This document shows, piece by piece, positions 1 to 64,000 of a stretch of DNA of 64,000 bases. Location: contig NC_134033.1 in the NCBI RefSeq assembly GCF_964204645.1, positions 13,208,155 to 13,272,154 on the forward strand. Direction: 5' to 3'. The translations under genes were made by a program, and so were the position numbers. The DNA is from Tubulanus polymorphus. Taxonomy: Eukaryota > Nemertea > Palaeonemertea > Tubulaniformes > Tubulanidae. Position 1 is the first letter of the stretch; every line of letters starts with the position of its first letter. The notes beneath the pieces are model-generated. The model made no database searches and had not been told where the DNA came from. It worked only from the letters and a program-made list of their open reading frames with translations.

Positions 1-3000
1 AAACCGTTTTTGCTGACGAAGATTATGCTGACCTGCAGCACGCGAAATATCTTTGATCTACACGGATACATGATATTTACCGAAAACCGCTTTCGCGCAC
101 AGAAAGTTTTAGAACTTCTTTTACAGTAACTGCCTCGAGGCATTTTACTAGTGCAGTAACTTTTCTGCAGTTCTGGATCTGCAGCAACTTTAAAAAGACC
201 TACAGACAAAGCCGAGGCTTATTTCAAACTAAGAACCTTCGACGATAGGAAATCTTAATTAGGACAATAGAAAATACCAATTTATGCAGATAATTTCGTA
301 TTCATCATGAAAAATCGATTGTAAACGTTAATTAAGATAGAATCTGAATTTCTAGATTTCTTTAATTCCTGCAGCTCGGAATCGGTTCATAGATTATTGA
401 GACAATATGAGTTTCACTTATGTGATTTATGTAAGGCCCCATACAAAATGGAAGATACCAAAGATATGCAATAGTTTGGTCGCATTCGCTACATGCAGAA
501 TTGCGTATACTATGAATATGCGCTGATATTTGTGTGCCCTCTACAAAACTTGATGAGCTTCTCAGTGGCGGATCCAGGAGGTGTCCATGGGGGTCTGGAC
601 GGTTTAATATGAGAAATAAAAGCTGAATTGATTTGAAGAAAAGAAAAGTATCTTCGTCTTGATTTCATTGCTTGTTTGTAGAATGGATTTGAAGTTGAGA
701 CAAATTGCAGAGAAGGTAAAGAGAAGAGATAAACGCGGATATCCAATGTTCGAACTCATTATATTGATGATGGTTAATCTCTAAAGTTGTCTGTCTGATG
801 CTGGAAAGACTAAACAGGGATGTCCCAGGTTCAAACCCAGATATTGATTCTGCGTGTGTCCAGATGCTGAGTCTTCCCATCTCCTGTGGTTGGTAATACA
901 TTCCAGGGTTATCCAAAAATGATTAATCAGAGCCCAGATTAAGCCGGTAATTAGTCCCGTTGATAATTGATAGAATTAGAAATATAGGTAATCAATACGA
1001 ATTTATACGATGGATACACGATCGCCATCTATTAGAATTTCCAGGAACTAACTGTTTTTACGAATTGAAACTGTATATTCGGTTATCTTAGTCTAGCGCA
1101 CATGCGCCATCTACTAGACAAACATAGGACTGCTGTCGAGCATGAACTAAGATAATTCTATTATTCTCCTACAATTCCCATGCCACGTAGACGGAACAAA
1201 TAATTTGGAGGATACGGACGACCCACTTTTTAGATCCAAGTCCCTTCAAAATTTTGTTTTTTCACATCCCGGAAATATTTTGCCGTATATTGTCCAGAAA
1301 ACGGCCCTCTCAAGCTTCGAATTTCAAAAATTAAGGCTATCTAAGAACTTTCAAGCAATTTCAGAAATACTGGTTAGTCTTCAGCGTTCGGCGGATAAGG
1401 TGCTAAGTATCGGTTTCAGGTTTGTACGGAAATCTCTCCTCCAGGGTATCGGGTCCTGTTACTGAGTTTCTGTTTATTTGGTCGAAATAATATATTGATA
1501 TTTGGGCGGATATCGTGTGGTTTCAATTGGTTTTATTCAGGATTCAACACGCACAAGATGGTTGAATACCCCTTACCGCGGAGTTTCCGATATATGTTTG
1601 ATGTTGGTATGATGCTCTAGTTTTCAGAAGTTACACAATCGCTGCAGCACACGACAGATGACAGAAAATCGTCGCATCGTGCGAACCGTTTTTGCTGACG
1701 AAGATTGTGCTGACCTGCAGCACGCGAAATATCTTTGATCTACACGGATACATGATATTTACCGAAAACCGCTTTCGCGCACAGAAAGTTTTAGAACTTT
1801 TTTTGACGCCTTATAAAACGTTACCATTATGAAACCTAAACAATGCTAACCATTCAGCGTCATTTTACAAACGACAGCCGTAAATCGATGTGCAAAACGT
1901 CACAGGTTTATGTGTACACAAACAAGCTATCTGGCAAAATATTATTGACATAGATGTAGAATGGCTTCCTGTGATTATATAATGACCTACATTTGAACGT
2001 CGAAATGTTATATTGCATTGAATATCATTAGAAGACGTATTGTAATAGTAAAGGATGTATGATTATATCAGAAGCGGCAGGCATAAATAGAAATGATAAG
2101 TAAATCGGATTATTCGGTTAAATGGCGGATGTATACACGATGCAGAAGTCTGATATAAAAGTCAGACCCTGACGTGGGCATGCCGGTGGAATGACGAAGC
2201 TATCTACGATGTGTGTAGGGCCGGCGTGAATTTCATCAGCGGCTACTAGCGGTCAATATGAAAATGTGTAAACATATAATTTCAATATTCAATCGTTTGT
2301 GAAAATATGTTTGATATTAGGAGTATGCAAGTTTCGTGAGATTAGCAATTTATAATAGCATAGCTGTCATATACGGCTCCGTGTCCTCTGATGGCATGTG
2401 TATTAGGTGACAATTCAATTCAATTCTTTATTGATCCTTATTACATTGAAATTCCGGGATAAAATTCCCAAATTCAATAAATACAAATTTTAAAATAAAT
2501 TAATACAACATACATGACACACGGGTAATTCATACAGAACAACATAAGCATGTTATTTTAAATGACAATGTCTACTTCAACCCACCCAGACTCAAGACTC
2601 TAGGATATCGAGTGACAGCCAAACCCGTGGCCCGGGACCGGGCCGGCTGGCTAGGCCACACATGCTCGAAGTCATGATGAAGCAGACATCAGAAGAGCTC
2701 TTTCTTCATCCATGGAGGCAATGAAGTTGCAGACCAGCTTAGAGGCATAAGTAAATGAAGTCGGTCGCAAGTTCGCGATCAATTATTGAGAATTTTCAAT
2801 AAAAAAATTTAAACCACTACTAGAGTCGAAGACCTGTATCATCTACCCAATCGCCAAATCTCATCATTCCCCAAATTTCTTAAAACTTCGATTTCAAATT
2901 TGCAATTCCACAAGCTTAGCCCAGAAATTCTACATTTTTTCCCAGGCGTCAAATAATTTTCTAAAATTAATTTTCTTGTTTACAGTAACTGCCTCGAGGC

Positions 3001-5072
3001 ATTTTACTACTGCAGTAACTTTTCTGCAGTTCTGGATCTGCAGCAACTTCAAATAGACCTACAAAGCTGAGGCTTATTTCAATCTAAGGATTCGACGATA
3101 GGAAATCTTAATTTGGACAATAGAAAATACCAATTAATGCAGATTATTTCGTATTCATCATGAAAAATCGATTGTAAACGTTAATTAAGACAGAATCTGA
3201 ATTTCTTGATTTCTTTAATTCCCGCAGCTCGGAATCGGTTCATAGATTATTGAGACAATATGAGTTTCACTTATGTGATTTATGTAAGGCCCCATACAAA
3301 ATGGAAGATACCAAAGATATGCAATAGTTTGGTCGCATTCTCTACATGCAGAATTGCGTATACTATGAATATGCGCTGATATTTGTGTGCCCTCTGCAAA
3401 ACTTGACGAGCTTCTCAATGGCGGATCCAGGAGGTGTCCATGGGGGTCCGGACGGTTTACTATGAGAAATAAAAGCTGAATTGATTTGAAGAAAAGAAAA
3501 GTATCTTCGTCTTGAGTTCATTGCTTGTTTGTAGAATGGATTTGAAGTTGAAACAAATTGCAGAGAAGGTAAAGAGAAGAGATGAACGCGGATATCCAAT
3601 GTTCGAACTCATTATATTGATGATGGTTAATCTCTAAAGTTGTCTGTCTGATGCTGGAAAGACTAAACAGGGATGTTCCAGGGTACAAACCCAGATATTG
3701 ATTCTGCGTGTGTCCAGATGCTGAGTCTTCCCATCTCCTGTGATTGGTAATACATTCCAGGGTTATCCAAAAATGATTAATCAGAGCCCAGATTAAGCCG
3801 GTAATTAGTCCCGTTGATAATTGATAGAATTAGAAATATAGGTAATCCATACGAATTTATACGATGGATACACGATCGCCATCTATTAGAATTTCCAGGA
3901 ACTAACTGTTTTTACGAATTGAAACTGTATATTCGGTTATCTTAGTCTAGCGCACATGCGCCATCTACTAGACAAACATAGGACTGCTGTCGAGCATGAA
4001 CTAAGATAATTCTATTCTCCTACAATTCCCATGCCACGTAGACGAAAAAATTATTCGGGGGATACGGACGACCCACTTTTTAGATCCAAGTCCCTTCAAA
4101 ATTTTGTTTTTTTCACATCCCGGAAATATTTTGCCGTAAATTGTCCAGAAAACGGCCTCTCAAGCTTCGAATTTCAAAAATTAAGGCTATCTAAGAACTT
4201 TCAAGCAATTTCAGAAATACTGGTTAGTCTTCAGCGTTCGGCGGATAAGGTGCTAAGTATCGGTTTCAGGTTTGTACGGAAATCTCTCCTCCAGGGTATC
4301 GGGTCCTGTTACTGAGTTTCTGTTTATTTGGTCGAAATAATATATTGATATTTTGGCGGATATCGTGTGGTTTCAATTGGTTTTATTCAGGATTCAACAC
4401 GCACAAGATGGTTGAATACCCCTTACCGCGGAGTAACCGTTATATGTTTGATGTTGGTATGATGCTCTAGTTTTCAGAAGTTACACAATCGCTGCAGCAC
4501 ACGACAGATGACAGAAAATCGTCACATCGTGCAAACAGTATTTGCTGACGAATGTGCTGACCTGCAGCACACGAAATATCTTTGATCGTCACGGATACAT
4601 GATATATACCGAAAACCGCTGTCGCGCACAGAAAGTTCTAGCACTTTTTTTACAGTAACTGCCTCGAGGCATTTTACTACTGCAGTAACTTTTCTGCAGT
4701 TCTGGATCTGCAGCAACTTCAAATAGACCTACAAAGCTGAGGCTTATTTCAATCTAAGAATCTTCGACGATAGGAAATCTTAATTAGGACAATAGAAAAT
4801 ACCAATTTATTCAGATTATTTCGTATTCATCATGAAAAATCGATTGTAAACGTTAATTAAGGCAGAATCTGACAATATGAGTTTCACTTTTCGTATGTGA
4901 TAAACGTTAGGCCCCATACAAAATGGAAGATACCAAAGATATGCAATAGTTTGGTCGCATTCGCTACATGCAGAATTGCGTACACTATGAATATGCGCTG
5001 ATATTTGTGTGCTCTCTGCAAAACTTGACGAGCCTCTCAGTGGCGGATCCAGGAGGTGTCCATGGGGGTCTG
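1..5072. repeat. Tandem array of a ~1.67-1.68 kb repeat (two full units plus a partial third)
   Basis: The sequence at the window start recurs near 1684 and again near 4533. Unit 1 is about 1-1682. Unit 2 is about 1683-4530 and is lengthened by an insertion at 1805-2978. Unit 3 runs from about 4531 to 5072 and is cut short. The copies differ by scattered substitutions and small indels. Each full unit carries the same short open frame (1205-1465 and about 4031-4315) ending in the same residues. I do not recognise that frame, and it is probably not a gene. A stretch reading TGGCGGATCCAGG occurs in each copy, and its reverse complement appears near 25546. This short sequence resembles the termini of some DNA transposons. 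The array probably continues left of the window. Confidence 0.9.
1805..2978. mobile_element. 1.17 kb insertion inside the second tandem unit
   Basis: Units 1 and 3 read straight from the A/T-rich run after AGAAAG into TTTACAGTAACTGCC. Unit 2 is interrupted at exactly that point by about 1.17 kb of unrelated sequence. The insert carries no long open frame and no clear terminal repeat. Its distal part (about 2408-2560) is A/T-rich and resembles the 3' end of a retroelement, but I cannot name a family. The insertion point lies in a T-run, so a target duplication cannot be read with confidence. Confidence 0.6.
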
Positions 5073-5286
5073 ACAAGCTCCCATCAGAATTTCATTTGCA
5101 AAAAAAATCAAAATCCCTCTCATCTAATGTTGCTGATTTGCGTTTTGATTACGAAATGCAAATTTAAAAAAGAATATTAGATTTTTGAAATAAAAGATAT
5201 TTGAAATAAAAAATGAAAATATTTGCTGAATGGAAATTCGTATGGGAACATATCTGCTCGTGTAAAACCCGGAGCCAGTATTACAG

Positions 5287-5372
5287 GCCGGTATTACCTT
5301 TAACTCGGGGGCTCACTTAATTCATTTTCAATTTAATTAGCCCTCGGGTTAAAGGTACCGTAATACCGGTCT
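5287..5372. repeat. Short hairpin (MITE-like) element
   Basis: An arm reading GGCCGGTATTACCTTTAACT is followed after about 30 bases by its near-exact reverse complement ending ACCGGTCT. This makes an 86-bp foldback just upstream of the receptor gene. There is no coding capacity. Confidence 0.7.
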
Positions 5373-5682
5373 ATAAAACATGTGTGTTGTGTACATGTAT
5401 AATGATTATACGTTTAACTCAAATAGGGGCATTTGTTTTATGATCGGTTTGCACAAACCGTCTCGGTTCGTAAGAAAATCGTCTTTGTTCATATCGGTTT
5501 ACAACCTGGTTTTGATAAACCAGTGTCTTTGTTTAGGCGTAAACCTAAACGGTTTGCATAAAACGCCTAAACCGTTGTTTTTCCTTATTCCTCTGTTTCG
5601 TTTGTCACGCTGTTTTCATATAGATTTGGTAATTATCCGTTCAACCTGACCATAATGAGCTATTCCCGAGTGGCAGGACGCC

Positions 5683-5822
5683 ATGAGTTTTTTTTTAATT
5701 TTCATAATCCAATTCATTAACCGCAAACTAATATGAGATACACAAAAAGAAATGAATTTTGTGTATCTCATATCATTTTCCTGTTAATGAATTGGATAAG
5801 ATGAAAATTGAAAAAAACTCAT
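5683..5822. repeat. Long hairpin (MITE-like) element
   Basis: The outer arms ATGAGTTTTTTTT and AAAAAAACTCAT, the middle arms TAATCCAATTCATTAAC and GTTAATGAATTGGATAA, and the inner arms ATATGAGATACACAAAA and TTTTGTGTATCTCATAT pair across about 140 bp. Such a near-continuous foldback is typical of a non-autonomous DNA transposon. It lies about 220 bp upstream of the receptor start codon, so it could sit in or near the promoter. Confidence 0.75.
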
Positions 5823-6044
5823 TAGTAATGAGTGAACAAACTAAAACTAGACGAACTGCGAAAATCAAGAATTTCTTCTGTTGCGTCATCATTTTTTTCT
5901 TTTCGTTGAATTTGTAACGTACGCGTGTTTACTAGAATCATTTGAAGATTTTCCGACTCGACAGCACGAATTTTCTGATTGGACCTGATTTGACCAATAA
6001 ACGATTCGATAAAGCTTGGCAAATTTCTTCATCGTGTCACAGTG

Positions 6045-9000
6045 ATGTTGTTCGGTATGGAGCAGCGACTAAGAGCGCTGTTTACGGCGTCGCTGATCGT
6101 CCGTCATGTTTTCATCGCACGCGCTGATCGCGCAGACTCTATCGAGGAATCGTCTGTGACGGTAAGCTCGTCTTGTAACGACACTTGGTACCCCGTTGAT
6201 TCTACGTCCGGTTACATCGTTTCACCGAATTATCCGTCGTTAACGCGCGGTGTTGAATGTGGTTGGTTCATCAACAGCTCTTTACCGGGGACTTTTCACT
6301 CCCAGGCATACTACAACATCGAGCCGTCAATATTCTGCAGTGATAACTACCTTCTCTTTGAGTCTGATAACAGATTCTGTGGTGATGGAAAACATGAAAT
6401 TCACCGTAACAACTGGATCTCGTTGATGTTTAGGAGTAACGTCGATGGTGCGCGAGGTAGTCGGGTTTATATCATATATCGTTATGAACGAAGCCGATTG
6501 AAAATAAGTCACAACTGCGGGAAATATAATCTTAAAATGAATGAATTGGAAACGTCGACAGGATACAAATACACTATAAGCCGAATAAAGATTTGTCAAT
6601 TGTTTATGGAATGGATCGGAATACCAGATGGTTTTGCTATGAACCTGACTTTATGCAAGTTAACTCTTATTCTACAACCAGCTGCTGATCCAGCGACGAC
6701 TCTAAATATCTATGACGGATGGAAAACCAGTGAACCTATAGCTCTTGTGCGAGAACAAGCCGGACATCCACCTTCATCATTTTATACGAAAACAAATAAT
6801 GTCATCATCTCTTTACTATATCATCGAGTGTGGAGATGTCAGTTACAGCTTTTAGTTCGGATGTACAAAATATCAGATTGGAACGTCTCTAATCCGTTGA
6901 TTCAGATCTCTAATAACGAATCGGGAGTGCTCATTCCCGGTGACAAGAGTTTACACGTAATAACTCGATCAAAACACTTACACTGCTGGTCTATCTCAGT
7001 GCAGGTGTTACAGTACGTCGTCTTCAACTGGACACGTGATCTCGTCACGTCCGGTGATGTCATTGGTGTCTATAAACTAGAAGGTTTACGCGTTGTAGGA
7101 ACAGATATTCTACTTGGTTACAACTACCTGGAATCACTAGGCGTCAAATCTGACGGATTTCTCGTCATATTGTGCGTTTTAATGAGGGCTGATGTTATGA
7201 TGTCGAAACCGGAAATATTCTACAAAATGAATTCGCTATCAATCGTTGATCTTCATGTTGGGACATTTGTGGTAAGTGCTGTGGTAAGAACTGTGCCGGT
7301 TTTGGCGGAGTCTACTGTAGTTTGAAATGTTTGCATGTTTTACAATAATTGACGATATGGAACACATGACATTTTTTGCTGTTACAGGTAACGCAACCCA
7401 TGGAATGTATGTATTCCTGGGGACTATTGCCGCTCGTAAAAAGAAAAACGTTTACGTATCGAGTGACTAATCTTAAGTTGAAATCGAGAATGGATATCAC
7501 CGAAAAACAATTCCAACTTACCGTGTTATCAGAGAACTGCGAGCGAGCTGGATTTTACATATATGACGGTGGAAGTTTCACAGCTCGACGCTACGGTCCG
7601 TATTGTCCAGGTTTAAAGTCATTTGCCCGTGATGTCGTCAGTCTGATTACATCAGATGGATCGGTAACTATAGTAGCGTACGCTTATAACTGGGATGGTC
7701 AGTTAGTAACCGAAAAGACATTTTCACGATGTATCATGTTTCGCGCTACTGACTGTGACGGGTATGTTTTAAAGGAGGGAGAACACCAGATCAATGTGAC
7801 GTCACACTGTGTCGTGATTACACCGGAAAACCGACGCCTTCCTTTGAGAAATATTTATGTATTATCAGAACACGAATATCAAATTGACCGATGCGTTCCA
7901 GAACATGTTCACGCAGTGTGCAGATCCTATATGGATATCGACAGTAGCCTTATTGAAGGTGGAAATCTAGTACTAAACAAAGTAAATCTGAAAATGCTTT
8001 ATCCATTTTTGACTTCTGCCCGAATAGTCAAACTGAGACGGAAGTGCTACGGATTAAGAAAGGCTGGATATGACTGGAACAATGAGGTGTGCGGGCTCGT
8101 ACAGTCACCGAACTACCCAGCACCTGCAGGAAACACTGCTCAGGCGATATTCTATGCAGTATATTATAGATATGATCAAAGTCGATTTCGTTATTACAAA
8201 TTCATAATTAAAAACATTGAAATGATTGAATGCGTTAAACGATCCCAATACGATAAAGATTCAGTATCGTTCATACAACAGATCCAGACAACTGAACTCA
8301 GACAAAAATTATGTGGACGTCACGCCGGGCATACACTTCACAGTTTGATCACTATCCAACATAAGTTTCAGGTGAAAGATAGAATTCCAACATTTCGAAT
8401 ACAATACATTCTAGAAGAAACGCTACCATTAACCGAATACGAGAAAGCATGCAAATCGGGATTTCTTGATTCGGGAATTTCCTGCATAAAATACATCAGA
8501 GATAAACGTCTGAATTGGGAGAACGCTGAATTGTACTGTAGACAGAAATACACGGGACATCTACTCAGTATCAACTCAGAACAGGAAATGATTTCTATCA
8601 AAACATTATTCGCTACGAAACTTCTTAAAAATGCATATTCACAGAAAGCGCTTATAATGATGATTGGATTAAAATATCAGGTACACGTATTTTCCAAAAT
8701 TTTATTGAATGAAATTTCATTTCCATAATTTTTTTATCGTTTATTTTCGAACTCATTTTCAGCAAAATACTGGTTATTATACGTGGACTGATGGGAAACC
8801 ATTGAGCTACACAGAGTGGTTCAAACCTGCAATTAACGAAACGATACCAGAAGTTATTCGAGGATTGATATCTCCAGACAGAAAACAACCGTTAAATGAC
8901 GTCAATATGCCGTGTACGGCGATGATTCTGAACAACCCACGTGGTTCTGCCAACTGGGTTCGATATCCATGCGTGATTGAAGAGGTTCACACAAGTTTCA

Positions 9001-11996
9001 TTTGTGAAACCGAAAGAATCAACTTAAATGAAAATATAACAGGAAAGAATTCCGTGAAAAGTGAATTTTCAAGTCCAGTAGTATCACCAACAGATATAAA
9101 CACGACTTGTAAAATCGGTTGGTTAGGCATAGCTGGACGATGTTATCAAATACTGACAAAATGGAACATGAACAAAATTTTAGATATCGTAAGTGCAAGG
9201 AGAATGTGCAACAGCATTAGTGGTGAAATAGGTATTATGCAGGATCTGATGCATGCCAAAACGTTGATTGGTAGATTTCGTTATCAGCACCAATATGGCG
9301 CTATTCTAACGAAGAATTTCAATAATCAGTTGAGGGCAATAAAACCAATAGTAACCAGAAATGAAACTACTTATGACCTATCGGTTAACTTCGCCTTGGT
9401 ATTGATACCCGGGGTAAATCTGAGAGATACAACGCATTCTGTTTTGTGTTCATATAATGTCACCGGTGAAGAGTTAGCTTCTATAAGCGGTTGTAAATCG
9501 TGGCAGTTTGAATGTAACGATCAAAGATGTATCAGCGACCATCGCGTATGTGATACCAGACACGACTGTCGACACGGTGAAGATGAACTGAATTGTACGG
9601 ATATGAATCTACACAGTCAGTTTCAGTGCTATGATAATAAGATTGTATCAATAAGTGGTTTTTGTGATTTCATACAGGATTGTGTGGATCGTTCTGATGA
9701 GAACTCGTGTTTTCATCCGTCGTGTTTGGCTGAACAATTTCGTTGTAGTAGTGGTCAATGTGTCAACAGGTCTAACAGGTGTGACGGAGTCACTAATTGT
9801 AAGGACGGCTCCGATGAAATGGAATGCACCGTTGAACTGTGTCAGGGGTTTCTGTGTAATAGTGAAGACTGTATCAGTACTCAGTTGTACCAGGATGGTG
9901 TCGTGGATTGTAGTGGAAGCCTTGAAGAAGATGAATTAGTAACAACTACTAATATTACAGTGAATCCTACGGTTCGTTGCAATGGTGAAAACCACTGTAC
10001 GACTAAATTCACAAATCTCTGCACAGAATCGGATGAACAAAGATGTTCCTTCGATTCCCCTCATTGTTATTCTAGACGTCACAGATGTATTTTAGAAAGA
10101 ATGGATAATATTTACCCAGTTTGTAGAAATCTTGAGCACGTATTGAAATGTGAAAAATTTGAATGTCCATCTAGTACTGTAAAATGTCCAACATCGTATT
10201 GTATACCGATCAGACAGGTGTGCGATGGTCGATCAGATTGTCCTAATTCAGAAGATGAACAAAACTGCGAGACATTTTCATGTCCAGGAATGTTTAAATG
10301 TGGTCTTGAAAATCGATGTATTCCACAATCTGAAGTTTGCGATGGTGTCATAAATTGTAAACGTACAACTGATGACGAGGCTTTCTGTAACGTCTCGTGT
10401 CTCAGAAGTTGCAAATGTCAAGGTTATTTGATAGATTGTGGAAATGCTGGTTTAACAGATATTACTCGTCTTTTCTCGGCATCAACTCGAGTTCTCAATC
10501 TGTCTTGTAACAAAATTATCTTGGACACGACGACATTTTTTTCATACGTCTATCTTCGTATGCTCAACATATCCTCCAATGAATTGTCTTATCTTTTGCC
10601 AAATACGTTTTCAAGCCTGCACAATCTATTTACACTAGACTTTACATATAATAATATAACAACATTATCAACAAATACATTCACTGGTTTGTATAGTTTG
10701 AAAGAATTATTCATATCTGGGAACCCTCTGCGTCTTTTAGAGGTAGATACCTTTCAAGATTTGAAATCGCTGAAAATTCTTGATCTTCAAGGACTTTCCT
10801 TGTCGGTGCTTGGTATGAATGTATTTCGAGGTTTATTAACATTACAGTCGTTGAATATCAGCCGTAACAGAATCCATTATATTTCGCTTTACGCATTTTC
10901 CGGGTTAGCTACACTTGAAACACTTGATATAACCAACAATTACGAAGTTATTTCTGTCAACCGAAAGGTTTTTCAAAATCTGACAGCATTAGTCTTTTTA
11001 ACGTCTGATGCTTACAAATTTTGCTGCATGGCACCGAATGTTGACCACTGCCTTCCTGAAGCTGATCAATTTTCCTCCTGTTCTGATCTGATGGGTAACA
11101 CAGTCCTAAGAGTTATCATTTGGGTTATCGCTACATTCAGTTTCTTTGCTAATGGAATTGTCATTTCTCTTCGTGTTCATGCAATTCGATTCTCTTCCTC
11201 AAATCCATCTTCAAACATCATTATCGTCAATGTTGCTCTGTGTGATTTCCTGATGTCTGTATATTTGTTCTTGATCGCTGGAGCTGATTACAATTATAAA
11301 GGTATCTACTTTCTCCACTCAGATTCATGGACGGACAGTTTGTTTTGTCGTCTTGCTGGGATCTTGGTGTCCATATCTTGCGAAGGTTCGTTGATATTTC
11401 TGCTCATCATGACGCGTTATAGATTTTCCAATATTGTGAATCCATTTTCTGGGAACCGCGTCGTATCACATGTGTCCATGATTTGCGGTCTATGTTGGCT
11501 TGTCTTTGGTGTTATTGCAGCACTACCACTTGTACCTTTCCCATACTTTGGAAACAATTTCTATGGTACTACTGGAGTTTGTTTACCAATGAATTTGATT
11601 TCAATTGATGTCAACGCCTGGCAATATTCGTTTGCTATTTTTTCTATTTCGAACTCTGTAATACTTGCTACAATAATGGCGACCTATGCACAAATGTACA
11701 GACTCGTATCTGGAAGCAGATCTGGTTCGGGTAGAGCTGATCCTACCGAGCTGATTTTGGCACGCAGGAGTTTGGTGATAAATCTCTGTAATCTATTTTG
11801 CTGGCTGCCGATAATTACCGTTCAGTTTTGCGCGGTATTTCGTGTAGAAATACCGAATCAGGTGGCGGCTTGGTTGGCGATTCTTTTCTTACCGATCAAT
11901 TCGTCCCTGAATCCACTTCTTTACACCATACTGACTATTGATTTGAAATCCATTCTGGCGAAGACTAAACGCCGCCCAAATCAACTGGACACATAA
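6045..11996 (+). CDS. CUB / C-type lectin / LDLa / LRR seven-transmembrane receptor (GRL101-like)
   Basis: Exons are 6045-7271, 7388-8680 and 8763-11996. All junctions are phase 0 with GT-AG ends, giving about 1917 aa. The first ATG (6045) precedes a hydrophobic signal-like stretch. Residues ~45-150 read as a CUB domain (SPNYPS, then a Cys-Gly-Trp). Further CUB-like segments follow, with a second clear SPNYP near residue 650. A C-type lectin domain (~763-920, with WTDGKPLSY) spans intron 2, and a degenerate second lectin-like segment follows. About six LDL-receptor class A repeats occupy ~1084-1385, some lacking calcium-binding acidics. A cysteine cap and about six leucine-rich repeats lead to a hinge containing SSCSDLMGNTVLR, typical of leucine-rich-repeat GPCRs. 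Seven helices start at ~1622. Helix 7 has NPLLY, but the usual DRY/ERW site is TRY. LDLa plus LRR plus rhodopsin-type helices match snail GRL101, while the CUB/lectin head is extra. Role is inferred: a surface receptor for an extracellular protein or glycan. The ligand is unknown. Confidence 0.93.
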
Positions 11997-12204
11997 AGAA
12001 AAAATCACTTACGGCCGGGGTAGCATGTATTGCCCAAACGCACCCACTTCACTAATATTCTATCCTAGTTCTTTGGTACTGGTGCTATTCGTTATGATGA
12101 TGTATGTTTACGTCTCCTAGTATATATATATATTAGTTAGTTTGATAAGTCGTATAATCTGCTATACTCTGATATCAGTCTCTCGATCAGTATATAAGTT
12201 ATGG

Positions 12205-12275
12205 GACCTCCTCCCTCGGCAGGGATTCGAACCTTATGGAATCGCTACACTAATCGCCACGGTATCGAAACCTGG
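12205..12275 (-). repeat. tRNA-like promoter boxes, possible SINE fragment
   Basis: Read on the minus strand, the segment carries an A-box-like TGGCGATTAGTG and, about 28 bases on, a perfect B box GGTTCGAATCC. The flanks do not fold into a full cloverleaf that I can draw, so a tRNA-derived SINE fragment is more likely than a functional tRNA gene. Confidence 0.4.
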
Positions 12276-13545
12276 CAAATTTCTCGGAAGAACAATAAAT
12301 GGAAAAGCCCGGGCTAAAATAAAACGGGATTTCCGATTGGCTAATACTGACATCATTGGCTAGCTTAATGAATGGACTGGTGGGCGCTGAGCGGGAACCT
12401 GTCCGCCCAAGAAATCGTAGGCGATGTAATAGACCAACGAAGGGTTTGCGGCCAGGGTTTGTATTGGCGTGAGCTCGAGCGGGCTGCAATCAAAACCTGT
12501 CAAGCGACTGACAAGCGAGGATGATGGGCAGAACGAACACCATTCGTGTTATTCATAAAATTATCGTTATATATATATTCACAATTTAAGTAGGCAAATT
12601 ATAGCAAATCACATGTTGCTGAAATATCCTCTTAATCTTTGATTCAGTCCTCACAGTTGTGCTGCCCCAATCTAGGAAAACATTTTCGGGTAAACTCATG
12701 AATTCTTTATTTTAGACATTAAACCAGATAATCACGAATCCAGGCTACGGACAAATCTTATGTACTTCGATTTAAACAAAGATTTCTGTAAATTCGACTG
12801 CCTATCACACATCTTCACATATTCGAATTCAATATCAAACAACCTTTATGGTTTCCGGCAGGTCTGGAGGGTTTGTAATGGACACCAAATGAAAACAATA
12901 CAAACGAAAAAGCAAATCAAATAGATAACAAAGTGGATCAAATTCCTCGTTTTGGCGTAGGCGCCTGAATGGAACCTTGTTTTGGGTGGGGGGTGCCCAA
13001 ACGAAGTTCCATACTTGTCTAATGCGCTCTAGCGTTAATTAATTTGCTTATTAGGAATTTTGCGTGTATGGCTATAATCATGGCGAACTTTTCTGCGCCT
13101 TTACAAATATATATTTTATTTTTGCTTCTGATTGTGGTATCAAAATTCGTACGTTTGCTTGCATTAGACATATCAAAACTGTATTTCATCCAAGGCCGTA
13201 TGTTAGACGTAAATTCTGATAGTTGATTGCCATTAAAGTTAATTCTAAAGCAACACTCGTTTCAAAGACATAGAATCATAACCAGGATAGCATATTTTCG
13301 ACATCATAATTAATTAGCTTTATTTCATAGAATACATTCGTCCCTATTTGTGGCAGTCATCGCGTTCCTCGAAGATTTCAATTCTCCGACGAGTTGTTAA
13401 GGATGTTGAAATGCTAACTACTGTATCGTCATCCTTCTTTAATGAAATCTTTGAATATTTGCACGAGCTATACACCAATACAACGTCCAATACATTTCAC
13501 ATTCATGATCCTTTTTTATCACGCATATATGTAACAGCTTACCGT

Positions 13546-13711
13546 AGGGCCTACGACGCAGGGAAACACAGAAACACACGGAAGCAATGTTTCATCTCGG
13601 AAACGATGTTCACGAAACTATGTTTCTAGTTTCTCGTAAACGACACGAGAAAACGCTCGGAAACATATTTCTTCTGTTTTCGTGTTTCTCGGCTTCGTGT
13701 GCGTTGGGCTT
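13546..13711. mobile_element. Short terminal-inverted-repeat element
   Basis: The right end reads GTGTGCGTTGGGCTT and the left end GGGCCTACGACGCAGG, with internal segments rich in GGAAAC and GTTTC that pair with each other. The same end, AAGCCCAACGCACACGG, recurs at about 42674 in the opposite orientation. That points to a family with at least two copies here. Confidence 0.5.
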
Positions 13712-15372
13712 AAAGCACGGGGCGAAATTGAAAATTCTTGGAAATGGATAAACTTCCCTTTGAATAGTACGCCATTACTGAAGTGCATTTTGCCTTATGA
13801 TCCGAACAGAAAAGAGAAATGAAAGTAAGTTGATTATATGCCATCTACCAGTTGTAATACTTTTTATTCGATTATGATATTGAACATTTATTCGTTGTTA
13901 TTGCTCTAAGTACAACATCGTCCATCTATTTTTGGACAACATCGTGGGTTCGTTGACCACCACCAGTATGTACCGCAATTATTTCTGCGCCAACAAGGTG
14001 TTCCTCTTCTTTGCCTCATCCGAATTTCTGTTGATAGAAATGCTCGTAGAGCCGTGTTTGAAATTGTTTGAAAAATTCATCAGATATAACAGATATATAA
14101 TTTTGTACCAAGTAAAACGATTAGATTAATTTCATGCCGGATGTAACGAACTATCGGTTATAACGAACATACTTTCTGGTCCCGCGAAATTCGCCGTAAC
14201 GAGGTTTCACTCTGTAAAGAAGTAAGATAAGATAGATTATTTTATTACTCTCCAACCATTTTCATGGTACGTGGAGGAAAAAATGATTTTGTTTACAAAT
14301 ATTTACACATCAAGAAAAAATTTAAAGATTTTGAATAACATAACAAGGTTATTTACAATATATACAAATACAGTTTACTATTTACAATCGTCAGACTACA
14401 TGAGGGACCTATATACATCTAAACCATCTCTAATGAATTGTGCTAATTGAAAATTTGGAGTTTTTTATACCGTATATCAAAGTTTCTAAATGCGTCTAAA
14501 TTCGGAATGGTTTTGCGGGTACAGAAGGGTACAATCAAAGAGAAAATGGAATTCAATTTCCGTGTTTTTAACGCCCTCTAGTTGATTTTCAGTGAACTAA
14601 AGATACAAACGGTTCATTGCGTAGGATTGATGGAAGTTATCGAAGCCAATGAGTCAGCTGCAGTAGTTGAGGGTCCATGTCATTGTGATGTTGTGTTTGA
14701 CAATAATACTGATGAGAGAGTCCTCCACAATATAAACACAAAGCAAAAGAAAGCCAATACAACTTTACATCAACTTTACAATAACTTATTTTATTTTCTA
14801 TTCTTCATAGATTATAACATTTTCTATCCATGATTCATATGAGTGGAGTTTATTAGTTTTTTCTCTTGGTTTATGGACGGAATTTCTGAAGCACTTTTAC
14901 TAATTTAAACTATATATTAATTTTCCAATTCACTTACATTTATACCAAACAAAATATCAACTTAAAAAACCTTTGGAAGTTCATAAAAAAACATAACAAT
15001 CATCATTAAAAAATTTTCATTATAAGTGTTTTCCGTGGACACCATACCCACATGGCAAGTGGTTTGCTCAACAATTTGACAATTTAAATATTCGATGTCC
15101 CTGGTGAATATATACAGAAACCAACAACTTAATTGAACTCGCCACATAATAGAAAATATCATGAGCTACAATTTTGTAATCGTTTCTGGTAACAGAATAT
15201 GCCAACATATTAAGATAATATGGAACCACATGTTAATGTTAAATTAACCTTAATTAAATTAACCTTAATTTCTAAATTCTGAAAACTTCACTGAAGAACC
15301 GGGCTCCGAACCTAGTTGAGTAATGAGAGGTTGTCGGGTTACGGTACTCGACGTTTTTAAATGAAGAATAGT

Positions 15373-18300
15373 TTAATTCACTCGTACGACCGGTAACAAT
15401 CCTTGACCTTGGCCTTTTTTGTTATTTTTACGACTCGACGTTGATTGAGAAATTTCTAGTTTCATTTTTTCATTTTTCTCGACGAGACTCGTGACGTGGT
15501 GCGGCGGTTTCATCGCGTCCAGTTTCGGCGATTTCGGGAATTTCAGCAGATTCGACACTTTATTCAACAACGTTCTTGAAAATGAAATAAAACCATGGCA
15601 GATAATGTGTATTGGTAGATGATTTTCAAGTGAAATTCTGGTTAGTTATACCAACTGCATTCAATCTTATCCATACAGTTTGATTAGAAAAACTTACTCG
15701 ACTTGCGCTTTGACATCATTGATATATAACTGATCTTCATCAATCTCTCGCGGAGGTAACAACTCCGGATGCAACAACTGTAAAGTAAACATACAACTCA
15801 AAGAATTCATTTCTGCGAAAAAAGAAAATAAGGATTGGGCTAAACAAAAATGATACCTCGTTTCTCCGCAGCGGCCGGGTCATTTTTGTAAAATATGATA
15901 AAATTTATAAACAGTTCATTTCTATAGCGGCCGGGTCTGTTATGGTAAAATTGATCACGATTTAAAAAAAGAGTAATGTATAGGGTAGATAGGCGGCTGG
16001 CCGGGTCAACATTTAAGCTCAGCAGAGCGGGGAAACAAGGTATCAATTTTTTTTAGCCTTGCGCTCAGCCTTTATTTCATTCATTTCTTCTAACAACTCC
16101 TAGTGCTGATGAAACACCACAAACAGGAGCTAAAAATCTTATTATCTCTGCAGAATTTACAAATTGAAGATTGAGCTCAGCTATTCAGTTCATTTCTTTT
16201 TGTAAAATATTCCGAAAACTACTTTTTTTCTTCTCTATTTTCAAAATCATCTGCAATCATATACCTTCTCATTGATTCAAGGCATAATTGTAATATGAAG
16301 ATGTTCTAGAAGTAGTTTAGTTACCTTCAACCTTGTGCCGACGTTGAAACGACAGCTTTTATCCTTTGCGCGGAAAGTTAACGCTATTTTCTCTTGGCTG
16401 ATTACTCGTATGCTCAAGAAGCTGTTGACGGCGAAACAGATCGGTTGAAACGGCGGCGCGTGAACGTGTGTCAGGAAATCTTTCCACGTCCAACGTCGCT
16501 TACGAGCTCCCTGCATGTCGTGTTCGATTCCACCTAGTTGATCGAGATGCAACCTGAAATGAAAATAAATCGTTTAAAATATTTCTAAATTTCAAATGAA
16601 CTGCTCGAGCACAGCCCACGGGAGGACTGTGGATATGTGTTTAAGTTCTAAATCCCGGTAGTAGCAGAGTTTCCTCGGTCAATGGTTCTTCTCTGACCTC
16701 TTCCTACCAATTGAGAAAGATCTTTCTTCAGAAGAACTCGACATGAAGAACGTTTGTGCCCATCTTTCATATTGGAACTGGATTAAAGTCCACACGTATG
16801 TGAAATCTGAAAGGTTTATACTTGTCTATTCACCTGAGAGATCCATTTTGATAGTAACAGCAGCCATATCCCGACGGCTCAAACGAAGCTAACAGAGGAG
16901 GCAGTAATCCACAGTCATCGTGCACGACATACGACAACTGACCACGATTTATACGACATATAACAATAGCAATATTTCCTGATGGATAACTGAATAATGA
17001 ATGTCAAGGAAGATGCTACAAAGGGTCAGAGTTGAGTGGTAGGTGTTCCACTCCAAGAAGCCAAGTTTCACGCAGGAGTAAAATAAAACTAGTTTACACA
17101 AGACCCAACCCTGGTTTATTGAAAGGATACAAGACGTTTCCGGAACCGTCTGGGAATATTGTAAGAAATTTTTTGCCATTGCCATAAAATCGTTGAATAA
17201 GCATCCGTCTGCGCCCCTAAAACAGAAGTAAACTTTCAGCAAGTGCATCGTAAGCGAATCGAAATTCCACAATAATGGCAGTGTAACCGGGTCGTGTTAA
17301 GCAAATCAGGGAGCCTAATATCCGGTTGCTAATGTACATGTACCTTTATGGCGTGAGGACGCCAAGCTTTCGATTGACGCTCAGTGTCGAGACCCTCTCC
17401 GTCGGCAGCATCCAAACGATCCCCGAATTCCAAGTCGTCCTCATCACCGAACTCAGACGTAAGCGGCTCAGCTTCAAATACATCCGCTAATTTATCTTGA
17501 TCACCCAGCGGCGAGGGAGGCCGAACTGTCCAACCCTCTTCGAGACATTTCTGAGATGATAGTTGGTAGTTGATTGTCTTCATTTGTCTCGCAACTGAAA
17601 ACATTTCGTAATCTAATTAAACTCATTCATTAATAAGATCAGTTCATCTTCAATTTTCAAATTATTTCTGAGAATCAAATCTTAACCAACTTTTAAGAAA
17701 ATGGTAACTGGAACTGGATTTTGGTATTTTAGAACTACCACCAGCAAAATTTCATGCAGTAATGCCAAGCGATGTACATGTATGTTCGAAATTAAAAAGC
17801 AGAGAAAATTTCTTTAGATCATGCAATAAAGACCTTAATATCCTTAGTTCGTAAGACCCTTATCAAACTTCATTAAAAAATGCAATTTTTAGGCAGGGGG
17901 TTAACCTCATGAAAAGGTTCTAACTTCAAGAATAAAAGAGAAAAAATGAAAACTTTTTTTTAGAAGTCAGAACATAACCTTTCTCGAGTAATCATGCCTA
18001 TTATTTAACATATATACTGGTAAAACCAGCATCCGCAAGCAATCATGGTCTAGTTATTCATATTGTATTGGGGAAAGACAGTTGGGCTTAAAAGCTTAAT
18101 ATTTTGTAATACAAAGTACCAGAAGACCCAGCTTCACAAAAATGCTTTAAAACCCTTCATATGGACATGAAATTAATGAAACGACCATTGTGTGATAGAA
18201 TTACTGGTTTCTCAGGTAAACGGAGAACGGAACTCCTGAAAACACGCAAGTCTAGAAGGTCAAATAATTGAAGTCTGAGAGGCTGGTCTAGACCTACGAG

Positions 18301-21300
18301 CAATTATCTAACGAGATGATTGCTCATGGCCTAGACTGAAGATTGACAGCTGTAATAATCCAACTTTACTACAACTCGATTAATTAAACTAAACGAATTG
18401 CAGCCTAAAATCATATTTTGTGAAACTGAGTCCTGTAGCGAAAGTGGAAAACTTAAGCTACTTTGACTAGTAGCTTTCGCCCCTGAGAGAGTATTATAGC
18501 TACGAGACATTAAGCAATGAATTTTCAACGTTAATGTCGTTTTTCTTACTATTGATTACTGACTCGACACGTGAAGATGCTGAAAAATACATCTGAATCA
18601 TTTTAATATTACATCCTGTTATTCTGTTGCAAAGTTGTGGGGGTAAATTCAACATTGCCATATCTGGGTAAACGTACCTGATACCCTTACAACTAAATTT
18701 TCAAAAAATATAATCAACTTAAACTGACAAAATGCATACAACATTCCGAACTCATGAATGGGTATTAAGTAAAAAGGAAACTGAAGTAAAAGCAGTCGAA
18801 TCTTGATTTTTAGTTCAGTTATACATAAGTGGAAGATGGAAATTGGAAGGCAGTCCAGCATTGCTGAAAGGCAATGAATGCAGAATAGCATAATTGGAAG
18901 GCGGACCAACATGGTTGAAAGGCATTCCAACATGGTTGGAAGGCATTCAAACATGGTTGGAAAGCAGTCCAATATGACCGCAAGGCATTGCAGCATGATT
19001 GGAAGGCAGGCAATGAAGGTAACCCAGCACCACTGGTAGACAATCCAACATGAGTGGAAAGCATGAATTGATTATTTTCAGTAAATTTTCATGAAAAGCT
19101 GATGATGCACCACTGGCTGAAGATTCGACCGCTAAAATCTTGAACAATGGAATAAGTGTAAGAAGTGATAGTAGAAATTAAACCTTGCGAAGTATCAACT
19201 CGACTCGGGCCCATTCTAGTGACTGGGATAGCGATTGGAGATGGCGCCAAATTACTGGCAGGTAACACCGATGCAGGATTGGGTGAAGGTGATACAGCAG
19301 TATCTGGAAGCTGGTGTTCTAAAAGCAAAAATTTAATAACCAGATACTTTTTTGTTTGGCATGGACATACATGCACATGTACGCATAACTAACATGCACA
19401 TGTAATTGATTAGGATAATACACATACATGGATACATGCTAAATACATTGAAACCTTGTTATAACAAACTCGAATGAAACATTTTCAACCCAAATATGAA
19501 AATCTAATCAATTCGATATCGTACCTACGGATTACATCAAACAGATTTACTAAGTTAAGAAGTTTGTTGTAAAGAGGTTCCATTGTAAGATGAAAGAAGG
19601 TTTACCGGAATATTGAAAGTACATGTATACAGGGAGAATAAGCTCGGATTATTTCTGGAAGGATAAACAAATACAGAATAATTCTGCATCAGAGAGTATG
19701 ATAATATTAGGTGTAACAATCGACAGAATGGGTTCTTAATAGGTCTACAGTACAAATACGTATTACAGTTACAACCAGGCAAAATATCTAATGAGAAACT
19801 GGTCGACTATAGCACTTTACTAAATAGTTTTGAACCTTTAAAGCAACTACGGTAATTGGGATTATATGAACTAGTAGGTAGACATGTAGAACAAGGTTTT
19901 ATACTTACGATCAGTAAACCTGCTCGCTGAGTCTGTCATAGCAATAAATGAATCAATATATGAATACATTTTTACATTACCGTATATGAGATCAAAGGAC
20001 TATGAAATTTAACAAAGACCTCTTCAGTAGGCTCCACCATTAAAAGTTGCTAGACTTGAGCGATATCAATGACAGATGGTATAGTCTTGAAGTAATCATT
20101 CAATGATTACTCCAAGGTATAATTATGTAGCGTAAATGGGTCAGATAAATGTTTCAAACAAACATCCCAGTTGAGCAGTTCTCCAAGTCAGTTAGATCCA
20201 ACTTCAGCTGAATCTGCTGCACTAAGGTTCTAAGTTGAATTAGTAGACTGAGTCTGCTATTGTGATCAAAGGAGTATTTTTCTGAGGATTTATAGTATTT
20301 TCGGTACTTACTCGAGAAGAAGTTTGATTGTTGAGCACCGCTGGCAGATGCCTGAGCGACGGCCTGTTGTTTCTGAAGCTCTCGTTCTCTCATTCTGCAA
20401 AACATACAAAAAACACGTAACATAGTAGTAATAGAGTTCATTTTCAATCGTTAATCCCTTAGAATGAGAATTCTTAGGGGCTAGTTTTATAGAGCAATAG
20501 GTTGAAAATCTGATACTTTCTCTAGCAAGATATCGAATTTGATAAATGCCTTATATCCCCTGCACCCCTCTCAGGATTAGAGAATTGATTCGACCAGGAT
20601 AGATTCGCTGTTCATCTTAGAAACCGAAAATTACTAGTGTAATTACTACAGTTAGTGAATCTAACCCCTCTAGGTTAGAATGTTGCCTCAGACTGATATT
20701 CACCTGAGTTGAGCGCGTTCTCTCGCAGCTCGTCTGGCCTGTTTACTGCCGTACGGCGCGTGCGGTTTGATGCTGATTTTACGATCTCGTTCGTTCTCCT
20801 TCACGAGTGGATGCGTCAATGTGAACTGCACGAACTCACGATAACCATCGCAGCAGTAGAGTTCCTCCGGCGATTTCAGTTTTTGGTCCGACTGCGATGG
20901 GAATGGCTTCACCCCGTTGCTGCAAAAATGACATTTACCGCTAGCCATTTCATCCATGATCTCTCTAATGCCCTGTTGCTCCAACAGAACATCGGGATCT
21001 TCGAGTTCGACCATTTTTTCCTCTGATTCACGTTTGTACTGAAAGAGTGGAATATGTGAATGATATTTCAACCTCAGAGCCTCGATTCACAAGATTCAAG
21101 CTATATAGAAATCTAAAATTCTTGTCTCAATTTGCTATCAGGTTTGAATCCCAGGCAATTACTGTACACACAGTAGATCTAAACAGACACATGTATCATA
21201 GGCATTATGTAAGCTTTACACAAACAGATAGATAAATACATACCTGCAGTATTTGGGGTGGGCCAATACTGGGAAGCATATCTTTTTCATTTACATCGTC

Positions 21301-24300
21301 TATAACTTTATCATTCTCATCGATGTCTGAAAACTGTCAAGATGACATCGGTTTAGAAAACATGGTTAAGATAAAGCATTTAAAGCTTGTAATACAAGGA
21401 AATCAACGGAAGGAGCTATTTTACATCATATGAAATGAGTATTTTCTCCTGGATTTTCTAAGGAGTAATAGACACTGCATAGTGAAACTCCTGAGCACTA
21501 ATATGTTGAATACAAACAATTCAAAGATGAAATTATAATGATTTGAATGATTAAGAAGCCCCAGAGTCCATCATCTGATGGTTCAAGTTCAAGTTGATTT
21601 GAAAACTATAACAACTGCGTTTACTTACATCAGAATCAGAACTAACATCCAGCATAGGTATACCATACTCATCATCAACAACAGCTTCTGGATAAACAGG
21701 ACTCGATGAACTTTCTTTCACCGGTAATTCCGAAGACGACGCTTTTCGTTTCGGTTTCTTGGCAGTTTTTTTCATTCCTGATCCGGTTTCTGGTTGTGCT
21801 GAACCTGCTATTTTATTGTTGGTTATGTTATCTTTGGTTTCAGCTGCAAATAGAATATATCACAGATTTGGTATAAAATATAGATAGACTATTCTGATAT
21901 TCGCCAAGACTAACTAGGATCTTAATTAGAAAATAAGTATTTAGAATTTTTTCATTTTCTTATGAATGTTAGGACAACATAGAACAGTATGCAACATGAC
22001 ATAAAGAAACCATGCTAAATTCTACTGTATTCTGGAAAATGGTTTTTTCAAAATGTTCTCGCAGAACCTCCACAATTTTTGGTATTTTTGGGATAGGCTC
22101 CTACAGTCTGAAAAAGGTCTAGAAAATGCATATTATCTAGAAATGAAAAAGCTTGACTCCACACCTGGTTTCACAAAAGAAATTTACCACTGGATCTGAA
22201 CTAAGATTTTGAGTTGGTAGCTGCAACGGGTTACTTACTTTGCTAAGTATGAGCTTGTTAAGCTACTGTTTCATAAAACTCGACGAGAGCCAAAATATGT
22301 CCCTTAATTGAGAAATAGGGCTGTTTTAATATAACTAGTTAGTAAAAGACCTTGAACCAGTTCCATGGTTGTGAGAAATAGATATGAGGCAATGAGAGCA
22401 AAAATATTTGAAAAAGATCTACACAATTACTGTGGAACTAATTCCAGCTTGTATTATAAGGGTAGGATTTCTATTTGATTGATATAGATCAAGAAATTCA
22501 TTAGAAAGTTGATGAAAGGTCTACTGCACCTAGCTATGCCATATGATTTTTTGAAAAACTGTACCTTTGCAGTGCTATACGCATACACCGGATAATTAAA
22601 GAAAAGATTGACATTACTACAATAAGACAATTTTAAGCAAGACGTTATCATGTGCTTGCATTAACAGGATGGCCACTTTCCGTCAATTTGCAAATCCCCT
22701 GAGTTTTCCCTGACTTTTCCATATGATCACGCAAAATTTCCCGAGTGAATCGGACAAATTTCTAGGTTTAAAATGTTACAATCATCCATTTTTCATTGAA
22801 TCACATAATGATAAAAAACACGCGGTCAAAAGCATTACCGGTATCCGAATTCCCTGAATTTTTCAGGATTTTGGTGAAATTTGGCAAATTCCCTTATTTT
22901 TCTATGATTCATTTTAGATTTTTCTGATTCCCTGAGTTTTCCAGTTTGTCCAGGTCAGTGGCTACCCTGTTCAAGAGGTAAAACTTCATAGATGATTAAA
23001 TCGGCGTGCTGAAGTAGTGAAAAGCGAGCGCATTATCAAAATCAGGCTTTTTTTCTACATCGAGGGGAAGCTACGTGAACCTACGCTCTTCATCGTGTTC
23101 GCCGATGTCTCGTTCGTCGGAGTCCGAGTCGGCGTAACTCGACTCGGTCAGCGTGTAACCATCCTCTTCGTCGGGTATCGACGTAAATCCTGAACCTGAG
23201 GGTATTAGTATCAAAACAATGACCAGACCATCACCAGAAAAAAGCAATCCAGCATTTTTCACTTTTTATCCCATATCAGATAACAGGCCATGCATAAATT
23301 AAGAAACGTAACTGCTGCGGGATCATTCATTTATTACGTACGCATTAGGGGAGGGGGGAGGGGTCAGTGCAATTGCGTACTGTAATGCTTGATGTATATG
23401 AAATAAATGGCCGATTTTGCGTACAGAGGGGGAGGGGGGTTGAAAAATTCAAATTTTATGCATACGTAATAAATGAATGATCCCTGCACGTACAGTGCTG
23501 GAACTTTACACACTGCCCCCAATTACAAATATGAATATACTCGTAGGTTGGCACGGGAAGTGTTACTCGAAATTGACCAATCAGCATTGAGCACAAAGCC
23601 GAATTTCTTCACACATTGCCAGCCACAAACAATGTCATTTCCGCGTGCCAGAATCTAAATATCTAATTGAAAAGTAGAAAGAAACAGCTACGAATATATT
23701 CGTAGTGGCACTGGTGATAGAACTGGAAATATGGGTACATGTAACCGGCAGTGAATGTGTTATCCCCTCCTCTTCACATGAACGCTATGGTAAGCATTAT
23801 GTAGATTGGATGCGCACTTTATGAATGACCTGAATCCTATTTCCACCACAAGCGAATTGCGTAACAATTTCTCAATCTAAAATACAGTAGACTTTGCCGT
23901 AATTGTTGTTACAGTCAACTGCAAAAAACTACAATCCACTGAATTCTATTTACAAAGATCACTTCTGACTTTCAATTCATTTGATTTGCTCAATTCCAGT
24001 TATAAAGCAGTCTAGTGTAGGAAACTGACCATTTTCAACGATTAGCCTGGTTAGAAAATGAAATAGTGTACCTATTCTTCCTGTGGATGACTCGGCGGTC
24101 GTTTGACTCGGGGCAGCTACGTTACCGCGAGTTTTCATATCCTCGAGCCAGCTCCATTCCGTCTGAGTTTCTATGGTAACCATTGTGTACTCGATTCCGT
24201 CGATACCGAGTTTTTTCGTCACCGATTTCGCGACTTGTTTCGTCGTGGCCGGACGCGAACTCTCGCTGAATCAGAATCAGAAAATAAAGCTGAATTTCTT

Positions 24301-25237
24301 CGGAACAAAATTTGAATAGGTAATTTTCATACAGAACTTTAACAGTATAAAAACCAACTCACCCATCGATGAAAGAAACAGTTTTTGACGAACGACTACC
24401 CGACGATTTTGCAGATGCGCGACTTTCTGATGTTTTGGGAGCCTTCATCGAAGTATCTACGTTATCAAGTTCGCTAGTTCCTGAAATGGTTTTAAGATGT
24501 ATTCAGGGGCAGAGCTATGAAAATAGCATAGTGGAGGTCCAGGTTTTTGGTAAAATTTGTCAAATTCCCTAAGTTTTTTCTAGATGTTTCTGATTTCTTG
24601 ATTTTTCCAGGTTTTCAAGGTCGGTGGCCGCCATGCACAATCTCATCCACGAATAATACACAATGCTTTAGATTAACCCTTTCAGTGCTGACTAATTAAT
24701 ACCCTATAGTGCTGGAGATAATTTGATAATTTTTAAAAATTCCACCCTAGTGTGTTGAATAAAGGAAATACCACTATAGCGCGTCTATACAACAGCGCAG
24801 TGTATCGTTAGTTACTAGTATTTCACTACGTTTGACAGGTGCTGCCATTTTTTACGACAGATAATTACTAATTACTAATAACATCAATACACCGCACTGC
24901 GGTGTAGACGCACTGAAAGGGTTAAAGGCTAAATCAATTAGGTAATAATCAACCTACCAGTGTCTTCTGCGATGGCGCCGTCGAAACTACGCGAACCAAT
25001 CGGCGGTAAAGGTTTACCCTTCGTGAATGACAGTTCACCGCTTTCGGAAGCGACCGCCTGACGACTGGCTCCGGTCGAATCCGGTTGACTTTTCGAAAAC
25101 GAAGATTTTTCCTCCTCCTGATTGTCTTTCGAGTCGTCCGCAAGCAAACGAACATTTTCGACGGTCAGCTCAGCACTTTCCGGTTGCCGCGCATTACGTT
25201 CATCGTTATCGGTAGATTCGGGCTTTTGATCGTCCAT
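15373..25237 (-). CDS. ERICH6: FAM194-domain protein (glutamate-rich protein 6-like)
   Basis: Fifteen coding exons on the minus strand: 25237-24958, 24480-24363, 24265-24072, 23189-23085, 21843-21629, 21333-21244, 21038-20704, 20394-20312, 19318-19184, 17594-17344, 17216-17131, 16989-16834, 16553-16325, 15777-15698 and 15574-15373. All phases agree and total 852 codons plus stop. The first ATG follows a likely 3' splice site near 25261, so an untranslated exon probably lies upstream. The N-terminal half is acidic, serine-rich and low complexity. Residues 370-397 contain CHFC and a later CC, a possible metal site. The FAM194 domain (~600-760) is assembled from four exons with the motifs FPDGSGNV, YPSGN, GYGCCYY, RKRRW and HAPPFQP. 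This identifies the ERICH6 family by sequence. Its biochemical role is unknown and vertebrate members are mainly testis-expressed. The C-terminus is basic. Confidence 0.87.
18831..19065. repeat. ~20-bp minisatellite in an intron
   Basis: About ten degenerate copies of a unit close to TGGTTGGAAGGCATTCCAACA lie head to tail in the intron between exons 9 and 10 of the FAM194-domain gene. On the minus strand they translate to repeats of CLPTML-type residues, but no splice sites use them. Confidence 0.7.
22665..22974. mobile_element. Terminal-inverted-repeat element (AACAGGATGGCCACT ends)
   Basis: The left end reads AACAGGATGGCCACTTTCC and the right end is the inverse form GTGGCTACCCTGTT. Internal segments rich in CCCTGAGTTTTCC recur in inverted arrangement. 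A related, shorter piece with GGTCGGTGGCCGCC lies at about 24530-24640. Both are in introns of the FAM194-domain gene. Confidence 0.55.
23319..23484. mobile_element. MITE with GGGATCATTCATTTATTACGTA ends, copy 1
   Basis: The ends GGGATCATTCATTTATTACG and its inverse ending GAATGATCCC enclose about 166 bp, with TGC on both outer sides as a likely 3-bp target duplication. A second copy lies at 37965-38126. The 3-bp duplication and GGG start suggest a PIF/Harbinger-type origin, which is inference. Confidence 0.75.
24677..24921. mobile_element. TTAA-flanked MITE, copy 1
   Basis: The ends CCCTTTCAGTGC and GCACTGAAAGGG are each flanked by TTAA (24673-24676 and 24922-24925). A 245-bp body carries internal GCAGTGCGGTGTA-type inverted motifs. 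TTAA targets and CCC ends are characteristic of piggyBac elements, so this is probably a piggyBac-derived MITE. It sits in intron 1 of the FAM194-domain gene. The same family occurs in MCM7 intron 2. Confidence 0.8.
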
Positions 25238-25900
25238 TTTGAATATCCTCGACACTTTCTGGAAAAATTATTCAAAATGGGGATGACACAGAGCACGATG
25301 TGCTGACCTGATGCATTTGGTTGTAGTTAGGGTTATAGTTTGGAAAGGTTAAGCGTGTAGGCCTATTTCCTCTTGAGTATTGCTTGGGTGTCAATTATGG
25401 AGAACTTTTCACTGCCAAAAAGGGCACTTTGATGTCGATGAGGCAATAGGCAACTGTGCTAATTTTCTTTGGACACAAAAGGAAAAAAGGGGTATACAAA
25501 AAAATGTGATGGACTTGCTCAAGTCTCACCACAAGTCCCCCTGGATCCGCCCCAGTGAGGTAGGCCTATTTTAATTTCTACACTGTCATTATGAAAATGG
25601 GAATTGGCTTGGATAATTAATAATTAGGTCCTAGCAGCTCCACTAACACTAACAACCAGTGTTTTTGACAGTTCACAATCACACCACCCACCCACAACAT
25701 TAACAACAAACAAATCAATACTAATGTACGCTCTCCTTTACCACTTGGCAAAAAAAATCAAATTCCTTACTACGTAAAATTCCAGTTGTTAGTCGTAGAA
25801 GTTTATAGGTCTACATGGAATTCATCCGATATTCGGAACGGGCTCTATGCGCAGTTGTTTACTTAAAAATTAACAACGGGAAAGCGATTTGCTTCTGTCA

Positions 25901-25911
25901 CCGCCATATTG
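25901..25911 (-). promoter_or_regulatory. YY1-like site, candidate promoter element of the FAM194-domain gene
   Basis: On the minus strand this reads CAATATGGCGG, close to the YY1 consensus AAnATGGCGGC. It lies about 650 bp upstream of the start codon in a locally more GC-rich stretch, where an untranslated first exon is expected. Matches this short also occur by chance. Confidence 0.25.
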
Positions 25912-26203
25912 TTTACATGTGGTTACCGCGAAACCACTAGTTGGTGGCAGCACTTTACGGTTCATCTTATCTGACGGGAATTTTCGACGAAGTATTGTTA
26001 CCTAAAGATGTAAACTGTGACAGGTGGTTTCTCGAGTCACGCGCACCGGAACAAACAAGACGCTCTTTCATGGAATAAACATGAATAAAAATATATTTCG
26101 TGAAGTTAGAAATTGATATCTGAGGTTGTCACGTTTATCGGCCGATCACGTATCGAATAAACACTAAATGAGTCACAAATCGTCTTCTTTTACCGCTACA
26201 TTA

Positions 26204-26214
26204 TATATAAAAGG
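26204..26214 (+). promoter_or_regulatory. TATA-box-like sequence on the plus strand
   Basis: The sequence TATATAAAAGG is a near-ideal TATA box. A plus-strand transcript starting about 30 bases on could splice into the methyltransferase gene (a 3' splice site lies just before its ATG) or could run antisense to the peptide gene. No transcript evidence is available. Confidence 0.25.
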
Positions 26215-26300
26215 CGCATTCGAAACAACAATCTGTATTTTTTCCATAAAAAGATTTTGCTGACTAAAAAACACTGTGTATTTTCGTGAATCTATATATC

Positions 26301-26306
26301 TTTATT
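26301..26306 (-). terminator. Polyadenylation signal AATAAA of the peptide gene
   Basis: On the minus strand AATAAA occurs about 96 bases past the stop codon of the secreted-peptide gene. It follows an 11-bp perfect stem-loop at 26318-26350. Confidence 0.55.
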
Positions 26307-26401
26307 TCTTATCAATCGTGACACTTCCAGTAAATGTCACGATTGTTGACAGTGATAACACGTTGGCAAGACAGTGCGGAATGTCGTTGGACGTTTTCAT
26401 T

Positions 26402-29185
26402 TCACTTGTCTAGACGATGACCCAGTGCCTTACACGCAGCCTGTTTCATCGTGCAGTACCACCTTCCGTTAACGATTCCCCACGTTCGTTTCGCTCGGGA
26501 GAAACGACACTTTCTGAACGTTCTCTCGATATGCGCTCGAGCGTCACGCGCCTTCCAGTCGTTCCAGTAACAAACCATCGCTTCGTTGTTGTAATAGTGA
26601 TTGGAAATGTTGCCCAACAGATCCATACCGAGTCTGATGGCCGCTGAGGCTGCCGTCGCCGCGAGCCTTTTTTGGCGTTGGTCATTGGTTTCTTCTGTAA
26701 TTAGAAATCATCATCACAATATGATTCATTACGAAGCATTTTTTATAATATGCGCAATATTATAACGAAAGGAAAAATTAGACGTTTCATAATCACACTT
26801 CTATAAGTATTTTCATTATAATCATGTATTAAAATGTATCATGTCCGTGTATTCTATGTTGTAGTTATGATTCTCTCGGCGATGTTGTGAGGGATCTGTC
26901 TTTAGGCTGGATCTTCAGTCCTCGTTCTTGACTTTTACAATCTCCAGTATATAACCTTAACGACTTCTTAGATTATCTATTCGTTTATTGTCTCTTTGTA
27001 TACACAATCTCTTTCTGGAGCTCTGTTCTCTCAAACCTCTAAAAACCTCTAAGCTTTTTTAAACCTATAAACGCTCCCTTTTTTATTATTTTCTCTTAAG
27101 TAATGTGTGCAGGCCCTTTTCCACACATGGCTTGGAATTCATGGATTGTGACGTATTCTTACGTCACTTAACATTCCGCCAATCCATGTATGGGTGATGA
27201 CGTATCCGAAACACCGCTGAAGGAAAACGATTGATAGTAAACGAACAACGTGGGGTTAAATGAAACCATAAAAATCAGGTAAATTCATTTGTTTTGCTTC
27301 GAGCAGTTATCGGTTTGAAAAAAATCCAATGGGTCAAATTCTTATCAAAATCAATAGAACCTTATCATAAAATAACTCGACTCTCTGTAGAGAGCTAGAT
27401 TTAGAGCTGGCAACATGAATGAATTAACATTCAGCAACGTCCACCGCTCGTTCCGAAATTTCCATAGTCGTGTCATTTTTGGACCCAAGAGGTTGGCTGA
27501 GGCACTCCGTATATGTAATACTGAGATACCTAGAGATGACCCTCTCAGAGGATTACGGGTGTTGGCGATTGGCGCAGGTCAAGGGCATCTATTAGAAGAT
27601 ACCATGAGTTCAGTTGGCGATGAAATAAACGTAGATTGTTTGGACTGCGTCGAACCGAACAGTGTTATGATGATAGAACTGCAGACTCGTATGAGTTTAC
27701 TCGCTAGTAAGTACAACTTCGAGTATAAACTCTATCAGCAACGGTTTACCAGAGAAAGCGCCGCTTCTTTTTTACCAAATGATTTCTACGATTTGTTGAT
27801 ATTTTCACACGTGTTGTATTATTTCCGCGATCCAGCTCCTGAGTTGCAATTTGGTCTGTATCAACTAACCCACAAAAATGGACGCGCGTTCGTTGTAATG
27901 GACGTTGACAGCATGATAACGACGGTAGCAGAAGACATCCATCGTTCCTTAGGACAACCTGATCGTGGCATTCCTCCGCACGTTAATTACTACATTGGCG
28001 AATATGATATTGAGGGGATTCTAGCCAAGGCTAAGACGAAGACGGTTTTCTTTTCAACAGACCCGGCATCACTGTCTGTTCATCTCGCTCTTCAACCGGC
28101 TCGACCTTGTATTAGTAAAAGCGATGAAGAAATTCGGAAAATAGGCGACGAGCTATTGTCGTTCCTGGCGCAAAGGAACGTAGCGGAATTACCAGAAAAT
28201 TCACGAGTTCAAATACAGGATGTTGTTCGTAAACATACAGCGGACAGTCAGGGGTTTCCAATCATACAGGGTAATTTGAAAAGCTGTTTAGTGATCAGAG
28301 ATGACGGAGACTGAATTGTGTAACGAAATATTGAGATCGTCTTTAAAGCAGCTTCGCCACAGAACTACAAATATTTACTCTAGTGTATTGGATTCTTCTT
28401 CATGTTGCTACATGTTGCCCGGGCATAAATAATCAGCCATGTCTGTCACACCTCATTCATTGTCTTTGTGTCTTTGCCCGACTGTCTCGGTCTTGCTCAA
28501 ACTGCTTTTTATGTCGCACTGTGAAAAACATGCCACAACTCGTCGTCACCCGACAACCTTTTTTAGTTTTGCACTCATCAAATTGTGAGTCATACATGTA
28601 AATTGGAACTGTAAATATAGATTATGTCATATATATGTCATAGCTATAAGCGAGCATACAACACTTGGAGTTCCAAGTTGGAAATAAAACTACGATACGC
28701 TGTAGCAAATCCTCTTGTCTCGCTGCATTTTCCACCCTGTCCTAAGTTTCAGACGACGAACGATCGAAGAAACTCACGCATTGATCGTATTAAACAGAAG
28801 AAAACCCTAAATAAACGCCATCTTGGAAGTGGCCTTCCTCAGACCGTAACTGCCTGGTCAAAGGCATCGATTATACTGGATACCTATTTGCCCTATCTTT
28901 CAATAGCATTTGAAAATACAAACTAAGAATACCAGACATAGTCATTTTATGACCAGAAATATTTAGGAAGTGACTACATTATACAATTATCTGACGGGAT
29001 TGTTCCCGCGGGTAGTTTAATTTCACCAATTAAACGGGCCTAGAGGCCTAAAGGGCCAATATTCTGCTTGCGAAAACCTTTCGAGAGGAAATGAACCAAT
29101 GGAAATTTTGAGCCTTACCCTGCTGGGCGATTACAGCCGCTAAACAAAGCATGAAAATGACCACCAAAGTGACGTTATACTTCAT
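26402..29185 (-). CDS. Secreted cationic four-cysteine peptide precursor
   Basis: Two coding exons, 29185-29119 and 26694-26402, are joined in phase to give 119 aa. Exon 1 is almost entirely a signal peptide (MKYNVTLVVIFMLCLAAVIA). Exon 2 begins with a short acidic-polar stretch ending in RQKR, a furin-type cleavage site at residues 29-32. This leaves an 87-residue mature peptide: an alanine-rich amphipathic start (LAATAASAAIRLG), then four cysteines spaced 20, 17 and 6 residues apart, with abundant Arg/Lys. Layout (signal, short pro-segment, hydrophobic helix, basic cysteine part) recalls big defensins and other host-defence precursors, but the cysteine pattern matches no family I know. An untranslated exon probably ends at 29729 (donor GTTAGT), with an A/T-rich TATA-like stretch near 29785. 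The single coding intron contains the methyltransferase gene on the other strand. Function is unknown; antimicrobial or signalling roles are guesses. Confidence 0.72.
27415..28314 (+). CDS. Histamine N-methyltransferase-like SAM-dependent methyltransferase
   Basis: An uninterrupted 299-codon frame. Residues 48-60 hold motif I (VLAIGAGQGHLLE), which binds the methyl donor SAM. E80 in CVEPN is the expected acidic ribose-binding residue. Residues ~123-139 (DLLIFSHVLYYFRDP) correspond to the motif IV/V region. The arrangement, length and LYY-x-D-P stretch match the HNMT family (human HNMT is 292 aa), which methylates small amines. The true substrate cannot be inferred. A 3' splice site (GATTTAG) lies ten bases before the ATG, so a 5' untranslated exon is possible. 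The gene sits wholly inside the coding intron of the minus-strand secreted-peptide gene, and its lack of introns suggests a retrocopy. Confidence 0.85.
   Translation: MNELTFSNVHRSFRNFHSRVIFGPKRLAEALRICNTEIPRDDPLRGLRVLAIGAGQGHLLEDTMSSVGDEINVDCLDCVEPNSVMMIELQTRMSLLASKYNFEYKLYQQRFTRESAASFLPNDFYDLLIFSHVLYYFRDPAPELQFGLYQLTHKNGRAFVVMDVDSMITTVAEDIHRSLGQPDRGIPPHVNYYIGEYDIEGILAKAKTKTVFFSTDPASLSVHLALQPARPCISKSDEEIRKIGDELLSFLAQRNVAELPENSRVQIQDVVRKHTADSQGFPIIQGNLKSCLVIRDDGD
28315..29118. other. 3' flank of the methyltransferase gene inside the host intron
   Basis: No second gene is evident. Open frames at 28383-28601 and 28624-28926 follow the methyltransferase stop and show no recognisable motif. They probably lie in its 3' untranslated region. 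Confidence 0.5.
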
Positions 29186-29268
29186 CGTGATTCTGCAAGA
29201 AATAAACATTAACGAACAGTAAAGTAAAAAAGAATCCTATTAAGTGTTTTTAAAATGTACATTATCTC

Positions 29269-29294
29269 TTTTATTATTATTATTATTATTATTA
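29269..29294. repeat. (TTA)n microsatellite
   Basis: Roughly nine copies of TTA lie just upstream of the signal-peptide exon, in the intron behind the presumed untranslated exon. Confidence 0.9.
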
Positions 29295-29391
29295 ATCGGA
29301 TTTTCCATGCACACTCTTTTTCTTTCTCTTCTAACACAGACGCGCACGCTCCAAAAAAATACTCGCGAATGCGAGTGTGTTGGAGTATTTA

Positions 29392-29457
29392 AATGAATGA
29401 ATGAATGAATGAATGAATGAATGAATGAATGAATGAATGAATGAATGAATGAATGAA
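29392..29457. repeat. (AATG)n microsatellite
   Basis: About sixteen uninterrupted copies of a four-base unit (AATG/TGAA). The tract lies between the presumed untranslated exon and exon 1 of the peptide gene. Confidence 0.95.
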
Positions 29458-30301
29458 GAAATTCGTGTCGACGTGTTTACAATTTAGAAACAAACGAAAG
29501 CTTTTGCATCCAAAATCACGATCTGATTTAAAGAATCAATGTGAATGAATATCTCGGGTGGTTGCTACCATTCGGTCTGAAGATTAAGGTTGGTAGCAGC
29601 GACCCGAAATATTTCTAATATTTTGAATAAACTTTTTTAGCTATCAATTCATTCATTTATTGTGGGATTTTACTCTAATCAAATTCGTGACGAAAATCTT
29701 AAAAATTTGATACAGAAATATTACTAACCGTTATACAAATTGCAGATCGCTCAGAAGAATTCCCTGTAATTCAATGCGTGCAGCTATTTATTCAAAGCGA
29801 TTCGAAATCTAAATTAAGGGATCTGAATTATTTCTAAACTGATGCTAACGAAAAAAATCTCATTTAGATCCACCCACGTGTGCCAGACAATCAGACTGTC
29901 TTTCGCGGAATTAACACGAATAAAAATACTGTCATCGAGAGAAGGAATTAAATATTTCATGATCCTGGGACCGATATTTAAGGTTTAAAAAAAATCCCTC
30001 GTTAGCCGATAAATCGGCCCGGGGCTTAACTGGATCCCAAAATAGCAGAACCCACTTCATAGCCAGCTGACTAAGAATTAATTCCTATCGTCGATTCTGG
30101 GAACGGTTGTTTTTCAGTCACTAATATGAAACTGTATATATATATACAAGAAAAGATTATTTGTCACCATATTTCTATGGCCTGAATCAGACACGATGTT
30201 TATTTTCCCAGGGCGCCGCACGGTGCTCGCAAAAACGAGAACAATAAAGTACACGTTGAATTGAATTGCAACAAGCCCGCCGTCTCGTGTCGCCCTCTAC
30301 A

Positions 30302-30310
30302 TTTCGCGCG
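30302..30310 (+). promoter_or_regulatory. E2F-like site upstream of MCM7
   Basis: TTTCGCGCG, a strong match to the E2F consensus TTTSSCGC, lies about 80 bases before the MCM7 start codon. A TTCCGGA ETS-type core follows about 20 bases on. MCM genes are classic E2F targets in animals, so this is likely a real cell-cycle promoter element. Confidence 0.6.
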
Positions 30311-30390
30311 TTTATCCAGATTCATTTCCGGATTCTAAAACTGATTTGTGTTGTTGTTTTTCCATATATTAATTAGACACATCGGCGAAA

Positions 30391-37723
<7,333 letters not shown>

Positions 37724-37799
37724 ACACGTAGGAGACTATGAACTTAACTATGTATATGAGAAAGTGCATTTATTCTTAATTCTTATACCCATTTTTATA

Positions 37800-37805
37800 A
37801 ATAAA
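37800..37805 (+). terminator. Polyadenylation signal of MCM7
   Basis: AATAAA occurs 77 bases past the MCM7 stop codon. Confidence 0.7.
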
Positions 37806-37964
37806 AAGTTTTGATGAATAATACCTAGTGTTGTAGATTTATAAATGGAAGGACTATGACCTAATATATTTAGACAAGGAATTGTATTATGAAGACTAAG
37901 GAAAGGAAGCAGCAAGTAACAGTCAATCCCGCTTCATCATTTTGATCTTATTTGGTCTTACTTA

Positions 37965-38126
37965 GGGATTATTCATTTATTACGTACCGGTATACAAAAG
38001 AATTGAATTTTTTAACCCTCCCTCGTCCCTGTAAGCAAAAACGGCCATTTTGTCATATACAATAAGCATTACAGTATGTAAACTTTTGGCCCTCCCCTAA
38101 TGCGTACGTAATAAATAAATGATTCC
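37965..38126. mobile_element. MITE with GGGATTATTCATTTATTACGTA ends, copy 2
   Basis: Same family as 23319-23484, with inverted ends and TTA on both outer sides as a 3-bp target duplication. It lies in the short interval between the MCM7 and MBLAC1 3' ends. Confidence 0.75.
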
Positions 38127-38207
38127 TTACTTCCTTCACCCTCCACCAGCGTTCTTAATCTCCAATCACATATTCCGATTGCCTGTGATGACAGGAGTCG
38201 CAGACCA

Positions 38208-38370
38208 GGACCCAGTTTCATAGACTGAGTATCAGTTATCCCTAGGGGTAAATCCTCAAACTGGGTGACAGCCACCATAGAAACAATGAGAAATCATGGT
38301 TATAACTGACAAATTTCAAAATGTTCCCAGGGATTATTTTGCTTCCACGTCTATGAAACTCGGCCCAGGA
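38208..38370. mobile_element. Short TIR element (ACCCAGTTTCATAGAC ends)
   Basis: GGACCCAGTTTCATAGAC at the left and its near-inverse GTCTATGAAACTCGGCCC at the right bracket about 160 bp without coding potential, between the convergent MCM7 and MBLAC1 genes. Confidence 0.6.
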
Positions 38371-38989
38371 GGCTATTTCGCCATCATTCCGTCAAAGCTT
38401 CTGTGGTTAAATGAAACCATGAAATAACCCCCGAGTTAGATGAGCAAGAGACATATACAAGTGAAGAACACATCGGTTTTCTTTATCATATGAATTTTAA
38501 TTCATTTCAATCACTTCTAGGCTTAGCTAGCCCAACTGTAACAATTCATTTGACAAACGTCGAGTTTACATTTTCTTATAACAATAACCTCAAGGAGTAC
38601 AAGCTGCTGGCTGTTAACTGAAGATTCCTTATTGCTTTACGAATCATGAGTAAGTCAAGATTCTAGGTCGTAACGGTAGTAGATATCAAATATAAAGTTT
38701 AAGCTATCAAAGCTAGGACAACATAATATCATTATCACCGAGATATTGTAGCGACTTCAGCAACACATTTTCTGACTTCAAACTAACATTTGTCTGTAGA
38801 CTAGGATATTTAGATACACGTTGAATAAACGAAGTATCGATGAAAAAGCAGTGTAAAATGACGCAAGAATATGGAGCCAAAATGATACACCATTCTCCGC
38901 GTATAACACGAGAGAATCAAGCGTTCAGCAGTGATGAGATACATTTAAGCGTATGATTTAATACCAGAGCTTATAATGTTTATGATAAA

Positions 38990-40731
38990 TTAAATCAGTT
39001 CATCTTGATCTGCGTACATGACGAACGAGGAGCTTCGTTTGTGGGCATCGGGTACTTGAAACATAGGACCGTGACCGGGAACGATAACGTCTGCCATTCT
39101 GAGGATTTCGATGCGATTCTGTAACTGGAGATCAGGGTTTGTGCTGCTAGACTGCCAGAGCTCTGGTTCTTCTAGATCTTCCTTTTTCTCGAATAAATCC
39201 CCTATAAAAACGTTCAGAGAAACTGTTACAACGTTAAAGCGTCAATTAACTCTGACTAGATGTGTGTAATGGTTACACAGTCACATATCTAGTCTAGAGT
39301 TTGAAGCATTGTTAATGATATTGATACTAGCAGAGTTATTCAAGGCTCAGATGGCTTATTGGTCTATTGGTTTTTTTTTAACACCCTCAACCCGCTAAGC
39401 GCCACACAGGGCATTATAAGCGGGTTCGAATTTTTCTTTTTCCCAATGGGGGAGAGACCAGAGAAGAACCTTCGACCAAGAAACTCTGTCGCCACCAGGG
39501 TTTGAACCCATAAACCCTGGATTGACGAGACCAGTGACAGGCTGCTTAAACCCACTCGGCCACTGCGCCTTTATTGGTATCACGTCGTTGTTTCCAGAAT
39601 GGGATTGTTCATCTCATCTGGTATTCAATTCAGCCTACGGAAGCTTTTATCGGACATTGGAAAGATTGAAAGACGACAATCTCATTACTCAAAGCCTCCT
39701 AATTGAAGGTCAACATGAAATACTCACCGGCGACAACAACCGTTCCTAGGTTGGTATCTTTGACAACTACGCTAACACAACTTTCCGTATGACCCGGGGT
39801 TGGAATCACTTGCACCAAATCATCATCGATTTCAAACGGAATATCCTGAAATCAGAATCAAATCGAAGAGCCATGGCATATGAACTGTATTGCGAATGCA
39901 GTGGCTTGCATAAAAACAATCCTTCGAACGATGCAATATTTTGCTTTACCTGGTGTCTAAAATCGTGCATCAGGTAGTTGTCGCCCTGGCATATATCATA
40001 GCCAACAATCTGCGTCGCTTTCTTAAACAAGTTCAAGTTACCGATATGATCGGAGTGACCGTGTGTTCCCACAACGTAGTGCATTTCGTCGGGTGTTAAC
40101 CCATGTTTTCTTAATCCTTTGAAAAACAACACGGAAATACACTCAAGCCCCGGGGGTGGTGGTATATCGGGGCTTGACTGTACTTCGAGTCCCGATTCCA
40201 CAGTTGTGAGTTAGAGTTAACTCTGAGTTGAAGTTAGTTCATTTTCAATGTTTAACTCCAGAGTCAAAGTCCAGTTCTACAGTTGTAAGTTAAGATTTAA
40301 CTCATTGAGAATGAACTGACTTTAACTCAGGGTCAACCCTAACTCACAACTGTGGAACTGGGACCAGAACTGTGGAACTGGTTTCAGAAAGACGAGATTT
40401 TAAAGATTTTGAATGATTTGAATCTCGATTGACTTAAAACAGCCGGAGACCGATACTACTCAATCGACATCAGATCATGCGGTTACCTTCAATGATTGAT
40501 TCTGTATCCCAAGGGCCTCCTGTATCAACGAGCACGTTGAACTTTCCGTAGACCAGGGTTACCGACCCACAAGCTCTCATGGAACCTATTCAAAGAAAAA
40601 GTTGCATATAGTACGCTTTTGTTTTCTGGTTTGACCTAAACGCTTAAAATCATCGGGTAATTATTCTTACCAGTCTCCGTCATAAATGAGTATCCCTCCT
40701 TAATAACTGATATCTTATAAGTGGATGACAT
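38990..40731 (-). CDS. MBLAC1: Metallo-beta-lactamase domain-containing protein 1
   Basis: Five exons, 40731-40671, 40585-40487, 40116-39950, 39845-39728 and 39201-38990, in consistent phase give 218 aa. The metallo-beta-lactamase signature THGHSDH at 71-77 supplies the HxHxDH zinc ligands. Further ligands are H128 (TPGHT), D150 (AGD) and H192 (PGHGP), so the di-metal centre is complete. Human MBLAC1 (266 aa) shares VVGTHGHSDHIGN and the PGHGP motif; the present protein lacks its inserted low-complexity segments. Human MBLAC1 has been reported as a nuclease that cuts replication-dependent histone pre-mRNA 3' ends in S phase, and a nematode homologue acts in glia. The gene converges on MCM7, its neighbour also at human 7q22.1. 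A SINE sits in the last intron. Confidence 0.95.
39373..39571 (-). mobile_element. tRNA-derived SINE
   Basis: On the minus strand the element begins GGCGCAGTGGCCGAGTGGG, containing a perfect A box TGGCCGAGTGG. About 60 bases on comes a perfect B box GGTTCAAACCC in a tRNA-Leu/Ser-like head. A body of about 100 bp ends in an A-run. TATTGGT at 39366-39372 and 39572-39578 is a 7-bp target duplication. The head and tail identify a tRNA-derived SINE in the last intron of MBLAC1. Confidence 0.88.
40191..40382. mobile_element. Hairpin MITE (CCAGTTCCACAGTTGTGAG family), copy 2
   Basis: Outer ends TCCACAGTTGTGAGTTA and TAACTCACAACTGTGGA enclose a second internal copy of the left end (near 40271). This suggests one element nested in another or a tandem partial duplication. 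It lies in MBLAC1 intron 2. Confidence 0.7.
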
Positions 40732-43700
40732 CTTAGAACTATATTTGTCCTGTGGAATTTTCTACAAAATATATGTTGAGAGTTTAGTAGCGCGATTGGT
40801 TCCTATGTAATACAAGGCGGCCGGATGCAGGGTTATTTTCCTGCAGTTTACGGGTAATTAGTATTATATAGTTAATCAATAATAACAGCCCGGAACTTAA
40901 GTTAAAAGAGCCTGACCCGATTGCTGAATTCGAACATTCATTCATTATGGTTTTTGAAAATAGTGTACAGTATGTTTTTCTTAGTATTAGTTTACTTATT
41001 TTATATCAATTCACAGTCGTTCTTGTACTTGTTTAAGTCAATTTGATTCCCTTTTGGCCTTGAATTAGGCCTTATTGATCTTGCTTGGTGGACGGACAAA
41101 AAGTAAATCAAATCCAAGATTTTTAGTCATATATTGAAGCTACAAACTCAAGTGGTCGAACGATTGCTCAATGGGCTTAAAATAACTTTCAATTGAAAAG
41201 TGCCACAGCATTCGCTGATAAAATATAAACCTTACCTACACCAACCAATCAATTCAATACAATAATACTAGATATAGCACCTAATCTTACCCTAACCCTA
41301 TCTACCTAGGGGTTGAACGGTTAAATATCCACTTCGTTCAATCTACTCAACCCATGGCCCGCATGGGGTGAGGTGGGCATAATGTTTGTTTTCTTTAGCA
41401 CAGTATCTGGTATCGATACCAATAATGTCGGCGTAACGGTTTAATTAGGCGCATTTAAGAAACTGAATCTTTGTAAATCGAGTTAAGTTTCACGTAAACG
41501 GCACGCATTAGTGAATCCGATTTGGTAAATCAACGCGTTTGTGGATGAAGTTTAGTAAATTGATTTATTAAATCAACTAACTTGCTCGGCGAGCAAGTTA
41601 GTGGCAATTCAGTCAGTGAAATCCAACATGGCGTCCTCTTCGACCGCGGGCTTAAGACATCCATTGCAGATGATCATCTATCAATAAGCCGGTCACCATT
41701 GACGGCCATTTTCTTTCGAATTGCGACCTTTAATAAATTTATAAATTGATTTGACTCATTTACGAAAAACGATTCGATTTAGGGCCTACTAATCCTTTGG
41801 TTTTCCGACATCGAATCGCATTTAGCTAAACCGAATCAGATCCAATTTCGTAAAAGCGCCTATTGACTGATCTAGGCCTCCCAATAATGTCCTCTCAAGC
41901 AGAGTTGAAATAGTACTAAGTTTTTTTTAGGCCTACTGAATAAATTGAATTGAAATAGATTGATCATTATTAGGATCTCCATCTAATTCTATGCACACAT
42001 CAAATCATTAAACACAGCTTGCTGATGTTGAAGCTTTAAACATCACACATCCTTCAATATTAGAAAAAAAATACTTCTATATCGGGAATGCTTAGATTTG
42101 TTGATTTACTGACATTGCAAAAAATACAGAATAATCATTCTGGGAATCGAACCTAAATATGCGGAAGTTATTGTCAACCAAAATTAAGTTAATTGATTCT
42201 AAAAAACCAGAAGTATTCGGCCGAAGTATTCATTCAACAAGGAAACCCGGTCCAACACTAGATTTATTATAGACAAATACCAAATTGGGTGGTTTGTGTA
42301 TCGGAAACTTGGGAAAGATCACAGGAACCAATTAACTTCGAATCTTGGAGTAGTGGACCCGTAAAAACTCTCTAGCTAAGGAAAGAAAAGTTTAAAAAAG
42401 GCCGCGGTGGACTTGGCAGGTACGATACAAACCTCGACCTCGTTATTACAAACTCGGATACAACGATTCATCGGATATTACAAATAAAGAATTTTGTCCC
42501 AAGTCAAGACAATTTGATTGATTTCAAACTAGATAAAACGAACTATCGATCTGGTTCCGTGAAATACGTAAGCCGGTTCCACTTAAGTCAAATTTCATAA
42601 CATCCGAAAGTAAAGACTTTAAATGTCATAAAGATCTGGAGACAGTACCTGTTGACATCACTGATTTACAAGTCAGTCTAAAGCCCAACGCACACGGCAC
42701 CGAAAAATCGTTTTTTCCTCGTGAACAATGACCAAAAAACAGTCTAAGACGAAAGACCACAGTCATCAAAAACCATCTTAATAAATAACAACCAGGGCTC
42801 ATAAACATATATCATTGAAACACAAATTGAAAGACATTTTATAGAGAATTGAACTAAGTTTTTGTTTGCACGAAATCGTTTCAACCCATTCTACGCTTTT
42901 ACGCCAATATACGTTGGATAGACTCCGCTAATACTTGCAGGAAATGTATGGGAATATTTCGTAACTTTCATGCATGATTATTTTTCAAAATAAACAGTGA
43001 AGGCTTTCTAATGAAACAACATATAGCACATACGATATCTAGTAGGGCTGGTATAATAGTGCGGGACTTAGTTTGTGTGTAACTTGAGCATGAATGGACT
43101 CAATTGAACTGGTGTATAGTGAATTCCCTGAGATAATACCCACCCACGATCATTCGACTGTGACCATGTGAAATCAGCACAAATAGCGTCAATGTATTAC
43201 GACATACGGCTTCTGAATGAAACATAATGTGATTCCATACCTTCGACCGCCAAATCTCCAATAATTTCCACCTAATTTTGCCAACCAACCTCCTTCTCCT
43301 TGCAGAATGAACTATATTTTCAGGGTCGTTTTGGTTTTTTAATGAGAAATAATGTAAAAACTCTCAATAGCTACTTTCAATATTATGGAAACTAATATTC
43401 ATACATTCAAAAACATGTTTTTTTATTACATGTATTTGCCTATCGCTCCCTCAAAGAATTTCAACCCAAGATTCTGATAAAATGGCACACTACCCTTGAT
43501 GTAGACTTCAGGTGCTCATTTGTATGGTACTGTTTGAGTTTGATATATGATTCTTGACGTGAACAAATCTACGCAGTGTCATTTGAACTTCTAGACATTC
43601 CCTGATATGTTATACATGTACTCCCTTATTCGACCAAAGGTCTAGCAATAGAAATTCGAAAATATTTGCCGTGATCTGCCCTCATGATGTGGAGCTTCAA

Positions 43701-44529
43701 GCCCAAGCTACTTCACGCATCGGTCTTAGTGGTTAAAAATAAAGTAATTTTGATATCCTGCCATCCTGCACTTTCGATATTTTCCTTTTCGATTTTATGT
43801 TGCTAATTCTTCCTTTCTCGTCAAGGCTTTTGCAGTAGGATATTTTAAGCCTACACAGCAGCCCACCTTCCTTTGCTTTACTTAATTTTCCATACTGGTA
43901 CGGTAACAATTAACTCCTGAGGAGAACCCAATTATTTCTAACATTTATTACCCAAAGATTGTTTCGTTGCTATTCCTCAGTGGACCAATGAGTTGTTGTT
44001 TGTGGAATCTGAATTTGAACATACTTTGTATTTTGAATTTTATAAACTATTAACTTTGACGTGGAGAAAGTTATTTTTAGTTAAAATAGAACAATCTTTA
44101 CTGTTCGGATCGTTATCATTTAGTTAAACTTCTCGCTCTACCGCTGACAATGGATCCAATAGGATTTATTGTCTTAGTAGGATACCAAGACACGAACGAC
44201 GTAAACTAAGCAAGATAAGTGTACGGTGGTCTACATGTACAATCCAGGCACCGGTGCAGTATATTTATTAATCAATTAGTTTATGTATTCGCCACAGTAT
44301 TTAGGGGCAGCACTAGACGATTGGGATTTGACAGAGCTGTGGCATGCGAGCAGGAATTCATCCGCGATCCTTTTTCTGACCCTCACAATTAGATATTAGT
44401 CAATAACCCTAGGTCTTCATCTAATTTGGTAACCCTCGTATTTAAAATAAACTATACAATATCGATCAAAACGGGTTTTCAACTGACGTGGACTGAAAAT
44501 CAAATCCGATCAATAAAATATCTACATTT
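40732..44529. other. Intergenic interval without recognisable genes
   Basis: No frame here shows conserved motifs or plausible splice structure. The interval holds a 12-bp perfect hairpin (41577-41601, CTAACTTGCTCG / CGAGCAAGTTAG), an A/T-rich region rich in AAATCAA / TTGATTT motifs (41440-41870), and one end of the element family seen at 13546-13711 (about 42674). A short Kozak-like ATGGCG frame at 41627 stops after 17 codons. Confidence 0.55.
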
Positions 44530-44883
44530 ATGTTTGCATTTGATACTGTAGATTGTGGAATTTCTCCACAATCGTTCAAACGAGTACTAGTCTTTGACAC
44601 GATCAGATGGCGTTCTCTCGAGCTCTTCAGCTTTTGCTGTGTTTCCTGGCGGTTTTATGGCGCGGTGTTTTTCGGAGTGGTGGCGTGGCGCCGGTGGATG
44701 GAGTTATGTGTGCGGTGGATGGAGTTGTGTGCGCGGTGTGTGCAAGAGGAGTGAATGGAGTTTACATGTGTCGTATGAATGTGTGGTATATTTTATATCT
44801 TATTTTTTTCATTATTTTTCTATATTATTTTTGTTTTTTCATATTTTTTTTTCTTTCATTTCATTCGTCCCTCGCCCCCGCCC

Positions 44884-45478
44884 TCTCAATCTCAGGGTTT
44901 CAACTGGTAGCGACAGAGTTGGAGTTCTCTAATGTGGCCTCGTCCCAGCTATTGGCAGAGTGCTGATGATGCGGATGTTACTACGGGGACCTGCGATCAG
45001 AATAAGATGGGGGCGGTAGCAATCTTCGACTAAGGGGGCTGTTGAATCTTTAAGTCCCCAGTTCTAGTCTGAATCTGCTGGTTCATTGCCTAAGGCTACC
45101 CATTGGGTTCCCCGTTCACCCAGTTGGCTTCTGCCATCTGGATGACGGTTGTCTTAGGTGGTGTGCTCAATTGGGTCCCCAGTTTGGTCCATTCTAGTCT
45201 GAATTGACTGGTTTCATCGCCTTAGGCTACCCATTGGCATCTTGCTGATTGGGTTCCCCGTTCACCCAGTTTTTCTCCCTCATCTGGGTGCCGGTTGTCT
45301 TTTGGTGGTGATGCTTGAAGATTGGATATCCCCCAAGCCGAAGATGTTTGTCGCTTCCCGTCTTACTCTGATTGCGGGTCCTCCGTAGTAACACCTGTGT
45401 CATCAGCACCCCATCACTAGCTGGGACGCGGCCTCGTTTGAGAACTCCTACTCTGCCGCTGCCAGTTGAAACCACGAG
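44884..45478. mobile_element. Inverted-repeat element with internal direct repeats
   Basis: The arms at about 44884-45010 and 45350-45478 are inverse copies (GTTTCAACTGGTAGCG... against ...CTGCCAGTTGAAAC, with shared GTCCCAGCTA and TACTACGG motifs). Between them two direct copies (about 45060-45165 and 45185-45312) share GGCTACCCATTGG and GGTTCCCCGTTCACCCAGTT. There is no coding domain. This is probably a non-autonomous transposon. Confidence 0.7.
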
Positions 45479-45575
45479 AACTCGGACTTTGCTGTTATCA
45501 GCCAGAAGTTCTGTGCTGACTTCTTTCTCTTTCTCAGGTTAGATCAAATATGATGTAAAGCCGAAAAACTATGTA

Positions 45576-45830
45576 TTACCAGCGTCTATATGGTTGTACT
45601 TCATTTAAAGCCGTGAAACTCTGGAAAATTGATTTTTCATCCAAGGTTCTCTCCTCTTCCATCAAAATCTTTCCCAGTTTTTCTTGTCGCAGCAGATGAT
45701 AACATCTATAATTGTATTCGTGAACTCTGTAATCTCGAACATCTTTTGTGTACTTCAAATACATTGTAAACTCTGTAGCTTGTATTTCTGATTCAGACCC
45801 CCCATCCTGGCCTTTCATCTTTCTTGTCAT
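45576..45830 (-). CDS. Unassigned open frame
   Basis: An 84-codon minus-strand frame of ordinary, charged composition (many Lys, Glu, Tyr) without low complexity. I see no domain, no clear splice acceptor and no supporting neighbour. It could be an exon or a remnant of a mobile-element gene just beside the inverted-repeat element. Confidence 0.2.
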   Translation of the reverse strand: MTRKMKGQDGGSESEIQATEFTMYLKYTKDVRDYRVHEYNYRCYHLLRQEKLGKILMEEERTLDEKSIFQSFTALNEVQPYRRW

Positions 45831-46081
45831 CCACTATCAAAGTTAGATATAGTTGCAAATTTTGTCTTGTTAATTAATAATTATGTACTATTTAATTTCA
45901 GCTTATTACTTGGGGCAATAGTGGTATATCAGGGGTTGATTTTTACTAATTCCAAAATACAGGTGTTTGATTATCAGAAAAAAGCCTGGCATTAGGAGGG
46001 GCTAGTGGTATTTTGGTGTTAATTTCTTACTAGCTCTTAGGCAAAAAATACAGACATTCCGTTCTCAAAAGACCATGGTAC

Positions 46082-46453
46082 ATGGTTTGGCTGTATATGT
46101 ACCTAACTAACCCTGACACGAACGGAGCTGGCACAATAATAGTTAATACTACTAATGATAGGGATATTTATCAGATAATAGAAACTTTCTCAAACCGCAG
46201 TGGTCAGTCTATGTCTGACAAACATCTTGACTTAATATATAATATGCTCTCTTTCCCTTGTCATTTCAAAAGCCAGAAGTCAAACTCTGACAGTGAGAAG
46301 TCTGGTGATAGCACCATACAGAATGCGACTCCGGGACTGAATCCGATGGCACCCTTGGAAGTTCCAATAACATCTGAAGACTGTGTGGAAGACACGAAAT
46401 TTGGATCTGCCACCACGAATAAACTAAGTAAGATGAACAGATCCACTATGTAA
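46082..46453 (+). CDS. Unassigned open frame, possible exon
   Basis: A plus-strand frame of 123 codons, Asn/Ser/Thr-rich, whose last codons overlap a strong 5' splice site (ACTAT|GTAAGT at 46448-46454). That hints at an exon ending there. No family is recognisable, and no upstream or downstream partner exon was found. Confidence 0.25.
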   Translation: MVWLYMYLTNPDTNGAGTIIVNTTNDRDIYQIIETFSNRSGQSMSDKHLDLIYNMLSFPCHFKSQKSNSDSEKSGDSTIQNATPGLNPMAPLEVPITSEDCVEDTKFGSATTNKLSKMNRSTM

Positions 46454-46699
46454 GTTATAATATTAACCGATGCTTCTTTAGGTCGGATCTCCAAGTTCAA
46501 CCGGCAACAAATGAAGCGTGACCCAACCAAGTCACAACTCTTGTATTTCGGTGGTCAATCTCATGAAACAAGACATTATTAGCAATTATTCAATATCTTT
46601 TAATATTTGGTAAGAAATTCTTCTGGTGTAGCTATTTCAGGGCCCTATATACATTCTAGAAACTGTGATTTGGTCTCATCGCTTTGACAAATCTAGAAT

Positions 46700-48670
46700 A
46701 AACAAAAGCTTTAATTGATTCGAATCATTCCCGTAAGCTGTATTCTGTGTCTTGTTTTGGGTGACGCATAATAATTATAGTTAAACTGACAATTAGCTAT
46801 ATAGCTAGGACAAATGGTTAAGATATCCGCAATTAAGATGAATATTTTATGTGAGATTAAAAACTGTTTATATTTAATACAGGACCATATTATGAATATC
46901 GTTAAACTGACAACTGAAATAGAGCTGATATGTATATGTGAGCACATCTATAAGTGAATCAGTCTCAACGACTGATCTATCAGTATTTGCATCTTCAACT
47001 GCCATGCTTACGACAACTGGCCATGTTCTTCAATATTGCCAAAATTTACCAAAACCTAACTGATTCAATTAATATCTAAAAGCCATACTGTGTGTCATGT
47101 GGCGCATGATAAATATTGTTTAACTGACAATTAGAATATAGCTAAGATGAATTACTCATTAACGTATTACTTAGATATCTACAATTTAGGTAAATTCAAT
47201 TGTTATGTGAAATTATTTTTAATTCAAGTCCATGGACATTTAAAATGTAGCTGATACATGTATATCTGAGCACATTTATTTATCTGTATCTAAGTGAACC
47301 TATTGTGTCTTCATACAGCTGTATTAGTTTTGATACATATTGCCAAAATCATTGAACGCAGATTTACTTCCGATCAGAGGGAGATAAAACAAATCTGTAC
47401 ATGCACAAATACATTCCTGAATTTGGAAGGAGGGATATTTTAGTTTCACTGTGTATGTCAGATTGAGAGCCTTATTCTGACAGGATATCCTAAACTTAGG
47501 TCTTATTCCTCATGCTTATAGCTCTCTTTTATTAACACCTCTCCTTCAAACTATATTCCAGCATCATGTCTTGCACCGCACCAGGGAGGTCCGGTCATAA
47601 CAAGGTGTTTCGGTCCTTATACACAGTGTACTATAAAAGGGAAATAAAGATTATATAGCGATTCGGGTATGGGAATTTCTAATTTACTACTAAAATGTGA
47701 TTTTATCTTAAGTTCTGATGAATTCAAATATTGATGAATTCACCACATCTGAAATTCTACTCGTGTAGATTTTCAGGCTCCATATTAATATTGTTCAACT
47801 GACAATTAAAATGCAGCTAGTATGATTATTAATTATTGGATCACTTAGATATCTAGAAGATTATTAAAAATCAATTCAATATAATGAATATAAGTGAAAA
47901 TTATTTTTTAAAATGGCGCAGTGGATGAGGTGACTATATCGTGCAATGTTGTCTGCGTCTAACTGGGCCACATGTGGTGGGATCTGTTGAATCAGTTAGG
48001 TTTTGGGGAATTCTGGATTCGTCAATCTAGAGATCAAAAGCTCTGATGCAAAATTAGCAGTTTGAAATAGTGATCAATCCAAATTTGTACCGGATCTGAA
48101 ATTCTTTTTGTGTAGAATTTCGAAGCCCCATATAGAATATTGTCAGAGATAATTTTAATTTTAGCTAGGACATTAGTTGATTGATTAGGTATCTAAGATG
48201 AAGATTAATTCAGCATCTTCATATAAGGTAAAAGTGCTCAAATCTAAACCGTAGAGGTTGATAAGACAATTGTATAATTTCATATTGGTTGATATCTAAA
48301 GAATAGGGTGTGTCTTGTGCGAGGTATTTATTGAATCGTTAAGGCTTTGCAGAATTCTGGATTTGTCAAGGTGTGGGAATGATTCAAGGTTTCTTAAACC
48401 TGTAGAACCATGTTGTTTGTGGGACCAGTGTGCTCAATGCTGGCAGCACACTCTTTAGTTGTATTATCAGGATTATCAGATCATTGTATATATTAGGAGC
48501 AATATTTAGAATTACTGAAATGGATTAGAATATCATTCACTGGGTACGGATGTCACCATCTATGGTTAGAAAACATCTCTTAAATTAATTAATTGATGAT
48601 GAAGTTAATTTGATAATATGAATATGGTTTAGCTGACAATAAAAATGTATATAGCCCAATATTACTAGCA
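46700..48670. repeat. Dispersed degenerate repeat motif
   Basis: A motif close to AATATTGTTTAACTGACAAT followed by AGCTAG-type sequence and GATATCTA recurs at about 46780, 46898, 47110, 47795, 48135 and 48625. Spacing is irregular (about 120 to 680 bp). The copies are diverged and not in a strict period. This looks like an old, decayed tandem array leading into the satellite that follows. Confidence 0.5.
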
Positions 48671-48874
48671 GGTTCGCACCATTTTAAGGGCCTGGGTTTA
48701 AATAAAAGCCATTGGGTGTTTAGCACCCAAGAAGGAAAAACATCAAAAATTTCCGAAGACAATCAGTGATATTCAAAAGGATTTTCTGCTCAAAAGATTC
48801 TGCTCTTTTCTTCAGCTAAATTACTACATGTATACTTATCCACTAGTCATAAAAAGTACAAAATGATCTTCAAC

Positions 48875-50343
48875 CTTGTAATATAGATATCCAAAATCTC
48901 GATTTAATAGAATAGGCAGAAAAAAAGTTTACCTTGTAATATAGATATCCAAAATCTATATGTATTAAAAAGGCAGAAAAAAGTTAACCTGGTAATATAG
49001 ATATCCAAAATCTCAAAGTAATGAACTAGGCAGAAAAAAACCTTGTAATATAGATATCCAAAATCTCGATGTAATAAAATAGGCAGAAAAAAACCTTGTA
49101 ATATAGATATCCAAAATCTCAATTTACTAAAGTAGGCAGAAAATAAAGTTAACCTTGTAATATAGATATCTAAAATCTGGATGTAATAGAATAAGCAGAA
49201 AAAAAATAAACCTTGTAATATAGTTATCCAAAATCTCGATGTAATAAAATAGGCAGAAAAAAAAATAAACCTTGTAATATAGATTTCCAAAATCTCGATG
49301 TAATAAGATAGACAGAAAAAAAGTTAACCTTGTAATATAGATATCCAAAATCTAGATGTAATAAAATAGGCAAGAAAAAGAATAAACCTTGTAATATAGA
49401 TATCCAAAATCTCGATGTAATAAAATAGGCAGAAAAAAAAATTAACCTTGTAATATAGATATCCAAAATCTAGATGTAATAAAATAGGCAAGAAAAAGAA
49501 TAAACCTTGTAATATAGATATCCAAAATCTCGATGTAATAGAATAGGCAGAAAAAAAATAAACCTTGTAATATAGATATCCAAAATCTCGATGTAATAGA
49601 ATAGGCAGAAAAAAAATAAACCTTGTAATATAGATATCCAAAATCTCGATGTAATAGAATAGGCAGGAAAAAAAAATTAACCTTGTAATATAGATATCCA
49701 AAATCTCGATGTAATAAAATAGGCAGAAAAAAAAATTAACCTTGTAATATAGATTTCCAAAATCTCGATGTAATAAAATAGACAGAAAAAAGTTAACCTT
49801 GTAATATAGATATCCAAAATCTAGTTGTAATAGAATAGGCAGAAAAAAAATAAACCTTGTAATATAGATATCCAAAATCTCGATGTAATAAAATAGGCAG
49901 AAAAAAAAATTAACCTTGTAATATAGATTTCCAAAATCTCGATGTAATGAAATAGACAGAAAAAAAGTGAACCTTGTAATATAGATATCCAAAATCTAGT
50001 TGTAATAGAATAGGCAGAAAAAAAAATAAACCTTGTAATATAGATATCCAAAATCTCGATGTAATAGAATAGGCAGAAAAAAAATTAACCTTGTAATATA
50101 GATATCCAAAATCTCAAATGTAATAAAATAGGCAAGAAAAAGAATGAACCTTGTAATATAGATATCCAAAATCTAGATGTATTAAAATAGGCAGAAAAAA
50201 AGTTAACCTTGTAATATAGATATCCAAAATCTCGATGTAATAAAATAGGCAAGAAAAAGAATAAACCTTGTAATATAGATATCCAAAATCTAGATGTATT
50301 AAAATAGGCAGAAAAAAAGTTAACCTTGTAATATAGATATCCA
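48875..50343. repeat. Satellite of ~58-bp units, 26 copies
   Basis: Units of about 53-62 bp run head to tail from 48875 to 50343. Each contains CCTTGTAATATAGATATCC then AAAATCTCGATGTAATA and an A-run after GGCAG. I counted 26 starts. Variant units (AGATTTCC for AGATATCC; TCTAGATG for TCTCGATG) recur in blocks, so groups of units were duplicated together. Long minus-strand frames across it (repeating DIYITR) are a product of the repeat and not a gene. Confidence 0.95.
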
Positions 50344-50357
50344 AGCAGCAGCGGCGG

Positions 50358-50453
<96 letters not shown>
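50344..50453. repeat. (AGC)n trinucleotide tract
   Basis: The last satellite unit breaks off after GATATCC and becomes AGCAGCAGCGGCGGTGGC. A run of about 30 uninterrupted AGC triplets follows. No gene context makes it coding. Confidence 0.95.
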
Positions 50454-50454
<1 letters not shown>

Positions 50455-50606
50455 GACAATGCGTATCTTTAAACACTTATTCAGGAGCAGCAGAGACAAT
50501 GCATATCTTATAAACACTTATTCAGGAGCAGCACAGACAATTTGTATCTTATAAACACTTATTCAGGAGCAGCGCCACGTATCTTATAAACACTTATTCA
50601 GGAGCA
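50453..50606. repeat. 41-bp tandem repeat, ~4 copies
   Basis: Four copies of a unit containing AGACAATGCATATCTTATAA and CACTTATTCAGGAGCAGC follow the AGC tract. Each unit ends in AGCAGC, so the AGC tract may have grown from this junction. Confidence 0.9.
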
Positions 50607-50718
50607 GCAAGGACAATAAAATATGTAGAGTATGGATTGTTTTGCATATTACCTTTTTCAAACCTGTCTGATGGGTAACATGGGTTTACAAAATTATCTT
50701 AGATAATTAGGATATTAG

Positions 50719-52306
50719 GGCAGTTCTATCTTCCCACAATCCACAAAGAATGCGAGAAGTGGACGCTAACCGTCCACGTACCACCGGGGAGACCAATCGT
50801 CTCCGACTGCGGTTCCGAAATCTACGAAATTTCGGAATGGATCGACTACTTCTTGCAGCCAATCGCCCGGAGTCAGCGTACGTTGTACGTCAAAGCTTTT
50901 TGGATATTTTGGCCGATAAAAAATTTAGCGCTGATGCGTAACTCATCACCATGGATATGGATTCGCTATATACCAACATCCCCCACGAAGAGGGTATCAC
51001 CAGCATCCGACAAGCTCTCCGAGATAACCCGAACCCGGGACGCCTGGATGCCGAGCTGCAGAGACTACTCAAAATCAGCCTGAAGAAAAACAACTGCAAC
51101 GAAAATACATATCTACAGGTAAAAGGTACCGCAATAGGTAAGCGTTTTGCTCCTTCTTATGCAAATATCTTTGTAGCTAAATGGGAAAAAGAAGGTCTGT
51201 CCAGAAGCGAACTCCAACCAATGCTATAGTTCATGGATGATATCTACATGGTTTGGGAACACGGCCGCGAAACGTTGATGGAATTCATAGACGTCCTACA
51301 AACAGTAAGCTGATCCATCAAACTCGAATTCGAAATCAGCGAAACCAGCGTCAACTTCCTGGACGTGACCACTTTCAAAGGCCCGGGATTCGAGACAAGT
51401 GGTATAATAGACACCAAAGTCTACTTCAAACCAACCGATTCGCATCAATAACTCAATTACACATTTTCAGGTACCCAGGGTATAGTTAAAAGTCAAATTC
51501 TCCGTCCTGAAAGTACTCAGAGGTCGTGGCTACAAAGACCACGAACTGCGACACACCAAAAGCCAAGCTCTTCGGCACCACCCCTAACGAGATCGACGAG
51601 AACAACAACGGGCCAACGAACCCCCGAAAAGGCGTCTACAGCTTATCTTACCTCACTCCGGAGCCAACCGAACCCTAGCCCATAATATCCGAACCAGATT
51701 CACGGAACTGGCTACGGCCGCTCGGACAAGGGGTAACCACGGTCACTGCCTACACCAAGCACAAGAGTCTCCAAGGTCTCCTTGACCTAACGTTGTTGCA
51801 GCTCAAACCCACCCCCTCACCAAGCTCCCTCGTCCTTGCATCTTAATCGAAATACTTACGTTGTTTCCGATTCTTCTATTTCCAGGTCTACTCAAAGAAG
51901 TCCGTCAACCCGACGTCGAGGCACCAAGAGATGCAACACACCGAGATGTGGCACGTGTCCCCTCATCCGAGAAACAACCGTTTGCCGCAGTTACAACAAA
52001 ATGCACGCGATCCGCAACACAATTAATTCACCGACCATAGACTGCATCGAATGCAACATGCTGTACATCGGCCAAACCAGAATATCTCTACCAGAACGCG
52101 TCACACATCACGTCTCACGCATCAGAACGAAGAATTCGACTCCCAGTCTCGGACCACTTCAACCAGAGCAACCACACCCGCCAACACTTTTGGTTGTACA
52201 GTCTCCAACACCTACCAGGCTTGACCAGACCGAACCACGAAGCGGGCGAACAAGATTGGATATGACGCCTCCACACGAACACGCCCGAGGCATCAATGTC
52301 CCATAG
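50719..52306 (+). pseudogene. Decayed Penelope-like retroelement (reverse transcriptase and GIY-YIG endonuclease)
   Basis: Plus-strand frames, broken by frameshifts and stops, carry in order the reverse-transcriptase motifs of Penelope-like elements: LPTIHK, PPGRPIVS (near 50785), SEWIDYFLQP, DSLYTNIPHEEG (50951), KGTAIG and APSYANIF. After an in-frame stop comes FMDDIYMVW with the catalytic Asp pair (51232-51260), then SVNFLDV. Further on, CNTPRCGTCPLI and CNMLYIGQTR form the cysteine linker and GIY-YIG nuclease start (about 51930-52100). A shifted frame then gives DHFNQSNH. At least three frame breaks make it inactive. Target repeats and exact ends were not found. Confidence 0.9.
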
Positions 52307-55300
52307 ACCGCCTTAATACAACAATTAATTTATACTTTTCTTTACATGGATAACCCGCTGCCCATGCACTAGTGGGGTCTCCAAACCTAACCCTATACTG
52401 AGATACGAAATCAAAAGGATAGTTCAGATAATCTTCATACTTAGTTAAACATAGCTTTGCATGATTTGTAATAATTACATAGTTCATTGTGTATATTCAT
52501 ATTGGTCTTTATTCCATTAATCTTAGAAATAGTGATTCATTTTATATTTCCTGAGAGTGAAAATGATTTAATGATTTGCATAGCCTAAATGTTCAAAATG
52601 GAGAGCGTAGTCAGTTAAACAGTTGCAACTTTTTTAAAGGCAGTTGGAACGTAATTAGTTTGGACTCGCCCAGCAAGTTTATGGGTTTCGAATAAAGATG
52701 TTTTGAAAATGTAATATAAAGGAAAAAATAATGGCCAGCCATAATTTTGAACGTTTTAATTTTGTTTATAGCTGTTTTAACTTCTTTCGTTGTCATCCAT
52801 ATCATAAGGTTGAGTGGCTTTAACATACTTATGATCACTCAACTTCAAATCGGGGTGTTTAACAATAAAACGATTATTAAGGTGCAGCAGTGAATTTGTA
52901 GCACTTTTTTTAGTGAGGCCATAATTTCACCGGTAAAAAATTCCTGATGATGTAAATAGTAATAAATTGTACAAAATACATAGAAAATTTAAAAAAGAAA
53001 TATAAAACAATAAATAAAGAATACATACAATAAATAATATTTCAAAAAAACAAATAAAATCATAAGTATTAAAGATAAAAATAAAACCAACAAACAATTA
53101 GTTAATATTCTATATAACTCTTCGTCATCAGGAATTTTTTCTAATCAACTTAATCGAATCATTAGGTTCTTCTTTAATAGAACAACCTTCTCTACGTTTC
53201 CCAACCTATTGAGATCTTTTCTGTTGCTGTTTTAAGCATTCTATCGGCTCAGTAATAAACAAAACAAATAACCATCAACCTTAACTAAATCAAACACACA
53301 AATAACTGATGAAAGATCACTCATCCTTTTACCTAGCACACCCTGTCACTGCTGTAACTGTTAATTGTTTTAGGGATAATATATGGGAAATACATTTTAC
53401 TCTTTCTTAGAAAGAATGTTAAACAGCTATAAACGTGATAAGTTATAGTAAATTATTATTGTCATGTTTTCAAATAACTTTGTATCGAATGCTTGAAAAT
53501 CTTTAGTCAAGACAAGGTGCAGCGAAAATTCTAGTTTTCTTGTAAAAATGATGTTAATGAAAATGAAATTTAGAACGTTAAGTTAATACTAAGCTTTCCA
53601 CGATAACTTTGTAGGATTTGTCTCCAGTTTTAATGCTTTTATGTTGAACTGTTTTTCGAATACAGGTCACCCATTAATTTTGTTCATGAAGAACTAACAT
53701 GATAATGGGTGTATAGACTCCATAATTTATAGCTTAAATACGCCCATGGTTTGCCTGTTTTTGTACATGTTTACAGTCCTCATGTGTGAGGAACTTGCAT
53801 TATAATTCCTCGAGCACATACCTGGCTTTTTATATAATTGTTGTATGTATGAGAATAAATTGAGATGTGTTAAATTTATTATGAGGAACTCTGATTGTTT
53901 CTTAACCAGTCGGTTGTTTATCTTTTTTTTCAACCCTTTATTCTGACCAACTGGTCCAGAGACGAGCTTAAACACGTTCGAAATTCAACGGCAGTACCAA
54001 TACGACTTCGCACTATACATCAGACCCGTTGACAGTTGTTGATGCTAATTCATATTACTGGTTATAGACGTGGTCTTATTACAATTCAAAAAGCCACCAT
54101 TTTGGATCTACCAAAATCCATCATGGTGCCACCCACCTTGCTGACGTCACTAGCCATCGACCAAAACAAGCTTTTAACCTTTTTTGCTAGTTGAATAGAG
54201 CACTATTCAAACTCAGAACCTTAAGTATTAAGAAAGATGTCACTCTACCTTTGGTCTATTCATTCAATTGTCTAGTAGTTTTTACCTATCCTTAGGTACT
54301 GTGCTGAAGTATGGAACCCATTCCAACCCTAAAAATGCTAGACAGAGAAACCTCTTGAAAATATTTGACTCGACTTCCGCTGAAAAACTTATGAAATTTT
54401 GCAAATATTCCCTAGGTCAGCAGTAAGGGGCGAACTGTTATTGCCTGTTTGAACTTTCATGAATCCATGTCGACCAAAAGCTAGGTTCAGAGGAATATGT
54501 AGACACGTGCACGCTAAACCGGGGGCTGCAACAATTAGAATTATAACCGAATTACTCATAACTCCTCAAAATGAAATACAAACATCTCATTATATTATTT
54601 TAACAGAATGTTTTATTTCTAATTTTAATAGGAATGTACTTATTTCACAAAACCAGTGGATTCATATGGTACAGTAATACAGTATATTAGCATCTTTCAT
54701 CTCGCCACTATTTACAAGACGTGGAACCTCAGCACCATATAACAAGCTTAGAGAACCAGAAATTTGATTGATCTCATGACATGAGACCATTATTCTGTGT
54801 AGAGACACTTGACATAGCCTACGTAGTACATGTAGACCCCAGAAAAATCGCCAGCAAGATGTGGCACGAGTTCCACATTATTCTCGTCAATCATGCATTC
54901 ATGGAGCTAGACATAATTTTTTTTTACCAACAAGAGGACCGGCCCGTACAACCTGCTGAAGTCATGATTTGTACTGACCAGAAGAAAGTTTACAAACACT
55001 CGGCCCCAGTACGTATCTGTATCAGACCCCTTCACTCAAATGTACAAATGTAGATATACAAGTCAGGAAATGATGCTAGCTATTGGCCCTCTACAACTTG
55101 ACTAGTTTCACTGGATAAATAGATTAAAATCAACCCATAATATACGTGATATAAATAAAAATGATGAACAAAATACAATTGTATATGAAAATAATATAAA
55201 CAATGATATATCAAAATAACAAAAGTCTATGCACTGAGATTTCCATACAAGGCAAAAAACTTGCCATCATATCAGCCAACATCGCTAGTACATGTACATG

Positions 55301-56513
55301 TATCCACAATTTTGGTGTTTGACTATGAGCTATTTTGCGCGACAAAATATTTTCTAGACACCCAAGCCTCATCTTCCGTCAAAACTATCACCTTGTATCA
55401 CTATTTTCTTCAAAATCTTCTGAGGGACGCAGAACGCTCACCAGCTGCCAGCCTTTGGCACTTGCATTCTCCAAAATCATGACAGGCGGCAGTTCCTCTA
55501 TATCAAAAAAGGCACCCCTCTATGAGGCTATGCCTAGCCAATTTGATTGGTCGAAGGCGATTAACCGGTTGTAATGGACATCACCCAGTTTCCTAAAGTT
55601 CATTAGTAATGCTTCCACTCTATACACGTCTAAGAAAGGTAACAAAAATAACCCATAAAAAGATACGAACTCCGACCTTGATAGGATGGAATTATCAGAA
55701 ACTAAATATACAAGTGTAACCTCATAAGGAGCTAACTTCATAACAGTGATCAGTTTTCATATAAAAACAATAAGAGTAAGAAACAGTCTTTCCCCACGAT
55801 TTTCTAAGAATGTTTTGTCTAGGTACATCTATATACATGCATATAATTGCTTGAACTTCATAACTTGATGAAGAAAATGACTGACTCACTATCTATCACA
55901 AAAATGATGTAAATTATGTAATAACATCTCAATGAAAACATCTTATAGAAATATGAATTGTACAAAATAAGAACCGTAAAGCATCGATACACGTTCTAAG
56001 TAGCATCCTATCAGTCTAGATCACTGAGTAAAGACTGATTCTCCGGGAGTCTTTACAATATTCATTTCTTCTGTTTTGTAAGCCCTCCGCTGTCGAAAAC
56101 AGTTGAATCTAGAAAAAGCCAAATGTATCTTCTATAGAAAATGAACTTCGAGCTTCCAATGCAGCTGTCAATCTGCCGTCGGTACCCGCCCCTCCAGACA
56201 ATCGCCTTTTGAGTGGCGAAGTCTAAACGACCCTTTTTTTCACAAATGATGTCTATCTAAAATTGATGGTACAGACATGACACCCTAATTCATTTTCAAA
56301 GAAAAATGTCTACATGGGTACCCTACTGCCACAGGGGGTGGCGATGCCTGGACGAACATGTTTTGGGAAAATGGTGAATGTCCGTCCAACATCTGAGAGA
56401 ATGCGTACAGACAGCAGGTTGGAAGCTGCATAAATGTGGAAACTGCAACAATATCGAGGGAATGGAGACCTTAAAACAGGATTCATTCTGATAACGTGTA
56501 AAATTTGTAGTAA
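52307..56513. other. AT-rich intergenic interval, nothing recognised
   Basis: No exon with conserved motifs was found on either strand. Open frames (for example 54781-55053 and 55261-55574) lack recognisable domains. The last ~200 bases (56300-56510) could include an alternative final exon of the five-pass membrane protein gene. Confidence 0.5.
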
Positions 56514-59500
56514 TTACCTTTTAAGATAAATCCAGGTGACTTCACTGAATAGATTACCAATAACGAGAATAGTTAGATACACTAACACAACTAGTGAAAC
56601 ATTCATGAGAAGTTGTCGAGTGGCGTTCACGTAAGTTGATGTTGCAGATCTATATCTCAGTACATACTCGTGTTCTTCATAACTGCAAAATACATACCAA
56701 CGATTTTCAGTATTACATGATAAATATCAGCTAGTTATTCAGTATTAAATGAAAAATAATATCATACTGACCCGTTGTACAATTTAGGAATCACTTTAGG
56801 AACGCTACAGCTGGTGAATTTAGCCTGCACTGTTTCGTAACTCCAGCCTTTGCAATGATGTTCTTTACCAGACCATGCACAATACTGGTCGGTAAGTTTA
56901 GCTTCACTTTCACAATGAAGCTGATTGGATTTCTGAAGTAGTATCTGATAATGTTTCAGCCTTGCGTCCAATGATTTCTGATAGAATTTCAATTCAGCGT
57001 TGTTGATTCTGTCAGCGTTTGCCGATATCCGCGTGACGGCAACGCGATGATTTGTCGATAGAGGTGCAACCTGAAAAAGTTTCCATCAATGTACAGTGGA
57101 ACCTCTTTTATACAAATCTTGTGGGCATACCCCGGTGAGTGAATTTGTTGTATTAGACGGATTCTTGATTGATCTCAGCTGGGACATACTGGAAATCATT
57201 CTAATAAACAGGTATCATGTTTAATGGAATCGTATTAACGAGGTTCAACTGTTGATAAATCTTTGCCAAAGAGAACAAACAAGACTTTTCTTAGACCCTT
57301 CTAATGATTCACTAGATAACATTAAACATTCTCACGGAAGTTCTTTACCTTTACTTGAAATAATAAATCATCAACTTACTAATGTCCCGAAGTAACCGAG
57401 CGATTCAAGAGTATCCAATGTAACTAGGCGATCAGCGTGAGTTAGAAATATCACCACTAAACAACTTGTAAAACCAGTTGCAACTAATTTAGGTAGAAAA
57501 TCTGTACTGAATATCTGAAATGCAAACATTATAGATGGTATGGTGATGTTGTATGTTTAAAATCTATATTGAGGGGGCCATTCATAGATAGCAAAATGCA
57601 TTAACTTTTGGTTACTCACCTTCGTCCCAACTTGTTTGAATGCATCTAAACATATCTGATAATATCTCCGCATTTCGAGTTTCTCAGTTTGCGTAGGTCC
57701 GTTGGCAGTCACGCAACAATCGTAATTAACCGGGTAACCGTATAGTATCTCTGTTGCGAACGTGTGAGTGCGAGCGGCTCGATGCAACAACCATAAAACA
57801 TCCAATACAATCAATACAGCCAATACAATATTTGTATCGATGATAACGAACGGCTCTTCCGATTTCGGTGAACTTTGCGCCATGTAATGTTTATATTGCG
57901 TATCGGTATCATTCTCTACGTGGATGAGCCAAACGTTCCTCGGCAAACTGATCATCGCCGGGTTCACAGGCGTGAAGACGAAACCCGGTTTGGTGAGATC
58001 GGGAACAGGAAAATCGGCAACCCTCGGCAACGGAAGATCGGCTCTGATCTTTAAATCTATATCGATGTAGATAGAAGAGTAATCGTATTACCCGTACATG
58101 ATGACACAAGTAGGTCTGTCGATTTACGACGTACTTACCAGCGACTAAGTGGTGATAATTCAGTTCCGTTTCTAATCCGACCCAATCCATGAACTTGCGA
58201 ATCGTATAAATTCGAGAATTGGCACGCGCTGTTCGGACGCTGTCATGAATTATTCTGGCAGCCGATAGCCATTTATTATTTTCAATAGATTTGTAAGTGT
58301 GTCCTATATCCTGTATAAGATTGTAGACCGTTTCTTCAGCATAAATGTTGAACTCAGTTCTGAAAATATAATATTATATATAAGTCGTGCAAACGAGGAG
58401 TAATGGTTTCTTTTCTGGTACAGCGTGGTACAACCTCTACGAATAGAGTAAATTCCCACATACAGCGTACTGGACAACAACAAAAAACACGACTATATTG
58501 AACAGGTAATGATAATATGCCAGTTGGTTTAAAAAGCATCCAAGTACCACTTGTAAACATCTAACAAAAGAGAAAAATTACCTAAACTGCGTGAGTTGTT
58601 GGGATAACTGTTGTATAGATTTTTGAGCATGCTCTATCGCAACTTTTCCAAGAATTAGTCGAGCCCGGCTTTTTGCACTTCTATCGGGGATTTTATTCAT
58701 TGCCTATAAAATGAGAAAAGTTTTAAGCTAGACTTTCGAAGATGAAGGCTTCAGATGGAAATGGGAGAGAATTTTTAGTTGTTTAGAGGGAGTATAATAC
58801 ATGTAAATCATGTGCATATCATAGGTTCCATTTTGAATAGCAACAGTCGATTAGCCAGAAAAGTATGCAATAGTCATACGCAAGAAGGGCGATGCGTACT
58901 TAGAAATCTAGATCTCATACCTGTTCAAAGGATTTATGCATAATCGCCATGTGCTTTTCACATGTTGTCTTTATTTGTTCAGCAACCAGGTTCTGTCTGT
59001 TAAGTTCCCCAACGACGAAAGACTGAATTTTCTTGATCTCCGTTTCCTGGTGAGATGCAATGAGCTCTCGATGACGAGGGTATTGTTGTAAAATGTTGAG
59101 GGCATCACTGTTTATAGCTTTCGTCAACAGGAACAGCGCAGTCAGTGTCATCAGCAATGAAAAGGCTGTTCGATAACCCATGTACAACACAAAGATTACG
59201 AGGTGACTCAACTTGAAATTATTGTCCTTCTGTATGGGGAAAGCTGAAATTAGAAAAGTTGCTGAAATTGAGACTTCATGATCAAGATTGTCCGAATACA
59301 TTCTACGCTAATATGGTTATAAGGGAAACCAGCCAACGACCTACATTTCATACTTTCAAACCACAGGATGGATAAAAAGCATGTCATGACCCAATTAGGG
59401 GCAACAGCATACCATGAATTCATGCGACACATAAACGATAAAAATGAAATGTTTAACTCACGTGATGAGACAAGATTTCCGATGAAAAGAAGAAATATCA

Positions 59501-62500
59501 ATACGCCAGCAGCAACGAGTCCAAAACTGATCATATTTTGTGGCAAAATCATCGGTAATATATGCTCTGGCAACTCACGAGAAATGGGAACTGTTATGAG
59601 AAGAAAATAATTCATAATTATATATAAAAAAGTCCTAATTCAGCGAATAAGGACAGCAATGATAGAATATGTTCCGAGTGGCCTAAAAATGATTTAATTC
59701 CATCGTAAGTCAGAACATCTAATTCCCTGCAATTTTCATATGATGCCAAAACCGTCATTTATAATATGAAATGGTTTAATTGGATGAGTCTTATCATTTA
59801 TATATAATTCTTTTTTCCTTAACCACACATATTGGAAAATTCATTTATTCACCTTTGATTGGTTCTTGTATTTGTTCAGCCGAATGAAACAATGTCAAAA
59901 CCACTTTTCCTTTCTTGTCGTCGATTTCAACTTGATATGTTTTGTTGACACCTTTTTCTCTAGCTGGTATTGAATACAGCAAGTCGAATTGCTTCGGACA
60001 TTGCACGCCAATATCGTGGTAAAACAGATTTACCTTCGGGTTTATTTTGTCCGATATCTTGACTTTGAAAGATCCTGAAATGTATGAAAAATATCTCATC
60101 TAATATCATCCCACAGCTTCAGACATCACGAGCATTCGACCTGTACTAGAAATTAAACAATCGCCTCAACGCCTGTTTACTTACCGGGACACTTTTTAAC
60201 TTGTCCTTTTATTTCTACAACCCATGAATTAGGATTTATCAGAAGACTCCCAGCCAACGTATCCCTTCTAACGAATGTTGGTTTATGGAATGTTTCGATA
60301 ATAGATGTGTCTCCTTCAATGGCAAAATTTAGATACGGAGAATCCTTCCGATTCAATATACGATAAAGGCCATGCTGAAGATACTGAACGTTGAGATCTT
60401 GTAGCGGTTTAAATGGAGATGTATTCGCTAGGACTAACTGCTCCATAATAGTTTCATTACATTTGTAGTTGCCTAAAAATGAAAGATAAAAACAAATATA
60501 ACAATGACTTTTGAAGAAATTATGACGTTTTTGAGATATATCAAACTTACCCCAGTTTTTGGAATTGATGGCAAATGGTTTCAGTGGCTTTACTTTGAGT
60601 GGACTACCGGAAACAGTAACTCGAGCATCTTTCAGTAATGAACCAGAATTGTCATAATATCCAGCACGAAACACTTTACTGTCAACATCACCTTCTACCA
60701 ACGATGGCTGTGGATCAACTTTGGACCCATATCTGACCGTCAAAAAATTGTGCCTGAAAAAAAAAACAATATCGATAGAAAATTCATAAAAACATGTCAC
60801 ACATTGTTAGTTCTTTTTGGATTTATAAAATCTCAAGGCCAGTGATGGGTCATTGAAGCAGTAACTTTTTGGTTATAATTTGGGTCAATTGCATGTTGTG
60901 CACGTCATCGTAGGCTACATTCCTTTCCACATAAAACATGTTTACAAGTCATACTGAGCGATAATGAAAATGGCAATAATCATAATAACGATCGGCTCAT
61001 CAGATATTGGTGAGGATATCAAATGTAAGCATTGTGGTAGCAACGGGCAATATCTGTTAATCTTCCTTTACGAAACATGAATTCAACTTACAATTCCTTG
61101 GTATCCGAAGCATAGCCTCCACTCTGCCTTTTGGTGAGGTTATACTTTTTTACGAGCTTACCATCCTTGTACAATTTATAGTCCAGATCGAACAAAATCT
61201 GGTTCTGCTCGGCTTCGACGTGACAGGTGAACTTCGTCAATTTCTTCGAGAAAATCGGCTTCAGTTTGAATTCTGCTATATTTCCACTGATACACCTAGA
61301 TCATTAGATAAAATATGATTGAACGTGTCTAGAACTGTGCGTGGACGACTTTGACTTGGTAGCGGTTAATTTTTTCCATAGAATAATGTTAGACGTACAT
61401 CACGATAAGGTTTATAATCTTACCTCGTTGGTTTACAATCTTTCGCGTAATATCCACTGCACACATTGGTGCAATTTGCCAATGCACAGCAACTATAACA
61501 ATGCTCCAACCTTGGTGAATAACCATTATCAGATTCATCGGCAGTTACTGCGCATTGATTGTTCAAAGGGTGATTTTCAATCATGGCGCCGCATTGGTTA
61601 CTGCACGTTTGACAGCCAGCACCGAGCCGATCACACCTAAAAACGATGCAATTGAGAAAACCGATGAAGTCCAAAAAATTACTACATATTGTCTCATAAA
61701 CTTTAAATTATTTCTAAACTCATCCTTTGCATCTGAATCAAATAGAAATTATACCTTATAAATGTGTAACATAATCGTTTCTTTTCTTAAGTAGGCACTT
61801 ACAAACTTTACAAGAAAACATAGCAACACATATATCAGGGAATTAGGTTGACAGGTAACGATTGACGAATGACAGTGGCAAACTATTTGAAACTTAGTCG
61901 ACAGTTCAATCCTCAAACTCCTCCATAAGCAAATGATAACTGATGCATTTCAAAAGAAATCAATCATCATTTGAAGAACAAAAAATAACAATGAAGATAG
62001 AAAACTACTAACTATTACTCTGCAACGGAGCCAAGTAGGTATTTCGAGATTAAAGGAAAAAGAAACATAGAAGAGCTGTCACAGCGATAGGACAAGATGC
62101 TGGGAATATTACAATTATAGAATCGAAATCTTCAACTTCATATTCACACCATTGAGGAAATATGATAAACCATCTAAACAGGCTGTATTGAATACTTTTC
62201 TGTCTGACCGATGGGAATGCCGGTATTGTACATGATCAGTCTGCATTCATGATATTTTGCTGGATATCTGGACAATTCAAATATTGATCGGGATGAAATT
62301 ACACTCTCTGGTGGTAAGATGAATCAGCAGCTTAAAAGGTGTACATTACAATATGTTGATAGCCAACCAGTGATCAAAATCCATCAAGCATTGGTGCACC
62401 GTGCACTTCCTTGAATGATACAACAGGTCCTTGCTCCCATAGTCTGCATGCTGTTGATTTTTTTTGTTATTCCCGTTTTTGTATTTCAGGAGTAGGTTTT

Positions 62501-63338
62501 CTCCAACAATCTCTCACCAGTTGTGGCTGGATCGAATTTTCAGCTAGTTATCTGGTGTCAGACAGTGACACCGATGGAAACATCAAAAGATCATCCGTCT
62601 ACGCTCAGCTTGTAACTTCGCTGTTTTCTACCGATACAACTTCCATACCAGTCACGCCGATCGTAACGCTATTGAGCTGTTTTCTTCTTCCGATAAGCGA
62701 GAAGTTTTATACTGGTGATATCTCACCGTAGAATCATCGAAATGTCAATTATCGTAGTTGCGGAGAATAAACCATGTTGTAGATGCGAGCACCGCCGCGC
62801 CGCACAAGGAATTCACCAATGATTGTCTGCTTCAACCTCATTACTTCTGACTACAATAAATCGCACTTATCACAATTTTTGAGACTGCATGAACATGAAA
62901 ACAAATCAGTGAATGGTTAGGCATAAAAGTTGCTAGACACAACACCGAAAGATAATTCAATTATTATGTACGCACCGTGTGAAAAAGCTCGCAGAAGCTT
63001 CAGATGGAATATTTATCACGCTCCATTAATATGCTTACGGAGCGGATGTTAATTGTTTTGTATTTGCTTCACATAAGAAGAAGAGGCGTTTGCGTAAATA
63101 GGAGTGGATGGCTATAAAGTGTATCGTACATACTAATTGAATGATCCCGAAAATAGCGAAAACATCGCGTGTAACTGAAGACATAAAAGATGCAGGGGAA
63201 GCACATCAATAATGAGAAAATACATTCTAACATTGATTCATTGCCATGATCTAACCTGAGATTCCCACATATTCAGGCCGTTTATACCGTACACAAAAAG
63301 CTTCATTGTAAATTCTATCGACATATTCAACTTTAGTT
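56514..63338 (-). CDS. Five-pass membrane protein with cysteine-rich ectodomain, family unassigned (5' end uncertain)
   Basis: Exons, minus strand: 61636-61424, 61295-61092, 60753-60551, 60472-60185, 60074-59853, 59590-59462, 59243-58921, 58703-58582, 58359-58139, 58056-57620, 57514-57380, 57070-56772, 56682-56514 (TAA). All phases agree. Two upstream exons are tentative: 63338-63256 and 62305-62232. They keep phase but no signal peptide was found, so the 5' end is open. The protein (about 1,030 aa as modelled) has a Cys-rich start (CDRLGAGCQTC, then CYSCC) and beta-rich sequence for ~400 aa. Then come helix 1 (LVAAGVLIFLLFIG), a short loop, helix 2 (SLLMTLTALFLL), a ~250-residue coiled loop, helix 3 (VLAVLIVLDVLWLL), a ~60-residue loop, helix 4 (LVATGFTSCLVVIFL), a ~140-residue loop with paired Cys, and helix 5 (VSLVVLVYLTILVIG). 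Layout resembles prominins, but the sequence does not. The last exon could instead splice on at 56518. Confidence 0.65.
62490..62731 (+). CDS. Possible terminal exon of a plus-strand gene
   Basis: A strong 3' splice site (pyrimidine run then TTTCAG) opens an uninterrupted frame to a stop at 62731. AATAAA follows at 62765-62770. Composition is Ser/Thr-rich with one hydrophobic stretch (TPIVTLLSCFLLP). No upstream exon is evident and it overlaps the span of the minus-strand gene, so chance is quite possible. Confidence 0.2.
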
Positions 63339-64000
63339 CTGTAAAAGTTTCGTGACGTAATGCCAAATTTTTCGACGTTTTAGATTTTTCCCGATGGTGA
63401 AATGAAACTATTTGACGAAAAAGACGGTGATTTTGATAGTGATCACGATGATGCAGATGATTATTCTGACAATGGCAATGATGTGGAAAATAGGAAACGT
63501 TCGAAACTTTAACAAAATGCACCTTTCATTTTCAGTAAATACACTTAGTACAGAGCAGTGTATTACACAATGATTCATAGCAGATATCACTTTTTATTTG
63601 TCATCAAAAGTGTTGAGCAACTACATCACAGTTGGTGACGTGAACATTTGTTTTGCATTTTGTGTGCGGGTTTCATTTTGTAGCGCGTGCTTCTTGTCTG
63701 TGAGCTTTGTAGTCTAATTGGTGAATGAGTAGGATGCAGTGGCCATCTTTAACCCCCTCCCGGATGAGCGCATTTACATAAAAAGCCAGGGTTTATATTG
63801 ATAAGTTCTAACTCCTACAACAGCGGATAAAATATGTACGTAGTTTGGTACAATGAAAAACGATACAAAACACCTAAAGTGGGAATACAATCACACACTC
63901 TGTCAGTATCACAAACGTGAGGACACATTCCTGAGGGTGACAAACATTCCGGCCAATAGTCTCATGTAAATAGAATGCACATAGTGTTAAATTCACTGAA
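63339..64000. other. Window edge, nothing recognised
   Basis: No clear exon is visible. If the five-pass membrane protein gene continues upstream, its first exon and promoter would lie here or beyond the window. Confidence 0.4.

Follow-up and report, generated by a model that had tools for sequence, protein, structure and literature searches.

Gene structure and module order

The gene at positions 6045-11996 of the window (the whole 64,000-nucleotide stretch of Tubulanus polymorphus DNA that was analysed) is, judged from its sequence, a GRL101-type (type C, relaxin-receptor-like) leucine-rich repeat (LRR) GPCR with an added head of CUB and C-type lectin-like (CTLD) domains. By motif count, the family to which it belongs numbers about 300 copies, and it is largely tandem-arrayed. 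The reading that we favour, with moderate confidence, is that this is a GRL101-type family with exchangeable CUB-lectin heads, for which recognition of non-self is the most likely use.

Three exons splice in frame to give 1,917 residues, and a domain search of the joined protein recovers the order CUB, CTLD, LDLa, LRR and rhodopsin-type seven-helix domain (7TM), as the earlier note had proposed. The features are as follows:

6045..7271, + strand: exon 1, 409 amino acids (aa), N-terminus and CUB region; open frame, donor GTAAGT
6174..6488, + strand: CUB domain 1, residues about 44-148; Pfam CUB and cubilin profile match
6492..6905, + strand: CUB-like domain 2, residues about 150-287; variable
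7272..7387, + strand: intron 1, 116 nt, phase 0, GT...AG
7388..8680, + strand: exon 2, 431 aa; hypervariable head and first half of the lectin domain
8042..8425, + strand: CUB domain in exon 2, joined residues about 628-755
8450..9008, + strand: C-type lectin-like domain 1, interrupted by intron 2; Lectin_C 6.1e-9 when spliced
8681..8762, + strand: intron 2, 82 nt, phase 0, GT...AG, within the lectin domain
8763..11996, + strand: exon 3, 1,077 aa and stop; remainder of the lectin domain, LDLa, LRR and 7TM
9108..9458, + strand: possible second, divergent C-type lectin-like segment; paralog profile match to Lymphocyte antigen 75
9492..10391, + strand: LDLa cluster, limits set from cysteines; Pfam LDLa, cysteine pattern
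10398..11027, + strand: leucine-rich repeats, limits approximate; LRR_8
11085..11996, + strand: seven-helix domain and short cytoplasmic tail; 7tm_1, relaxin receptor 1 match

A hydrophobic stretch (10 aa with a mean hydropathy of at least 1.7) lies within the first 45 residues of all 21 copies and is a plausible signal peptide; a 19-residue hydropathy scan at a threshold of 1.5 finds no stretch in the first 45 residues of the window gene.

Two adjacent genes could have been wrongly joined: exon-by-exon scans give signals for head and tail that are either weak or separate (those of CUB and CTLD in the window gene are both weak), and the joined model was built from DNA rather than RNA. Against this, the three exons occur in the same order in all 20 fetched paralogs (chosen by us from 130 listed 7TM matches), with both introns at matching places. 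Splice sites were scanned in all three phases, a phase-0-only search being weak because AG in phase is common by chance. The best-scoring donor is in phase 0 in 20/20 paralogs at each intron, as is the best acceptor in 18 paralogs at one intron and 19 at the other; for each intron, the length is not divisible by three in 14 of the 20. The Lectin_C match passes the Pfam cut-off only once the exons are joined. In the array at 4.82-4.94 Mb of C12, all 13 head motifs among the matches listed have a tail approximately 4.9 kb downstream (12 of these tails come from the motif list and the 13th from a protein search). On the kept exon order, the splice-like sites and the spliced CTLD, two separate genes were rejected, and we regard this reading as very unlikely. 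The single gene of the earlier note is thus borne out, as are its phase-0 introns, one following exon 1 and the other within the lectin domain.

Head domains

Pfam CUB is found in all 21 members (best 3.2e-7; window gene 0.0071), and the CUB profile matches cubilin at 3.7e-13 over three stretches. The head therefore carries the sequence signature or fold of CUB domains. Second-look fold searches of the exon 1 and exon 2 models tested essentially one domain per model, and AlphaFold confidence is low overall (mean pLDDT 51 and 59, respectively). When seven segments were compared as profiles for internal CUB repeats, a single pair of 21 stood out (exon 1 40-150 with exon 2 225-350; E 1.7e-4, probability 49%), and we therefore claim at most three CUB domains.

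Lectin domain 1 matches a single-CTLD PDB chain at 1.2e-6, and the top CTLD matches are to the mannose-receptor family (LY75, PLA2R), as sums over many weak stretches. For the segment at 9108..9458, a profile of 6 of the 21 paralogs matches Lymphocyte antigen 75 at E 0.0023, and the spliced window protein has no Pfam match there. The head is thus predicted to hold one C-type lectin-like domain and perhaps a second.

Sugar-binding CTLDs carry a W-N-D motif and EPN or QPD, which supply calcium- and sugar-binding residues. With motifs placed by eye, all 21 copies have N-W-x-R at the W-N-D site, and their invariant QP pair is never followed by D; the EPN/QPD plus WND combination of a sugar-binding C-type lectin was not found in these 21 copies as aligned by eye. 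Glycan binding by the head, which had been suggested earlier, is accordingly not supported in its classical CTLD form.

Tail domains

Exon 3 has the GRL101-like tail that the earlier note described. Pfam LDLa is matched at 2.2e-32 in six stretches, and the cluster matches LRP2 at 2.5e-119 summed over eight stretches. The repeats that follow match LRR_8 at 1.6e-28, with the IGF acid-labile subunit (3.4e-40) and LGR4 (6.8e-37) as their best matches. The 7TM matches 7tm_1 at 4.6e-17, and its nearest solved structure is relaxin receptor 1 (1.4e-43), followed by LHCGR (8.3e-20). The tail thus has two features of type C LGRs: several LDLa stretches N-terminal to the LRRs (six, then LRR_8), and a rhodopsin-class 7TM closest to the relaxin and glycoprotein-hormone receptors.

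Hallmarks of class-A GPCRs are N1.50, D2.50, CWxP and NPxxY, together with the D/E-R-Y that ends helix 3. N1.50, D2.50, the C, W and P of CWxP and the N, P and Y of NPxxY are invariant in 21/21 copies; helices 1, 2, 6 and 7 all keep their class-A switch residues. At the end of helix 3, none of the 21 copies has D/E-R-Y: the first residue is T in all 21, the second is R in 20 and the third is H in 18 (T-R-Y in the window gene). Because the acidic residue is replaced by threonine in every copy, G-protein coupling is uncertain.

Family size and layout

The 268-Mb genome has 305 occurrences of a 33-base 7TM motif and 202 of a 34-base exon 1 motif (0 for the reversed control of each), counts that take in short-frame copies and possible assembly duplicates. 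Many of the copies are in tandem arrays. By hand count, 108 of 130 scored 7TM matches lie within an open frame of at least 1,072 aa, the frames of the other 22 being short; 10 of the 130 have in-frame stops, and in the two of these whose ends were inspected (L024 and L025) the C-terminal tail is slightly shorter.

The head is present in all 24 distinct loci that were searched with all three exons (the 20 paralogs and four more). The last four have tails without an exact head motif among the matches listed (100 of the 202); all have the three exons, which rules out other heads on these tails. Their head motifs have 3, 2, 2 and 4 mismatches; three of these loci are counted among the 202 and the fourth is missed, so 202 is a lower bound. 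The earlier note had taken the gene for a single shuffled receptor; one-off domain shuffling is rejected on the head being present in 24/24 loci, and the gene instead belongs to a family in which 305 tails carry the motif. A search for relatives in viral contigs found none.

Variation and constraint

Identity ranges over 64-75% in exon 1 (20 paralogs), 43-70% in exon 2 (19 paralogs) and 69-77% in exon 3 (20 paralogs). Exon 2 is the most diverged (mean dS 1.30), with a mean column identity of 58% versus 80% for exon 3. Exon 3 has a median dN/dS of 0.23 and the head one of 0.34-0.38; between the window gene and other copies the values are 0.25 (exon 3), 0.35 (exon 2) and 0.37 (exon 1). Whole-exon dN/dS is below 1 in all pairs and thus gives no evidence of positive selection on the head; for recent copies the highest value is 0.86-0.91, in exon 2. 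By these measures the head is variable and the tail conserved, both being under constraint.

These results bear on whether the family is simply a duplicated GRL101-type hormone receptor for an insulin/IGF-related ligand, with the head as a spacer. The 7TM and LRRs do resemble those of relaxin and LGR receptors, and excerpts of PMC8286064 propose an IGF role for GRL101. However, 305 motif copies with a variable head are unlike one-copy hormone receptors, the same excerpts give a single GRL101 for each ambulacrarian studied, and the dN/dS of the head indicates constraint. We consider this explanation improbable.

Exchange between copies

The exon 2 tree groups the window gene with L011 and L030 (support 100/100), a clade that was picked for testing after the exon 2 identities were known. 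Exon 3 rejects this group (AU p 8e-6) and instead supports, at 100/100, a seven-row clade that includes the window gene and L030 and excludes L011; exon 1 leaves the matter undecided (p 0.115). Head and tail histories thus differ in the copies compared.

L030 and L032 are 99.6% identical in exon 3 versus 95.1% and 93.1%, with indels, in exons 1 and 2, and the change-over is placed late in exon 2. The shift appears in synonymous differences (about 37/562 versus 8/695, p 3e-7) and, in a count over the exact introns, in intron 1 versus intron 2 (12/215 plus 52 gap columns versus 0/193, p 5e-4). A third copy, L033, differs little from L030 along the whole gene. A homoplasy (PHI-like) recombination test on 20 divergent paralogs gave no significant result (in 667 of 1,000 shuffles the value was no higher than the one observed), and exon by exon it gave no signal (457, 177 and 827 of 1,000). 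There are therefore signs that heads and tails have been exchanged between copies, those of recent exchange coming from the L030/L032 pair only.

Differing head and tail histories would also suit self/non-self receptors of allorecognition or gametes, with heads that vary among individuals and serve same-species recognition. CUB and C-type lectin domains are found in gamete and allorecognition proteins, but such systems usually have fewer than the hundreds of loci seen here, and we think this reading unlikely, if somewhat less so than a hormone receptor.

Comparison with known receptors

Vertebrate RXFP1, a type C LGR, shares the LDLa-LRR-7TM logic and is the best solved match to the 7TM (1.4e-43), but it is a hormone receptor with one LDLa and no CUB/CTLD head. 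Mannose-receptor family members (LY75, PLA2R) resemble the window gene in CTLD sequence and are single-pass proteins without a 7TM. Cubilin, MASP/C1s/C1r, neuropilin and enteropeptidase resemble the head in CUB sequence or fold; no rhodopsin-class receptor is named among the CUB matches listed.

GRL101 of Lymnaea stagnalis (Tensen et al. 1994) likewise joins LDLa repeats, LRRs and a rhodopsin-type 7TM. As described in excerpts of PMC12297450 and PMC8286064, it has twelve LDLa and six LRRs (versus six Pfam LDLa stretches in the window gene), and no CUB or lectin head is named there, in contrast to the window gene, which has both. CTLD-LDLa-LRR-7TM receptors are already known from Biomphalaria: according to excerpts of PMC12297450, the SudRes2 region of Biomphalaria sudanica holds GRL101-like receptors with CTL, LDL, LRR and GPCR domains, and a cluster of this type is associated with schistosome resistance, pathogen recognition being suggested. 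Like these, the window gene has a C-type lectin-like domain (its spliced Lectin_C match) ahead of LDLa, LRR and rhodopsin-type 7TM, and belongs to a cluster of paralogs. SudRes2 (PMC12297450) has 10 copies with all domains (12 including two partial ones) versus 305 motif copies here, and the excerpts report no head/tail exchange, of which there are signs here. The term CUB does not occur in the main text of that paper, and in the open-licence literature searched we found no published report of a CUB-CTLD-LDLa-LRR-7TM family; the CUB head, the family scale and the reassortment thus appear new. Of the CUB and lectin modules that the earlier note saw as added to the GRL101 plan, the CUB head stands as such an addition, and the lectin has its precedent in Biomphalaria (PMC12297450).

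Proposed function

In the mechanism that we propose, the head would bind variable extracellular ligands (proteins or surface ligands), the LDLa-LRR stalk would pass this binding on, and the conserved seven-helix domain would signal via one common G-protein pathway. Exchange of heads between copies would then alter what is recognised and leave the output unchanged. The likeliest use would be recognition of non-self (microbes or parasites), followed by external chemosensing; the head may accordingly sense pathogens, as the earlier note had conjectured.

A chemosensory family, with one or a few copies per sensory cell detecting environmental proteins, mucus, or prey or conspecific cues rather than pathogens, is a possibility to be taken seriously, if well short of an even chance. 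Large tandem GPCR families are typical of chemoreception, and excerpts of PMC6267866 describe a GRL101-like receptor enriched in the sensory tentacles of crown-of-thorns and suggested to be chemosensory. On the other side, it is in the extracellular head and not in the 7TM that the copies chiefly diverge, and the published cluster that comes nearest in build is linked to parasite resistance in the excerpts of PMC12297450.

Returning to non-self recognition, the family combines many copies, a variable and putatively binding part and recombination, the last with a null homoplasy result and one pair in recent exchange. We tentatively suggest, at less than even odds, a germline repertoire of hundreds of GPCR-based receptors in which interchangeable CUB-lectin cassettes would be recombined onto homogenised LDLa-LRR-7TM tails and many non-self cues would feed one G-protein output. 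Such a repertoire would be the GPCR counterpart of the expanded NLR, FREP and Sp185/333 families.

A GPCR family of some 300 copies that varies more in its extracellular head than in its 7TM would be an unusual recognition repertoire, and the CTL-bearing GRL101-like receptors of the schistosome-resistance region (excerpts of PMC12297450) link it to Biomphalaria. Head/tail exchange offers a simple, testable model by which receptors may diversify with their signalling output kept.

Family size and genomic organization

Our main result concerns the family to which the receptor gene of the window belongs, which appears from its sequences to be a large, arrayed and head-variable GPCR repertoire with differing head and tail histories. 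The gene encodes 1,917 aa, with the head in exons 1 and 2, its lectin domain running on into exon 3, and the tail in exon 3:

6045..7271, forward strand: exon 1
7388..8680, forward strand: exon 2
8763..11996, forward strand: exon 3

The T. polymorphus genome (267.8 Mb, 77 contigs) was searched for relatives, and the best 130 of 481 7TM candidates, each with at least 74% identity, and the best 102 of 370 exon 1 candidates were scored. Using short motifs (up to 3 mismatches, with the reversed motif as a control), 305 matches to the tail and 202 to the head were counted, these numbers taking in broken copies and possible assembly duplicates; both controls gave 0. An open frame of at least 1,072 aa surrounds 108 of the best 130 7TM matches (counted by hand), and the remaining 22, with frames of 328 to 1,026 aa, likely include pseudogenes. 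Copies are packed densely in the arrays. At 4.82-4.94 Mb of contig C12, the matches listed include 13 head motifs spaced mostly approximately 7.65 kb apart, each followed by a tail after approximately 4.9 kb. Among the matches listed on contig C6, runs of family members at 19.82-19.86 Mb and 20.05-20.09 Mb are repeated approximately 232.3 kb apart, several with equal scores. These runs represent either a segment duplicated recently or a second haplotype left in the assembly, and copy counts in this region may therefore be inflated.

Gene structure across copies

The anatomy proposed in the earlier note (CUB, C-type lectin-like, LDLa, LRR and 7TM modules) is correct, and the exons very probably belong to a single gene rather than two: exons 1-3 keep the same order at 20/20 paralog loci fetched around 7TM matches and distributed over contigs, and all three are present at 4/4 further loci on contigs C8, C5 and C10. 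In a scan of all phases, the best-scoring donor was in phase 0 at 20/20 loci for both introns, as was the best acceptor at 18/20 and 19/20. Each intron has a length that is not a multiple of three at 14/20 loci, indicating that it is required for the reading frame. Exon 2 of one paralog (L026) has a frame break, while a stop flagged in another (L025) is a difference in C-terminal length. A third (L031) carries an insert of approximately 2.65 kb within exon 2 (locus positions 1094-3747), with approximately 15 bases of the exon matching on both flanks, a pattern that transposon insertion could leave.

Conservation and head and tail histories

In the alignments the tail is conserved and the head varies: columns are on average 73% identical for exon 1 (21 rows), 58% for exon 2 (20 rows, without L026) and 80% for exon 3 (21 rows). 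Median dN/dS values of 0.38, 0.34 and 0.23, respectively, indicate that all parts of the gene are under constraint, and no positive selection over whole exons was seen by this measure. Synonymous divergence varies widely from one part of the gene to another: pS exceeds 0.7 in parts of exon 2, but is only 0.13 in an exon 1 block (residues 301-330; window 6945-7034) that is 95% conserved and lies between strongly varying parts. This unevenness fits partial homogenisation between copies.

In the copies compared, head and tail differ in their histories. In the exon 2 tree, the window gene groups with paralogs L011 and L030 (100/100), a group chosen for testing after the exon 2 identities were seen. 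Exon 3 rejects this group (AU p 8e-6), and in its tree the window gene falls within a clade of seven rows that contains L030 but lacks L011 (100/100); for exon 1, the AU p is 0.115. A homoplasy test of 20 divergent copies gave no signal.

Independently of the trees, L030 was compared with L032, a member of the same C6 array. These copies are 99.6% identical in exon 3 versus 95.1% in exon 1 and 93.1% in exon 2, the latter two with indels. Intron 1 differs at 12/215 sites, with 52 additional gap columns, and intron 2 at 0/193 (p 5e-4); the 800 bases upstream of the start codon differ at 19/794. Synonymous differences number approximately 37/562 in exons 1 and 2 versus 8/695 in exon 3 (p 3e-7), and the change-over point is late in exon 2, adjoining the lectin domain. 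L033, a third copy from this array used as a control, shows at most 4 differences from L030 in any 200-column window of the gene. The L030/L032 pattern could reflect either conversion of tails or exchange of heads.

Predicted receptor function

Among solved structures, the 7TM region is closest to relaxin receptor 1 (1.4e-43; next match 8.3e-20), and the best LRR matches are IGF acid-labile subunit (3.4e-40) and LGR4 (6.8e-37). Helices 1, 2, 6 and 7 keep their key class A residues without exception in 21/21 copies (the window gene and 20 paralogs), D/E-R-Y is replaced, by T-R-H in most, and all 21 have a short N-terminal hydrophobic stretch that would suit a putative signal peptide. We infer that the protein is a signalling-competent GRL101-type receptor.

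W-N-D is the motif of classical calcium-dependent sugar binding in C-type lectin-like domains. With the motif placed by eye, other residues occupy this site in 21/21 copies, making such binding unlikely; ligands on surfaces, in mucus or of protein are as likely as glycans. The CUB and lectin-like extracellular head would capture varied ligands, the LDLa-LRR stalk would pass this capture on to the 7TM region, and all copies may share a common G-protein output. A role in recognition is inferred, and of the two candidate uses non-self recognition is slightly favoured over chemosensing.

GRL101, with LDLa, LRR and 7TM regions, has a proposed IGF receptor role (PMC8286064), and a chemosensory role has been proposed for a starfish GRL101-like receptor (PMC6267866). 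GRL101-like receptors with CTL before LDL, LRR and 7TM were described from Biomphalaria sudanica in 2025, where the SudRes2 region, associated with schistosome resistance, holds 10 receptors with the full set of domains and 2 partial ones; the word CUB is absent from the main text of that report (PMC12297450). For Xenoturbella, GRL101 is merely named in a tree legend (PMC11521371). No CUB-headed family or family of hundreds of copies was found in the titles and abstract openings of the open-licence papers that our searches listed.

Other elements in the window

Directly upstream of the receptor gene is a large direct repeat (window 1-5070) with a spacing of approximately 2.85 kb and 98% identity in three samples of 300 nt (238, 823 and 1299 against 3091, 3677 and 4149); a third partial copy, identified by eye, begins at approximately 4650. 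Three further elements were noted; the second, judging by its domain match, is probably one exon of a gene for a subunit of a replicative helicase:

27391-28314: 307-aa open frame weakly matching a methyltransferase (2.5e-5, short of the cut-off)
34731-35204: open frame encoding an MCM P-loop domain (E 2.4e-50)
48872-50344: 59-bp tandem array, 25.4 copies, 89% matches
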